DNA from: Spraguea lophii
Lineage: Eukaryota > Microsporidia > Spragueidae
Assembly (NCBI GenBank): GCA_001887945.1
Contig: LDOQ01000303.1
Span: 103,718-167,717 of the forward strand
Length of the DNA: 64,000 bases
Reading direction: 5' to 3'
The notes under the pieces were generated by a model. That model did no database searches. It was not told the DNA's origin and was given only the letters and a program-made list of their open reading frames with translations. The position numbers and the translations under genes were made by a program. Of the stretch, positions 1 to 64,000 are shown one piece after another. The stretch's first letter is position 1, and every line of letters begins with the position of its first letter.

Positions 1-460
1 AATGATCCTAGAAAACATGTAATAAAATCCTCAAGAAACATCATATTTTCTTCAATCGATGTCTTTTTCGTTTGTAAATCGCTGGTTAGAATATAATGAA
101 ATAAGAATAAAAATCTAAAAAGTAGTAACATGGTTATATTAAAATGTTAAATTATAATATAATCCTTAATTATTCGTGTTGGTTTAATTAGGACATAACA
201 AGCTAATTTGGAAAATATATTATTAATTCGGTATTCGATGGTAAAATATAATCTTTTAATATCAATATTTAAAAACCAGAGCAATAAAGAATAGCAATAC
301 GTTCTGTATTACCATAAAAAATAAATTTTCATTATCTGTAAAAAATATATAGCATGATTTTTTATAACGACTGTGATTCAAAAATTATGAACTTTCTTCT
401 ATAATTTAAATAAATGAAAAAATTATTTACAATGACTTTTTAATAATTTTTTTCAATAAT
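1..460. other. AT-rich gene-free stretch
   Basis: No open frame of useful length, RNA gene or repeat was recognised here. It lies upstream of the kinase-like relic. Confidence 0.5.
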
Positions 461-1034
461 GATGACTATGAAAAAATAGCCCAAATCGGAAAAGGAAAAG
501 ATATTTATATATTTTTTCACGAAAGAAGGAGATTGTATATTGTTATAAAGAAGATACCAAACCTCACAAATTGTTTCAGTTAGTTTATTTAAAATGCCTA
601 AAGGCCATTCAACTTTTTTATAAAAAACAAGGATATGTTAAGCTTATGATTTCGTCGTTATCTCACGACCACATAACTAATCTGTCTCTGGTAATTTATT
701 GATAATATAATATCCATAAAAGGAAATAATACAATAAACAGGAAAATTTTATTAAATGGAATTTTGAAAATAATTGTTGTTATGAAAAAGATATGTTTTA
801 AACATTCTTATAAATGAAAGTCTAATATTTAAATATGACGAAAATGCGTAGAATAATAAGTTAATTGAATATTAAAAAAAGTAATTGATTCAAATTGTTT
901 GTTGTATGGATAAAATAAAAAATTTATTGAGCAGAGAAAATCCATTGGAACTTCTGAAAGTGTACGAATTAAGAAATTTCCTTGATAAAAATTGTTGTAA
1001 ACAAAAAATTACTGATTATTTTATTTTAAAATAG
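461..1034 (+). pseudogene. Decayed protein-kinase-like gene (possibly CK2-alpha type)
   Basis: No intact frame remains, but kinase-like pieces appear in kinase order in shifting frames. At 461-560 the translation DDYEKIAQIGKGKD is followed by YIVIKKI, resembling a kinase start with glycine loop and VAIK lysine. At about 600-710 a frame reads QGYVKLMISSLSHDHITNLSLVIY in part, resembling the catalytic-loop to DFG region with the HRD residues lost. At 908-1034 MDKIKNLLSRENPLELL resembles the end of the C-lobe. The opening DDYE and the RL-E-rich end recall casein kinase 2 alpha, but any kinase is possible. Substitutions at catalytic positions and frame breaks say it is non-functional. It is immediately followed by a transposase relic. 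The identification is tentative. Confidence 0.33.
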
Positions 1035-1219
1035 CCTTATTAAGTAAACAGCTTGAATTAATTTTTTATATATTTTTCAGTTGGAACCTAGATACCTATA
1101 ATATACTTTTTTGAAAGAAATTATTTTTTTCTATTCTTGTGATGACAATAAAAAAAGAAATAACAATAGAATGTTTTAAAAAAATATGTATAGAAGAAAA
1201 GAAAAAAAGCAATTATGAT

Positions 1220-1840
1220 GATGTGTAAACATTGTCTCAGTAAGAGGAACATTGTAAAAAATGTCAAAAATTTAATAAAATGTATAAAAACCGAAGTTTT
1301 TATTATTAAACATTAGATTAGGATAAATTTATTTCAATAATATATACCATTTAAATAAGTAGCAAGAGTATTTGAATTATTATGTAACGTAAAAATAAAA
1401 TAACAATTAAAATAATAGGAAAAGTTGTGTTAAAATATAATAAAGAAAGTAAATTAAACAGGAAAAAGCAACTGTAGAAATCAATGAATCTAAGTCTGGC
1501 AAGAGAAAATATAACAAAGGCATAGAATAGAGAGAACTTAGATTCGGGGAGTTGTGGAGAGAATAAGATAGAGAAAAATAGCATTACAGCTTTCCATTAA
1601 AAAAGTAAAGCTGAAATAAACAAATTCTGTAAAAAAATATATTATAAAAGATAACAGTGTTTACACAAATTATTGGAGAGGTTATAGTAATATTCATAAA
1701 AATTATTTTCATTCAATTGTAAACTATTTTATATCTTTTATTGATACAATTCTAGGAGTACACACAAATAATATAGAAAAAACATAGTGTGGAATTAAAC
1801 AATATATAAAAAAGAACGTATAATTCATCATTATTAAAAT
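1220..1840 (+). pseudogene. ISXO2/Merlin-type transposase relic
   Basis: Broken frames on the plus strand spell the signature of IS1016/ISXO2-type DDE transposases. Around 1240 a C-x2-C motif (HCKKCQKF) is seen. At 1474-1530 VEINESKSGKRKYNKG matches the family motif around the first catalytic Asp, here changed to Asn. At 1650-1700 VYTNYWRGYSNIH matches the second-Asp region (usually TD-W-GY, here TN). At 1755-1790 GVHTNNIEKT matches the HTN-IE motif before the third acid. Stops and frameshifts separate the pieces, so it is dead. The order and spacing fit one transposase of about 250 residues. No terminal repeats were recognised. An antisense open frame of 77 codons (1351-1584) is only its shadow. 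Confidence 0.6.
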
Positions 1841-2125
1841 ATTATCTAATATTATTTGTTTTTTTAAGAAATGAAAATAAAGAAGCGTATTATATTTTAA
1901 TACAATTACTAAGTTATTAACCTTTTTAATATTTATTTATTGACATCACAAGGATAGAAAAAAATAATTTCTTTCAAAGGGGTATAACATAAGTATTTTA
2001 GAATCTTTTTTTATAAAATTTCTTGATGAAATAATTTTATTATTTATTTTCAGGTAAAAAAAAATTTCCTTATTTTTTTAATAAAAATTACAACTATAAA
2101 AGAAATCTAAAATAACCCTTTTAAC

Positions 2126-3532
2126 ATGAAATTTTATATTTTGACAGCAGTTGCAATATTCTTTTTTGACATAAATAAAATATTTGATATACATATCAAT
2201 TGTACAAAAATAAAAATTAGAGATATTTTAAAAGACAAGGATATGAGGGAAGATGGAAATTGTGACTTAACTAATATTGCACATGATGAATATCAAATAC
2301 AGTATATGTCACCAACGAAATGCCAAACAAAAAAGACAAAGAATAGTTTGAAATCACGTATAACCAATTCTGAAGAAAAAATTAAAGCAAGAATAATAAA
2401 TTTATTCAACCCACGAAAAAATAATGTTATAAAACAGCTAAATTCCAGGCTTTCTTGTGATAACCTTTTTTCCGCTTCTTTGTCTTCTTATTATTCTAGA
2501 AATTCACTATATTTTCGTCGCATGATATCAAAAGAGAATGATAAAGATTCGGAAACTAAAAATATACCATCAGACCCAATTTATACCGAATTTCCATTTG
2601 GTAGTAAATTACCAGACTCAACTTATATTAAGTTTGCACTTGATGATGATTTACCCGAATTAACTTATGCAGAATTTCCAGTTGATAATGCATCACCAGA
2701 ACCAGTTTCTGTCGAATTTTCAGTTGTCAGTGAATTATCAGAACCAACGTATGTTAATTTTACATTTGATAATACATCATCAGAACCAGTTTCTGTCGAC
2801 CTTCCTGTTGTCAATGAATTATCAGAGACAACTTATGTTGATCTTCTATTTGACAATACATCATCAGATTCAATTCATGACGAATTTTCAGTTGTTAACG
2901 AATTATCAGAGCCAACTTATGTTAATTTTACATTTGATAATATATCATCAGAATCAACTTATGCCGAACTTCCAGTTGATAAAGAACCCTCAAAGCCAAC
3001 CTATGTTGATCTTCAAAATCATATGTTCTCCGAACAAGGAATAGGAAAAACACTTGAAGAATCTATACATGATAGGTTTTCGAAATTACTGAAATTACCG
3101 GTATTTTCAGATAATTCAACTAGAAAAATCGAGAATAGTTTATCATGTATTATGAAATCTCTAACACCAATTGACGCCGCAACAGAAGAATCACGTTCAG
3201 CATTAAACATTCCGAACGAAAATAATGGTGGGAAAATAAATAATCAAGTAGCATCGCCGATTCAGGACAACCCCCCTATTTTAGAAGAGAATCAATTAAT
3301 ACATAACAAAAAAACAACCTCTGAAATGGAAAGTACTTTGGAACGAAATACACCAAACCATTTTCCTTGTGCAGGAAATTATATTGAGAGAATGAATGAG
3401 AAAAAGTTAGAAAAAGAAGTTAAAGACACTAGTTTAACATATGAACATACTTCGGAAGGAAACCCTTGTATCCCCTATTATAATGGTCCATACATACTTG
3501 AAAATAATGTCCAAGTACCTCGTCCGGTTTAG
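2126..3532 (+). CDS. Secreted-type protein with 14-residue tandem repeats
   Basis: This is a 468-residue protein of unknown function. The first 25 residues form a hydrophobic signal-like segment (MKFYILTAVAIFFF...), so secretion or membrane insertion is likely. Residues 147-296 are eleven tandem copies of a 14-residue unit of the type LSEPTYVNFTFDNT, alternating with SSEPVSVDLPVVNE, so there is also a 28-residue period. The C-terminal 170 residues are Ser/Asn/Glu-rich with no family I know. The start is supported by CCC 9 bases upstream (AACCCTTTTAACATG). Codon use is less AT-biased than in its neighbours. Acidic repeats in a secreted microsporidian protein suggest a surface, spore-wall or host-facing role, but that is inference. 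Confidence 0.75.
   Translation: MKFYILTAVAIFFFDINKIFDIHINCTKIKIRDILKDKDMREDGNCDLTNIAHDEYQIQYMSPTKCQTKKTKNSLKSRITNSEEKIKARIINLFNPRKNNVIKQLNSRLSCDNLFSASLSSYYSRNSLYFRRMISKENDKDSETKNIPSDPIYTEFPFGSKLPDSTYIKFALDDDLPELTYAEFPVDNASPEPVSVEFSVVSELSEPTYVNFTFDNTSSEPVSVDLPVVNELSETTYVDLLFDNTSSDSIHDEFSVVNELSEPTYVNFTFDNISSESTYAELPVDKEPSKPTYVDLQNHMFSEQGIGKTLEESIHDRFSKLLKLPVFSDNSTRKIENSLSCIMKSLTPIDAATEESRSALNIPNENNGGKINNQVASPIQDNPPILEENQLIHNKKTTSEMESTLERNTPNHFPCAGNYIERMNEKKLEKEVKDTSLTYEHTSEGNPCIPYYNGPYILENNVQVPRPV
2564..3013 (+). repeat. 42-bp coding tandem repeats (84-bp higher order)
   Basis: About eleven units of 42 bp encode PTYV-x-F-x-x-D-N type motifs. Alternate units are more alike, which gives an 84-bp period. 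Units near the middle are nearly identical, suggesting recent unequal exchange. Confidence 0.8.
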
Positions 3533-3674
3533 CATACTAAAAAACAAAATTAAAAGCATAGAATTTGACGTTTATTCCAGATGAAACAGGAAATGACAAT
3601 TAATCATAAAAATAAAAGATATTTTTTACAATTTTTTTAAAATACAATTTTAAGTATTATCAAAATATTTCGCT

Positions 3675-3870
3675 TACTTGCAACCCACCATAATTTAAAA
3701 TTATTGGGACAGGGTAACTTATAGTAAATAGTTTCACCGCATATATGCATTAACATCATTTTATATTATGTTCCAGAGCTTTAAAGTTTGGGATATAATG
3801 TAACCATCTTTTTTTCAATTTTGATAATATTTTCTCTGGTATAATAATCCAGATTTCCAATCAAATTAAC
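3675..3870 (-). mobile_element. Degraded tRNA-SINE fragment
   Basis: The stretch aligns by eye with the tail half of the SINE family: GTTTCACCGCATATATGCAT then TTATGTTCCAGAGCTTTA, and TCTGGTATAATAATCC further on. In the best copy (28060-28536) the same order reads GTTTCGCTACAGATATGCAT, TTATGCTCCAGAATGTTA and CGTTGCATAGTATTGG. The tRNA-like head is missing and substitutions are many, so it is an old copy. Confidence 0.5.
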
Positions 3871-4701
3871 GATGACCACATTAGATAAGCATTGTTTAAA
3901 TTTATCAATAATATAATCATAAAATATATAATCAATCTACACTATCTAACATTCCCCAATATTTTTTTAATATTTACATAAATATTTTACAATTTCGTTC
4001 TCATCCCCTTACCATATTTATTTCATATTCAGATATTTTATTATCAATATACCAATATATTTATTGGATAGAATATGATATATATTAAAAATGTATTTTC
4101 AACATACTCACAATATCAAAAATACCAATATTATTTATTCGTGTAATTAACCTATCAATTACCGTACATAAAATTTATTAAATACGTAATTAATAATTAA
4201 AATAATACATTATTTCTTTTTTTTAAGTTTACACATTCAAAAATAAAACAGACCATTGTAGCCACAACAAACCAAAATATTTTGATAATAAATAAAAATT
4301 TTTTTATTCTAAACTCATTTCCTTAAATTCACCAAAAAATTTTATTTTTTAATTATTTTCAAGATCTACTAACTATAAGTTAATACTTAAATTAAATATA
4401 TTCAACATTATTTAAAAAACGAACTTAAATAAAAAAATAACATTTAAATTATCAATCTCCCGTATAAATATATTAACAGCAAACAACTTTCTATAAAATA
4501 ATTATATTTGATCCTGAAAAACATAATAAATACTTATTACATATTAACCGATATAATAAATAAATTAAAACAACTAACCTATACTAACCTTATGGTTATA
4601 ATACATCCACAATAATTTTTATATTATATCATTAATAAGTTTATCTATTACATCGATCTTATTATTAAATATATCATCTAATATTTCTATTCTTTTTATT
4701 A
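3871..4701. other. AT-rich gene-free stretch
   Basis: Between two SINE fragments I see only AT-rich sequence with no plausible gene. Confidence 0.5.
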
Positions 4702-4995
4702 ATGAAACTTTTTTTATCAAAGTTTCCTGGCCGGTTGCAGCCTATCATGGTCTATGACCTTCGGTTCCTCGAACACATCCAAGCTTGTACTTACTGGTTT
4801 CGTTACAGATATACATTACTCTCAGCTTACCTTATACTCCAGAGTGTTGGGATTTTGCGTATGGTGCGCGTCGCCGTCCCTCCTCCCGCTCTTAAGGAAT
4901 CCCCACCCTTTTTCGTTGCATAATATTAGCCGAGTCACAAATTAATCCAGAGATCGCAACTACATCAATTAAATAATATTTAATCTAATAGAAAA
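4702..4995 (-). mobile_element. tRNA-SINE copy, 5'-truncated
   Basis: This copy keeps the conserved family tail and body, read on the plus strand from AATGAAACTTTTTTTATC through CTGGCCGGTTGCAGCCTA, CTCCAGAGTGTTGGGATTTTGCG and GCCGAGTCACAAATTAAT. It ends near TTTAATCTAATAG and lacks the tRNA-like head, as expected for 5' truncation during reverse transcription. It is GC-richer than its surroundings. Two short open frames in it (4702-4923, 4754-4945) are fortuitous. Confidence 0.8.
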
Positions 4996-5205
4996 GTTAT
5001 CTTACAAAACATATTTAATATATACCATCTAACTCTTACACAATCGATCTATTAATATTAATTTTTATATTTAAAATTAATAACATACATAGATACGATA
5101 ACAAATATATATAAGTTGTATATATTACAATCACATATACATAATAACCACTACATATTTTCTCCTTTATATATTTTTTTTTCTCCACGCCCAATACTCC
5201 TTTAC

Positions 5206-6081
5206 ATGCACACATGTACAGCATGCAACAAATCTTTTAGAAAACCAATAGAATTATACCAACATAAATTTACACATTATAAAATAAGAAACTATTGTTG
5301 TACATTATGTCCAAAAGCATATTATACAAATAAACATCTAAAAGTACATATGCTTAACCATTATTGGAATATGGTAGACAGTAACAATATCATTACTTTA
5401 AATAAGAATGACAAAAACAAAGATAACGTAAATAATAAAGAAAGAGATGGTAATAAAGAAGATTGCAATGTTAATAACAAAGATAACATAAACAACACCA
5501 ATAATAATAATGATAACATAAATAAAGATGACAAAGAAGATAACATAAATAATAATATACACATAATAAATAATATAAAAATAATAAAATATAAATGTAA
5601 TATATGTAAATGTAAAGAATTTAAAACGAAAGATAAACTCAATAGACATATGAATACATGTAATAAAACATATAAATGTAATAGATGTAATAAAATATAC
5701 GTTAAAAAGAAGAATCTATACAATCATACCATTAAATGTAATTACAATAATATTAATGATAATAATAACGGAGATAATAATAGCGATAGCAATGAACAGA
5801 ACAATAAAGATAATAATAAAGAATGTAATGAACAGAATAACAATAACAATAATATATTATCTACTAACAATATTAACATATCTACTATAAATAACATTAA
5901 TAAACAATCTGTTAATAAAAAATATATAACATGTAATATTTGTAATAAAATATTAAATATAAAATCTATTAAATCACATATAAAAAATATTCATAATAAA
6001 ATAAAAGAATATAAATGTATATGTGGTAAAGAATACGGATATAAAAAATCATATAAGAATCATATATGTAATAAACAATAA
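5206..6081 (+). CDS. C2H2 zinc-finger protein, six fingers
   Basis: A 291-residue protein with six C2H2-type units: two at the N-terminus (CTACNKSF...H-x3-H and CTLCPKAY...H), two in the middle (CNICKCKEF... and CNRCNKIY...), and two at the end (CNICNKIL... and CICGKEYGYKK...). Asn/Asp/Lys-rich spacers of 50-70 residues separate the pairs. Such fingers usually bind DNA, so a transcription factor is likely, though targets are unknown. The frame is open further upstream, but the chosen ATG follows a CCC at 5190-5192 and directly precedes the first finger, with no extra domain lost. The Asn-rich spacers resemble insertions in other proteins of this window. Confidence 0.8.
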   Translation: MHTCTACNKSFRKPIELYQHKFTHYKIRNYCCTLCPKAYYTNKHLKVHMLNHYWNMVDSNNIITLNKNDKNKDNVNNKERDGNKEDCNVNNKDNINNTNNNNDNINKDDKEDNINNNIHIINNIKIIKYKCNICKCKEFKTKDKLNRHMNTCNKTYKCNRCNKIYVKKKNLYNHTIKCNYNNINDNNNGDNNSDSNEQNNKDNNKECNEQNNNNNNILSTNNINISTINNINKQSVNKKYITCNICNKILNIKSIKSHIKNIHNKIKEYKCICGKEYGYKKSYKNHICNKQ

Positions 6082-6110
6082 ATAATATATATTGTTAGTT
6101 GTAATAATAT

Positions 6111-6178
6111 AGGGTTAGGTTAGGTTATACAATAATATTATATTGTTAATTATAATACCCTATGGTTAGGTTAGGTTC
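6111..6178 (+). repeat. Two short interstitial TTAGG-type repeats
   Basis: Two blocks, AGGGTTAGGTTAGGTTA at 6111 and GGTTAGGTTAGGTT at 6163, sit in an imperfect roughly 50-bp duplication between the zinc-finger gene and the next, opposing gene. The TTAGG unit resembles simple telomeric repeats. A similar block is at 32939-32957. Confidence 0.6.
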
Positions 6179-6288
6179 CATAACAACAATAAACATAATA
6201 TTATATAACAACCATTGTAATAATATTATACAACAATAAACATAATAATAAACATATTATATAATAATATTAATAATAAATAATTTAT

Positions 6289-8448
6289 TCATATAATTGT
6301 ATTATAAAAATTAATAATATATTCTTCTATATCTATATCTTTATTATTATATAATATAGGATATATTCTATTTATATTAATATTCTTACTTTCTAATATA
6401 TCTATAATCATATCTTTATCTTCTAATACCGAAATAAATAATTTTATATATCCTATACAATATTTTATATTCTCTTCATTATTTATTAATACCAATAATT
6501 TTAATATAGATTTTATATTTATTTTATAAGATGTAGTAATATGATTGTTAGTGGTAGTAATGGTATTATCAGTAATGATGTTATTATTATTAGTATCATT
6601 ATTATTACTATCACTCATATCGTTATTATTACTATCACTATTATATCTATCATTAGTATATATTTTATCTATAAGTATTAATAAATTATTCATATATCTT
6701 TTATTCTTTGTATGTAATTCTTCTATTAAATATTCTATAGAATTATTATTTATAATAATAGTATTTATTATTCTATTAGTATTATGATTGTTATTAATAT
6801 TAATGATATCTATATTCTTATTATCTATAATATTAGTATCTATACTGTTAGTAATAGTAATAGAATAATAAATATTATCTATACTGTTATCACACTTATT
6901 ATCATATTTATTGTCATACGCTGTTATTGATGTAATCTTATTACTGAGAGAGTATATTAATTCTCTATTCATATTATCTGTTAATACAAATGGTAATATA
7001 TATTTATTATTCTCTATCTTACCTATTACTTGTATATATATCTTAGGATCTAAATGATATATTTCTATTATTCTTTTTTCTTCTTCTTTATTAAGTGTAG
7101 TATAATCTAATAATTTAAGAAGTAGAATAGATATAATATCTATTTTAAATCTTTTAAAAAGAAGATTTATAATTATTTTATTATCCAATAATTTCATAGT
7201 ATTAATATTATTGTTATTATGGTTAGTGGTATAGTTATCAGTATGGTTAGTAGTAATATTATGTTTGTTAATAATATTGGTATTATTGTTAATATTATTC
7301 CCTTTATTATCACTAACATTAGTATAATTATCATTATTATCTATTATATTTAGATCACAAGGGTTACCATGGGTTAGTATACATTTATTATATTTAATAT
7401 TATATAATATATATAATAATCTTTCTATTATTATATTACTTCCATTGTCTAATTGATGTATAATAAATTCTTTATCTTCTATAAACTGTATAATGATATT
7501 ATAATAATTACTATTATATAGAATATATTCTATAGAAGATAAATATTCTAAGATATAATTATTTTTATATAATAATTTTATTATAGAATTTATAATATTA
7601 TTATTATGATTGATAGCAGTATTGTTGGTATCATCTATACAATCATTGTTATTATTATCATCTATATAATTATTATTTATAATATATGTAATAATATCTA
7701 TATGTCTATTATATAATATATTATTATTCTTTAATATTACAATAACTTTATCTATTATCTTAATAATATTATTCTTAGTAATATTATCTATAATATATTT
7801 TATAATATAATCTATACATTTATATTCTTTAATATTCATTCTTTTATATATTTTTATTATAAATTCTATTATTCTAATAATATTATTGTTAATATGATTG
7901 ATATGATTGTTAGTAGTATTAATAATAGTATTATTGTTGATATGACTAATATGATTGTTAGTAGTATCAGTAATAGTATTAATATTGTTAGTATTATTTT
8001 TATTATTATCATCATTATTATTACCATTATAATCTTTATTATTATTATCATTATTATGATGATATCTATGTTCTATTATAAAATTTAAATAATCATTATA
8101 AATTGAATATGTTTTTTTATTACATTTTTTTATTTTCTTATAAAATAATTGTAGAAGTATTAGAAATTCATTATCATTTAAATTATAAATTATATTAGAT
8201 ATTATTTTATAATTATTATCAGTATGATTAATAATAGTAATATTACTTTTATGTTCTATGTTATTATCATTATCATTGTTATTTGTATTATTATTTATAT
8301 TATCAGTATTATCATTGTTATGATTATTATTATCAATATTACTTTTATGTTCTGTGTTATAACAGAATGTAAATATCATATCTATTCTTTTATAAATATT
8401 TATTTTGTTATAATTATTTTCTTTTTTATATTTATTTTTATTATTCAT
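6289..8448 (-). CDS. Asn-rich alpha-helical protein of unknown function
   Basis: This 719-residue protein alternates Leu/Ile-rich helical segments with long Asn/Asp/Thr-rich inserts. The helical parts (such as EFLILLQLFYKKIKK, and the C-terminus KLFISVLEDKDMIIDILE) look like a HEAT/ARM-type solenoid, but I cannot assign a family. The start is supported by CCC 14 bases upstream (AACCCAAAGAAATATAATG). The inserts are encoded by AAT/AAC runs, which produce hydrophobic shadow frames on the plus strand. A role as scaffold, nucleoporin or ribosome-assembly factor would be guesswork. Confidence 0.75.
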   Translation of the reverse strand: MNNKNKYKKENNYNKINIYKRIDMIFTFCYNTEHKSNIDNNNHNNDNTDNINNNTNNNDNDNNIEHKSNITIINHTDNNYKIISNIIYNLNDNEFLILLQLFYKKIKKCNKKTYSIYNDYLNFIIEHRYHHNNDNNNKDYNGNNNDDNNKNNTNNINTITDTTNNHISHINNNTIINTTNNHINHINNNIIRIIEFIIKIYKRMNIKEYKCIDYIIKYIIDNITKNNIIKIIDKVIVILKNNNILYNRHIDIITYIINNNYIDDNNNNDCIDDTNNTAINHNNNIINSIIKLLYKNNYILEYLSSIEYILYNSNYYNIIIQFIEDKEFIIHQLDNGSNIIIERLLYILYNIKYNKCILTHGNPCDLNIIDNNDNYTNVSDNKGNNINNNTNIINKHNITTNHTDNYTTNHNNNNINTMKLLDNKIIINLLFKRFKIDIISILLLKLLDYTTLNKEEEKRIIEIYHLDPKIYIQVIGKIENNKYILPFVLTDNMNRELIYSLSNKITSITAYDNKYDNKCDNSIDNIYYSITITNSIDTNIIDNKNIDIININNNHNTNRIINTIIINNNSIEYLIEELHTKNKRYMNNLLILIDKIYTNDRYNSDSNNNDMSDSNNNDTNNNNIITDNTITTTNNHITTSYKINIKSILKLLVLINNEENIKYCIGYIKLFISVLEDKDMIIDILESKNININRIYPILYNNKDIDIEEYIINFYNTII

Positions 8449-8659
8449 TATATTTCTTTGGGTTTGGTAGAAAAAAATATATTTTTTTTATAATATTTTT
8501 ATTATAATATTTATATTATTTTAATAAAAGTAGTATATTCAATTATGTTTTATTATTATATTATAATATTATGTTTATAACAAGTATTATCATATTAGAA
8601 TATATCATTCAATATTATTATAATTAAAATATAATTATAACATATAAAATTTTTATCCC

Positions 8660-9175
8660 ATGTTAAATTTCATACTTCCTGATAATCCATCTCCCCAAAC
8701 GCTTTTGTTGTGTAAAGATCTTAAAGCTATTATGAATGGAAATGATATGAATATAAAAATATCTGAAGATTGTAAAAAGCCGTTTAGATTTATATTATTG
8801 TCTGGCGATGAAAAAATAATTTTTAGAATTATAGAATATAAATCTACCTCTGAATTAAGACGTGCATCTATAAAACAAAATAACAGAGAATTGGTTGTAT
8901 CTAATTTTACTTCTGAATTGGGCAATATTATAGTTAATTGGTTTATAAAAATATTTCCTATTACTAATAATAATACAAATGAAATCATAAGTTTGACAAA
9001 TTCAGAAGATTATATTTTTTTGAGAGTAAATAGATATAAGATAGAGTCGAAGGAAAATGTTATTTTACAGGATATAGGATTTCATATGACGTTGAGGGTT
9101 GAGCGCATAAAGTTGGGCACACAAAATATGAAAATAAAATTTAAGGAAAAACATAAAATATTGACAGAAAAATAA
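8660..9175 (+). CDS. Brix-domain ribosome-assembly protein, IMP4-like
   Basis: A 171-residue protein with the late Brix signature: NFTSELGNIIVNWFIKIFPI, then NSEDYIFLRVNRYK, then ILQDIGFHMTLRVERIKLGT. In the family these read NFT-x-LG...LFPVP, N-x-DYI-x-FR-x-x-Y and E-x-GP-x-F-x-L-x-L...LGT. The NFT and IKLGT wording is closest to IMP4 (U3 snoRNP, 18S rRNA maturation in the nucleolus); RPF1 is the main alternative. It is much shorter than yeast IMP4 (about 290 residues): the N-terminal part and the usual LVVHE...GPTA segment are reduced or diverged. The start ATG directly follows CCC, so the short form is probably real. Confidence 0.6.
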   Translation: MLNFILPDNPSPQTLLLCKDLKAIMNGNDMNIKISEDCKKPFRFILLSGDEKIIFRIIEYKSTSELRRASIKQNNRELVVSNFTSELGNIIVNWFIKIFPITNNNTNEIISLTNSEDYIFLRVNRYKIESKENVILQDIGFHMTLRVERIKLGTQNMKIKFKEKHKILTEK

Positions 9176-9679
9176 ATAGATTTTTTTTAAAATAATAATT
9201 ATAATGATCTTTAGTAATTGGTGAATGAAAGGGTTGTTTTTTTCCTAGTGGAAAATTAAAAAACAATGATTTCTTTAAACATTTTTTAATAATAACGTAT
9301 AAGTAAATAATTATCTTCCTCTATATGAAATCTTCTCGACCGAAGAATATAATTATATTTCCTTTTATTTACCATTATTGCATATTCTTATAACTTAAGG
9401 ATAATAACAATTATTACACGATTGAATTTAAAAGGAGATAATTCTTATAAAGGAATTATAAATGCTATTGCGTTTACACGTATGATATGTTAACAATTAT
9501 TATATCATTAAATTAAAAGAATTATAAACGATATTGAGATGTATAATATATTAATATTATTACAATAATAAAATTGATATTTCTTATAAAAAAATTATAT
9601 ATAATTATAAACTTTTTATTTAAATAATATTTTTAAAAAAATATATATATTCTTATTTTTAAAAAGTAGTAACCCTGTA
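9176..9679. other. AT-rich gene-free stretch
   Basis: No supported feature is visible between the Brix gene and the next small gene. Confidence 0.5.
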
Positions 9680-9862
9680 ATGGCTAAGAAGAAACAGATA
9701 ACAAATTTTAATATAGATAAAACTAATCTTAAAGAATTAGATATTGATTATCTTATAAATAGAAATAAAACAATAGATGAAATATTTATGTTATCAAAGA
9801 AATTTAGAGAGAAATTTACAGTAGAAGAAGGAGTGTCAGAGGCAAAAATATTTTTTTATTAA
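9680..9862 (+). CDS. Small hypothetical protein (60 aa)
   Basis: The reading frame begins MAKKKQITNFNIDKT and is Lys/Asp/Glu-rich, with a likely helical middle (TIDEIFMLSKKFREKF). The case for a gene is the CCC five bases before the ATG (AACCCTGTAATG) and coding-like charged composition in a gene-poor stretch. It precedes a second tiny gene on the same strand by 123 bases. No family was recognised. Confidence 0.55.
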   Translation: MAKKKQITNFNIDKTNLKELDIDYLINRNKTIDEIFMLSKKFREKFTVEEGVSEAKIFFY

Positions 9863-9985
9863 ATTTATTTTATATGAAAATATAATATTCTTATTTTAAA
9901 AAATTATATAGTATTATATTACTATTCTTCTTTATTTTATCGTCTTCTCCTCCTTTATATTTTTATTTAGAAATATTTTATCCCA

Positions 9986-10135
9986 ATGGATTATAATTCA
10001 GAAATAAAAATATATAAAGAAAAAGAAATTACTAAAGAAGATGTTATAAAAGGAATAAAAATATTAATAGATGAAAAAGATAATGTAGATGATATAACAA
10101 AATTACAGTTGGAAGAGGTAACAGATCATTTGTAA
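9986..10135 (+). CDS. Small hypothetical protein (49 aa)
   Basis: A very short gene. CCC lies one base before the ATG (TCCCAATGG). The product starts MDYNSEIKIYKEKEITKED and ends LEEVTDHL. It is acidic and probably helical, with no family recognised. The strong start signal, its position after another CCC-led small gene and the biased charged composition argue for a real gene. A spliced or frameshifted continuation was not found. Confidence 0.45.
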   Translation: MDYNSEIKIYKEKEITKEDVIKGIKILIDEKDNVDDITKLQLEEVTDHL

Positions 10136-10430
10136 GAAACAAAATTATATGATTTATTTTCTATAATTTATTTTATTGTAACCATTATTTATTCATTAAA
10201 ATATTATTCAAATTATTAATATAGAAAAATATAATAATAAAATAAATTAAATTTATTATTAACAACTGTATGTAATTTATACGATATGAAAATAATAATC
10301 TATAATGAAACATAGAAGATAATAAAGGTTATTTAAGATTAAATAGATATATTATTTTCTAATGTAAAATATATATAATTTAAAAATACCATCTAAAGAT
10401 TTTTATTTATCAAATACAATTCTTGTGTTT

Positions 10431-11963
10431 TTATTCATCATTTGAATCAATGGATTCAACATTCCTTTCTATTTCCTGATTTCTTATGCCAGTGAGATGA
10501 TATGCCCAAAGATCTCTAAGCTTCTTTTGCTTAAATGCTAGCTCATCTTCAGAATCTTCATATCTTAATACAATTCTGTATGGATATTTATCATCTGGTT
10601 TATTTAATCTGTGCATTACAATTACGTCTACAAGGTTTATCTTGCTCTTTGAGGATTTTTTATTGGCGTAATATTTTAAAATTCCGTCATTCGTTAAAAC
10701 AAAATATCTTTCATGCCAGAAACAAGAGAAAAAGTATCTTCTTTTAAAAATCAAGCCTTCAAGAACAGAATTATCGTTGTCTCTATCTTCTTTAATTTCA
10801 CCTTCTACTGTGTCATCATATCTTCCCGTATCGACACCTTCAAATTTTCGTAGATCATAATTTTTATCTATCATCTGTTGGACATTCTTTTCATCATCTT
10901 TTGTGGGAGAACCAAATCCGGCGGCTAAAAATCTTTTGCTGGATTGTTGTTTTTTTGGATTTGTTGCTGTTTTTTTTTCTTCTTCATTCTTTTGTAAATC
11001 GTTAGATGCATCTGTCGCATTATTTACTTCTTTCTTTTCAGCTTCTGGTTTTTGTTCCGATGCTTTTGGTTCTTTTTCTTTATTGTCTTCTTGTTGTTGT
11101 TCTGGTGCAGATGTTTTCTCTTCTTTATTTGTTGTTCGTAAGATTTCTTCTCTCTGTTTAACTACTTCTTCTGGTTCATCTAAAGCTTTATCTTTATCAG
11201 TTTCTACTTTATGTGTCGTATTTTTATCCGTGTCAAATCCTACCTTACGTTTATGTTCTTTAGATTCTTCTGAATGTATATCACTCGGAGAATCATTTTC
11301 CTTACTAAGATTTAACGGCTTATCCTCCTTCTTTCCTTGTTTTTCGGATTCTTCTTGTTTTGGTTGATCTGCGTCGTCCCTCTTGAGAGTTAATGGTTTA
11401 TCTTCTTTCTTTTCTTCTTCTTGTTTTGGTTGGTCTGCATCATCCCTCTTAAGAGTTAATGGTTTATCCTCCTTCTTTTCTTCCTTTGGCTGGCCCTCTT
11501 TTTTAACTTCTTCTTGTTTTGGTTGATCTGCATCATCTTTCTTAAGAATTAATGGTTTATCTTCTTTTTTGACTTCTTCTTGCTTTGGTGGTTCCTCTTT
11601 TTTGACTTCGCCTTCTTTTGGTTGATCATCTTCTCTCTTAAGAGTCAAGGGTTTGTCTTCTTTCTTTTCTTCATTATCCTCTTTTTTAAGAACTAAAGGC
11701 TTGTCTTCTTTCATAGGTACATCTTGAGATTTTTCATCTTTTTTCTCTTCTTTACCAGCGTTCGAAGTAGATGGTTTTTCGTCTTTAGTTGGTTGACTCA
11801 CATCTTTATTTTCCTCCGCTTTAGATTTTTCTTGTTTCTCTTCTGCTTTTTTTTCTTCGGCTATCTTTTTTTTCTCTTCTTCGGGTTTCTTAAAAATCTC
11901 ATCTTGTGTTCTATCTTTTTCAACAATCATAATACTTTTACGTCTACCTGCTTTTCTCTGCAT
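10431..11963 (-). CDS. PH-domain protein with charged KEDKPL repeats
   Basis: A protein of about 510 residues from the ATG chosen here, which follows GGGG closely (TTGGGGATATATG); the frame stays open to 12029. Residues 20-380 are extremely Lys/Glu/Pro-rich and probably disordered, with at least six KEDKPL-x-LK units. Residues about 398-490 form a pleckstrin-homology domain: SVLEGLIFKRRYFFSCFWHERYFVL at its start and the conserved Trp in LRDLWAYHL at its end. PH domains bind phosphoinositides or proteins at membranes, so a membrane-associated scaffold is plausible. Charged repeats next to a PH domain are unusual; the partner is unknown. Confidence 0.75.
   Translation of the reverse strand: MQRKAGRRKSIMIVEKDRTQDEIFKKPEEEKKKIAEEKKAEEKQEKSKAEENKDVSQPTKDEKPSTSNAGKEEKKDEKSQDVPMKEDKPLVLKKEDNEEKKEDKPLTLKREDDQPKEGEVKKEEPPKQEEVKKEDKPLILKKDDADQPKQEEVKKEGQPKEEKKEDKPLTLKRDDADQPKQEEEKKEDKPLTLKRDDADQPKQEESEKQGKKEDKPLNLSKENDSPSDIHSEESKEHKRKVGFDTDKNTTHKVETDKDKALDEPEEVVKQREEILRTTNKEEKTSAPEQQQEDNKEKEPKASEQKPEAEKKEVNNATDASNDLQKNEEEKKTATNPKKQQSSKRFLAAGFGSPTKDDEKNVQQMIDKNYDLRKFEGVDTGRYDDTVEGEIKEDRDNDNSVLEGLIFKRRYFFSCFWHERYFVLTNDGILKYYANKKSSKSKINLVDVIVMHRLNKPDDKYPYRIVLRYEDSEDELAFKQKKLRDLWAYHLTGIRNQEIERNVESIDSNDE
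11300..11712 (-). repeat. Imperfect coding repeats of KEDKPL(T/I)LK(R/K)DDADQPKQEE
   Basis: Units of mostly 60-70 bp recur six or more times within the PH-domain gene. The two central units (around 11345-11480) are nearly identical, while the outer ones have drifted. Confidence 0.7.
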
Positions 11964-13461
11964 ATATCCCCAAGTCAATACATATAATTTATAGAAATTC
12001 TCCTTTACTTTCCCCTTTAAAGTAACCAATCATTTTTATCATTGTATTTTGTTTGTTAAAACAAAATCATTGTAAAATTAAAATACGATTTGAAACAATT
12101 TATTGTATTCTAGATTCGACAACCTATTAGAAGTTATAAAATATTTTTTGTTATTTTTGATAAATACGTATATCATTATCACTGTATTTATCATAATTAA
12201 AATTTTTAATTGATTATTTGCGTATGGCCTATATGGAATAATAATAATGTAAAAAGAACATAATATTTAACTCATCCTTTTTATCAATCAAATTAAATAA
12301 ACGATTGTTATAAAAATTTTTCTTACATCAAAAAAATATTTCACAGTTATATACAAATTTTCAATGTTTTTCTGAAAGTATACCTTGGAATTGATTTATA
12401 TATATTTTGTTATGTCATGACAACATTTTTATATTATTTCCCCAAAACACGGTTATCTCAATAATCATAAATGTGTGGTCAAATATTTAAACGAAATATT
12501 TGAATCTTTTGTTAGAAAGTATATCAAAAGTAAAAATTAAATATATGGAAATGTAGAAAATGGCTAAGTAGATAAGATTTGAAATAGCTTTGCTTTTCTA
12601 CTTAACTATTATTTTTAATGTCAAATAATATTAAAGGTTGATCGTATAAATACATACAATGTTAAACTTATGATTTGGTTAATAATATATTAAAAAGAAG
12701 ATAACAATCATAATAAAATAGAAATAGCATGTGGAATATAATACGCTATATTATAATGTATTATCAAATTAATAAATATATCTAGCAAAAATAATTTTAC
12801 CAGTTTCAGATTCTTAAGATACTGACTAATAGGAATGTTTTCGATATAAATAAAGTAATATTTTTTAAAACCATTCTATCAAAAAAAAAATAAATTTTAA
12901 TTACAGGATTTACCGTTTATTTCAAGCATTTTCCTATTCATTTTAATAAAAAAATATTTTCCATTCTAATTTGACTTCTTATAAGACTTTCTTCTTTCTT
13001 CTTTAATAATTTTCCCTTTGTTTTTAAAAATTTTATTTTATGTTTCCAAAAGAATGTTAAAATGTCCGTCATATCTTTAGATTTCACCATATTTTTTTTA
13101 GAATACAGAAAATTTGTATCTTATTTTTAATTCTTAATTTTTCTCTTTCGAGGTTTTATTCATTAATTATTAATCCGATCCATTACATTTTTTATTGAAA
13201 ACTTTAATTTTCAAATTAGTATATAAATTTAATGATTATTTAATTTTATATTATTTGCTTTTTCTAAATTTCTTATGTTAACTAAAATAAATGTATTGTG
13301 TTATTATTTTTTTATAAATAAAAAAGCATTTTCATAAAATTTAATATAAAGCTTATTTTATAAATACCTGAAGTTTAAAAAAATAATAAAAAATATATAT
13401 AATAAATAAAAAAACAGCTTTATTATTAATAGAAATAAATCATAACATTGACAAAAAAAAG
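11964..13461. other. 1.5-kb gene-free stretch
   Basis: AT-rich sequence without a supported gene. Short CCC-led frames (for example near 12440) end within about ten codons. No transposase motif was recognised. Confidence 0.5.
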
Positions 13462-13533
13462 TTCCTCGTCCGGGAATCGAACCCGGGCCACCGGTGTGAA
13501 AGACCGATATCCTAACCATTGGACCAACGAGGA
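13462..13533 (-). tRNA. tRNA-Glu (UUC)
   Basis: On the minus strand the 72-nt sequence folds as a full cloverleaf. The acceptor stem is TCCTCGT paired with ACGAGGA plus discriminator A. The D arm contains TGGTCCAATGG, the anticodon loop is CTTTCAC (anticodon TTC) closed by TCGGT/ACCGG, and the T arm is CCGGGTTCGATTCCCGG. There is no intron, and the A and B box promoters are intact. Confidence 0.95.
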
Positions 13534-13907
13534 TCTGTTTTATTTGAAAGAGAAATATAATAAATGTAATAATAATATTTTCTCTAATCTAAATAAATAT
13601 AAAATGTTCATTATACATTTTTTACAAATTCTTATTATTTACAGATAATATGATAACAAAAGTAACAAATTAAATTATAATAAAATCTACCAGTAAAAAT
13701 ACAAATAGCTATATAACCTATGGTATATTACAAATAAAATATATCTCCTATACCATTATTATTAACATTATTATAATATTTTATTATTTATTCATTATTT
13801 AAACTATTTTTTTATTATTTTTATTTTAATGTAAAATTTTATACAGATTTTCCTTTAAAATAAATTTCTTATGCATAAATTAAAAAAATACTGAGGGTAA
13901 TCAATAT
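13534..13907. other. AT-rich spacer between tRNA-Glu and the next gene
   Basis: No feature is supported except GGG at 13893-13895, shortly before the downstream ATG. Confidence 0.5.
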
Positions 13908-16553
13908 ATGGTAAAATATGAAGATAATAATATAGATCATCAACCATTAGAAGAAGATGATGAAAAGAATAAATCATCAATAGACAATACAAAAGAAACA
14001 GAGGTAGATAAAGATTTAATGGAATATGAAAAAATAGAGGATTACAAAAAAAATCAAGGAGACCAAAATGATGAAGAAAACAAAGACCATATTCTAATTG
14101 AAACTTCCAAAGATCATGATAATACAATTACTAATATAAATATTGATAATAGAAATAAAGAAGGAATAAAAGATATCACAGATAGTAAAACTTATAATAA
14201 TATAACAAACGAAGATGAGAAAGAAGAAGAGACAGATAAACTTGACAATAAAATAAATAACTTAAAAGAAGATGATAAAAATACCAATGAACTATTTAAA
14301 CTAGAAAATATGGATCCTATTAAAGATGATTTACAAGAAGAAGAGATTGATCATACTACAGAAGGTAAGATTGACATTAAAGAACAAAAACATCCTAACA
14401 ATTCGAACAACGGAATAAATAATTTAGAGAAGAAAGAATCATTAAACAATGAAATAACCCATTCCGATAATAAAATAAATCAAATATTAAATAATTCTGA
14501 TAATAAAATAAATGAAGAACCATTAAGCAATGAAATCAATGAAGAAAAATTGAAGAAAGAAATAACCAATTCTGATAATAAAATAAATGAAATATTAAAT
14601 AAAGAAATCAAATCAGAGAATGAAATATTAAATAAAGAAATAATTAATTCTGGTAACAAAATAAATGAAGTGTTAAATAATGAAATAATTAATTCTAATA
14701 ACAAAATAAATGAAAATAATAATAAAGAATCCAATAATAAAATTATCAACAACTCAGATAACAAAATAAATGAAGAATCCAATAATAAAATTAATACAAA
14801 TGAAAAATTAAATAAAGGAATAACCAATTCTGATAACAAAGATATAAATAATATTTTTATTAATAATTCAAATAAAGAAATAAATAAATCAAATGACAAA
14901 GAAAAAATAACCGAAGAATTATCATCTATTAATTTATTAAATCATACCGATAATAATTCAACAGGAGATATTTTCAAAAACAAAGGAAATAATAATCCTT
15001 TTGATATTTTTAAAAGTAATCATAATATACTTTTAAATAAAGACCTACAGAACATTACACTAAATGATGGGAAAGATAGTAATAATGCTGGTAATGATAA
15101 AGATAAAGATAATAAAAGTAATAATAATATATTTAGTTATAATAATAATAATAATAATAATATATTTGGCCATAATAACAAGGATAATAATAATATATTT
15201 GGTCATAACAATAAAGATATGATTGATACTAATATATTTGGTTATAATAACAAGGATAACAATAAAATATTTAATTATAACAATAAAGACATTATAGATG
15301 ATAAGCATGATATTATATTAGATAACAAAAATGATAATAATAACAGTGTATTTGGTTATAACAATAAAGAGGGTAAAAGTATATTAAACAATAACAGTAA
15401 AGATATAACTGATAATGATATACTTAACACTAATAATGATAGTTTATTACAACCAGAAGAAGTAGAAGAAAATAATTCATTAATATTGAATAATGATACT
15501 TCATGTATAGAAGAATATAATGATTTATGTTTTAATGATATGAATAGCTTTATTAACAGTAATAAAAATGATAGGAATAATAAAAGTGATAAGGATAGAG
15601 ATTATAAAGATAGTAATGATAAAAATAATATAAACGATAGAAATACCATAAATATAAATAATAAAAATATAAATATAAAAAATAAAATTATTAACGAGAT
15701 GAATGATATTAAAGAAGAATACAATAAAATAAAAAATAATATAAATATTTTATACGATAATAAAATAAAAGAAATAAAAGATAATAATGATATTGGAGAG
15801 ATAGAAAAATATATAAATGTAATAAAAAATTATAATAAAGATTATATAGAATCTAATGGTAATAGAAATGATAATAATAGAAGTAATAGAAATGATAATA
15901 ATAGAAGTAATAGTTTTATAGAAAAAGATTTAAATAAATTAAGAAATAAAATAAATCTATTGAATATAGGGGATGTTAAAGAGATAGAATATTTTAATAA
16001 ATATATTAGAAATGATATAAATATAGAACCATTAAGATTTAGAATTAATAGAACTAGAAATAATATTTATAATAAATATAAATATAATAATGATAGTAGT
16101 GATAGTATAAATAAAGATAAAAATAATAATGGAGATAAAAATAATATTAATAATGATAATATAGAACAGAATAGAAATAAAATTAATGATAGTAATATAG
16201 AGAAAGGTATAAATAATATTAATGATAATAACAAAGATAATATGATTATGAATAATATTAATAATGATAATAGGAAACAGGATGTAAATATTAATAATAA
16301 TAATATATTTAATACCGCTGGATCTACTAATCCTTTTAGTTCTTCATTAAATTTTAATAAAGATAACAATATGAACAATACAAGTAACATAAGTAACATA
16401 GGTAATATAAACAATAATATGAATAATACAAATATCATAAACAATATGAATAACATGAATAATACAAGTAACATGAATAATATGAATTTTACTTTTAGTA
16501 ATAAGAAGAAGAATATATCTGATATATTAAAAGAATATAAGCAAAGAGAATAA
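13908..16553 (+). CDS. Asn-rich FG-repeat protein, possible nucleoporin
   Basis: An 881-residue protein dominated by Asn, Asp, Lys and Glu. The N-terminal 330 residues carry degenerate SDNKINEILNNEI repeats. Residues about 405-490 contain Phe-Gly units in Asn-rich spacers (IFGHNNKD twice, IFGYNNKD, VFGYNNKE, with IFSYNN and IFNYNN variants). Residues about 595-650 look coiled-coil. The C-terminus has NPFSSSLNF and ends ISDILKEYKQRE. FG units in a disordered Asn-rich context are typical of nuclear-pore proteins, but four FG dipeptides in so repetitive a protein could be chance. GGG precedes the ATG (GAGGGTAATCAATATATG). Confidence 0.6.
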   Translation: MVKYEDNNIDHQPLEEDDEKNKSSIDNTKETEVDKDLMEYEKIEDYKKNQGDQNDEENKDHILIETSKDHDNTITNINIDNRNKEGIKDITDSKTYNNITNEDEKEEETDKLDNKINNLKEDDKNTNELFKLENMDPIKDDLQEEEIDHTTEGKIDIKEQKHPNNSNNGINNLEKKESLNNEITHSDNKINQILNNSDNKINEEPLSNEINEEKLKKEITNSDNKINEILNKEIKSENEILNKEIINSGNKINEVLNNEIINSNNKINENNNKESNNKIINNSDNKINEESNNKINTNEKLNKGITNSDNKDINNIFINNSNKEINKSNDKEKITEELSSINLLNHTDNNSTGDIFKNKGNNNPFDIFKSNHNILLNKDLQNITLNDGKDSNNAGNDKDKDNKSNNNIFSYNNNNNNNIFGHNNKDNNNIFGHNNKDMIDTNIFGYNNKDNNKIFNYNNKDIIDDKHDIILDNKNDNNNSVFGYNNKEGKSILNNNSKDITDNDILNTNNDSLLQPEEVEENNSLILNNDTSCIEEYNDLCFNDMNSFINSNKNDRNNKSDKDRDYKDSNDKNNINDRNTININNKNINIKNKIINEMNDIKEEYNKIKNNINILYDNKIKEIKDNNDIGEIEKYINVIKNYNKDYIESNGNRNDNNRSNRNDNNRSNSFIEKDLNKLRNKINLLNIGDVKEIEYFNKYIRNDINIEPLRFRINRTRNNIYNKYKYNNDSSDSINKDKNNNGDKNNINNDNIEQNRNKINDSNIEKGINNINDNNKDNMIMNNINNDNRKQDVNINNNNIFNTAGSTNPFSSSLNFNKDNNMNNTSNISNIGNINNNMNNTNIINNMNNMNNTSNMNNMNFTFSNKKKNISDILKEYKQRE

Positions 16554-17140
16554 TATAATTATATTTTATAATAAAATTTATTTATTAATTAAATATATAT
16601 GTATTAAGATATTACTAAGTTTATATATTTTATTATTAACTTTTTATATTGAAAAAATTATAAAAGATTTTATATTATTTATATGATATAAATATAATTT
16701 AATAGGATCTATAATATATTCTTGAATGAATTTAAATATATTAATATTATATTTTGGGAGGATTATTTGATAAATTAACAATGTTTGATGTTTTTTGATA
16801 TTATGGAAATACTTAAATGATTAAATATATATTTTTTCAGATAAACAATTGTTTATTTCATAGATACATATATATATAAAGAAAGTGAATTGGGAATATA
16901 TGTATTAATCAGAATTATTCTAAAAATAATTTTGATATTCTATCAATCAACAATATGAGTTGACAGTTTAATATTTTTTTTTGTAAAAAAGTAAAATATA
17001 TTATCGATGATTTGTATTTATAATTTAAATCTATAAAAATATTTTCTGAAAATAATTTAAAACTGGTTAAATTTTTAAATTGAATATTATTATTTTTTTA
17101 ATTATACTGGTATACGGTTATTTTAATTGTTATGTTTATA
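16554..17140. other. AT-rich gene-free stretch
   Basis: Only short AT-rich sequence lies between the Asn-rich gene and the 3' end of the kinase gene. Confidence 0.5.
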
Positions 17141-18418
17141 TTATTTATTAGATTCAGAAAAAGAATCTTGGTATTCTTTCATCGTCTCTTCTGTAAATCT
17201 ATTTTTAAAATATGGATGTTGTAAAATATTCAAAGTTGCATTATCTCCACATCCCAATCTTTTTTCGGTATCTGGTTCTAATAAACATATAACCAAATCT
17301 TTTAAATCATCTTTAATCTTTTTGTTTTGAAAATTTAGATATACTTTATTACCACTATTTAATTTCATTTTTTTTAATGAACAACATTCATAACTATTTG
17401 TACTTGGTATACATATATTGGTATTTTCTATCAAATGATATAATACACATCCAAATGCCCACCAATCACATTTATATTGCAATTCTAAAACATAATAATT
17501 ACGTTCTTCTGGTGCCAGATAAAGCTCGGTAAATCCGTTTCTAATCATAGTATCATAACCACTATCAATTTTTACAGAACAGTCAAAATCAATAAGTTTT
17601 GCTTGAAGATCGTTGGCAATACATATATTATCAGGTTTAATATCGCCGTGTATTATTTTATGTTTGTGGAGATGTGCTATTCCTAAAAATATAGATATAA
17701 TATATTCATCAAGCATTTTTTCATTATATTCTTCTCCGAAAAAATTTATTTCCGATAAATCGCCGTTGTTTAATAGTTCTGTGATAACGTAGACTTTACT
17801 ACCTTGATAATATACTTGTAGATATTTTACAATACTTGAATGTTCATATAACATAAAATATTTTGCAAAATAAATATCGCGATGGTAATACCCTGATTTT
17901 ATTAACATTTCATATCTGTCGACAATAACAACTTTTAAAGCATATTGTGATGAACAACATTTGGTAATTATTGCGCTTACTTCTCCAAGCTCTCCTGACC
18001 TAAATGATTTTGTTACAGCGAAGTTATCTTCAAACTCATGTAAACTTTCTGGAAAACAACATGGATTTTTATTGGCATGTCCAAATCCAATTTCTGTTGG
18101 GGATCTAACTGTATCATTTGGAATGTCTGCTTTATATAAATAAATATCTTCCATATTACATTTTTCGATTTTTTGAGCTCCAGAGTTTATTTGTATTGAA
18201 AGATTTGGGCGTTTAGGATGAAATAAAAATATTGTAGGTGCAGTACATCGAACAGTATTAATTTTTGAACTAATTTTTTTAAATAGGGATTTCAACTTAT
18301 ATTTCATTGTATATCGTTTCACGTTGTAATTCTTTCTTGTGAATATAAAATATATTAATATCACAATAGATATAACATATAATAGTATAAAATAAGCTTT
18401 TGATATCAGACTCTTCAT
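17141..18418 (-). CDS. Membrane-anchored Ser/Thr protein kinase
   Basis: A 425-residue kinase with an N-terminal hydrophobic helix (FILLYVISIVILIYFIF, residues about 10-26) and a C-terminal catalytic domain. Visible landmarks are a weak glycine loop (SGELGEV), YALKVV with the ATP-binding Lys, HGDIKPDN in place of HRD, IDFD in place of DFG, LAPEE for APE and CDWWAFGC. The catalytic Asp and the metal-binding Asp are both kept, so activity is plausible. The C-terminal lobe resembles AGC or Aurora kinases. I chose the ATG at 18418 because GGGG lies five bases before it, inside the longer frame (to 18436). The substrate is unknown; membrane anchoring suggests action at the secretory pathway or surface. 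Confidence 0.8.
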   Translation of the reverse strand: MKSLISKAYFILLYVISIVILIYFIFTRKNYNVKRYTMKYKLKSLFKKISSKINTVRCTAPTIFLFHPKRPNLSIQINSGAQKIEKCNMEDIYLYKADIPNDTVRSPTEIGFGHANKNPCCFPESLHEFEDNFAVTKSFRSGELGEVSAIITKCCSSQYALKVVIVDRYEMLIKSGYYHRDIYFAKYFMLYEHSSIVKYLQVYYQGSKVYVITELLNNGDLSEINFFGEEYNEKMLDEYIISIFLGIAHLHKHKIIHGDIKPDNICIANDLQAKLIDFDCSVKIDSGYDTMIRNGFTELYLAPEERNYYVLELQYKCDWWAFGCVLYHLIENTNICIPSTNSYECCSLKKMKLNSGNKVYLNFQNKKIKDDLKDLVICLLEPDTEKRLGCGDNATLNILQHPYFKNRFTEETMKEYQDSFSESNK

Positions 18419-19361
18419 ATTACCCCAAAATATCATAGTTCGTTTTTTAGAGTAATTTTATATTTAGTAATTTATTAAACATAAATAGAAGATACACAAT
18501 ATCTTATAAATATTAAATTATTTGATATACATTGTTCAATACATAAATATTTCAAAATCAAAAAAAATATATATATCCCAATTATGGAAATATTTACTTA
18601 TATTCCCATCCAATTTTTGTAAATATTTTTATGATTTTCAAATAATCAGATATAAAGTGTTTTTAATACAATTATATCAAACTTATATTATATATAATTT
18701 TAGTAAGAAATTATAAAATCAATTAGCCCGTTTATATTGCTTTAAAAAATTAACCATTTTTGATTGATAATATTATCCGAATCACATAAGAACCGACTGT
18801 GAAAATATAGTTCTGAAACTGAATTAATATATATATCTTTGATAATTAAAATATTTATTTATAAAATTTGGTATTCTTATTGATGAACTGTACTCCTTAT
18901 ATAATTTATTACTGATATAATAAAATATATATCAAACATATAATTGACATTTGAAATCTAAATAATAAATTATTTACTATATCAAATGATTAATAAAAAA
19001 TAAACATTTAACATATGACGTTCTAAACAGTATCGTGTATATTGGATATAGATAAAACTCTTATAATTGTAATTATATATAACAATACGTAAAATCGCAT
19101 AACATTTTGATGTCATTTCTTTATATTTTTACTATTTAAAATTTGTTATATAAAAATTATTAACTAAGGAACAGATGTAATAATAATCATTAAAAGTATT
19201 CAATTAATTATAAATTATAAATATATCTTTGATATTTGTATTGGTTTTGAAATTACATAATATGAATCTGAAAAAAATTTATTATAATTCCTTTAGTAAA
19301 TTAAATACAAAGACATATTAAAAATTTTATTGTATACTAAAAATATTTCACGTTTTGGAAA
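18419..19361. other. Gene-free stretch
   Basis: AT-rich sequence with no supported gene. A 64-codon plus-strand frame (18522-18716) lacks a start signal and any family motif. Confidence 0.5.
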
Positions 19362-19823
19362 ATAAGACTTTTACTTATATAATTCACCTGGCCGGAGCGG
19401 TCTACCGTGGTATGAGACCTCTGATTCCTAAAGCACGTTTAAACATGTGTTAACTAGCTTCGCTACAGATACGCATTAGTCTCGCCTTATTTTATGCTCC
19501 AGAGCGTTAGGATTTTACGTATGGTACAACGTCGTCGGCCCCTCCCTCTTTTCAGAGATTCCTAACCTCTTTCTTGGCATATTATTGACCGAATCACAAA
19601 TCAATACACGAATTGCCATTACACCAGCTAACCACAGCTTTATTCGATAAGATGGTAATTGTATAAGGTCCATCTAATGTTATTCTAACTTAACCTAACC
19701 ACTCAATAATTTTCTTCTTCCCTTCCATTTTTTATTTTATTTAAAAATTATGCTAAGCGAGAGATTCGAACCCATCAGGCTTTAAATTTGATTACTGTTC
19801 CACGACCACTAGGCCAAGCAGGT
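19362..19823 (-). mobile_element. tRNA-SINE copy with tRNA-like head
   Basis: A nearly full-length member of the family. On the minus strand the head carries an A box TGGCCTAGTGG (19806-19816) and a B box around GGGTTCGAATC (19761-19773). A linker, the conserved body (GAGCATAAAATAAGGCGAGAC...) and a tail ending in AAGT follow. The tRNA-like fold has several mismatches in the acceptor and T stems, so it is not a working tRNA. No clear target duplication was seen, so it is an older insertion than the copy at 28060. Confidence 0.8.
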
Positions 19824-20185
19824 CTGTTTATTTTTAAGGGAATCTTAATTCACTACATCAGAAATAACCTATTCAATATTATCAAGGTATAAAAACTATC
19901 TAATTCGTCATTACACCAAATAAAACGATATTTTTAAATATAAGTATCTTTTAATAAATTTTCACGTATTAACATATTAAAATTCATCATATATAACTTT
20001 TAAAAAATAATAATATTTCTTTTGAAATTCCTAATTTAATTACTTATGACTCAGAAACCTTTATATTTTTATGTTAAAATTAAATAAATTATCATTATAT
20101 TATTATTTTTATAAATAATATTATTTATTATCAATCTCTTTAATTTATCATTAAAATATATTTTTGTTTTATTTTCCCCAATAAA
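19824..20185. other. AT-rich spacer
   Basis: Nothing is supported except CCCC at 20176-20179, shortly before the next start codon. Confidence 0.5.
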
Positions 20186-20710
20186 ATGTTTCTGATTTTC
20201 ATCCAATCATTATTTATAATAGTTTTTATAATAGCCTTAATAATAGGATTAGGCTTTGGATTATATTATAGTGTCATGTACATAGAAGAACACACATATG
20301 CAGCCAAAGATAAAATAGAAATGATAATACAAGGAATCCTTATATTACACATTTATCTACTTCTTAGAGGAATGAGAATATTTGTTATTGTATTTTCTCT
20401 AATATCAAATCTAATATTCTATAATCTACTATCCTCTTATCCTTATATTTTAGCCAGTAATGTTAATTTTATTGCTGGATGTGTAGCAGCATTTATTAAC
20501 CATTTTTTGTTTTTACAAACTACAATAGCCAACAATTATAATGCATTGGAAATTATACTGTACTTTATTATTTTTGTATGGGTAGTGCCATTTTGCTTCT
20601 TTTTGAGTTTAACAGCAAATGATGATACATTCCCTGTGAAAGGAAATATAAAAAGGAAAACATGGATAGGAAGAATCTTAGAAAGAGTTAAATATGCAGC
20701 ATCAAAATAA
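20186..20710 (+). CDS. SVP26/TEX261-family membrane protein
   Basis: A 174-residue protein with four hydrophobic segments. Its motif order fits the SVP26/TEX261 family: an N-terminal helix then LYYSVMYIEEHT, SNLIFYNLLSSYPYI, NFIAGCVAAFINHFLFLQ, and WVVPFCFFLSLTANDDTFP. In yeast SVP26 is a COPII cargo adaptor that loads glycosyltransferases and other type II proteins for ER-to-Golgi transport. Length is close to family members (about 200-230), with a shorter C-terminus. CCCC lies six bases before the ATG. Its retention suggests ER-to-Golgi protein sorting still operates here. Confidence 0.8.
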   Translation: MFLIFIQSLFIIVFIIALIIGLGFGLYYSVMYIEEHTYAAKDKIEMIIQGILILHIYLLLRGMRIFVIVFSLISNLIFYNLLSSYPYILASNVNFIAGCVAAFINHFLFLQTTIANNYNALEIILYFIIFVWVVPFCFFLSLTANDDTFPVKGNIKRKTWIGRILERVKYAASK

Positions 20711-21236
20711 AGAAAACATTTATAAAATTTATATATCCTGTTTTTATTTTTATTTGTTACATATTATAACGACAATAATATTTTTACTATTTTTTAAATT
20801 ATATTTTATTGAATAAATATAAAGATAAATTATACACTGTAATGTAACAGCAGATATATAAAGGAGATATTAGAAATACAGAATATTTGAATAATAATAT
20901 TTTATTATTTTCTTTAAGAAAACATTTTTAAAATAATAAATAAAGGTCAATATCTAATTGTAAACTTTAATTACAATTTTGAATATCAACTATTATAGAA
21001 CAAATATCCTATATCAAACTTTATGAAAAATCCATTGTTTTAATAAATTATAAAAAGTAAATTATTTTGTAAAATATTTATATGGAAATTTGTATATAGA
21101 ATTTACATCATATATATTTTTTAAAAAACAAAATTTTTTTAAAGGGATAAAAAAGGATAATGAAACCTATAAATAGAAATATTTACAATTTACCTTAAAT
21201 GCTAAAAAATATAAAAAACAAAAAAAATATATCTCA
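20711..21236. other. AT-rich spacer
   Basis: A GGG-led ATG at 21160 (AAAGGGATAAAAAAGGATAATG) opens only a 13-codon frame. It could be a lost or spliced start of the next gene, but no intron was recognised. Confidence 0.4.
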
Positions 21237-21827
21237 ATGCTTGAATGTTTGAACGAGGGGGTTTTAAATTGTGTTTTCAATTCATTTTTATTGAAGAGAA
21301 CGAATATGTTAAGAATAGAAACAACGTATATAAAAGTAATTATGTTAGCACTTACTTATCTTACAATATGGTATGGATTTTTTATTCCGCTATATGTATA
21401 TATGGGTTGGTTTTCTTATAATCATGGTCTATTGATTCTTTATGCTGGTATGTTTATAATTTATATTATATATATTTTCTTTGAAAGTTTTGTATATAAA
21501 TTAGCTGTTAGAGATATATCTACAAAAACATATTTATCATATTTATTAATATCAGTTTCTGCGTATACACATACATTTACATTTCAATCATTACCAACCA
21601 TTATGTTTATTATAATGGGATGGAGAAAAAATTATTTACCTGTTACAATATCTCTTTCTGTAATTTATTGGTTAGTTAAAATTATTTATTTATATAGAAA
21701 TATTATAAAAGGTTTAGATGCTAAAATATATTCTAAAGTAATTTTATCTGTAGTTTTAATTATATTACAAGGAGTGGCAACAACGTTTATTCATAAGTTA
21801 CATTATGAAATGTATCCATATTATTAA
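21237..21827 (+). CDS. Multi-pass membrane protein, unknown
   Basis: A 196-residue frame with about five hydrophobic helices (IKVIMLALTYLTIWYGFFIPLYVY, LLILYAGMFIIYIIYIFF and others). No family was recognised. The start is uncertain. GGGGG lies inside the frame at 21255-21259, so the true start may be the Met at 21306 (MLRIETTYIKVIML), giving a 173-residue protein that begins just before the first helix. It is encoded on the same strand as the SVP26-like gene. Confidence 0.6.
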   Translation: MLECLNEGVLNCVFNSFLLKRTNMLRIETTYIKVIMLALTYLTIWYGFFIPLYVYMGWFSYNHGLLILYAGMFIIYIIYIFFESFVYKLAVRDISTKTYLSYLLISVSAYTHTFTFQSLPTIMFIIMGWRKNYLPVTISLSVIYWLVKIIYLYRNIIKGLDAKIYSKVILSVVLIILQGVATTFIHKLHYEMYPYY

Positions 21828-21975
21828 AAATATTTGAGACGAGTAAAATAAACGGGAAGCAATTTAACAATTAAATTTTTAACTGTTTATTATGTAATTA
21901 GAGTTTATTCCGTTGAATTGTTAAATTTATTATTTACTTACTTAAATCATTGTAGTAAAATATTATATTTTTTTA

Positions 21976-22240
21976 ATGAAACTTTTATTTATATAAGTTT
22001 TTTATTGGTTTCAACTCCGTAATGTGTGACTTTGGTTCTTGAAGCATATTTGAAGTTGTACTAACTGGTTTCACAACGATATGTATTGACATCATCTTAC
22101 CTTATATTTTAAAATATTAGGATTTGTCTATGATGCATGTCGCTGTCCATTCTCCTCTTCTTAAAGATTTTTGACAATTCTCAAGCAAAGTACTGATCGA
22201 ATCACAAATTAATAGAGTAATTGTATACATTATTTAATTG
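21976..22240 (-). mobile_element. tRNA-SINE copy, head lost
   Basis: The plus strand shows the family tail and body in diverged form: ATGAAACTTTTATTTATATAAG, CCGTAATGTGTGACTTTGGTTC, ACTGGTTTCACAACGATATGT, ATGATGCATGTCGCTGTCC and GATCGAATCACAAATTAATAG. The tRNA-like head is not recognisable. Confidence 0.7.
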
Positions 22241-22567
22241 TTATTTTCATCGCGTAATAGAATTGTCGTATTCTAATAAAAATCTTTTCCAGGGTTTTTT
22301 ATTAATTAATATCTGGTTTTGATGTATTTTATACTATTTATTTGCTTCATAAAGTAGTCTGTTATAACAATGTATAACATTATAATATAAATTTTTTTTT
22401 CTGAAAAACCAAACCACATTTACATTATTGTTATTTGAGAAGAAAAATGTTCTCTCTTAGGGAATTCAAAAATAACCTTTTTAATCGATATTTAATATAT
22501 ATATTTTTGTTTTGAAAAAGAGAAATAATAAATATGTGAGAAAAGAATTCATTTCAACGATAAATTT
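22241..22567. other. AT-rich spacer
   Basis: Nothing is supported here apart from possible further decayed SINE sequence. Confidence 0.4.
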
Positions 22568-23113
22568 TTATTCAATGTTCTTTTTTATCTGATCAAAAAT
22601 ATCTTTTCTTATTTCTTCTTTGCTCTTAGTTCCATCGATTCTCACCAAAATTTTCCTTCCTTCATAAAATTCCACAATTGGTGGACTTTCTTTTTGAAAA
22701 GTTTCCAATCGTTTTATTATTGTTTCTTCATTGTCATCAGCTCTTCCTTGTCCTCTTCCTAAAATTCTTCTCCTACATTCTTCACCATCCACGTCAATAT
22801 ATATAGGTATTGCCTTAATATTTTTTTCTTGTAATTTTTCTTCTAACATCTTTGCCTGTGCTAATGTTCTTGGAAATCCATCCAATAATGTCTTTTCATT
22901 GATATATTTATCGACTATATCTATCATAATAGAATCTTCTATAAGTTCACCCTTGGATATCTTTTCATCTATTTCTTTTCCCAATTTTGATTCTGAACGA
23001 ATTTCTTTTCTCAGTGCTTCTCCAGTAGAAAAATGCTTATATCCAAAATCCGATGAAATATATTCTGCTTGTGTGCCTTTACCACAACCGGGTCCTCCGA
23101 GTAATATAATCAT
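22568..23113 (-). CDS. Adenylate kinase / UMP-CMP kinase (short type)
   Basis: A 181-residue nucleoside monophosphate kinase. It has the P-loop GGPGCGKGT (residues 6-14), STGEALR in the NMP-binding region, LLDGFPRTLAQA, the short lid RILGRGQGRADDN and EETIIKRLETF. It has no inserted LID domain, so it is the small cytosolic type. The ATP:NMP phosphotransfer residues are all present. The wording RADDNEETI-x-KRL-x-TF occurs in both UMP-CMP kinases and AK1-type adenylate kinases, so the nucleotide preference is open. Microsporidia import nucleotides from the host, and such kinases rebalance the pools. CCC lies three bases before the ATG. Confidence 0.85.
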   Translation of the reverse strand: MIILLGGPGCGKGTQAEYISSDFGYKHFSTGEALRKEIRSESKLGKEIDEKISKGELIEDSIMIDIVDKYINEKTLLDGFPRTLAQAKMLEEKLQEKNIKAIPIYIDVDGEECRRRILGRGQGRADDNEETIIKRLETFQKESPPIVEFYEGRKILVRIDGTKSKEEIRKDIFDQIKKNIE

Positions 23114-23461
23114 TGAGGGCGTGTAAATATTTAGTTTATATACGCCATTGATCTAATTTGGTGATTTTTTTTGATTTTTGATTTTCAATTTTTATTTTTT
23201 TTCATATTTATATAATTTTTTTTGATAAAATTACACATAAATATACTAAAGATATAAATATTAAATAAATAATTTTCATCTATCAAAATTATGTCACGTG
23301 AAATCAAAAATTTTTTTAATTTATGAAATAAGACGTTCTTTAAATTTCACAATAATGGATTTTAGCTGGAAAACATTAAATAAAATGATAAAAAACAAAT
23401 ACATATATTGTTTATTAGAATATATATGTAATGTTAATTTATTAAAACAAAATACCTTTTA
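23114..23461. other. AT-rich spacer
   Basis: No supported feature. A plus-strand 63-codon frame starting at 23298 has no start signal and overlaps the minus-strand frame that follows. Confidence 0.4.
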
Positions 23462-23680
23462 TCATAAAACGTACAAACAAATTCCATAATAATAAATTAT
23501 AAAAAATAATATTATCAATAAAGTTGTGTATGAAACACACAAAATACAAGAAATAGTATTTTCAATCCATATAAAAAATAATGACAAAAAAAGTGATTTT
23601 CTAGATTTAAAAAAAACAATGAATAAAATTGGATTCGTTTCTTTAATGATTGTTTTCAATACTTCTTTGATAACATCCAA
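23462..23680 (-). CDS. Possible small two-helix membrane protein
   Basis: A 72-codon frame with two hydrophobic segments (SLFLSLFFIWIENTISCILCV and TTLLIILFFIIYYYGICLYVL) after a polar start MDVIKEVLKTIIKETNP. The helical pair after a basic K-S-R-K patch vaguely recalls a reticulon hairpin. No CCC/GGG start signal is present, so it may be chance in AT-rich DNA. Confidence 0.25.
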   Translation of the reverse strand: MDVIKEVLKTIIKETNPILFIVFFKSRKSLFLSLFFIWIENTISCILCVSYTTLLIILFFIIYYYGICLYVL

Positions 23681-23888
23681 GTAATATTATCGTAGTTTAT
23701 TTGAGTTGCAAAATTATAAAGAAAAAACATAAAAAAACTCAAAAAATAAAATTATATTATAAATTATATATTACACTAATATAAATAATATTTTATTATT
23801 AATAACACTAATAATGAAAATAACCTGGTTTAAACATATGGTTATATTTTAATAGTTTTTATTTATAAATGTATGATTTATCATCAAG

Positions 23889-24152
23889 TTAGATTATTTC
23901 TATTTCGGCACAATTTACATTATATTTTCTATCACCTAATAAAAATCTCTTCTCACTTCTTTTTTTTACTTTTTGTATTTTACCTCTATCCATAACTCTT
24001 ATATCTCTAAAATTATTATTTGATATAATTAGTATACCATTCTCAACTCTGCATTCGATTTTGCGTGGGAATAAAAGAAATAACTGTAAGAGAATAAATA
24101 TTGAAGAAATGATAAAAAATATATAGAATAAAGGATGTTGATTCTTAAACAT
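23889..24152 (-). CDS. Small membrane protein (87 aa)
   Basis: One N-terminal transmembrane helix (PLFYIFFIISSIFILLQLFLLF) is followed by a basic soluble tail of about 55 residues ending NVNCAEIEII. CCCC lies two bases before the ATG (ACCCCTTATG), which strongly supports the gene. No family was recognised. It is divergent from the tRNA-Leu gene beside it. Confidence 0.65.
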   Translation of the reverse strand: MFKNQHPLFYIFFIISSIFILLQLFLLFPRKIECRVENGILIISNNNFRDIRVMDRGKIQKVKKRSEKRFLLGDRKYNVNCAEIEII

Positions 24153-24236
24153 AAGGGGTATAACTTATAAATATTTTTGCACGTAAATTTATTTTTTATT
24201 AATACATACAAATATATAGATATATCAAATATCAAC

Positions 24237-24320
24237 GGTATCTTGGCCGAGCGGTCGAAGGCGATCGACTCAAGATCGATTCTACGAAAGTGGGCGAGGG
24301 TTCGAATCCCTCAGATACCA
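24237..24320 (+). tRNA. tRNA-Leu (CAA)
   Basis: An 84-nt class II tRNA. The acceptor stem is GGTATCT/AGATACC with discriminator A. The anticodon loop CTCAAGA (anticodon CAA) is closed by ATCGA/TCGAT. A long variable arm (TCTACGAAAGTGGG region) and T arm CGAGGGTTCGAATCCCTCG follow. No intron is present. Confidence 0.95.
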
Positions 24321-24372
24321 TATTTTTAATTTTTTAAAAAATAAAAATTATAGTAAAATATTTTATTTATAC

Positions 24373-24987
24373 TTAAACCACCTTAGTCAATACTGCCCTC
24401 ATAACACTATAAAAAAATTCACACAACTGCTGTGAACCAAACCATATATCATCAGCTAAATACTCTGGTAAATCTACATTCACATTTTCTATTAATTTAT
24501 ATTCATAAGCATCATCTTCTTCTATCAACAAAAATTTTATCATTTTTCTTGTACCTTTATATTCTACATCATATGTACATTGATATCCATCCTCAGTATC
24601 ATTTATCTCCCAACCTATAAATTTTTTATAATGCAAAACATCTTTCTTCATCACACGCAAATGATTATTCTCTGCTATATAATTTTCTATCAGTTCTTGT
24701 TGAACGTCTTTTATTTTATACAAAATATCTTTATATTCTGAAAAAATATCATCTTCGTGAATATTCATATCTGAATCTTTATTTATTTTTATATTTTCTA
24801 TTTTTTCAACCTTCTCGTTTTTCTTAGATTTCCCACCAGAAACTTTTGTATTCTTTTTTATAGTTTCTTTCTTATTTACCTTAGATTCTATATTTTTATC
24901 TTTAATATTAGTTAATTTAATATTAGGTCTTTCTATTTTTTTTCTTGTTGGTGTTCTAAAATTTAGACGTCTACGTGGTGTCTTCAT
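24373..24987 (-). CDS. Csm1/Pcs1-like chromosome-segregation protein (putative)
   Basis: A 204-residue protein. A basic N-terminal tail (MKTPRRRLNFRTPTRKK) is followed by a Lys-rich linker, a coiled-coil-like stretch (residues about 80-120, EYKDILYKIKDVQQELIENYIAENNHLR) and a globular C-terminus. The end, DLPEYLADDIWFGSQQLCEFFYSVMRAVL, resembles the C-terminal RWD-type domain of monopolin subunit Csm1/Pcs1 (LPEYL...I-F...FY-K-L). In fungi this protein cross-links kinetochore microtubule sites and organises rDNA. CCC lies four bases before the ATG. The assignment rests on one motif plus architecture; other coiled-coil/RWD kinetochore proteins are the alternative. Confidence 0.5.
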   Translation of the reverse strand: MKTPRRRLNFRTPTRKKIERPNIKLTNIKDKNIESKVNKKETIKKNTKVSGGKSKKNEKVEKIENIKINKDSDMNIHEDDIFSEYKDILYKIKDVQQELIENYIAENNHLRVMKKDVLHYKKFIGWEINDTEDGYQCTYDVEYKGTRKMIKFLLIEEDDAYEYKLIENVNVDLPEYLADDIWFGSQQLCEFFYSVMRAVLTKVV

Positions 24988-25814
24988 TAAGGGCTATTTT
25001 TGATTGTTGATTTTGGTACCAAAAATATACACCCAAAAAATTTTATGAATTATAAAATATAAAAAATAATATATAACTGTAAAATTAGGATATATACTTA
25101 AAATACAAAGAAGTGATAATTATGATATATTCATATAGCAATATTATCATTTAAATAAATAATTAATTATTATATCAAACATTCTTATTCTATGAAGGTT
25201 TAAAATTAATATCTAAAGATGAATGATAATTCTATACTATTAAATAAAATAAATCATAGAATAGTTTGTAAAAAGATTTTAAAAGATGATACATGGATTT
25301 GATTGGGTTATATAAATATGATTATATTTTCCAATTGAAATATATAAACATTTTTAATTTATTTATTATAATGGTTTTTATATAGAAATAAGTTGTTCTA
25401 TGATGTTATCACTATAAAAAGATATGGGTTAGTATAGGCTAAATAAGATTTATAGGGTTTTTAATAATATTTATTTTAATATCAAGTTATAATGTATTAA
25501 CCATTATAATAGTCAATAATGATATATATTGCAAAAGAAATTGATGTATATTTTTTAAAAATAAGATAATTGTTATGTAAAAAATATTATAATATTTTAA
25601 CAATCAATATATAATATAATAAAATTAATAAAATAAAAAATTGTAATAAAAAATATATATTTAACTTTTTATTCCCAATAATGTATTCTATAAATATAAA
25701 TTCTTTTTATTTAATTTATCTATTTTTCAATATCATATCTTTTTAATCATTTATCTATAATCTTACATTGTTTCATGTACTTTTCGTTATAAATATTTTA
25801 TTTACTAGATTATT
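24988..25814. other. Gene-free stretch
   Basis: AT-rich sequence without supported features. Confidence 0.5.
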
Positions 25815-27623
25815 ATGGATATTCTTCTTTCTAAAATAAATGATTTACAAGAAATATGTTCATCTAGTGGTATATCTCATTCTTTGGAACTTCCACAAAT
25901 AGTTGTTATTGGAAGTCAATCTAGTGGGAAGAGTAGTGTGTTAGAAAATATAGTGGGAAGAGATTTTCTTCCAAGAGGAACAGGTATAGTTACAAGAAGA
26001 CCGATAATATTACAATTAATAAATATAAACAGTAAAAATAATTATGATAATAAAGATGGGGATAATACTATTAATAAATCAGAATATGCTCAATTTAACG
26101 GTAATGACAAAATATATTATAATTATGATGATGTAAAATCTGAATTATTACGTTTAACATCTCTTATAAAAGCTAATGATGTTAGTGACATACCTATTAT
26201 TTTGAAATTGTATTCACCTAATTTTTTATCTCTTACTTTAGTGGATCTTCCAGGTCTTACAAAAGTAGCTACTTCAAATCAACCTAAAAATATATGTTCA
26301 AAGATAGAAAATATGTGTATGAAATATATACAAAATAAAAATGCTATTATACTGGCTGTAAGTGCTGCTACCAATGATATTTCTAATTCGGATGCATTAG
26401 AACTTGCGAGAATGGCGGATGCTAATTTTGATAGGACCATAGGTGTACTTACGAAAGTTGATTTGATGGATAGAGGTACGGATGCAGTGGATATATTAGC
26501 AGGAAAGATTATTAATTTAAAATTAGGTTTTGTTCCTGTTGTTAATAGAAGTGTATTAGATATTAAAAAAAATAAAAATATAAAAGATTCTTTGGCAACA
26601 GAAATGAAATTTTTTAGCGATCATCCATCATACAGTAAAAATAAAAACTTTTGCGGAACAAAGTATTTAATAAACAAATTAAATACTATATTACAGGAAC
26701 ATATAAAATATTCATTACCGGAATTGCAAGAGCGTGTCAATAAATTGCTTACTACCACAGAAAACGAGCTTGATGAAATTGGGATGATAGATCTTCAACC
26801 CAAAGAAATAGTTCTGAAAAGTATAACAGATATATCAAGATATTTTAGTGCTTCAATAAAAAATAATAACAAGATAAATTATACATTTCACGTATATTTT
26901 ACTGATACTATTAATAATTTAGAAATAAATATTTCAGACGATGAAATAAAAAAAGAGTTGCAATATAGCGGAAAGGCTTTACTTTTCAATAATCACACGT
27001 TTGAACTTTTGGTACGAAAATCATTAAAGGAAATCAAACCATATGCTACCCAATTGGTGTCCATAATATTTACTGAAATAGTTAAAATAGTACAGAATGA
27101 AACAAATAAGAAAAATAGATTTCCACTTTTGCAACAAAGTATAGTAACAGCGATAATAAATTTATTTAGAAAAAAGAGTGATAACACATTAAAGATAGTA
27201 GAATCTATATTAGAATGGAATATAGAATGCATAAACACTAGACATCCTGATTTCATCTGTTGGAATGATATTTTAGAAAATAATAATTCTAATATTACCT
27301 CTCCGACAAAGAGTAGAAAAGAATTTGATATAAATTTTAAGAATGCAGATAATTCAGAAGTAAATATAATAAAATCATTGGTGCTCTCGTATTTCAATAT
27401 AATAAAAAAGATTATCATAGATCAGGTACCTAAAGCTATTATGACCAATTTAGTATATAAGTCAGAGAGATTGATACAAGAAACATTATTAAAAGAAATA
27501 TATGAACTAAAAGACATAGAAAGTAAGGTGATAGAATCTGAAGATGTAAAAGAAAAGAGAAATAGGATGAAGAAAAGGTTATTAGGATTAAAACAAGCAT
27601 ATAATTTGTTGTGTAGTTTATAA
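25815..27623 (+). CDS. Dynamin-family GTPase (Vps1/DRP-like)
   Basis: A 602-residue dynamin-related GTPase. G1 is GSQSSGKS (residues 33-40), the switch I region is RGTGIVTRRP (54-63), G3 is DLPG (144-147) and G4 is TKVD (213-216). The middle domain follows, and the C-terminal 100 residues (RLIQETLLKEIYELKDIE...NRMKKRLLGLKQAYNLL) form the GTPase effector domain. There is no PH or proline-rich domain, as in Vps1/Dnm1. It is about 100 residues shorter than yeast Vps1, with the variable insert B reduced. It acts in membrane fission: vacuolar/endosomal traffic or, if Dnm1-like, mitosome division. No CCC lies close to the ATG. Confidence 0.9.
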   Translation: MDILLSKINDLQEICSSSGISHSLELPQIVVIGSQSSGKSSVLENIVGRDFLPRGTGIVTRRPIILQLININSKNNYDNKDGDNTINKSEYAQFNGNDKIYYNYDDVKSELLRLTSLIKANDVSDIPIILKLYSPNFLSLTLVDLPGLTKVATSNQPKNICSKIENMCMKYIQNKNAIILAVSAATNDISNSDALELARMADANFDRTIGVLTKVDLMDRGTDAVDILAGKIINLKLGFVPVVNRSVLDIKKNKNIKDSLATEMKFFSDHPSYSKNKNFCGTKYLINKLNTILQEHIKYSLPELQERVNKLLTTTENELDEIGMIDLQPKEIVLKSITDISRYFSASIKNNNKINYTFHVYFTDTINNLEINISDDEIKKELQYSGKALLFNNHTFELLVRKSLKEIKPYATQLVSIIFTEIVKIVQNETNKKNRFPLLQQSIVTAIINLFRKKSDNTLKIVESILEWNIECINTRHPDFICWNDILENNNSNITSPTKSRKEFDINFKNADNSEVNIIKSLVLSYFNIIKKIIIDQVPKAIMTNLVYKSERLIQETLLKEIYELKDIESKVIESEDVKEKRNRMKKRLLGLKQAYNLLCSL

Positions 27624-28051
27624 AATCCTATTTATAAATCTTTTAAATATCTTATAAATGATAAATAAAAATATTTCTCTTAATGATATGTTTATTTTGA
27701 TATTATTGGTTTCATTCTAAAGAAACATCGATATTAAATATCATAATATATTTCTTTGAGTTTTTTTATAATGTTTCTTTTTTTATTTCTAATACTTTTT
27801 TTTAAAAAAATATAAGAAATATTATAATACAGATATATATTTAAATGTACCTTATTATGACTTTTTAAACGAAACAATAAAATATTTGTAATAATGAATA
27901 TTAATTACCCTAAAAAACAATCCTTAAATGTGAATGTAACGATAGAATATAGAATAGATTTAGAAAAGAGAATAAATTATTTGCGCAAAACTATTTATTT
28001 TTTTATAAAATTAAAGAGTTTTTAAACAAAATTATAAATGTCATTTATGTA

Positions 28052-28065
28052 TAAAGTATATGAAA
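28052..28065 (+). repeat. Target-site duplication of the SINE, left
   Basis: TAAAGTATATGAAA is repeated exactly at 28537-28550. The last six bases coincide with the family tail (ATGAAAC in plus-strand reading), so the true duplication is between 8 and 14 bp. Confidence 0.75.
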
Positions 28066-28536
28066 CTTTTATTTATCAAAATTCCCTGACCATTGCGGCC
28101 TAACATGGTCTGTGACCTTCGGCTTCTCAAGCGAATCTAAGCTTGTATTAACTGGTTTCGCTACAGATATGCATTAATCTCATCTTACCTTATGCTCCAG
28201 AATGTTAGGATTTTGCGTCTGATGCACGTCGCCGCCCCCAATTTTTGAGGAATCCCCAGCCTCTTTCGTTGCATAGTATTGGCCGAGTCACAAATCAATA
28301 CAGGGATTGCAACTACATCAGCTGAACACTACTTTAATCTAGTAGCGGGGCCGTCATACAAGGCACAGCTATGCTGCGCTATCGAAACCTCACCCACTCA
28401 ACAACCTTTTTTCTTTTCTTCTGCGTTTATTATTACTATTATTTTTTTTGTTTTGAAAATTTTTCTGGATGAGGGATTCGAACCCGCCAGACTTGGGGTT
28501 TGGTTACCACCCCACGACCATTAGGCCAAGCAGGAT
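28060..28536 (-). mobile_element. tRNA-SINE, best-preserved full-length copy
   Basis: Read on the minus strand, the element starts ATCCTGCTTGGCC at 28536. It has an A box TGGCCTAATGG (28518-28528) matching TRGYNNARNNG and a B box with GTTCGAATC (28474-28484) matching GWTCRANNC. These are RNA polymerase III promoter elements in tRNA-like spacing. The head resembles a tRNA with loop GTAACCA, closest to tRNA-Val(AAC), but its stems have mismatches. An A-rich linker, a body of about 340 bp shared with the other copies, and a tail ending TTTTGATAAATAAAAGTTTCAT follow. Exact flanking repeats and an interrupted host transposase show insertion by retroposition. No protein is encoded, so an unrelated reverse transcriptase would be needed. 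Confidence 0.88.
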
Positions 28537-28550
28537 TAAAGTATATGAAA
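28537..28550 (+). repeat. Target-site duplication of the SINE, right
   Basis: A second copy of TAAAGTATATGAAA immediately follows the tRNA-like head. See the left copy at 28052. Confidence 0.75.
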
Positions 28551-29514
28551 ATGATAAAAAGTAAATGTAATGATAATTTTGTTTTAAGATATCATGACCA
28601 AAGATGCAACAAAAAAGACAGTTCCTGTAAGAGTTAACAATATATAGAATCATATTAAATTACCTTTGATTGCTATAATTCTATTAATATATAAATGGGC
28701 TAAAAGAGATGATTTAATTAAGGAAATAGAAATACCATTTAATGGTTTGAAATAAACAATATTTTTGATTCATATATAATAAAAACTCAAAACAAGAAAA
28801 CAGACAGTAAAGACAAAGCGATTGAAATAAATAAATCGGATATTTCAAGAAGAAAGTATAATGTTAGAAAAATTAACAAACAAATGTGGGTTATTAGTGA
28901 GATTTATAAGATAACCAAGGAAGTGTTTTTTAATGTAATAATTACAAGAAATACAAAATTTGAGAGACATAATATTATGAAATATGCTAAAAAAAGTTTG
29001 AAAACAATAAAAATAGTCAAAAAAGATACGAAAACCTTCAAAACTTAAATTACAGGTATTATAAAATAAATCATTCAAGACACTTTTTAAAACTAATAAA
29101 TATAAATAAATTGATGATCACTAAAATATTTTATAAAAGCAAGAAAAATAGAATTTTAATAGGGAGAAATAAATATAAAAATATTTTTTTAAGAGATTTT
29201 AATTTTTATTTCGTGAAAATTATGTTTGAGTTAAAATGCTTAAAAAATCTTAAAAATACTTAAAATGCTTTTTTATTTGAAATTATCATCATTTTTAAGA
29301 TAATTAATATTCATTATTATCATTTATTTTTATTATAATATGTCTTAAAAAATATTTATGTTTTTTACACATCTATAAGATCATTATAATTGTAATTAAA
29401 ACGTTATTTCTAAAAATAGTTTCTTTTAATTTATTTCAAAAATAAAAACAATGTTCTATTCTTTTTATTTTACAGATAATTTATAATTTTATATTTTTCT
29501 TAATGCCCTTAATA

Positions 29515-31908
29515 ATGATTGAAATTGAAGGTTTTCCAGCAGCAAAGCAACCAATAATTAAAGCGGGTAAAGAAGTCAGAGTATTGACTAATCTTTTAAA
29601 AGTGAAAGAAGTTCCTGATATTACTATGTATAATTACGTATTATCGATAGAGCCTGAAGTAAGAAGAGGTATGGTGGGTTTTATGGTGAAAAATGTCATA
29701 GAAAATTATGAAGATATCTTTAAAGGAATTTTGGTAGGATTTGATGGCGTTAGAATGATTGTTACAAACAAAAAATTGAAGGATGAAGTAGTAGAATTGG
29801 TTTTTAAAATAAGAGAGAAGGAATATAAGGTTATATTTGAATTAAAAAATACTTATATGTTGAAAGATATTCTGGATAAGAGTAGAAATGATGTTTCATC
29901 TCATATTCAATGTTTGGAGTTATTGAGCAGAACATATCAGGCAGATAGATTTTATACTGAAAAAGGAAAATGTGCAGAAAGAAAGAATCAAGAACCTGTA
30001 GGTAAAGGAGTAGAAATATGGACTGGATTAATACAATCATTTAAAATGATGAATGTTGGAATCTGTTTAAATGTTGATCTATCTTTTATTCCATTCTTTG
30101 AACCAATTGAACTTATTGAATTGGTATCTAATTTAGAAGGAAGAAGAGATCTTGATAGAATGAATCTTCCAAGAGATCTTTGTTCAAATTTAGGAAGAAC
30201 ACTCAAAGGACTGAAAATGACTACAACTCATAGAAAAGATAAGAATTTTACTTTTAAGTTACACGAAATAACATCAGCACCAGCAGATTCTATTGATTTC
30301 GAGACAGAAACAGGAAAAATGACAGTGGCAGAATACTTTGGAAAACAATATGGAAGATTGAAATATCCTAATTTACCATGTGTGGTAGTAAAGAAAGGAC
30401 CTAAATTTATTTTCTTCCCAATGGAAGTAGTAAAGATAATTCCTAATCAAAAGTACACCAAGAAATTATCAGATATTCAAGTAAACAATCTTATCAAGAT
30501 TGCAGCAAAACCACCAATTAACAGATTTTCCATGATTGAAAAAAAGATTAAAGAATTACAAATTACAGAAAATGAGAATCTAAAATCCATGGGATTAGCA
30601 TTCGATAAAGATTTTATTTCTTCATCAGCTAAAATATTACCACCACCTAAAGTAGTTTTCGCTAATAAAGAAATTACACCAGAGAAAGGTGGATGGGATT
30701 TACGAGGTGTTAGTGCTTTAACTCCAAGAGAAGTAAAAAGTTGGGTTATAATATCATTAGCTAGTAGAAGAGATGTTCCTGAAAGAATGTTAGAAGATGG
30801 TGTTAGAGATTTGATAAGAACAAGTAAGAACTTTGGATTACTTCTAGGAAATAATTATAAAATTTATTATGTTGATCCTAGAGATGTATCTCCTCAAACT
30901 TTGTGTATTGGAAAAGTACCACTTGCATTGGTTGTTCTTAACACTAGAGCAGCTGGTAATTATGCAGAAATTAAAAGAATAGCAGAAACTGTTGAGAAAT
31001 TTACTATTACACAATGTATTTTTAAGAGAAATGTAGAAAAGCTAAGAAATCCAACCTTTGCATCTAATATTGCGTTAAAAATCAATGCCAAACTTGGTGG
31101 TGTAAATTCAAAAGTTGTTGGAGGAATGAATCTTATTAAGAATGTTCCTACTATTCTTTTTGGAGCTGATGTTTCACATCCTGGTATTGGAGAAAGTATT
31201 CCTGCAACATTATCAGCAGTTGTAGCATCTATGAATAATGATTGCACAGAATATGCTACCAGTATAAAAATGCAACCAGAACGACAAGATATACTTTACA
31301 ATCTTAAAGACACAGTAAGAGAGATGCTGATTAAATGGAGAGGAATAAATAAAAAAGTACCAAGAAGAATAATATTTTACAGAGATGGTATTGCAGAATC
31401 TCTATTCCATAACGTATTTGAAAAAGAAATACAAGCAATCCAAGAAGCGTGTCAAAGTCTTAATAAAGATTACAAACCAGAAATCAATTTTATCATTGCA
31501 CAAAAAAGACACTCCGTTCGTTTCTTAGATGATTCTAAAGCAGAAATAGTAGGAAGGAGAGGACCAACAGGTAATGTAGTACCTGGTACTGTTGTAGAAG
31601 AAATATGCCATCCTAAATTATTTGAATTTTATCTTGTATCACACTTCGCACTTCAAGGAACAGCCAGACCCGTATTATACCAGATTTTAAAGAACGACTC
31701 CAATCTTACATCTTTAGAATATCAAGAATTAACACACTCATTATCTTATGTTTATGCAAGAGCAACGAAGGCAGTAAGTGTATGTTCCCCAGTATACTAT
31801 GCCCATTTGGCAGCAGCAAGAGCTAAATGTTATACAATACCAGATGGAGAGAAATTTGAAATGAAAGAACCAGCAAAGTTATTGGAGGATATGCTTTATT
31901 ATTTGTAA
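29515..31908 (+). CDS. AGO: Argonaute
   Basis: A 797-residue Argonaute with N, L1, PAZ (residues about 150-270), MID and PIWI domains, close to the usual 800-900. All four slicer residues are visible: Asp in ILFGADVSHPG (codon 552), Glu in TVREML (603), Asp in FYRDGIAE (624) and His in VYYAHLAAARAK (764). MID shows the 5'-phosphate pocket region LALVVLNTR...TITQCIF. It should bind small RNAs and cut complementary RNA in the cytoplasm. I start at the second Met (29515) because CCC lies between it and an upstream in-frame ATG at 29503. RNAi is patchy in microsporidia: known in the Nosema lineage and lost in Encephalitozoon and Enterocytozoon. No Dicer or RNA-dependent RNA polymerase gene is in this window. 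Confidence 0.95.
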   Translation: MIEIEGFPAAKQPIIKAGKEVRVLTNLLKVKEVPDITMYNYVLSIEPEVRRGMVGFMVKNVIENYEDIFKGILVGFDGVRMIVTNKKLKDEVVELVFKIREKEYKVIFELKNTYMLKDILDKSRNDVSSHIQCLELLSRTYQADRFYTEKGKCAERKNQEPVGKGVEIWTGLIQSFKMMNVGICLNVDLSFIPFFEPIELIELVSNLEGRRDLDRMNLPRDLCSNLGRTLKGLKMTTTHRKDKNFTFKLHEITSAPADSIDFETETGKMTVAEYFGKQYGRLKYPNLPCVVVKKGPKFIFFPMEVVKIIPNQKYTKKLSDIQVNNLIKIAAKPPINRFSMIEKKIKELQITENENLKSMGLAFDKDFISSSAKILPPPKVVFANKEITPEKGGWDLRGVSALTPREVKSWVIISLASRRDVPERMLEDGVRDLIRTSKNFGLLLGNNYKIYYVDPRDVSPQTLCIGKVPLALVVLNTRAAGNYAEIKRIAETVEKFTITQCIFKRNVEKLRNPTFASNIALKINAKLGGVNSKVVGGMNLIKNVPTILFGADVSHPGIGESIPATLSAVVASMNNDCTEYATSIKMQPERQDILYNLKDTVREMLIKWRGINKKVPRRIIFYRDGIAESLFHNVFEKEIQAIQEACQSLNKDYKPEINFIIAQKRHSVRFLDDSKAEIVGRRGPTGNVVPGTVVEEICHPKLFEFYLVSHFALQGTARPVLYQILKNDSNLTSLEYQELTHSLSYVYARATKAVSVCSPVYYAHLAAARAKCYTIPDGEKFEMKEPAKLLEDMLYYL

Positions 31909-32425
31909 AAGAGATAAGCTGAAATAATTAAAAGTTAGTAAAAGTAATTTTTTTTATTTTAATAGAAATTATTATTTTTTCTAAATATCTAAGAATTACA
32001 TATAGATGATGTATGAATACGTATTATTCTATTAACAAATGGTATGCTACAAGTATCTAAATAAATGTATACGAGAATTCTTCACCAAGAAAAATTATTC
32101 AAAACAAAATATAGATGAAATATAATTAAAACAAATTAGACTGAATTTAATCCTATAAACCATATATTTTACAAGTATATTATTATCCTATAAAAACAAT
32201 TATTAACTAATATACTCATAGTTTCTGTATCAATATTTTACAATATAAAATAAGATAATTAATACAAATATACTAAATAATTTTTATAAAACAATATTCT
32301 TAGATTATAACAAATATTTAATAAAAATATTAACATCTCAAACTATACAATTTATAATAATTTATTATAATAAAAATTGTTTAATCTTCATTTCTAACAC
32401 ATCCCATATTACCTTACAACCATTT
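31909..32425. other. AT-rich spacer
   Basis: No supported feature is seen. Confidence 0.5.
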
Positions 32426-32794
32426 TTACAAATCCTTTCTTTTATCTTTTACCATATTTTCCACAATTTTATTTTTATCTCCTAACATCGTTGAACACCA
32501 TATAATTATAAAAACACACAAATATAATATTAAAAGTATAAAATTAATAGAATTAGACATATAATATTTCATACCATCAAATACATTATTACCCCTCTCA
32601 TAATAACTATTAGTATAATATATTTTTATATAAAATATAGATACCAAGAATAATATACATAATAATAACATAATCAATATTTTCATCTTATAATCAATAA
32701 GTAGAGCATATTCGTAAAATGTACATGTAAGAGATAATATAATAGTCAAAAAAGAAGAAATTGAAAATAAGTAGAATAAGTATTTTGAATACAT
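32426..32794 (-). CDS. Multi-pass membrane protein (122 aa), unknown
   Basis: The protein has four hydrophobic stretches (YLFYLFSISSFLTIILSL, KILIMLLLCILFLVSIFYI, INFILLILYLCVFIIIWC) and a basic tail ending DKRKDL. The tail is not a canonical ER-retrieval signal. CCC lies two bases before the ATG (TACCCTCTATG), which supports the gene. No family was recognised. Confidence 0.65.
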   Translation of the reverse strand: MYSKYLFYLFSISSFLTIILSLTCTFYEYALLIDYKMKILIMLLLCILFLVSIFYIKIYYTNSYYERGNNVFDGMKYYMSNSINFILLILYLCVFIIIWCSTMLGDKNKIVENMVKDKRKDL

Positions 32795-32837
32795 AGAGGG
32801 TAAAAATATAATAGAATAATTATTGTTATCGTAATAT

Positions 32838-32886
32838 TGATTGTGATTGTGATTATGATAATGATGATAATAATGATAATAATGTT
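32838..32886 (+). repeat. Simple GATTGT/GATAAT repeat
   Basis: A run of GATTGTGATTGTGATTATGATAATGATGATAATAATG lies just upstream of the divergent gene pair. Confidence 0.6.
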
Positions 32887-32938
32887 CTATAGATAATAAT
32901 AAATATTTATTAAAAATATATTAAACTTAGAATATATT

Positions 32939-32957
32939 CTAGGTTAGGTTAGGTTAG
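32939..32957 (+). repeat. Interstitial TTAGG-type repeat
   Basis: CTAGGTTAGGTTAGGTTAG contains three TTAGG-like units and matches the two blocks at 6111 and 6163. Confidence 0.6.
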
Positions 32958-33272
32958 AAATAATAATTACTAATATATATGTGTATATAATTATTTATTT
33001 TGATTCATTTTTATTATTTATTTTAAAATATTAATAAGATTTCTTTTCTTTTGATAAATAAATATAATTATAAAATATAATTAAAAACAATTATTAAATA
33101 ATACTTTTAATAATACTTTTAATACGATTAATATTATTTTTTCATAATAATACGTTTAATTATATATTATCATTTTATTACCATCTTATCTTCTTACAAC
33201 CATCTTATTACTATCATCCAACCATCTCATTACCATTTTACTTTTTTATATTTATTTTATTTTACCCTTTAA

Positions 33273-34112
33273 ATGCAAGGCTCTCAATTTCTTTCTCAAT
33301 CCCAACAAAGCACCAGACCCATATCTACCGACACTTCAAAATTTACATATTTTACGATAAACGAATTGGACGATACGCACGTGAAGCTTACATTTTCCCA
33401 GACATCCATATCATTTATAAATGCCCTTCGACGTATTCTTCTTTCCGAAATACCTGTTCTATCTATAGATATAGTGGAAATTGAAAAAAATTATACTGTG
33501 CTTCCTGATGAAATACTATGTCACAGATTGGGTCTTATACCATTATACAGTGCAGATATAATAAAAGATGATAATATAGAAAATATACATACGTTAAACA
33601 CTATATTTAAAACATCGTTGCAATATTCTGCAGAATGTCAATGTGATAATTATTGTAACGAATGTTCTATTATTTTTTATTTGGATGTAAATAATAATAC
33701 AAATAAAACAAAATTAATAACTGCAAGAAATATAGAGACGGATGAAAATATAATACGCACGGATTCTATAATTACTAAACTTAATTATAATCAGACGTTG
33801 AGAGCAAGAGGTGTCATTAAAATGGATAATGCAAAAAAACATGCAAAGTGGGCAGCAGTAACAGCAGTGGGATATAATTATGATGGTGGAAATAAAACAA
33901 GTGATTGTAATAAAGATCATGATAATGAGAATAATCATAGTGGGAATAATACAACTAATATAGATTATAAGAGTGATATAACAGAAATAGAAATGGATAT
34001 AGAGGTGGTAGAAGGTGTAACACAACCATTAAGAGTATTGAAACATGCAATGATAATTTTAAAAGATAAAGTACAATGGTTTAGAAAGAATATAGAAAAT
34101 TATGATTTCTAA
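33273..34112 (+). CDS. RPB3: RNA polymerase II subunit RPB3
   Basis: A 279-residue alpha-like subunit. ISFINALRRILLSEIPVLSIDIVEIEKN (from residue 47) and LPDEILCHRLGLIPL match the dimerisation domain. Cys residues 122, 124, 128 and 131 in AECQCDNYCNECSI form the C-x-C-x3-C-x2-C zinc site that marks RPB3 rather than AC40. KKHAKWAAVTAVGYNYD matches the KEHAKW-P-...YDP motif, and the C-terminus returns to the dimerisation helix. It pairs with RPB11 as the assembly platform of Pol II in the nucleus. An Asn/Asp-rich insert near residue 215 is specific to this genome. CCC lies six bases before the ATG. Confidence 0.9.
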   Translation: MQGSQFLSQSQQSTRPISTDTSKFTYFTINELDDTHVKLTFSQTSISFINALRRILLSEIPVLSIDIVEIEKNYTVLPDEILCHRLGLIPLYSADIIKDDNIENIHTLNTIFKTSLQYSAECQCDNYCNECSIIFYLDVNNNTNKTKLITARNIETDENIIRTDSIITKLNYNQTLRARGVIKMDNAKKHAKWAAVTAVGYNYDGGNKTSDCNKDHDNENNHSGNNTTNIDYKSDITEIEMDIEVVEGVTQPLRVLKHAMIILKDKVQWFRKNIENYDF

Positions 34113-34116
34113 TAAT

Positions 34117-34195
34117 AATGATGATGTGAGTGAGTGATGATGTGAGTTAAGATGTGAGTGATAGTTAAGATGGTGAGTAAGTTGGTAAATATGAG
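34117..34195 (+). repeat. Degenerate GATGTGAGT repeats
   Basis: Short imperfect repeats of GATGTGAGT/GATAGTTAAG type lie just after the RPB3 stop codon. They are probably simple-sequence expansion in the 3' region. Confidence 0.45.
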
Positions 34196-34346
34196 TATGT
34201 TAATAATAAATGACGAGTGAGTATGATAGTGATAGTAAAAATTAAAATAACAAGACATAATAACAATAAAATAATAACACGTAACAATAATAATAAATAA
34301 CAAAAATATCACTTAATAAAAATAATAAAAAATATTTTTATAATAA

Positions 34347-36452
34347 TTATTTTTTATTACTAATATATTCTTTAGCTTTATTTTTAACATAATCTATATC
34401 ACCATTATTCTTCTTTTCATATTCTAACCATAATTTATACCATTCTTTCATAATACCTATATTCCAATATATATTAGTTATTCTATTATATAAATAAGTA
34501 GAATATAATTTATTATTGTATTCTTCTTCTAAATATTTAGTAAATATTTTCTTTAAAATAATATTAGTAGTATGATTAGTGGTATGGTTAGGGTTAGTAT
34601 GGGTTAGTGTATTAGTATGACTGTTAGTATTAGTTATAGTATTAGTAGTATGATTATCATACTTATTATTACCATCATTCCCATTATTACAATCATTACT
34701 ATTGTTTATAAAATAATTTATTGTATTTTCAATTATCTCTCTTACTTCTATTGTATTATAATTTCTATATAATAATTTTATAATATAAATTATATATTCT
34801 TTATTAATATCTATTTCTTTTACAATAGAAGATGGTATAGTATTCTTAGAATTATTATTTATAATATATTTTATATTATTTATAAATGTATTTATATTAT
34901 TAGTAGTAATATGATTGGTATGGTTGTTGGTAGTAGTGGTATTATTATTGGTAGTAGTGGTACTGTTAGTATTATTAGTAGTGGTATCTGTATTATTAGT
35001 ATGGTTGTTATCATTATCATTACCATCACTCATATACTTATCGTTATTATCATTCATATCATTACTACCACTCATACACTTATTATCACTCATATGTTTA
35101 TTACTATTAAATAATATATTATATTTATTTATAAAATTATATTCATTTGTATCTATTTCACTATCATCAGAAATATTTATTATTTTATCTTTTTTTAATT
35201 CTTTTTTATCCTCTTTTCTATTTTCATTCTTATCTTTTTGTAATTCTTTTGTAAGAATAATTCTATCATTTTTTTCTTTTAATATTCTTAAATATAATAT
35301 ATCACCTATATTATATTTATTCATACTATTATTTATCATCTTTCTTATTACACTAGTAGTTTTATTGTTAGGGTTAGTATAGGTTAGTTTATTAGTATTT
35401 GTATTACTATTATCATACTTATTATTACTATTACCACTATATTTATTACTATACTTACTACTATTATTATTATCTTTATAAAGTATACCTCTTACTCCAT
35501 TACTCTCTAATAAATAAAAACTATTATATTCTTTTATTATTTTATAATAATTAAAATTATAATTATATAATTTATTTTCTATAAAATATAATTTATCCCC
35601 TTGTTTCTTATAAAGTTTACCTGTTCTATTATTATTATTATTATTATTGATATGATTTGTAGTATGATTGATATGGTTGTTATGTTTTATATAATCTTCT
35701 TCAAAATCTTTATTCTTATTACCATCTAACGTATTATCTATATTATTATTGTTATAATAATTCTTTAGTATTATATTATATAATTTATTATTATATTTTA
35801 TATAATATTTATTATTTATTATTTCTATTCTACCTTCTATAGTATATCCTAATATATCATTAGAAATAATAACCCTTCTATAATCATTATTTTCTTCTAT
35901 GATTCTTACTAAGAATATATTATTTATATTAGTATTATTAATGATAGTATTATTTTTAGTAATATTGATAGTAGTGATAGTATTATTTTTATTACAATTA
36001 TTATCTATTATAGTATTTCTATTATTCCTATTATTCTTATAATTATAATTATTGTAATGTAAATTATTACCAATAAAATATATATCATTATTATCTTCAT
36101 TCTCTTCTATATCTTTATTATTTTTATACATAATAGTATTCTTATTATCTTTAGAATATAAAATATATTTATCTTCTTCTTCTTTAATAACAAATGTATT
36201 AAATATATAATGATTATAAAATATATTTATTTTATTATCTATAAGTATTCCTGTTATATTAGTATGATTTATATGATTAGTATGATTGTTAGTATTATTA
36301 TTATTATTACTATCATCATACTTATTATTATTATTATTATTATTATAATTAGATAATATATTTATATCATCATCATTTATCATATAAATATTATCTGCAG
36401 TATAAAATTTATTATTATGTATATTACCAAGAATATACGTTTTAGAGAACAT
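34347..36452 (-). CDS. RRP5: RRP5-like rRNA-processing protein, reduced and Asn-rich
   Basis: A 701-residue protein convergent with RPB3. The C-terminus has HAT/TPR-type helices and ends MKEWYKLWLEYEKKNNGDIDYVKNKAKEYISNKK (positions 34350-34450), closely resembling the end of RRP5 (FFK-WLE-E-KHGD...VKAKA-EYV). Around residue 375 NIGDILYLRILKEKNDRIILTKEL reads as an S1 RNA-binding motif, and earlier segments may be decayed S1 repeats. RRP5 joins the small- and large-subunit arms of pre-rRNA processing in the nucleolus. Yeast RRP5 has 1729 residues and twelve S1 repeats, so this is a strongly shortened form swollen by Asn/Thr runs. GGG lies two bases 5' of the ATG on the opposite strand (CCC in sense). 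Confidence 0.7.
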   Translation of the reverse strand: MFSKTYILGNIHNNKFYTADNIYMINDDDINILSNYNNNNNNNKYDDSNNNNNTNNHTNHINHTNITGILIDNKINIFYNHYIFNTFVIKEEEDKYILYSKDNKNTIMYKNNKDIEENEDNNDIYFIGNNLHYNNYNYKNNRNNRNTIIDNNCNKNNTITTINITKNNTIINNTNINNIFLVRIIEENNDYRRVIISNDILGYTIEGRIEIINNKYYIKYNNKLYNIILKNYYNNNNIDNTLDGNKNKDFEEDYIKHNNHINHTTNHINNNNNNNRTGKLYKKQGDKLYFIENKLYNYNFNYYKIIKEYNSFYLLESNGVRGILYKDNNNSSKYSNKYSGNSNNKYDNSNTNTNKLTYTNPNNKTTSVIRKMINNSMNKYNIGDILYLRILKEKNDRIILTKELQKDKNENRKEDKKELKKDKIINISDDSEIDTNEYNFINKYNILFNSNKHMSDNKCMSGSNDMNDNNDKYMSDGNDNDNNHTNNTDTTTNNTNSTTTTNNNTTTTNNHTNHITTNNINTFINNIKYIINNNSKNTIPSSIVKEIDINKEYIIYIIKLLYRNYNTIEVREIIENTINYFINNSNDCNNGNDGNNKYDNHTTNTITNTNSHTNTLTHTNPNHTTNHTTNIILKKIFTKYLEEEYNNKLYSTYLYNRITNIYWNIGIMKEWYKLWLEYEKKNNGDIDYVKNKAKEYISNKK

Positions 36453-36629
36453 AGGGATATAAAAATAATTATAATGATAAAAATATATTTTATAATAAAA
36501 GATAATAATTATAGATATATTATGGTAAGATGATAATAAGAAGAGATAAGATAAATATAATAACGTTATAATAATATTATCATATCACTATCATTATAAC
36601 TGTATCACTATCATATAAGTATAGTTTAA

Positions 36630-36855
36630 TTATAATATATTTTTTAATGGTTTTGTTATTAAATATCCTAATAATCCTATAGTAGTACTTATAGTACTAA
36701 AATATGTTCCATATTTTGTAATAGAATTAATCATACCTCTTTTAGATAATGTAAGTATACCAGTAATACTACCAAGAATATATCCTAAAATTATAAAATA
36801 TAATATACTTACCAGTAGAATAAGAGAAAGAGAGATAATTGAATAAACGTTTCAT
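36630..36855 (-). CDS. Small glycine-zipper membrane protein with probable 28-nt intron
   Basis: The sense start ACCCAAATG has CCC two bases before the ATG. The unspliced frame (MKRLFNYLSFSYSTG...) stops soon. Removing 36785-36812 joins it to a frame ending at 36630, giving 65 residues. The product has GYILGSITGIL, a G-x3-G-x3-G motif in a membrane helix, then SITKYGTYFSTISTTIGLLGYL. The layout (glycine-rich helix, short loop, Gly/Ser/Thr-rich second helix) recalls the ROMO1/MGR2 family of inner-membrane proteins associated with TIM23; a mitosome role would follow, but the match is weak. The gene lies just upstream of RRP5 on the same strand. Confidence 0.5.
36785..36812 (-). other. Candidate spliceosomal intron, 28 nt
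   Basis: On the minus strand the stretch begins GTAAGTAT and ends TATAATTTTAG, with consensus donor and acceptor and an A-rich branch-like TAAT seven bases before the end. Its length (28 nt) is in the range of the tiny microsporidian introns. It is not a multiple of three, and without removal the frame stops. Confidence 0.5.
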
Positions 36856-37348
36856 TTGGGTAAAAAATATATTTATTATATGGTGATAGTAGTATGATGG
36901 TTATAGTGGTATGGTAGTAGTTATATGATGATGGTGTATGGTGGTTATATGATGGTAATGATATATATTTTATTACTAACTGTATTTATTTTAATAATAT
37001 TATTGTTATATATTATACTACAATAATATTTTATTATTTATTTTATTATTATCATCATTAGGATATTATTATTCTTAATATTCCTAATATGTTATTCACT
37101 CAATAATATTATACTACCATCATTGAATAATTATTAATTACCAATCATTTTAATTTCTCTACTATCATTACACTCATTCTTATTTTATTGTCATTTTATA
37201 ATTACCAATCAATATAATTCCTCTACTATCATCATATTTTCTATCCCTTTTAATCTACGTATCTTTATTTTTTTGTAGTGTAACCTTATTTGAAGTTATT
37301 CTCCTTTTTATTTTTTTAAATATTTAACGAAGATTATGATAATAAAAT
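36856..37348. other. AT-rich spacer with TGG/ATGG simple repeats
   Basis: Between 36880 and 36970 the plus strand is rich in ATGGTGAT and GGTTATATGATGG repeats. No gene was seen. Confidence 0.5.
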
Positions 37349-38107
37349 ATGTTTTATTTTTCATTGATGATATTTCTGAGTATTATATGTGCTGCAACAT
37401 CTGAATCATCAGTATCTTATTATGGTATGCCATTTTATGCGTATAGTGTTTCTTTGGGTGTATCATTTTCATTTATTTCATTTATTTTGATAGAATCTAT
37501 AATTTTTATTTTATTGTTTTTACCTATAAAATCCTTAGAAGATTTTCAACAGTTGTTAACGTGTGGTATAGGTATGTATTGGCCGGTATTGCATTTGATA
37601 GGGCTTATACCTGGTATAAATTTTATTACTATTACTGTTACTACTATAGGATTTTTGTGTATGGTTGTGGTAATGGTTTTTAGTAGGAATTTAAAATTTA
37701 GAAATTTATTTTTATCTGTTGCAGCAGGTTATGTATTGGCGTATATTCTTTTAAATGTCTTGAAATTGGGATTGTCGTCTAATGATTTTTTTAATATTTT
37801 GGTATATGTATTTTATTTTTTAATGTTTTCGTTTTTGTTATTGGTGTTGGGTAAACAAGAAAATAGGAGGGATGTACATTATAATATATGTAAATCTGTT
37901 ATTGCTGCACATTTTCTTATAATTATAATGAATGTGTGTTTGGTAAATATGATATTTAGTAAAATACATATGTCTTTATCTTTGTTTTCGGTGGGAAGAA
38001 TAGTTTATACAATTATTTTTGGTGTTTCTGTGCCGTTGTTTTATTTGTATACAAGTAATAGGGAAGAGTTGATAGAGAAGATAAGCAAGATAAGAGGTAC
38101 AGCTTAA
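37349..38107 (+). CDS. Multi-pass membrane protein (252 aa), unknown
   Basis: About seven hydrophobic segments with few charges until the C-terminal tail (YTSNREELIEKISKIRGTA). The N-terminus MFYFSLMIFLSIICAATSES could be a cleaved signal or first helix. Notable stretches are MYWPVLHLIGLIPGINFITI and FSKIHMSLSLFSVGRIVYTI. No transporter motif was recognised. Codon use (TTG, GGT) is less AT-extreme than in the adjacent RRP5 gene, as expected of a protein without Asn runs. No CCC is close to the ATG, and the Met at codon 7 is an alternative start. Confidence 0.7.
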   Translation: MFYFSLMIFLSIICAATSESSVSYYGMPFYAYSVSLGVSFSFISFILIESIIFILLFLPIKSLEDFQQLLTCGIGMYWPVLHLIGLIPGINFITITVTTIGFLCMVVVMVFSRNLKFRNLFLSVAAGYVLAYILLNVLKLGLSSNDFFNILVYVFYFLMFSFLLLVLGKQENRRDVHYNICKSVIAAHFLIIIMNVCLVNMIFSKIHMSLSLFSVGRIVYTIIFGVSVPLFYLYTSNREELIEKISKIRGTA

Positions 38108-39085
38108 TATAAATGATAAAAAAAAGTTGATATGAAGAAATTGTTGTAAGTATTGGTGTATACAATAATTTATTATATAATTTGAAAATAAAGAAAATGT
38201 AGAGTAAATAAAAGTTTATTTAAAAATGTTTATTTGAATTTAGTTGGTTTTTTTTTGGTCGCTGAAAAAGGAAAAAACCTATTTATTATCGTTATATTTT
38301 AAAAGGAAAGTGTTGTTGTAAAAAACTTTATTTAAAACAGTGTGGATTTATAAATTATAATTTTTATGAATATATAATTAGTTGGTAAAACAAGGTATTA
38401 TTCTTATAATTATATAAAATATATTGTTATATGTGGATATATTTATATTGATTAGTGGTTATGCCAGTATGAATGTTATAAAATAAGTTTAAATTTTTTA
38501 TAAAATAGGAAAATAAATAACTTATGTAACTGTAATTTTTAATAAAAATATATCACAATACATTAAAAAGTAAATATTATATATTACATTGAAACTGATG
38601 GTTATAGAAATTTTATAAACTTTTAATGTTTCATTTAAATTTTTATTTTGGATCGATTATTTATTTATTTCTTACAAACAATAAAAGAAAAATAGTATAG
38701 ATTGTGAACAAACAATTAAGAAATATATAAATTTTCCATTTTAAATTTTCCGAAGCTTAATACCATAAATTGCAATAGACCACAATAGGCCAGAAATTTT
38801 ATATAAATAAAATTATTATTTGAAATTTCACATTGATTTTTAACTGCCAATAAATTTCCTTAAATTTTGTTTTGTGACGAATAAAGCATATTATAAAATT
38901 ATGAAATATCTTCTTTCAGTTAATACTATTTTTTAATAGATGATCCATCGTGCAGATTTCAGTTATTAATATAATTGGATATTTTTATCAAAACTTTTTA
39001 ATTATTTGTAATTAATCGTTTTTTGATAATATTCTATATAAAGTTTATTACATTATATTTAAATAGTCTTACATCTAATGTTCAT
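38108..39085. other. Gene-free stretch, possible SINE tail fragment
   Basis: Mostly AT-rich. At 38755-38835 the plus strand reads AATAGACCACAATAGGCCAGAAATTTTATATAAATAAAAT. This resembles the SINE tail (AGACCATG...GGCCAGG-A-TTTTGATAAATAAAAG) with a short deletion; the match is suggestive only. Confidence 0.3.
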
Positions 39086-40480
39086 ATGTTGTTTCTGTTG
39101 CAAATTGGTTTTATGATAACTTCGTCAGATGAGCATGTCATAGAAGAAAATGCAGATGATACAGTTTTAGAAAATGCTAGAACAGAGTCTAAAAATAGAA
39201 AAGCGAAATCAAAACGTGAATATAAACCAATAAAGCGTAGCCGTGTGTATATATCAAGTTACGAAACCCCAGGAACATCGGCGAGTGTACTAACTAAAGA
39301 TGCAGATGAACAAAAAGCAGACACATCAAATAGTGAAAGATCGCATCAAAAAAATCATTTGAAAAGAAAATGGCTAGATCGGTATTATCATGAGATGCAA
39401 ACCGCTAACAAAAAATCAAATGAAGAAACATTAGCTACCGATGAAAATTTCAATCAACCTGCCCATTCCTCAAAGGTTCTCCCACGCAAGTATACAAAAC
39501 TAGTTCCATCAAAAAGTGATTTTTCAGTTGTTAAATTTCCACCTCCATCCACAACACAATTGGAACTCCCACATGTTTCTTCTACATCTTTATTATCAGA
39601 ACAAGACATGCATCAAAGTGGAACGAATGCCCCAATAAATCCGGATTTGTCTTCAGTAAACGATAACATTTCTGATCAATTACAATATAAAAACAATGAT
39701 ACGGTATTGTATAATACACCATATTTTATGACTACATTGTATACGAATATACCATCATATAAAGAATTTACTGAACGTTATAACTTTGATTTTACATACC
39801 AAACTAACAGACGTCTTGGAATAGAGATATTATTTAGAAATTACTATATTCATACGTACAAGTTTTTCCCTCATCGCAGAAGTAAAAAACTTAAAGCTCA
39901 ATTTAGCGAAGAAATAGAAAGATACGACTCTAAAACCATACCGCTAAAAAAAGAAATAAAAATGAAAACAAGGAATTTCGCTTATAAACGCCACATGAAC
40001 GATGCATATCCTTCAGTATTAACCATTTTACAAGATATTTTAAAATTACAAATTATAGTTCTCAACGAAGAATTTAATTATTTTAGAATACACCTTTGTG
40101 ATAATCATTTTAATATGCATCTTATCGGATATGACGTTATTGATATCACAGGGAATATATATCTTAGTGGAACAATTGTAAAAAAGATGGACAATACTAT
40201 TTGGCATCTTGTTGAACTTTTTTTCGGCAAAGTTTATTTTAATGCTATAATCGATGCACTTGAAATTGAAAAAACTAAACAATATCATTTAAATGATGCA
40301 CAGCAAATTAGGCTATTGTCTTCACATGTACATGAAAGGATAAAAACTTCAATATGTGATATGATCGAATATTTAGAAAGGTTGAACCCTTTGTTGGAAA
40401 CTAGACAACAGACAGAATGTTATAATAAATTAAATGGCTTTCTCAATATTCTTAATAAGTTAAATGAGGAAATAGAATAG
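39086..40480 (+). CDS. Possible secreted protein, unknown (464 aa)
   Basis: The first ATG of this frame is at 39086; upstream codons are open but lack an ATG. The product begins with a short hydrophobic stretch (MLFLLQIGFMI) that could be a signal peptide. A Ser/Thr/Lys-rich low-complexity region follows to about residue 220, then a folded-looking domain (from YNFDFTYQTNRRLGIEILFRNYY) with Leu-rich helices at the end. No family was recognised. GC content and codon use are higher than in most neighbours, like the repeat protein at 2126, which is common for fast-evolving host-facing microsporidian proteins. There is no CCC start signal. Confidence 0.6.
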   Translation: MLFLLQIGFMITSSDEHVIEENADDTVLENARTESKNRKAKSKREYKPIKRSRVYISSYETPGTSASVLTKDADEQKADTSNSERSHQKNHLKRKWLDRYYHEMQTANKKSNEETLATDENFNQPAHSSKVLPRKYTKLVPSKSDFSVVKFPPPSTTQLELPHVSSTSLLSEQDMHQSGTNAPINPDLSSVNDNISDQLQYKNNDTVLYNTPYFMTTLYTNIPSYKEFTERYNFDFTYQTNRRLGIEILFRNYYIHTYKFFPHRRSKKLKAQFSEEIERYDSKTIPLKKEIKMKTRNFAYKRHMNDAYPSVLTILQDILKLQIIVLNEEFNYFRIHLCDNHFNMHLIGYDVIDITGNIYLSGTIVKKMDNTIWHLVELFFGKVYFNAIIDALEIEKTKQYHLNDAQQIRLLSSHVHERIKTSICDMIEYLERLNPLLETRQQTECYNKLNGFLNILNKLNEEIE

Positions 40481-40547
40481 TAAATTGTTTTAAAAGTAAA
40501 ATATTTTAATAAAAAAATCGAATATAAAGTTTATATAACATTTTAAT

Positions 40548-40795
40548 TATTATCAAAGTGTTCTGGAATATTTTGGTTAATTTGATTTTTATCTTTTAAA
40601 ATGGGAATATCTTGTGTTAACTAGTTTAGCACATATATGTATTGATCTCATCTTATTTTATTTTCCAATGCAATATGCTTTCTATGTATGGTGTTAATAA
40701 TTGTTATTTACATTTGTAACCAGATTTTAACCATTTTCTTGGTATAATACTACTTAATCACAAATTAATAATAAAATTATTATATAAAATATAAA
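40548..40795 (-). mobile_element. Degraded tRNA-SINE fragment
   Basis: The plus strand keeps the family order: TTATCAAAGTGTTCTGGAAT, TTGTGTTAACTAGTTTAGCACATATATGTATTGATCTCATCTTATTTTATTTTCCAATG, TCTATGTATGGTG, and TTCTTGGTATAATACTACTTAATCACAAATTAATA. The head is missing and divergence is high. Confidence 0.6.
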
Positions 40796-40859
40796 TAACT
40801 ATGCTATAAATCTTACATTATAATTTTACCTATCGCATTTTTTATTTCGATATCTTTTT

Positions 40860-41065
40860 TTCAAATGGTGAATTCAAATCATTAACTTTTTAATCTATAA
40901 TAAAAGGAATGATATACTCATCATCGTTGTGAATGAAATTCCAAACTCATGTGTATTATTAAAGAATATTATCCCGAAAAATCGACATTAATTATCGTTT
41001 ATTTAACTGACATGCTTATTGGTTAAATATTTTCCCCTTTTTCTTAACTATTTAATACAGTAAAT
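40860..41065 (-). pseudogene. Possible ISXO2-type transposase remnant
   Basis: In minus-strand reading a short run TIINVDFSG, a stop, then YSLIIHMSLEFHS resembles the second-Asp region of ISXO2-type transposases (GT-I-xD-W-GY-L...FxH). A further possible VN-LNS piece lies downstream. No other motif is secure, so this is a weak call. Confidence 0.25.
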
Positions 41066-41860
41066 AAAAGTTATGTTTAATATTAGTATTCCAAATAGTA
41101 AAGATGATTTAATATTGTGAATAATAAGTTATCGCTATAACCAATTAGATTTATTAATTAGAAACTACCAATAGAAATTCAATAATCTTTGAAATATAAA
41201 AGATTTAAATCTTAAAACCAATAAAAAATTAATATCGAAAGATTTATTTAAATATTAATAAATATAAACAAATCATAAACCTAATTAAGATAATAATATC
41301 ATTTTCACAATTATAAATACTTACAAATTTATTATCATGAAATTTCAAAATAACTATTTTAATAACTTTAATCTTAATCATCAAATTCCATCTTAAACAT
41401 GTTCTCTACGAAACAAAAAGAACTTTAAAATCTTTATCTATTTTTCATAGAGACTTAATTAAATTATTTATAATTATTAAATATTTTTATAATTAAAAAA
41501 TAACTTTTCATCTTGGTTGCATCCCTATGCACATGAAACCAATCAAATCAATTTTAAAAAGAATTTTAATTTAGAATATATTCTGATAAAAATATTATAA
41601 CATAAAAAATATCAATTCAAATATACTCCATTAATCAAAGGTCATAGATTACAATCGATTAGTAAACTTTTATAAATTCAACTATAAAGAAAATAAAGTA
41701 CACAAGACTATTAAAACACCCAAACTCATTCTATTAAATATAAAACAAAAATATATAAAATAATTTAATAAGAATAATATAAAAATATATAATTAATATA
41801 TAAAAATATAAATAATAATTATTTTAAATAAAAAACAATCATATTACCTTCTAATAATTA
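41066..41860. other. Gene-free stretch
   Basis: AT-rich sequence downstream of the HIRA-like gene; nothing is supported. Confidence 0.5.
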
Positions 41861-44800
41861 TTATTTTGAATAATAATTTCTTCTTATAGTATTTATCAAA
41901 TCACTTACAAACATTTGTATATTTCTATTTCTATTCATATTTACCATACACTCCATTATTTCATCTTTTTTACCTTTATCACATACATTTAAAAACATAT
42001 TTTCAATAATATAAGCATCAGCCTCAGTTAAATTACTAATAGATCTACTATACCTAACAACCTTATGAATAATACGTATCATACCATCAATACAACCATT
42101 TATAGAATATACATTATATTTATATTCTAAATCTAATAAAGTATAATTTTTATTATTTAAATATATTTTACTGTTATCAGTGATATTATTTTTATTAGTG
42201 ATATTATCTTTTGTAGTGATGGTATTAGCGTTATTATTTGTATTATCTTTTGTAATGGTATTATTTGTATTATTCATGTTGTTATCTTTATTATCTTTTA
42301 TAATGATATTATTATCTATGATATTTTTATCATCTTTATTATCTCTACTCTTATCTATGATATTTCCATCACTTTTATCATCTATACCTTTACCCCCTCT
42401 ATTATCATTTCTATCACATCTATCATCATTTCCATCTATAATACTCTTATTATTATAATTATATATATTATTATATAAAGAAGAATAATCTTTATTCTGC
42501 ATCATCCATACTTTCATTTTTTTATTATAAAAGAATATATCTCCACTTTTATAAATAATCACTATAAAATATATTTTACATAATTTTATATTTAAAATTG
42601 CATCTACTACCGGTATTCTACCTTTTAAAATTATTTTATTTTTTTTAATATCCATAACTCTAAATCTATTATCTTCTTCCAGTATTAATAACATATTATC
42701 CATAATATCAGTTAATAATACTCTATTGAATATTAAATAAGGATACAACAGAATACCAGTGGTAATATCATATATAATAAGTTTAGTATATTTATCAACA
42801 GTAGTTACTACCAGATATAAATTATTTGTAATATTCTTGTTAATATGATTATTTGTAATATGTTTGTTAATAATATGGTTATTTGTAATATTATTACCTA
42901 TCGTTGTATTATTATTTATCACTGTATTATTGTCTATCATTGTATTGTTATTTGTCATTGTATTATTACTTATCGTTATATTGTGATTACTAATAGATAG
43001 AGTGTGTATTCTATCTAATTCTATTCTTTTAAATAATATATTATTTCTTCTTATTTTTATTACACATTTATCTTTATTATTTATTTCTATTTTATAAATA
43101 CCTATGATTCTTTCTATTGTATTATTATTTATATTATTCTTAGTATCTATAATATTATTATTATTTATATTATTATCTTTATATATAAAATTTATATTAG
43201 ATGCATAATATTCTTCTTCTTCTATGTATGGTTCTATAAGAATAGGTTTTATTTTCTTCTTTATTTTAGTATCTGTTATTTTGGTTTTTATTTTAATATC
43301 TGTTATTTTAGTTTTAGAGTTATCAATTGTTTTATCTGTTGTTTTATTATCTGTTGTTTTAGATTCAACGGCATTATCAATTTTATCATCTATGACTTTA
43401 GCATTATCAATTACTATATCCTTAATAGCATTATCTATGACTTTATCTTTATCTTCAATTATTTTATCTTGAGATTCATTTATTAGTGATTTAGGGTTAA
43501 TACAGAGAGAATTGTTCTGTGGAAATACTGTATCTTTTTTTCTTTGTATTTCACTATCGTGTACATTAATTATATTGTTTTTACTTTCTTTATCTTTTTT
43601 ACTTATCTTTTCTACTTTAACTTTGGATAAATCCAATATTATAGTTTCATCAGATTCTTCTTCTATCGTTGTAATACGTTTATTTTCCATTTTTATATTT
43701 TCTTTGGTAAATGGTATATTTTCTGTTTCTTTAGAATTGGTTATTTCTGTATAACATCCTAATTCATTATTTTTGATAGAAATATTATCATCAGGTTTAT
43801 TAAATTCTATATAAACTATATTTCCATCAAATGATGCTAAATATAAAATATTATCTTTCCATTGCATATCTAATACTGGTAGTTCAAATAGATTTTTTAT
43901 AAGAAGAAAAGGTTTCTTGTTGAGAGAACACCAAAATGATATTGATTTATCTTGTGATGCTGCTACTATTATATAATAAGTTTCATTATCATTGCTTTTA
44001 TCTATTTTGTTATCATTATTAAGTATATCATTATCTTTTATTTTATTATTTTTATTTCTAATAAATTTATTGGGATGAAATCTTACAACTTCTATTGGTG
44101 CTACATGTCCTATCAAACTATATTCATTTTTAAACTCATTTTCCACACTCAATATTTCTACTGAATTTTCTTTATTATTGAAAGTTAAACAAGTAGCCAG
44201 GTAATTGCTATCTGGTGACCAACTCATTCTTGAATAAAAACATTCAAATATTGTTATATTATCTTTATATTCTATTTTCTTGTAAAGTTTGAATTCTAAA
44301 TCAAATATCAATAAAAATGATTCTGTTTGTACTATAAAATATTTTTCTAATGGATCAACGGATATTCCACTTATTCTGCTATAAGAATTATTTATATCAT
44401 TTTTACAATCACTCCCCATTTCTTCATTGTTTTTGATTGTATATTTATTTATATCTATGGATTCTACCAAAGAAAATTTTTTATACGAATAAATATTTAC
44501 TATTCCATCCATTCCAGCAGTAATTAAATATTCTGAATAAATACATAAATCTATTATATCGTTAGAATGGTTTTTTACCTTATTTATCAATTTATATTTT
44601 TTTGTATTCTTCTGACCATAAATAAGTTTGTATAAACATAAATAACAATCATCGCCTACAGTAGCTAAATATTCTTTATCGGATTTTACACACATTACAG
44701 CACCGTGATGATCCCTCAGTTTTTGATGTAAAACAAAAGATTTTTCATTAACATCATTAATATTCAGTTTATTATTAGAATGCGATATTTTATCTGTAGT

Positions 44801-45055
44801 AACATTTTTATCTGTAATAACATTGTTATTCATATTATTATAATTTACTATATTATTATTTTTATCTGTAATATCATTTTTATTCATCATATTACATTTG
44901 ATACCTTCCAAAGAAGAAGAATTATTTTGAAGCCATACATTCACTTCCCCATCTGTAGATGATGTTATAATAAAATCATCTGTTATGCATAAAGAAAAAA
45001 TATTTTTTTTATATTTTTTCGTTCCATGAAATATTTTTGTTCGGTGTATTTTCAT
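41861..45055 (-). CDS. HIR1: HIRA/Hir1-like histone chaperone
   Basis: A 1064-residue protein. The first about 460 residues are a WD40 propeller. Its last blades read like HIRA: FYSRMSWSPDSNYLATCLTFNN, LIGHVAPIEVVRFHPN, IIVAASQDKSISFWC, and LLIKNLFELPVLDMQWKDNILYLASFDGNIVYIEF. A Lys/Glu/Asp-rich linker follows. Residues about 765-805 (LLYPYLIFNRVLLTDIMDNMLLILEEDNRFRVMD) resemble the HIRA C-terminal domain. HIRA deposits H3-H4 independently of replication and helps silence genes. Asn-rich inserts interrupt propeller loops and the C-terminal domain. CCC lies one base before the ATG. Confidence 0.8.
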   Translation of the reverse strand: MKIHRTKIFHGTKKYKKNIFSLCITDDFIITSSTDGEVNVWLQNNSSSLEGIKCNMMNKNDITDKNNNIVNYNNMNNNVITDKNVTTDKISHSNNKLNINDVNEKSFVLHQKLRDHHGAVMCVKSDKEYLATVGDDCYLCLYKLIYGQKNTKKYKLINKVKNHSNDIIDLCIYSEYLITAGMDGIVNIYSYKKFSLVESIDINKYTIKNNEEMGSDCKNDINNSYSRISGISVDPLEKYFIVQTESFLLIFDLEFKLYKKIEYKDNITIFECFYSRMSWSPDSNYLATCLTFNNKENSVEILSVENEFKNEYSLIGHVAPIEVVRFHPNKFIRNKNNKIKDNDILNNDNKIDKSNDNETYYIIVAASQDKSISFWCSLNKKPFLLIKNLFELPVLDMQWKDNILYLASFDGNIVYIEFNKPDDNISIKNNELGCYTEITNSKETENIPFTKENIKMENKRITTIEEESDETIILDLSKVKVEKISKKDKESKNNIINVHDSEIQRKKDTVFPQNNSLCINPKSLINESQDKIIEDKDKVIDNAIKDIVIDNAKVIDDKIDNAVESKTTDNKTTDKTIDNSKTKITDIKIKTKITDTKIKKKIKPILIEPYIEEEEYYASNINFIYKDNNINNNNIIDTKNNINNNTIERIIGIYKIEINNKDKCVIKIRRNNILFKRIELDRIHTLSISNHNITISNNTMTNNNTMIDNNTVINNNTTIGNNITNNHIINKHITNNHINKNITNNLYLVVTTVDKYTKLIIYDITTGILLYPYLIFNRVLLTDIMDNMLLILEEDNRFRVMDIKKNKIILKGRIPVVDAILNIKLCKIYFIVIIYKSGDIFFYNKKMKVWMMQNKDYSSLYNNIYNYNNKSIIDGNDDRCDRNDNRGGKGIDDKSDGNIIDKSRDNKDDKNIIDNNIIIKDNKDNNMNNTNNTITKDNTNNNANTITTKDNITNKNNITDNSKIYLNNKNYTLLDLEYKYNVYSINGCIDGMIRIIHKVVRYSRSISNLTEADAYIIENMFLNVCDKGKKDEIMECMVNMNRNRNIQMFVSDLINTIRRNYYSK

Positions 45056-45579
45056 TGGGTTATTTTTTTGTTTTTGTAAATAACATTCAAAAAAAAATAT
45101 GTATTTGTAATTAGAATATTCTTATATAACATAAATAATAGGAATATAATATTTATAATTAAAATATAACATAGATAATATGAATATAATATTTATATTA
45201 AAATATTCAATCTAATGATTTAATAAACAAAGTTATATAATTATGATACAGAAATAAAAATTAGTTTTATTCTTCTTGTATGAGGCATTTATAATGAACT
45301 GATCGTTAGTTTTTAAAATATTTAGAAATCACATATTTCGTGTTATCTTTAACTTAAAGTATAAATAATATAATATGATTTTTCTTTATTAAGAAATTTA
45401 AATGTAATGTAGTACGCATAAATAAATCATGATCAAGAATAATTATTTATATTTGAAAAGAAATTAAGAGAATAAAACTTTTGATAAATCAATAAATAAT
45501 TTATTCAAATTTTCATCACTTCAATTCTCAGGTATTTTTTTTAAAAAAGTATAGGTAATTATCCATTTATTAACAGGAT
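45056..45579. other. AT-rich spacer
   Basis: No supported feature between the HIRA-like gene start and the transposase relic. Confidence 0.5.
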
Positions 45580-45985
45580 GTTCATATGAGAACATATTCT
45601 TTTCTATTTGTTTTTATTTTTAAATGTAATTAAATATTTCCGACGTTAATTGTAGGATAATTATTTTCTGTAATAAATCTCTTATTGTGATTCATAAACC
45701 AATATAGTAATCCAAATTTTATATCTTTTTTATAGAAGAAATATATCTATCTGCAATGAAGACAATCCCACTAAAATATTTATCTCCAAGAAATTTGTAA
45801 TTGTAAATACCTACTTATTTGATACTTTTTTAATAAAAAATTTTTTTCTTATGTATTATCTATTACTCCAACAATTTAAACAACAGCTTTAATAGTATCG
45901 TCTATAGTGATAGAAGATTTTATAATTTATATCTTGTTGACCACTGTTTTGTCTATTTCTATTACAACTTTTAATCGTCCAATAT
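45580..45985 (-). pseudogene. ISXO2/Merlin-type transposase relic
   Basis: On the minus strand, GRLKVVIEIDKTVVNKI (about 45985-45930) matches the motif around the first catalytic Asp (VVEIDET-V-KRK), with the Asp kept. After frame changes IVGVIDNT and FIADRYISSI fit the strand before and at the second Asp. LLYWFMNHNKRFI (about 45715-45675) fits the VNHS-FV motif, and further on LHLK fits W-HLK. The order is right for one transposase, but stops and shifts are many. A 46036-46284 minus-strand frame just upstream may be its decayed N-terminal part or chance. Confidence 0.5.
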
Positions 45986-46411
45986 TTAATATATTTTTTA
46001 ACACAATAATATAATATTATATTCTTTTTATATCTTCATATTGTACTCAAAAAACAGTTTATTAGGAAATGTGTTTGCCTATCCGGGATATTTATAACAA
46101 GAAAAAAGAATAATTTTTTAAAAGTAGTAATGTATTTCTTAGGCAAAACACGTTTTTCTATGTCTGAAAGACGAATTATAATTATAAATAAAATATTTAT
46201 TGGAATCTTTCCTGGGAATCTGTAACTTAATAAGAGAGAGAAAATAAAGCAGAAATTTATTTCAGGAGCAATATCATCATACAATTCCCATATCGTATTT
46301 CCTATTTTTTACATCGGTAGAATGTAGTAATCTCGGGATCGTAGTAATAGATGGATGAAAAGTTTTCTCCTTCGCTAGAAGAAATAAAAAACAACCATCA
46401 AATTATTTTAT

Positions 46412-46845
46412 TCTGTGTCGCTTAACTCAGTGATCTTCGAAATGATAACTAAAGCCTAAAGTTGGTGGCTTTGAATCTCTCACCCGGAAAAATTTCAAAA
46501 AAAATAAATAAAAGGTAGAGAGAACAAGAAGAAAAAAGGTATGTTAAGTAGGTGAAAGTTCAATACCGTAATTTGATCATATCTTCATTATTGTCTCAAT
46601 ACCAGATTAAAGTAATGATTAGTGACCCGCTCAATACTATCCAAAAAAGAAGTTAGAATCTCATTAAATTCAATAAAACGATGATTACACCTTACGTAAA
46701 ACGCATTAGAACATAATATCAGAAGAAATTAATATCTATATGTAATAAAATTGCTTGGACAAATTACTCATGCTTCAATGAATCAATGATTTCAGACCAG
46801 TGATGGGCCGTAATCAACCGAAACATTTTGATAATAATTAAAATT
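46412..46845 (+). mobile_element. tRNA-SINE copy, opposite orientation, decayed
   Basis: The only clear copy read left to right. The head CTGTGTCGCTTAACTCAGTGATCTTCG... and GTGGCTTTGAATCTCTCACCCGG correspond to the A-box and B-box regions of the family. The A-rich linker with GAAGAAAAAAGG follows, then AATACTATCC, ATTGCTTGG, and the tail CAGACCAGTGATGGGCCGTAATCAACCGAAACATTTTGATAATAA. Both boxes carry mutations, so it is inactive. Confidence 0.65.
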
Positions 46846-47144
46846 ATAATTTATTATTTCATTGTAAAATCACATATGATCCAAAACTCATAAAATTATA
46901 AATGATATTTTAAACAGTTTTACATATCATAAGATCTACCACCTGTTATTATAAAACAATAAATATTTCTGTTAATAATACATATATCTATCTTTTCACC
47001 ATATATTAATTTTTTCAAAATTTTTTTATATATTATTTATTTTTATATTATTTTTTTTATCATAGTTTTATAAATCATATATATAATTAAAATAATAAAT
47101 TGTTTCATATTCAATTATAAAAAGGCTTTTAATTCTTTTTTTCA
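46846..47144. other. AT-rich spacer
   Basis: No supported feature is seen. Confidence 0.5.
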
Positions 47145-47384
47145 ATGAATATTTTAACTGTTTTATTATTGTTTCTTGCTTTAGTTTTTTGTGAACATGA
47201 AAACAATTTAGAGAAAAAACAGAAATTATGGAGATTTCCTTGGCTTGGATATAATAAATCTACAAAGATTGATGAAATCATACAACAAAAAAAGGAAGAA
47301 GATGCATTGGAAAAATTAGTAAAAGATGGAAATCCAAATGAATATATGTCAGGATATTATAGAAGTAAAAAAAGTTTTTATTAA
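47145..47384 (+). CDS. Small secreted-type protein (79 aa)
   Basis: A classical signal peptide (MNILTVLLLFLALVFC, cleavage probably after Cys/Glu 16-17) is followed by a charged, helical, Lys/Glu-rich mature part of about 60 residues with an aromatic patch (LWRFPWLGYNKS). No cysteine remains after cleavage. No family was recognised. Small secreted proteins of this kind in microsporidia may be host-directed or spore components. No CCC start signal is present, but the signal peptide supports the frame. Confidence 0.65.
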   Translation: MNILTVLLLFLALVFCEHENNLEKKQKLWRFPWLGYNKSTKIDEIIQQKKEEDALEKLVKDGNPNEYMSGYYRSKKSFY

Positions 47385-47969
47385 ATATTCCTAATTAAAG
47401 TAAGTATTTTATTATTATTTTTATCTTTATTTTTTTATAACTTTTATCTTTATTTTTTAAAATTGTATCAGAATATAATTGAATTAAAACAACAGAATTT
47501 TTCTTTAAATATTTTAATAATTCTAAAATTATATAATTTCAAATCGTAATTAATGCAAGGGAATTTAAAAAGGAGAAGAAATAAAATTATTAATGACTAC
47601 AGTTATATTTAAAATAAATAAAAATTTATTCTATGTTCTCAAAATCTTTTAATCATATAAAAATATAGACACACATTATCTCAGAAGCATATAAAATTAA
47701 TGTATACAAAAATTTTAATAAGACTACCAATCATATCAGATTATAACCCATGTAATATTTTTATAGTAAAACGTAATTTGATATTATAATAAATTAGATT
47801 TAAAACTTATAATTTACTGATATATTATTTTATATTAAAATAAAATTTAAATGAAAATAAAACATAAATTTACGTGTAAACCAATTTTCCTATCAAAAAT
47901 CTTAGTAAATAAATAAATTCTATTTGTTTTATGCATTGTTTTTTCTATTTTTTTTATACAGTCACCCTC
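47385..47969. other. AT-rich spacer
   Basis: No supported feature, except CCC at 47965-47967, two bases before the histone start codon. Confidence 0.5.
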
Positions 47970-48425
47970 ATGGCAAGAACTGTTGCATTACCTGCAAGAA
48001 AAACTGCTAAAGGAAAAGTGGGTGGTAAGGTTACTAAAGAAGCACCTGTTGCAAGAAAGAGAACTATGAGTGTAACACCACCCGTTATAAAAACATTACC
48101 CAGAAAGCCCAAAAAAATTAAAAGGAGAACAAATATTTTAAAAGAAATTAGATTTTTTCAACAGAATACAAATTTTTTGATACCTCGTGCATTGTTTTTA
48201 AGGCTTTTAAAATCTGTCGTGGCTCAAAATAACCTTTCTAATCCATCATCTCCAAGTAAATTTACTAAGAGTTGTGTTGAAGCTTTACAAGAAGTTACTG
48301 AAGCTTATATTATATCCCTGATAGAATCTTCTTATCTTTGTACAATACATGCAAAAAGAGTTACTTTATATGCTTCTGATATAAATTTAGCAAAGAAATT
48401 AAGAAAGAGAGTAGGTGCTGTGTAA
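47970..48425 (+). CDS. Divergent histone H3, probably CenH3/CENP-A type
   Basis: A 151-residue H3-fold protein. I start at 47970, where CCC precedes ATGGCAAGAACT and the product begins MARTVALPARKTAKGK, echoing the H3 tail; the frame is open to 47931. The histone fold is clear: ILKEIRFFQQNTNFLIPRALFLRLLKSVVAQ, ALQEVTEAYIISLIESSYLCTIHAKRVTLYASDINLAKKLR. Unlike canonical H3 it lacks YRPGTVALREIRRYQ, has a loop 1 about four residues longer (AQNNLSNPSSPSKFTKS), and has a non-canonical tail with lysines placed differently. Longer loop 1 and a divergent tail are hallmarks of centromeric H3, so it probably marks centromeres. A merely fast-evolving main H3 is the alternative. Confidence 0.7.
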   Translation: MARTVALPARKTAKGKVGGKVTKEAPVARKRTMSVTPPVIKTLPRKPKKIKRRTNILKEIRFFQQNTNFLIPRALFLRLLKSVVAQNNLSNPSSPSKFTKSCVEALQEVTEAYIISLIESSYLCTIHAKRVTLYASDINLAKKLRKRVGAV

Positions 48426-48911
48426 GATGATATAATAAATCTGTGGGTTTTCTTTTAATTATTTTTTTTGTTTTGAATTTTTTGAGGTAAAATTTTAATA
48501 GTAAATTCTAGAAAAGGATTCTATGGCTTAAAGGAGAATAAAATATGCCAAATAAAAATAAAGATTTTGTTCGAAAAAAAGGATGTAAATTATAGATTAA
48601 AGGAAAAATAATAAAGTTGACATATAAAGAAAAGTAATTAAAAACCGTATTTTTATTACGAATAATTTGCTGAATAACATTTTATTTAATCAATGATTTT
48701 TGAATCAATTATTTTTTAAATTCCAATAAGAAAGTTTGACATAAAAAATATTTGAAATATTTTTTTTAGAATATCGTTAATCAATTGGATGAAATATTTA
48801 AACAAATAATTTTATGTTATTTACATATTACTCATTTACTTGATAGAATAAATTATAAGGAGATTTTTTGATATTTATTTATAAAATAAAAACATTTCTG
48901 ATAAATTAGCC
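48426..48911. other. AT-rich spacer
   Basis: No supported feature is seen. Confidence 0.5.
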
Positions 48912-49928
48912 ATGGATAACGAAAAGTTGTTTAAACTTGGAACGATTGCAGAAGGTATCATAACTGAAGGTAAGGGTATATTAGCATTGGATGAAACTGC
49001 AAAAAGTATGGAGAAGAAATTTAAAAAATACGAAATAGAAAATAGTTTGGAAAATAGAAATAATCTGAGAGAATGTCTTATTACTACACCAGGAATATCT
49101 TCTAAAATTGGAGGTGTGATTTTGAATGAAGAAACTTTCAATACGAAAATGAGTGATGGAACATATTTAACAAAATATTTGAAAGATAATGGCATTTATG
49201 TTGGAATAAAACTCGATAAAGGATTAATAGATTTTAATGAAAATGAAAAAATATCAGTAGGATTAGAAGATTTACGAGAAAGAATAAAATTACCAGTATT
49301 CCGATCTGCTTCTTTTGCAAAATGGAGATCTTTAATTTATCTTTCAGATGAAAATTCAACAGATAAATGTATTGCAGAAAATTGTAGAATTTTAGCAGAA
49401 TATAGTAAAATATGCCAAGAAAACGGAATAGTTCCGATCGTTGAACCAGAGTTATTTTTTGACGGTAAATTTACCATAGAAAAATCTTATTTTGTCATGA
49501 AAAAAATGTTATCTCAACTTATATACGAACTTAATCTTCAAAATATCTATATTCCCGGTCTACTTCTTAAAGCATCTTTTGTATCTGGAAGTCCCGATAA
49601 AACTTTCACTGCACAAGAAGTTGCCCAAGAAACATTGAATGCATTTCTATCTTCAATACCATGTGGTATTCCTGGAATAGTTTTTCTTAGTGGTGGTCAT
49701 TCATCAAATAAATCTATCGAATATTTAAACCATATTAATAATTTAAAAGGAAAAAGAACATGGAAATTGAGTTTTAGTTTTGGAAGAGCATTAACTGATG
49801 AAGCAATTAAAGAATGGAATGGTGGTAAAGGTAATTACAATAAAGCACAAGAAATTTTTAAGAAAACAGTAGACAATTGCCATAAAGCATCTTTGGGGAA
49901 ATTAGAAATTCAAACGGATAAAAAATAA
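48912..49928 (+). CDS. FBA: Fructose-bisphosphate aldolase, class I
   Basis: A 338-residue aldolase cleaving fructose 1,6-bisphosphate to two triose phosphates in glycolysis. GILALDETAKSMEKKF holds the catalytic Asp (27), GVGIKLDKG the substrate Lys (100), FRSASFAKWRS the Lys (137) of the KWR motif and PIVEPELFFDG the acidic pair. LLLKASFVSGS has the Schiff-base Lys (220), and FLSGGHSS the phosphate loop. The length is slightly below the usual 360, and the C-terminal Tyr of animal enzymes is absent (it ends EIQTDKK). Fungi mostly use class II, but microsporidia are known to carry class I. Glycolysis is central to microsporidian energy metabolism. Confidence 0.95.
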   Translation: MDNEKLFKLGTIAEGIITEGKGILALDETAKSMEKKFKKYEIENSLENRNNLRECLITTPGISSKIGGVILNEETFNTKMSDGTYLTKYLKDNGIYVGIKLDKGLIDFNENEKISVGLEDLRERIKLPVFRSASFAKWRSLIYLSDENSTDKCIAENCRILAEYSKICQENGIVPIVEPELFFDGKFTIEKSYFVMKKMLSQLIYELNLQNIYIPGLLLKASFVSGSPDKTFTAQEVAQETLNAFLSSIPCGIPGIVFLSGGHSSNKSIEYLNHINNLKGKRTWKLSFSFGRALTDEAIKEWNGGKGNYNKAQEIFKKTVDNCHKASLGKLEIQTDKK

Positions 49929-50740
49929 ACAGTTTTTGAATCTAAATTTTATATGTTTTAACGATAAAATCATTATGATTATTTTTTAAAAAAAGTAAAT
50001 ATAATAATCGTAATAGAATATTAACGTTTAAAATTAATATTTTAAATATATTTTATTTTTATTCGATATAGAAATTGGTAAGGTTGTTGTTAGAATTGTA
50101 ATCACACGTTTAAATAATCCTAACCGAATAAAGATTTAAAAATACAGAAAATATAAAATTATTATTATATATGAATTAAAACTTGTTTACAAGACAGGTG
50201 TAGATATAATACTATTAGTAATTAACATAATCTAAATAAATTTAATAATAGGATTACAATTCAATCTATTATGATTAAAACAATAGTAGAATTCTGTGAT
50301 TTTAAAAGAAAAAATATTATATAAATAAAATCCTCTTGAACTAAAGAATGAAAATAATAAAAAGTATAAATAAAATATTTTATATTGTTAATAATTTTTA
50401 AATGTTATAATATTTTATTATATCAACAGTATTAAGTGATCATAAAACATTGTTATACAAATATTAATTTAAATATTATTTTATTTTACACATAAGAAAA
50501 TTCTAAATATAATTAAATATTAAATTATTTTATAATTACTTATTATATTTCTTATTTTAATTTCTAAAGTTATTTTATTTTAAACATAGAAAAATTTAAT
50601 TAAGATTCATTTTTATTACTTTATTACAATTATATTTTTATATTCTAATCTTCTACTAAAATTATTTATTTAACGAATTATATTTTATTTTTCTTATAAA
50701 TAGATTTATAATCTTGTATTCCTTAAATAAATATTTTTTT
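49929..50740. other. Gene-free stretch
   Basis: AT-rich sequence without supported features. Confidence 0.5.
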
Positions 50741-50832
50741 ATGAAACTTTTATTTATAGAAATATCCTAAGCAGATAGGTTTATTGTGGTTTATAATCTT
50801 TAATCCCTGAAAACAAATATTTTGTATAAATA
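50741..50832 (-). mobile_element. tRNA-SINE tail fragment
   Basis: ATGAAACTTTTATTTATAGAAATATCCTAAGCAG followed by GTTTATTGTGGTTTATAATCTTTAATCCCTG matches the family tail. The copy then stops abruptly, so it is a severely 5'-truncated insertion. Confidence 0.6.
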
Positions 50833-50927
50833 AAAAAAACTATATTTTAATTATTTTTCATTAGAGGAGGTCAAAATCTTTTATTCGTATTAGAATTTAA
50901 AACTCTTATGATTTTCTTAAATACCCT

Positions 50928-51428
50928 TTATTTAAAAATTAAGGTATTTATTTTATCCATATAATTTTTTCTTATTGCTCCTATTCTTGTTTCATATGAA
51001 TTATCAACCATTGTTCTTTGATCCTTAGATTTTATAACAACACCATTTTTCATATCCAAATCAAAATCCATTTCATTATATTCATTTATCTTATTTTTAG
51101 TATTTTCTATCAACATTTTCGTTGTCTCAACTTTTTTTAATTTATTTGCCACTCTTTCAAATAATTCATCAGCAATCATCTCCTTCTTCCTCTGTAACAT
51201 TAATTTGTATTTATTTTTTATCTGAGATTCCTTAGTAACAAAATATTTCTTTATTTCTTCCAACTTTTTATTTTTCTTTGTTAAATAATTATCAGTATTC
51301 TTTTTAATTACTCTAGCCTTAGTTAGCTTATATTCTTCAGTAGTACGTATTTTTATTTCAGCCACTTTTTCTTCTGCTTCATGCAATATAAAATCTATCA
51401 TTCTAGATATATCTGTTTGTTCCTGCAT
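50928..51428 (-). CDS. VMA4: V-type ATPase subunit E
   Basis: A 166-residue peripheral-stalk subunit. The N-terminus MQEQTDISRMIDFILHEAEEKVAEIKIRTTEEY matches the E-subunit signature (I-x-RM-x-FI-x-QEA-EKA-EI), followed by a long coiled coil. The C-terminal globular part is shortened (GAIRKNYMDKINTLIFK), as the usual length is about 210-230. I choose the ATG at 51428 because CCCC lies within seven extra codons of the longer frame (to 51449). It works in the V1 stator of the proton pump that acidifies vacuoles. Confidence 0.8.
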   Translation of the reverse strand: MQEQTDISRMIDFILHEAEEKVAEIKIRTTEEYKLTKARVIKKNTDNYLTKKNKKLEEIKKYFVTKESQIKNKYKLMLQRKKEMIADELFERVANKLKKVETTKMLIENTKNKINEYNEMDFDLDMKNGVVIKSKDQRTMVDNSYETRIGAIRKNYMDKINTLIFK

Positions 51429-51995
51429 ATTAACGTATTGGGGTAACAATTTAAAAATGATTTCATAAAATCAAAAAAAAATCAAAACAGTGTTTTAGTA
51501 AATTAGTACGTGCTTATAAGCAAATAATTATATTAAAATGTAATAATAAATTTATCTCTAAAGATTTATATTTTACGTGCTTATAAAATATAAAAATAAT
51601 AAGTTTTAATTATACGTGTTATATAAAGATATTTTCTGTAAGTAATATTTTATATATAAAGATAATAGATTTAAATTATAAACTAAATATATGTTAATTT
51701 TATATTATCACAATAATAAAATAATAAAAATAAATTATTTAGAGTATTACATACACAAATAATAAAATCAACATACACAAATAATAAAATTACAAACATA
51801 ATATTTTAATTTATTTTACTATTTCTAATTCTTATATTTACAATAAAATATAGATTATAATATTATTTCTATAATAAACAATTATCTTACAATCATATTT
51901 TCTTAAAAAAATAAAACAATCATAGATGTATTTTTTCTTACAAAACATTTTCTGATATCATTTTTCTTTATAAAAAAATATAAAATATTAATATT
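51429..51995. other. AT-rich spacer
   Basis: No supported feature is seen. Confidence 0.5.
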
Positions 51996-52226
51996 ATGTA
52001 TAAATATACAATAATAGTAAAAGAAGGGTGTAAATATTGTGTATGTGCTAAGAAGTTGTTGGATAATCATTGTATAGATTATAAAATCATAGATTTTAAA
52101 GAAGTGGATGTAGAAGCAATAAAAAAAGAATATAATCATAAAACATATCCAATGGTATTCATGAAGGAATTTATAGGTGGTTATACAGAATTGAAAGAAT
52201 ATATGGCAAATAATTTATTTTTATAA
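51996..52226 (+). CDS. Glutaredoxin-like protein (76 aa)
   Basis: A minimal glutaredoxin. The active-site region is VKEGCKYCVCAKKLLDNH (C-x2-C at residues 12 and 15), followed by the TYPMVF cis-proline loop and GGYTELKEY, where the GG-x-x-EL motif binds glutathione. The size (76) is close to bacterial and viral small glutaredoxins and below yeast Grx1 (110). The dithiol CKYC resembles class I CPYC with Lys for Pro. It should reduce protein disulfides or glutathione mixed disulfides in the cytosol. Confidence 0.85.
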   Translation: MYKYTIIVKEGCKYCVCAKKLLDNHCIDYKIIDFKEVDVEAIKKEYNHKTYPMVFMKEFIGGYTELKEYMANNLFL

Positions 52227-52458
52227 AAATAAAATTTATTTTTAACAAATATATTCTATAGTAATATTTTAATATTATTTTAAATATAATGTAATGTTGT
52301 TTATTTTAAATATTTATTTATTCTTTGTAATAATATAATATTATTTATTCTTTGTAATAAGTAAAAGAATATATTTTCTCTTCTCAAGAAATAATTTTAT
52401 AAAAATAAATAATAGAATATATTTTTAAATAAAACTTTTATATTCAACACATAAGAAT

Positions 52459-53412
52459 TTATTTTTCTTGAACATAATTTTCATATGTAATCTCCTTCCT
52501 TTCTTTATGCTTCATTATTTTTTTTATTTTAGAATTTATTATAAACGTATCATTTGTTCTAAGTTTTATTTCTTCTTTATTTTTATCAGCACTTATAAAA
52601 TTACCATCTTCTATTCTTCCATTAACAATTCCTTGTTCTATTGATTTTTTAAGTAATGGTTCTGCATTGATTCTAAGTATCATATTCATGTCTTCAATAG
52701 ACACTTTTTTATAAACTATACTAATTTTTCTTATTCCTTCTTGGATTATATTTTTAAAAAGTCTGTTAGTAAGTATTAATGTATTGTCGTTGTAAAATAC
52801 ATTATAATTTTTTTGTATTACTTTTTCTAATTGTTCTATATCTCCTAATTTTATACATTCAAATAATTCTTTGTAAGGTTTCTTTATATCTGTCCAATTA
52901 TAATTTTTTAAAGTAAAAATATCACTAAGAAGCATTAAAGTGATTACTTCAAAATTATTAACTCTTCTTTTAGATAATATTTTAGAAATTCTAAAACTTT
53001 CTAAAGCTTCTTTATATTCTCCTGATATGCATTGCACTACTCCTTTAAGATAATTATAATTACCATCCTTATATCCATTGTTTATATATTTTCTAGCTTC
53101 ATTATACATTTTTTTATTTATCAATAACTTGAGCATTATATTACATGTAGTTATTGCACAATCCATATTCTTTTCTCTGAAAATATAGTATAACTTAGCA
53201 AAGTAATCAAATGAACCACCTCCAAGTTTATATAACATCATTAAAGCTTTTGAAACCAATTCACTCTCTTTTCTATGAGTATTACCTAAAGAATAATTTT
53301 GTAAGGCAGATATTACTTCACTCCTATTTTCTAAGTTCCCAATACATTGTGTTAGTAGTTTTCCTAACTCTCCATTATTTTCTTTGGATATTAAAAAATC
53401 ATAGCTTGTCAT
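52459..53412 (-). CDS. RPN3: 26S proteasome regulatory subunit RPN3 (PSMD3), reduced
   Basis: A 317-residue protein of helical repeats then a PCI/winged-helix end. YNYLKGVVQCISGEYKEALESFRISK resembles the RPN3 segment YY-GRI-AIQL-Y-EA--L--A. PYKELFECIKLGDIEQLEKVIQKNYNVF and LTNRLFKNIIQEGIRKISIVYKKVSIEDM match YF-L--A---GDL--F and RLR-NVIK-GIR-I---YSRISL-DI. KKSIEQGIVNGRIEDG matches the AI-DGVIDA strand. Yeast RPN3 has 523 residues, so the N-terminus is much reduced. It is a scaffold of the 19S lid in ubiquitin-dependent degradation. CCC lies two bases before the ATG. Confidence 0.75.
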   Translation of the reverse strand: MTSYDFLISKENNGELGKLLTQCIGNLENRSEVISALQNYSLGNTHRKESELVSKALMMLYKLGGGSFDYFAKLYYIFREKNMDCAITTCNIMLKLLINKKMYNEARKYINNGYKDGNYNYLKGVVQCISGEYKEALESFRISKILSKRRVNNFEVITLMLLSDIFTLKNYNWTDIKKPYKELFECIKLGDIEQLEKVIQKNYNVFYNDNTLILTNRLFKNIIQEGIRKISIVYKKVSIEDMNMILRINAEPLLKKSIEQGIVNGRIEDGNFISADKNKEEIKLRTNDTFIINSKIKKIMKHKERKEITYENYVQEK

Positions 53413-53682
53413 AAGGGTTTGTTTGCATAAAAATAAATTATTAATTTAAAAATGGAATAAAAATTTATAGCTTTGAATATTTTGTATAAAATTTTATTAT
53501 AAAATATTTCATTTTTGTTATATTTGTTATTCATTGTTGAATGTTAATAATAAATAATAATAAAAGATTATATATAATAACAATACAATATTTATTATTC
53601 ATACATAAGAATATATGCTATTTGTTATTTTTAATATTGTTTATTAGGATTACATTTATTCTTTTTAAATATTTTTATTTAT

Positions 53683-53862
53683 TTAATTTTCTTTTTGTTT
53701 TAATAAAGAAATTTTATTTTGCATATTTTCGATTTTCTTTAAATATTTTTGTTTACATTTTTTAATAAGCATAATTTTATCTTTGATAGTTTCTATGTTA
53801 TCATTTGAAGAATATAATGTAAATTCTAATCTTTTTTCAAATACTTTTCTATCTGCAGTCAT
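53683..53862 (-). CDS. Tiny coiled-coil protein (59 aa)
   Basis: The sense start reads TTTTACCCATGACTGCAG, with CCC directly before the ATG. The product begins MTADRKVFEKRLEFTLYSS and ends QNKISLLKQKEN. It is a charged helix with heptad-like I/L/M spacing (IETIKDKIMLIKKCKQKYLKKIENM), likely a coiled coil of a multi-subunit complex. It lies 271 bases upstream of RPN3 on the same strand. Strong start context and composition make it a likely real gene. No family was recognised. Confidence 0.55.
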   Translation of the reverse strand: MTADRKVFEKRLEFTLYSSNDNIETIKDKIMLIKKCKQKYLKKIENMQNKISLLKQKEN

Positions 53863-54832
53863 GGGTAAAATATATGCGTTTTCTTTGAACTTTAAAAAAA
53901 TATATAAAAAATAATATTTAATAAAAATAAATCATTTGTAATTCATTTAATAAGAATAAATCATTTGTAATTTTATAAATATCAAGATTTGATCTTATGC
54001 TACAAAAATAAAAGATTTAAATAACAAAAACCACATATTTATGAATGAAAACATAAACCAAATCAATAAAGGCATTACAAGATTTAATATTATGGAGACT
54101 ATACAGATTAGATATAAAGTTATTAATGGAGAGAGAAAAGTTGTTTTAATAACGATAAATATTAAAATAGGAACAATACATAATATCCTTAGAATTTTCA
54201 AAAACAATTGAAGAGTTGAAGCTAAATTAGTTCACAAGAAAAAAACTCTTCTTTTTTACATAAGAAAAATAATTATACTATTATATTACCATATCAACAT
54301 ATGATTTCTTAGAATCAACGTATTGATTTAATTGTATGTTATAGAAAATTTATATGTACAATTGATATTTACAAACAATTAATAACATTGGAAAATTAAT
54401 ATTCCATTTTGTTTTTATTGTTTTTTGTTATATAAAAGCTATATTAATAAAAGATTGTTGGTTACACGACATATCCTATAACCTATGTCCCTTGATTATT
54501 AAAATATATATAAAACTCTCATTTATTAAAAGAAATATAGACATATTAACATTATGTTATATCATGGTCCAAGTATTAGAATTATGTATAACATACACAT
54601 CTTTACCTTCATTATTTCTTTTTTATTCTTTTAAATTTATTATCTGACAGGATATAAGATTGATTGAAATAGGGTTTATATTATTTTTAAATTGTTTTAT
54701 GATGTAGTTCCATTAAAATCTTCATGTTATTATTGTTATTTTAGAAATAATAATTTAAATAAATTTATTAATCGAAAAGTAGTTAATATAATAAATTAGT
54801 AAAGGATTAATCATCATTTGATTAAACTTGTC
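53863..54832. other. Gene-free stretch
   Basis: AT-rich. A 56-codon plus-strand frame (54041-54211, MNENINQINKGITRFN...) has some coding-like composition but no start signal or recognisable family, and may be a remnant. The antisense 70-codon hydrophobic frame over the same place is equally unsupported. Confidence 0.35.
54825..54832 (+). repeat. 8-bp target-site duplication (left)
   Basis: AACTTGTC lies directly before the element end and is repeated exactly at 55783-55790. Confidence 0.85.
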
Positions 54833-55782
54833 GGTAAAAGTTGCTTGAGGACCCTTTTTTTGTGGTTATATAAAACATACTCAATGTCTACAAGATTAAA
54901 ATTGTATGAGCATCTTAATTCATCGTAAAATTTTCAATCTCTTTTCAATTTAGGAGTAATTTATAAATTAGAAGATGTCAAAAGTGTAAAAAGGACATGT
55001 ATTTAAAGAATAAAAAAGTAGTGGATGGATTAATCCGGTTTTGTCGAATCAAAAGATGTAATAAAACATCTATTTCAATACGAGATGATTCTGTATTTTC
55101 AGGTATACAAACATCACTAAAAAGTATAATTTTATAATATATGAATGGTCCTGTGGCACGCGGATAAAGGATATTAATTATGAATCGAGAGTCGAATATA
55201 AGCCAATTAACACAGTTTTAAATCTTGTAAAATTGTTATTAATAAAACCAAATTGGGAAAATAGGTGGTGATAAAGATCTAATGGAAGTAATGAAAGATG
55301 CTTCAATAAGAGGAAGTATAATGTTGGACGACGGTTAAAACAATTATGGTGTATTTGAGAAATACTACGGACTTCGAAACAATGAAATTATCGAAAGTAT
55401 AATGTCAAAAAATATAATGAGCATACCATGATAATGACAAATGGTTGGAAAGGGTATTTTAATCACGAAAATATCGGATTTAAATTTTTTGGGTAAATCA
55501 TAAAGTAAATTTCGTGTCCCAGAAAATAAAGAGATACACACTCAGAACATTGAAAATCTGCCGTGTAAACTAGAGAAATATGTTAAAACACGAGGAACCA
55601 AAATTTAAAAAAAAACATTTCAAGACACATCTCGGATTTTAAATTTCTTAAATTTCATAACACCTATTTGAGAAAATTTTATACGATTTTAAAAGGAAAG
55701 ATAAAACAAATAAACATTGATTAAACATTTTTTTATCTATACAAACACAAAAAAAGGGGGGGTCCTCAAAGCAACTTTTACC
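54833..55782 (+). mobile_element. Merlin (IS1016-type) DNA transposon, 950 bp, inactive
   Basis: The left end GGTAAAAGTTGCTTGAGGACC and the right end, whose reverse complement is GGTAAAAGTTGCTTTGAGGACC, form terminal inverted repeats of about 22 bp differing by one base. Each is followed by a C/T-rich run. They are flanked by an exact 8-bp duplication, as expected for Merlin elements (8-9 bp). The interior carries a broken ISXO2-type transposase in the same orientation. Well-kept ends with a decayed gene suggest moderate age. Confidence 0.88.
54884..55630 (+). pseudogene. Merlin transposase pseudogene
   Basis: The frame starts MSTRLKLYEHLNSS then stops. In later frames RCQKCKKDMYLKNKKVVDG and RFCRIKRCNKTSISIRDDSVFSG (about 54985-55105) form the C-x2-C...C-x4-C zinc motif with the family's DG-x-WRC and SIR-x-SVF wording. 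About 55285-55335 gives RCFNKRKYNVGRRLKQLW (the Asp-containing ID-E stretch before it is lost). About 55430-55520 gives MIMTNGWKGYFNHENIGFKF and NHKVNFV (second-Asp region with Asn, and VNHS-like motif). At least four disruptions are needed to read it, so no active enzyme is made. Confidence 0.8.
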
Positions 55783-55790
55783 AACTTGTC
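55783..55790 (+). repeat. 8-bp target-site duplication (right)
   Basis: AACTTGTC directly follows the right terminal repeat and is identical to 54825-54832. Confidence 0.85.
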
Positions 55791-55928
55791 ATAACAAATC
55801 AAATATTTATTTAACCTTAATAATGGTTAATTAATAAATATAACAATAAAGAACAATAATTTAAAAATTAACTATAAAATCAAAAAAAAATCATTTTTTT
55901 TATAAAAATAAAAAGAGTCGATTATCCC

Positions 55929-58900
55929 ATGCTTAAAAATATTGTGTCCTATTTACAACTAAATAACATAAAAAATATTTATAATAATAACAAAAGAAAG
56001 ATAAAACTAACGGTGATTATATTTTCTACTATAATATTTTCTTTTATTCTAAGTCAAGTATTGTATTGTACTTATGTTATTTATAGAGCAGATATGAGAT
56101 CTATAGAAATAAAAAATATTACAATAAATGATAATGAACCATCGTTTATAAATGTAGAAGTAGTAATGAATAAATTCAAATCTCCTTTGAATGCAGAGAT
56201 ATTTGATATTTATACCGAGATAATTCAAAATAAAAAAACATTAATAAAATTAAAAATAGATAATTTCAATATAAAAAAAGGAGAAAATATGAAATTAAAT
56301 AGTTCAATTTCAATAGAAGAAGTTAATGGTGATATAGTTGGTATACTTAAAAGTAAATCCTTAGATCTTAAAATTTCTTTGAAAGCTAAACATAAATTTA
56401 TACCATTTTCTATTCCAGTAAAACATAGAATTAAACAAGATTTAAATTTTTGTGCAAAAGATCCAAATATAATAAAAACGTATGTGGAAGGAAATAATTA
56501 TATCACAGAATTAAAAGTAGATCTCCCATTATTTGCTCATATTCGTTTATCAAAATTATATTTTACTTTAGAAATATTAGATGTGGAATTTAAAATAGAA
56601 ACAGATTCTTTGGACAGTGATATCAGTAGAGTATCAAAAATAAAGATATTAGGAGAAAAATGTAAAGGCGTGCCGAACATCAATAACTTTTTAAATAACA
56701 ATAATGTAGAAATAAAAATAAAAGAATGTAATAGTTTTTCATTGAATAAAAAACAAATCGAAAAAATATTTAAAAATCAGAATGTGATATTTACGAAATT
56801 ACAAAATTCAGATATTAAGACAGATACGAAAATTCAAATAATTAAAAATGAAATAATAATGGAAACAAAAATAACAGATGAATATTTTAAAAAAATATTA
56901 AAGATAATAGAATTACCCACGATAGAATTATATATTTCTGATAAAAATAAAATTTATAATGTTATAGGAAGAACATTTTTAAGAAGCGGAGATAATATTA
57001 TTACAACGATTTCTATTAATGAATTACAAAAAGTTATGGAAGAAATAATTAGTAAAAAGATTTTACATGTAAAATTTTCATCTATATTTCATTTTATGAG
57101 TGAGATGGTGGTGAAAATATCTGAAAATGAAATAAAACCCAATTTTATGGATCTTCCAATAAAATATGCAGAATTTATGAAATTAAAATTAGATCATAAT
57201 ATCAAAGAATTAAATGATTTGATAATAATCGATACTAATAAAATACATGATACTGAAAATAATTATAGTTATAATGAAAACATAAATGAAAATATTAAAT
57301 TTCTTCAAATAAATGATAAATATATTTTAAAAATAAATAACAGTGATATCAACATATCATTCAATAATTTTAAAATAAGAAGTAATATTAGAACTTTTAT
57401 TATAGAAATAACAGATAGAATAGAAATTAAAGAATTGAAAATCAGGACAATAGTAAGAAAAATAAACGAACAACCATTTATATTTATAAATAGAAATAAT
57501 ATTTTATCTGATTATGATGATAAAATAAAATATCTTGTGCTATTTATTGAAAAGAATGGAAATGAAATAGAGATACCAATAAGATTAATAAAACCAAAAT
57601 TAAATCTTATAAACAATCTGTTGATAACATATATAAAACCTATTGGGATAGAAACTTTTATCTTGAATTTAAATTCTCGTGTAGCTAGAGAATATTCCAT
57701 AGAAAATAATTTCAGAATTCCTAAAATGGGTTTAACTTTAATAACCAAAGATTCAATATTTTTAGATTTTGTGGAATTTGGTTTAGAGGGTTGTAGTTTT
57801 AAATTGAATTATAAAAATGATCTTAGCTTAGGAATTAATAAAAACGTAAAAGCTAAAATAAAAAATTTACCGTTGGTATTAGATTTATTAGCTTTCAAAG
57901 GAAATGGAAGAATATTTTCAGATTTTGTAGCAAGTGTATTGAATTTGATTCCTTTGGATTTTAAACGTAATATTAATAGTACTGAACATTTATCAACAAT
58001 AATTTCTAAAGATGATCATAAATATAAAATAATACTTAGACTTCCTACAAACTCGTATTCTTTTGATGGTATTATATCAACCAAGATAATATACCCCGAT
58101 ATTTTATTAAATTTATACTTCTTAGGTTTAGAAACAAATATAAAAATAAAAGGATCATATTTATATTTAACAAATATTAATGATCCAAATTCTTTAGGGA
58201 GACAACCGGATCCATTTGTTGAATTTGAAATAGAAATAATCAACGAATTAAATATTGAAAAAATATTTTTAAATGATTCTAAAGAAATAAAAATTAAACA
58301 TAGAGAATTTGAAAAGACAATAAAATTAGGAGATAAGCATTGTGAATTAACAATTAATAAATTGAATAAAACGGATGCAAAAGAAAAAATGCGGTTTGCA
58401 GTTACGGTGGATATGTTTAACAATATGAATAAGTATTTATTTTTATTTTTTAAATTTTTACAATTAACATATTTAACAGATAGATGGAATATAGAATTTA
58501 TAGATATAAATTATAATATAGAACTCGGAAAATATGATATTGCTATAAATCCTCATAATGTTATGTTAATTAATAATGTAGATCATTTAAGTATTGTTTG
58601 TACAGGTTTTACAATAATAGATTTTGATGAAAAGAAAAGTAATAAAATAAACATTTCAAGATATATGAAATATATAGAATTAAAAGAAAACGGGGTTGAT
58701 ATTAAAATTCCATTCTTTAGAAGGGTATTATTTAAAGACTATGTTGTATGTCTTGTTTGTAAATCTTTTTATCAGAATTTTGTTATAAATGATGGAGATA
58801 AACTTTCTTTTATTCTGGGAGACAAAAAAGGATTTAAGAGTAAAGAAAATCGTCTAGAATTATACCATAAACGAAGTAATAATAATTATATGGAAAATAT

Positions 58901-59024
58901 TGTAAGTATTAAAATTAAATCTCAATCAGATACTTCTATTAAGTTAGGTTTATTTCTACTCACACAAAAACTTACTGTAAAAATTCTTAATTCTGTTATA
59001 GATTTTATACTCGGTAATGTTTAA
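55929..59024 (+). CDS. Large single-pass membrane protein (1031 aa), unknown
   Basis: A short cytosolic N-terminus is followed by one transmembrane helix (LTVIIFSTIIFSFILSQVLYCTYVIY, residues 27-52) and about 980 residues with no second helix. The large part is rich in alternating Ile/Lys/Asn patterns typical of beta-sandwiches, with recurring stretches such as EIKNITINDNEPSFINVEVVMNKFKSPLNAEI and VKAKIKNLPLVLDLLAFKGNG. This recalls fungal vacuolar proteins with LEA2/DUF3712-type domains (such as yeast TAG1/YLR173W), but the match is by general pattern only. CCC lies directly before the ATG. It probably faces the vacuole/ER lumen or outside. Its start is 140 bp from the Merlin insertion, which may lie in its promoter region. 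Confidence 0.7.
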   Translation: MLKNIVSYLQLNNIKNIYNNNKRKIKLTVIIFSTIIFSFILSQVLYCTYVIYRADMRSIEIKNITINDNEPSFINVEVVMNKFKSPLNAEIFDIYTEIIQNKKTLIKLKIDNFNIKKGENMKLNSSISIEEVNGDIVGILKSKSLDLKISLKAKHKFIPFSIPVKHRIKQDLNFCAKDPNIIKTYVEGNNYITELKVDLPLFAHIRLSKLYFTLEILDVEFKIETDSLDSDISRVSKIKILGEKCKGVPNINNFLNNNNVEIKIKECNSFSLNKKQIEKIFKNQNVIFTKLQNSDIKTDTKIQIIKNEIIMETKITDEYFKKILKIIELPTIELYISDKNKIYNVIGRTFLRSGDNIITTISINELQKVMEEIISKKILHVKFSSIFHFMSEMVVKISENEIKPNFMDLPIKYAEFMKLKLDHNIKELNDLIIIDTNKIHDTENNYSYNENINENIKFLQINDKYILKINNSDINISFNNFKIRSNIRTFIIEITDRIEIKELKIRTIVRKINEQPFIFINRNNILSDYDDKIKYLVLFIEKNGNEIEIPIRLIKPKLNLINNLLITYIKPIGIETFILNLNSRVAREYSIENNFRIPKMGLTLITKDSIFLDFVEFGLEGCSFKLNYKNDLSLGINKNVKAKIKNLPLVLDLLAFKGNGRIFSDFVASVLNLIPLDFKRNINSTEHLSTIISKDDHKYKIILRLPTNSYSFDGIISTKIIYPDILLNLYFLGLETNIKIKGSYLYLTNINDPNSLGRQPDPFVEFEIEIINELNIEKIFLNDSKEIKIKHREFEKTIKLGDKHCELTINKLNKTDAKEKMRFAVTVDMFNNMNKYLFLFFKFLQLTYLTDRWNIEFIDINYNIELGKYDIAINPHNVMLINNVDHLSIVCTGFTIIDFDEKKSNKINISRYMKYIELKENGVDIKIPFFRRVLFKDYVVCLVCKSFYQNFVINDGDKLSFILGDKKGFKSKENRLELYHKRSNNNYMENIVSIKIKSQSDTSIKLGLFLLTQKLTVKILNSVIDFILGNV

Positions 59025-59509
59025 GATACATTATTTACCGATTATACAATAAACCTATCATTATAAAGGGTTTCAACGAAAAAATAATTAAAAATTACTT
59101 AATAAAGAATGTTATTTATTTATTTTATTTTTTGTTTTATATAAAAAACATAATACATTGTATTTTTATAGATAATATTCATACAATATTATTTTTATTA
59201 TTTTATCTTTATGTTATTATTTAATATTAAAATTTAATTATAACCACTTATATATATATATTTTGATATATTGTTATATATAAAGTATAAAATTAAACAT
59301 ATTAATAAATAATACAGTAATATAAATTTTATTATTATAAATAACATAATATCTTTTTACTATTATATTATCAATAGATTATATTTGATTATAATTATAA
59401 ATATTTATAAAATAGAAAATAAAGACATTAATTTTTTAAGGTGGATCTCCCTTTATATATTTTGATAAAAAAATAAATATTTAATATTTTTTTTCAACGA
59501 GGGTAAAAA
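59025..59509. other. AT-rich spacer
   Basis: No supported feature, apart from GGG at 59501-59503 ahead of the next ATG. Confidence 0.5.
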
Positions 59510-60619
59510 ATGTTAAGTATAAATAAATTGAATTTTATTTATGAGAAAGAAAAGAATCTTAATTTTTTTATTAAAATATATAAAAGTATTAAATTATTAA
59601 ATATGATAAGAATAAAAAAATTGCCTATTCTTTATTTAATATATTTTATGAATATGCAAGCAAGTAACATAATTAATCGCGGAAAAAAAGCTAATATTAA
59701 AGATGTTTTAATAAAGATAAGAGAGAAAAATAGAACAGAGAGAAAAGGTTATGAAATTATTGATAATCTAGGTTATAGTGCAAGATTACGTGACAATAAA
59801 AAAATAAGATTTAAGATTAATAGTTTAAAATATAATGGTATCAGAATTGATAATACACATAATAAAACCCACCATAGTTTTTCGAAATTGAAATTGAATG
59901 ACAAAGGAAAGTTAGAAGGAAAAAATAAGAATGGCAATGATATACCAGAAAATAAAATAATGATAAGTTACATATTGTTTTACGCTAATATAACCATAGG
60001 TAACAATACTATAAACACATTTATACACATTATACCCCAACAATATATTATATATAATAATGTTGTTAATACTACTTTCGAAATGGAAATATACGACTTA
60101 CGCGTTTGTTTAGATGTTGATTCGAATGGGGTTTATTCTAATAAAGATTACGATTATATAGCTGGGTCTACATATAAAAAATCATCTTTGAATTACAATT
60201 CATTTATATTGGCTAATAAACCCTCCTCTATTAAAATATCAAATTTTGAGAAAACTGGTTATATTTATTATTTTAATAGCAGATCTGAGAAACTGGAGAG
60301 AATTACATTAAAACCAGAAGCTACTTTTAATGAAAGTGAAGGAGAAGAAACATTACAACCCGAAGCTACTTTTAATGAAAGTGAAGGAGAAAGAACATTA
60401 CAACCAGAAGCCACTTTTAATGAAAGTGAAGGAGAAAGAACATTACAACCAGAAGCCACTTTTAATGAAAACGAAGGAGAAGGAATAACAAAATCAGAAA
60501 CCTCATCTGATGGAAAAAGAAAAGAAGTGGCATCAAAAAACAATATTAAGATTGGAAATACTATGATAATATTGATATCAATTCAGATAATATTTTGGTT
60601 ATTTATACAAATTTATTAA
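59510..60619 (+). CDS. Surface-type protein with 15-residue repeats and C-terminal anchor
   Basis: A 369-residue frame. GAGGGTAAAAAATG supports the first ATG; an internal Met (codon 32) would begin directly with a signal-like MIRIKKLPILYLIYFMN. The middle (residues 100-250) holds an EF-hand-like DVDSNGVYSNKDYDYIAGS stretch (D-x-D-x-NG pattern), with calcium binding possible but unproven. Residues 267-326 are four copies of the 15-residue unit LQPEATFNESEGERT. The last 22 residues (TMIILISIQIIFWLFIQIY) are a C-terminal membrane helix or GPI-type signal with no tail. The N-terminal signal, acidic repeats and terminal anchor suggest a cell- or spore-surface protein. No family was recognised. Confidence 0.7.
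   Translation: MLSINKLNFIYEKEKNLNFFIKIYKSIKLLNMIRIKKLPILYLIYFMNMQASNIINRGKKANIKDVLIKIREKNRTERKGYEIIDNLGYSARLRDNKKIRFKINSLKYNGIRIDNTHNKTHHSFSKLKLNDKGKLEGKNKNGNDIPENKIMISYILFYANITIGNNTINTFIHIIPQQYIIYNNVVNTTFEMEIYDLRVCLDVDSNGVYSNKDYDYIAGSTYKKSSLNYNSFILANKPSSIKISNFEKTGYIYYFNSRSEKLERITLKPEATFNESEGEETLQPEATFNESEGERTLQPEATFNESEGERTLQPEATFNENEGEGITKSETSSDGKRKEVASKNNIKIGNTMIILISIQIIFWLFIQIY
60308..60487 (+). repeat. 45-bp coding tandem repeats, four units
   Basis: Four head-to-tail units encode L(K/Q)PEATFNESEGE(E/R)T. The third unit differs from the second by only a base or two, so copy number is probably polymorphic. Confidence 0.9.
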
Positions 60620-61959
60620 GTAAAGTATCTTTTATCTTAGTTTTTTATTTGCTTTTTTTATTCTTCTATTTATATATTTCAAACCTATAATATGTTTGAT
60701 TTTAATATATACATATTGTTTATTAAATAAAATGTATTAATTATAAATATGATTTAACTTCTTGTTATAACAATATTATATTCGATTAAGTTTTACTTAT
60801 TCATTTTTTGTATAAAAATTATATTTTAGTTATATAGAAAAATAATAGATGATATAGATAATTATCATTAAAAGTTTTAAAAAAATCGAATTTAATATCT
60901 TTATATTCTATTTTAAAGCTAATTATCGTATCAATTTTACTGTATTTGTTAAATATTTTTTAATTCTTATTAAGTATATTATATAATATAAAATTTAATA
61001 CCACATAATATATGATAAAATAAAATACTAATAATGTTAATATAATCCATTATATAATGATATAAAAGACAAAAATAATATAATTGTAATTATAACAGTA
61101 TCGTTTTTGTATAATAAAATAAATATAAATTCTACTCTGTTTGTTATATACATACAATTTAAATAATTTATGTTTTAGAATAAATATTATTTAAATACCC
61201 TTGTTTAAAATTATTACGTTATTATCCAATAAAAATAAAATATTAGATTATAATACTTATTGCTATAAAGTTATTATTATAATATATTATTTTTATAACA
61301 TATATTACATTATAAAACATATTTTATACAGGTATATTAAACATTGTTTATAAAATAAAATGAATAAAATATAACCTAACATATACATTTAACTTATTAT
61401 AATAATATATTTAATTGTACAAATTTATATATTTATTTTATAAATACATTTTTCAATACATATTTTAATTTATTCTTTATATCATATATAACATACATAA
61501 CCCATGTTAATTTGTTTAACCTAAAAAATAAATTAAATAAATGCTTCTTCTATTTATATATAAAAACATATTAACAAACAATACACTATATTTAAAGGGT
61601 TAATAACTATATTATACAAATTTTATTTTTTATTAACCAAATACTTCTAATCAATATTTATTTTTGAAAAAATGACATTGATTTTTTAGACATTTTTATA
61701 AATAAATAAAAAAATGAATATAAAGATGTAATAAACAAAGTATAGAAATTTTATATTTTTTATAGAGAATGTCAAATCAATATTTATTTTAGAAAACAAA
61801 AGGAATGGTGTTTTTTTAAAATACATAAAAATAAAAATATAAGTAATATAGGTATCAAATTAAATAAAAAAACATAACACGTAATATTATACAACTTTTT
61901 AAAAAACATCAAATTTGTTATTTATCTCTATTTTTTCCCTCCAAACAACTATATAAACA
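60620..61959. other. 1.3-kb gene-free stretch
   Basis: Very AT-rich with no supported gene, RNA or repeat. Confidence 0.5.
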
Positions 61960-61974
61960 AATTATTTTTCATAG

Positions 61975-62255
61975 CCTAGGTATTTCTTCCAGAGAGGAGT
62001 CCAAAAAAGTATAGTTTCTCTCCGAGCTGGTGCTGACACTTCTGCAGTATTCGACTTTTAAAACCCTGTTTTTTAACAGGGATACCGCGTTCGTACGTCT
62101 GTGGATAACACAGCGCCGGTGAAGGGAGGACTAATAAGCCTTGGTGCTCGGGGATTTGTAACCAACTCGACTATGTCCGTCGTCACACTTCCATCTCCAA
62201 TAAAGATGGTTCTCTAATATGAAGGATGTATATGCCCGGAGGAGTTTAGTATTCA
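61975..62255. other. GC-richer island: possible structured RNA or retroelement fragment
   Basis: This block stands out from the surrounding AT-rich DNA by balanced base use and potential hairpins (CCCTG...CAGGG around 62062-62080, CCATCT...AGATGG around 62191-62207). In one plus-strand frame near 62030 it reads RAGADTSAVF, resembling the active-site motif of retroviral-type proteases (DTGADTS), and a downstream frame is open for about 46 codons. It could be a decayed Ty3-type retroelement piece or an unrecognised non-coding RNA gene. Neither is proved. Confidence 0.4.
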
Positions 62256-62260
62256 TTGTA

Positions 62261-63406
62261 ATGATTAGGTTGAGTATTGATGGTTAGGTTTACTTAAAGG
62301 CTTGTAGTTTATAATAGTATATGACCCTGGATATTTTTTAGTGATAATCTGAATATATAAGAATGGGTTAAAAGTATTATAAATGTGGGTATTTTGATAT
62401 GATAATACAGAGAAGGGTAATAAAAAAACAAACGTTACTCGCCAAGTAAAAACATATACAAACATTAGGATACCAGCCAGTAAGTTATATTTTCGTTCAT
62501 GTAGAATAAATATTTATTAATAAAACTAAGAAAAGAAAAAAACTATATGTTGGATAAATAAAGATATGAAATGTATAAGGATATATTTTTATCACTACCA
62601 TATATTAATAGACGATACTAGGTTGTATATCGAACACAGAATGAAATGAATTATCGCATAAAATTAGATATAAAAACCATGTTTCATTACAGTCTTTATA
62701 TTCTATAATTATAGATTTAAATTAATAATATAAAATATATTGATTTCTTCCAGATACATTACAGATAACAGAGAAGAGTATTATATATAGAAACAAACAA
62801 TATTAAAGATACTACGTATTAAGATAATAAATACGATTAACAATATACGTCTTCTCTCTAATGAATGTCTAAAATAACCCAACGTATGATAAAGAATATT
62901 TTGGTTGTATATATATAGATAAAAAAGGAAAAATAGAAATCCAACAGAAGAAATAAAAAACAACTAGAGAAAGAAGATGAGAATACATTATAAATATCGA
63001 TAACACAGATAGTTTAACAACGATAAAATATAAGAAATAATCATGATATCCAGAAATAACAAAATAAATAAATGATATACACCAATATTTGAATATTGAA
63101 TTGTTGTATTTTCCTTGGTCTAATACGTTATCTTCAGACTATAGAAGATGGTAATGAAAGTTTAGTTATTATAAGGAAGTAAATAAAGTAAGATAATTTA
63201 GTAACAATATAGATATTATAGGTAATGATATAATAACAATAGGTGATAGGAGTATAAATATTACAGAAACCATTAAAGATAATAATATGAATATGAAAGA
63301 TATTAACAATAAACAGGGTAAAGATACTACGAAATATATTATGATTACAATTGAAAATATAACAGAGGATAAGTTATTTTATTTCAATAAGTAAATATTT
63401 ATTCTT
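62261..63406. other. Gene-poor stretch
   Basis: No gene is supported. From about 63200 to 63393 a frame without a good start is open (ends ITEDKLFYFNK). Compositionally it looks like decayed coding sequence. Confidence 0.35.
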
Positions 63407-63646
63407 TTGAAACACTATCATGAGTTTTTTTATTCGACAGACAGAAGTTGTGATAAAAATATAAGCATTTATAGTAATATTAGGTGGAAAAAAGGAGATC
63501 GATATAATTGTCCTAAGGTTGAAGGAAGATATGATATATATGTTGAAATTAAACATGGCGTTATATTAACGCTTCCATTGAATTTAGAGAAATATTCTAG
63601 AATCTATTTTTATAATATTTTTATTTGTGGAATAGACAAAACCTAG
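63407..63646 (+). CDS. Possible small protein or gene remnant (79 codons)
   Basis: The frame MKHYHEFFYSTDRSCDKN... has coding-like composition (Cys, Trp, Gly, Pro: SNIRWKKGDRYNCPKVEGRYD). It lacks a CCC/GGG start signal and directly follows another broken-looking frame, so it may be the end of a decayed gene. No family was recognised. Confidence 0.25.
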   Translation: MKHYHEFFYSTDRSCDKNISIYSNIRWKKGDRYNCPKVEGRYDIYVEIKHGVILTLPLNLEKYSRIYFYNIFICGIDKT

Positions 63647-64000
63647 AAGATAAACAACAGGAAAAATAAATCTACAAGATCAATTCGATTTTAAAGTTTT
63701 GTAAAGGTATAAGTTTTGACGATTGATATTTTATATTATGTTTCTGTCCAGAAAAGGTTAGGGTTAGAATAAGTTATAATATTTTTAAAGAACTGAAAAA
63801 AAAATATTGTATGTGTGGTATTTTATATTTTTTAGACGGGCATGCAACTAATAGTTTTAGCTCCATACCACCGTTGTTGAGTAAATATAACGGTACAAAA
63901 TATAAAGTATATTTATCATCAGATTTGGTACATATACGTGTGTTTGTATTATACCTAGGGCATTTAATTATGATTACCCCAAGGTAGCACTATTTAAAAG
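63647..64000. other. Window end without recognised gene
   Basis: Slightly less AT-rich with a GGTTAGGGTTAG stretch near 63760. Any gene here would be cut by the window edge. Confidence 0.4.

Follow-up and report, generated by a model that had tools for sequence, protein, structure and literature searches.

A dispersed SINE family with a tRNA-like head in a microsporidian genome and its likely L1-like LINE partner

The window (the whole 64,000-nucleotide stretch of DNA that was analysed) carries copies of a dispersed repeat family that is best explained, with a probability we put at about 0.9, as a SINE with a tRNA-like head whose presumed RNA polymerase III (Pol III) transcript would be copied by the reverse transcriptase of a resident L1-like LINE. 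Pol III would transcribe the SINE from the A and B boxes of the head, and the RNA would carry a poly(A) end. The LINE enzyme would take up this RNA through a LINE-like 3′ module together with the poly(A), and target-primed reverse transcription would then insert the copy at nicked sites. What such a mechanism leaves behind is seen directly in A-rich ends, exact target-site duplications mostly of 12-17 nt, 5′-truncated copies and dispersal. The LINE bears the same insertion marks and has part of its 3′ UTR in common with the SINE. A sequence-only reading of the window had proposed a SINE, and the boxed head, the poly(A), the duplications, the 5′ truncation and the dispersal all bear this out.

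The genome assembly comprises 5,273,041 bases (~5.27 Mb) in 73 contigs; the GC content of the window is 22%. The earlier claim of a microsporidian host is backed by an aldolase encoded at 48912-49928, whose top named relatives in a database search were microsporidian, the nearest being from Encephalitozoon intestinalis (53% identity). For this aldolase, then, the microsporidian host has no close named relative in that database.

The copy first singled out, given as 28060..28536, shows 91-92% identity to the further near-full copies listed. It is indeed a SINE copy, but the six bases 28060-28065 are part of a 14-nt target-site duplication, which leaves about 28066-28536 for the element proper (Table 1). 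At this site the duplication overlaps the TTTCAT usually present near the element end. Family sequence is present at all eight of the places reported in the window. A profile search at E 0.01 recovered seven copies, which together cover 2459 nt, or 3.8% of the window; the reversed window yielded none. The eighth place lies under the profile threshold; it has a BLAST match and an alignment score of 21.5, where 1000 shuffles reached no more than 17. The tail said to be common to all copies was confirmed in part: the exact 17-mer ATGAAACTTTTATTTAT occurs at 21976, 28060 and 50741, but elsewhere the tail is diverged or absent. Similarly, the copy given as 46412 belongs to the family but lies in the opposite orientation, and at the place given as 40548 the profile match is family sequence but contains neither head nor tail. 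All eight copies fall between ATG-started frames of at least 150 codons.

Table 1. SINE copies in the window and parts of the copy at 28066-28536 (positions are those of the window)
Feature	Position	Strand	Basis or remark
SINE copy first singled out	28066..28536	-	full length except terminal TCGTAAA and poly(A)
tRNA-like head, SINE positions 1-73	28464..28536	-	A and B boxes
A box, TGGCCTAATGG (sense strand)	28518..28528	-	consensus position 9
B box, GGTTCGAATCC (sense strand)	28474..28484	-	starts 44 nt past A-box start; consensus position 53
Main part of module common to LINE 3′ UTR, SINE ~410-458	28085..28131	-	sequence alignment
Target-site duplication, one copy, TAAAGTATATGAAA on plus strand	28052..28065		both flanks compared
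Target-site duplication, other copy, TAAAGTATATGAAA	28537..28550		both flanks compared
Diverged SINE copy, head not detected	3657..3957	-	profile search
SINE copy, tail kept, head not detected	4701..5047	-	profile search and BLAST
Diverged full-length SINE copy, ~71% to consensus	19361..19822	-	profile search, alignment to consensus
Diverged SINE copy, exact tail 17-mer kept, head not detected	21975..22270	-	profile search
Diverged internal SINE fragment, head and tail not detected	40609..40770	-	profile search
Diverged SINE copy with head, opposite orientation	46419..46834	+	profile search
Decayed SINE 3′ piece with exact tail 17-mer	50741..50829	-	BLAST, shuffle-tested alignment

A search of the whole assembly revealed a dispersed family, from 30 copies of which a 489-nt majority consensus was built. 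The consensus begins GTCCCGCCTGGCCCAGTGG and ends GATAAATAAAAGTTTCATTCGTAAA, followed by poly(A); the order of parts is tRNA-like head with A and B boxes, A-rich linker, body, 3′ region and poly(A). Since only 40 of 433 candidates were scored and loci were obtained for 30 of 45 matches, the copies behind the consensus are biased towards those resembling the 28060 copy. The longest stop-free stretch in six frames is 73 codons, on the antisense strand, and identity with a protein-coding transposon is therefore not seen. The tail pattern, allowing up to three mismatches, occurs at 312 places in the genome (2 in the control) and the head pattern at 114 (0 in the control); the two patterns are of unequal length, so these counts should not be compared directly. 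Both patterns are found in both orientations and on many contigs, and the recurrence of the head shows that it is not confined to the window. Five random regions drawn from 31 contigs, 25 kb in total, held three copies in two of the regions (3.6% covered; reversed control 0). The body (~129-370) has no match in the LINE pieces compared, to which only the 3′ region of the SINE is similar. Exact-pattern scans of viral and genome contig collections gave nothing; these collections hold other organisms, so the result carries little weight.

Several contigs start or stop within these repeats. Contigs C3, C19, C46 and C48 (L092, L093, L095, L096) begin or end at the same SINE base, and so, as a further set, do C15 and C25 (L098, L099) and, by motif position, C54, C56 and C60; C11, C63 and C27 (L068, L075, L077) begin or end at the same LINE base. 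The assembly thus breaks inside SINE and LINE repeats, and the copy numbers are lower bounds. We also observed a head-only copy (L069:2473-2547; SINE 4-78, 98.7%) with a short A run and no body, in which reading revealed no duplication.

The head carries a putative internal Pol III promoter near the SINE 5′ end. Scored with matrices built from 56 tRNA genes of the same genome (54 A boxes and 50 B boxes recognised), the consensus reaches 33.8 with boxes at positions 9 and 53, whereas none of 500 shuffles scored as high (maximum 19.3). This value lies inside the spread of the genome's own tRNA genes (every sixth value: 12.2 to 34.0). The first SINE profile also weakly matched a tRNA-Leu gene at 24242 (E 0.00087). 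The run TTTT at consensus 79-82 might stop Pol III early. Longer T runs do not occur in the consensus; 69.5% of shuffles lack them too, making this uninformative, and the argument from T runs for Pol III was dropped.

The ancestry of the head was less readily traced. The Rfam tRNA model did not match it, and with Rfam one near-consensus copy gave only a 13-nt tmRNA match, whose 9.7 bits fall short of the cut-off of 47. No cloverleaf results from folding the head consensus, which folds no better than shuffles (z -0.39). We compared the head with 56 of the 57 tRNA places of the genome (two of them in the window; C56:81625-81741 was left out). The best match was to a Leu tRNA (17.5), below the best shuffled head (18.0). 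The three Val genes scored only 6.0-8.0, and the tRNA-Val origin tentatively suggested from the sequence alone was not upheld. None of the 56 compared tRNAs thus qualifies as a parent. By boxes and spacing the head is tRNA-like, but no parent stands out; as none of the tRNAs compared is closer than the best shuffled head, "tRNA-derived" is to be taken here as tRNA-like by these two features.

The copies bear the insertion marks of retroposition. Exact target-site duplications of at least 10 nt flank 34 of 48 copies with an intact 3′ end, against 0.93% of cross-paired flanks. The set was obtained by merging matches with equal flanks among 63 that had an identity of 85% or more, a length of 30 nt or more and extended to consensus position 484; the 28060 copy, which ends at consensus position 482, hence lies outside it. 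A second count, which omits copies near locus ends and was repeated with later loci (n = 51), found duplications of at least 9 nt in 35 of 47 copies. Their lengths are 9-17 nt with a mode of 14, and 31 of the 35 fall within 12-17 nt. T or C stands just before the duplication in 30 of these 35 copies, and the bases between the consensus end and the second duplication are mostly A (median 6 nt). Of the 48 copies, 14 have no duplication of at least 10 nt and eight of these 14 none of at least 6 nt; one of the eight is without a 5′ flank and two form a pair with exchanged flanks, considered below.

The sequence-only reading had taken copies that keep the tail but lack the head as 5′-truncated, a pattern that recurs genome-wide. 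Loci were obtained for 30 of the 312 tail places, the first in contig order, all with the tail exact. In 21 of them the copy is complete or almost so, beginning no later than position 13; eight hold 5′-truncated copies with the tail kept, and one is cut by a contig end. Duplications of 10-16 nt flank four of the eight truncated copies (starts 91, 350, 429 and 458); those starting at 36, 85, 114 and 326 have none of at least 10 nt.

The family appears to be both old and recently active. Among the 30 consensus copies the median pairwise difference is ~2%, gaps ignored, and two pairs differ by no base substitution at all, being 4 and 1 gap columns apart. Copies at different sites without substitution indicate recent activity, while others decayed to 62-83% identity indicate long residence. 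The decay was followed in 17 young, 4 middle and 20 old copies (old being below 85% identity, range 62-83%), after copies under 150 nt had been omitted and copies identical over their first 60 aligned letters merged. Mean GC is 33% in the old copies and 45% in the young, and that of the active sequence is 46%. Relative to the consensus, old copies show C to T changes at 0.34 and G to A at 0.30, with reverse changes at 0.07-0.08. The loss of GC and this substitution bias point to decay toward the AT-rich background, the active sequence having stayed GC-rich. CpG-directed decay was considered and has no effect in the old copies (0.296 at CpG, 0.322 elsewhere). The LINE pieces are likewise GC-rich, at 41-43% in L039, L068:1-930 and L073.

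The reverse-transcriptase search located nine RVT_1 places in the genome. Four (L031, L032, L033 and L036), some with long open frames, we take by their looks to be Ty3/gypsy-type LTR elements. Two (L035 and L038) are pieces of a match to one Asn-rich frame, given as 1239 codons, which by its looks we presume to be perhaps a telomerase. By reading, L039 is a LINE and L034 a LINE relic, the latter also by a further comparison. The ninth (L037, on C5) is a decayed reverse transcriptase.

The LINE is represented by a frame of 479 aa (on C72) that is cut at the contig start. Pfam gave no domain on this frame at E 0.001. Homologues aligned over 95-100% of it carry the endonuclease domains PF03372 or PF14529 and also reverse-transcriptase domains. 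Five matches to solved structures (E ~1e-9, 108 residues) are human LINE-1 ORF2p or are named RNA-directed DNA polymerase. The C-terminal frame and 3′ UTR (C11:1-935) have 21 genome matches at E <1e-7, of which 20 reach the 3′ end. Seven of these 20 start at query position 810 or later, and 19 end in an A run of at least 6, L089 having 4. Target-site duplications of at least 10 nt were found in 6 of 15 LINE copies, compared with 3.3% in the control; an earlier search in a narrower window had found 3 of 14 at 9 nt or more.

A LINE sharing part of the 3′ region of the SINE was found, the link being an internal module of 56 nt. SINE positions 410-465 agree with the LINE 3′ UTR at 49 of 56 positions, plus a 2-nt gap, and the alignment score of 69 was reached by none of 2000 shuffles (maximum 31). 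The module sits ~24 nt (SINE) or ~120 nt (LINE) before the poly(A). Its pattern occurs at 137 places in the genome and nowhere in the control; among the 100 places listed, five have the LINE form, at known LINE places, and the others the SINE form. The extreme 3′ ends (TAAATAAAA-TTTC) appear alike only suggestively, since 79 and 1491 of 2000 shuffles scored as high in comparisons with two LINE copies. RNAalifold predicts two hairpins for nine distinct LINE module sequences, and none for 23 SINE module sequences or for 31 SINE and LINE sequences together. Folded alone, the SINE module also adopts these two hairpins, but equally good folds arise in 12 of 200 shuffles; the LINE module folded alone takes a different fold.

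Two findings make the L1-like LINE the likely enzyme donor of the SINE: no other non-LTR family was found in multiple copies, and the LINE shares the module. How the RNA might be selected is more tentative. With slightly less than an even chance, the LINE enzyme recognises RNA by a structured internal 3′-UTR module plus poly(A), and the SINE would have captured that module.

A different partner, though unlikely, is the alternative that fares best. On this view the SINE is genuine, but it would have acquired its module by chance or from a LINE of earlier date, and would be mobilised through the poly(A) alone by some other reverse transcriptase that may have been lost or left unassembled. That the extreme 3′ ends match no more than suggestively is in keeping with this, as is the location of LINE copies at contig ends, where they are incompletely assembled. 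Two other sources of enzyme come to mind: the decayed reverse transcriptase on C5, to which no class is assigned, and a second LINE at C21 (L072:1-1100). The latter has a different C-terminal region, found elsewhere only as a 39% match in C61, and is directly followed by the main LINE. Against another partner, however, eight of the nine RVT_1 places are accounted for by the LTR-type elements, the Asn-rich frame and the LINE with its relic, leaving one unclassified. Among non-LTR families, only the L1-like LINE was found in multiple copies, with 5′-truncated copies, A-rich ends and duplications, and nothing but the module was found to connect the SINE with a coding element. As a partner the second LINE was rejected: its 3′ end looks unrelated by reading, save for a short stretch, GGAACCGAGG..CATGGT, near the frame end, which appears to resemble the module.

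That the copies are non-autonomous LTR elements of the Helenus type, with a tRNA-like promoter in their LTRs, we consider extremely improbable. LTR-type elements do occur in this genome. Helenus elements of other fungi carry tRNA-like sequences according to the accessible part of PMC10886601, but the same source gives them duplications of 4-5 bp, against the mode of 14 nt here; moreover, the SINE copies are poly(A)-ended and 5′-truncated, and the consensus, by reading, is without repeated ends. A MITE was rejected because the consensus ends (GTCCCGCC.., ..TTCGTAAA) are, by reading, not inverted repeats.

Segmental or tandem DNA duplication as the source of the copies has an equally negligible chance: some copies do lie close together, such as the two within 2 kb in each of L043, L052 and L059, but most copies tested have duplications of their own and differing flanks, and they are spread over many contigs in both orientations. 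Only one of 2550 cross pairs shares at least 12 nt of flank, namely the pair with exchanged flanks mentioned above. In this pair (L044:74-1529, on C1 at ~142.8-144.3 kb) a full and a 5′-truncated copy lie in opposite orientation, and their 5′ flanks have been exchanged, so that each matches the 3′ flank of the opposite copy, over 15 nt in one case and 10 nt in the other. Probably the segment was inverted when these copies recombined, as would exchange the flanks; this would account for the missing duplications of the pair.

The absence of any described SINE family in Microsporidia, noted in the sequence-only reading, holds within the papers searched, with one exception. None turned up among the open papers listed by the searches. 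The exception is a repeat table for Nosema bombycis, in which 28,669 bp (0.18%) are labelled SINE with no subtype; the main text uses the term only there (PMC3614468, accessible part). The term SINE is absent from the main texts, as far as accessible, of PMC4202319, PMC3749934, PMC12449221, PMC13174016 and PMC7313128, and the term SINEs from the main text of PMC12558613, which annotated repeats in its genomes. Four papers on microsporidia use SINE for the typing of mosquitoes in the parts available (PMC7198529, PMC10826271, PMC10790688, PMC11657153). LINEs, the L1 type among them, occur in other microsporidian genomes as they do here: the accessible texts report four non-LTR families in Anncaliia algerae (PMC4202319) and Dong-R4 and L1 LINEs in Microsporidia sp. 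MB (PMC13174016).

Among fungal elements, the available text on AfuSINE2 of Aspergillus fumigatus (PMC5063351) describes Pol III promoter features, a tRNA-unrelated region and target-site duplications, all of which have counterparts here. The tRNA-related SINEs of that species measure 140-493 bp, with duplications of 4-14 bp (PMC5063351, same part). The AfuSINE2 families are, however, of low copy and assigned to tRNAs in that text, whereas the present family occupies hundreds of places and 3.6-3.8% of the samples, has no nameable tRNA parent and has a module in common with a resident LINE.

L1 elements generate target-site duplications and 5′ truncation, features also seen here. In the accessible part of PMC3747384, SINE/LINE pairs with shared 3′ ends are said to be common elsewhere. 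The present pair resembles the stringent type of that source in that the SINE 3′ region shares sequence with a resident LINE and in the hairpins predicted within that shared stretch for the LINE set and for the SINE consensus when folded alone, but differs in that the robust match is an internal module and the extreme ends agree only suggestively. It also resembles the relaxed poly(A) type of mammalian L1 and Alu (PMC3747384, accessible part) in its poly(A) ends and its L1-like reverse transcriptase. Mammalian L1, by the same text, has no similarity to its SINEs except poly(A), unlike the LINE here with its common module.

For genome reduction, Microsporidia serve as a standard model, and the searches brought up no previous account of a SINE family in this group. 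A recently active SINE that occupies almost 4% of the sequence sampled and has a likely LINE partner in the same genome indicates that parasites at two levels can persist in such a setting. The SINE and LINE also offer a test of whether non-plant L1-like enzymes select their template by 3′ sequence, a question raised in the accessible part of PMC3747384. Should recognition through the module be true, a lineage far from plants would be added to those with sequence-specific L1-like retroposition, and strongly reduced eukaryotic genomes could host a full SINE/LINE parasite pair. In practical terms, the family is a source of insertion markers, marks break points of the assembly and has probably mediated at least one inversion.

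Other features of the window deserve mention. The 801-aa frame at 29503-31908 we take by its looks to be Argonaute-like; if it is an Argonaute, RNA interference may be present and could act on the SINE and LINE elements. Paired 51-nt repeats with GGTTAGGTTAGGTT, telomere-like, lie at 6088-6189. An inverted repeat of 65 nt, 86% complementary, occupies 1092-1156 and 1932-1996, its arms 775 nt apart. Finally, 45-nt tandem repeats at 60305-60529 lie inside an open frame and would give 15-residue units.
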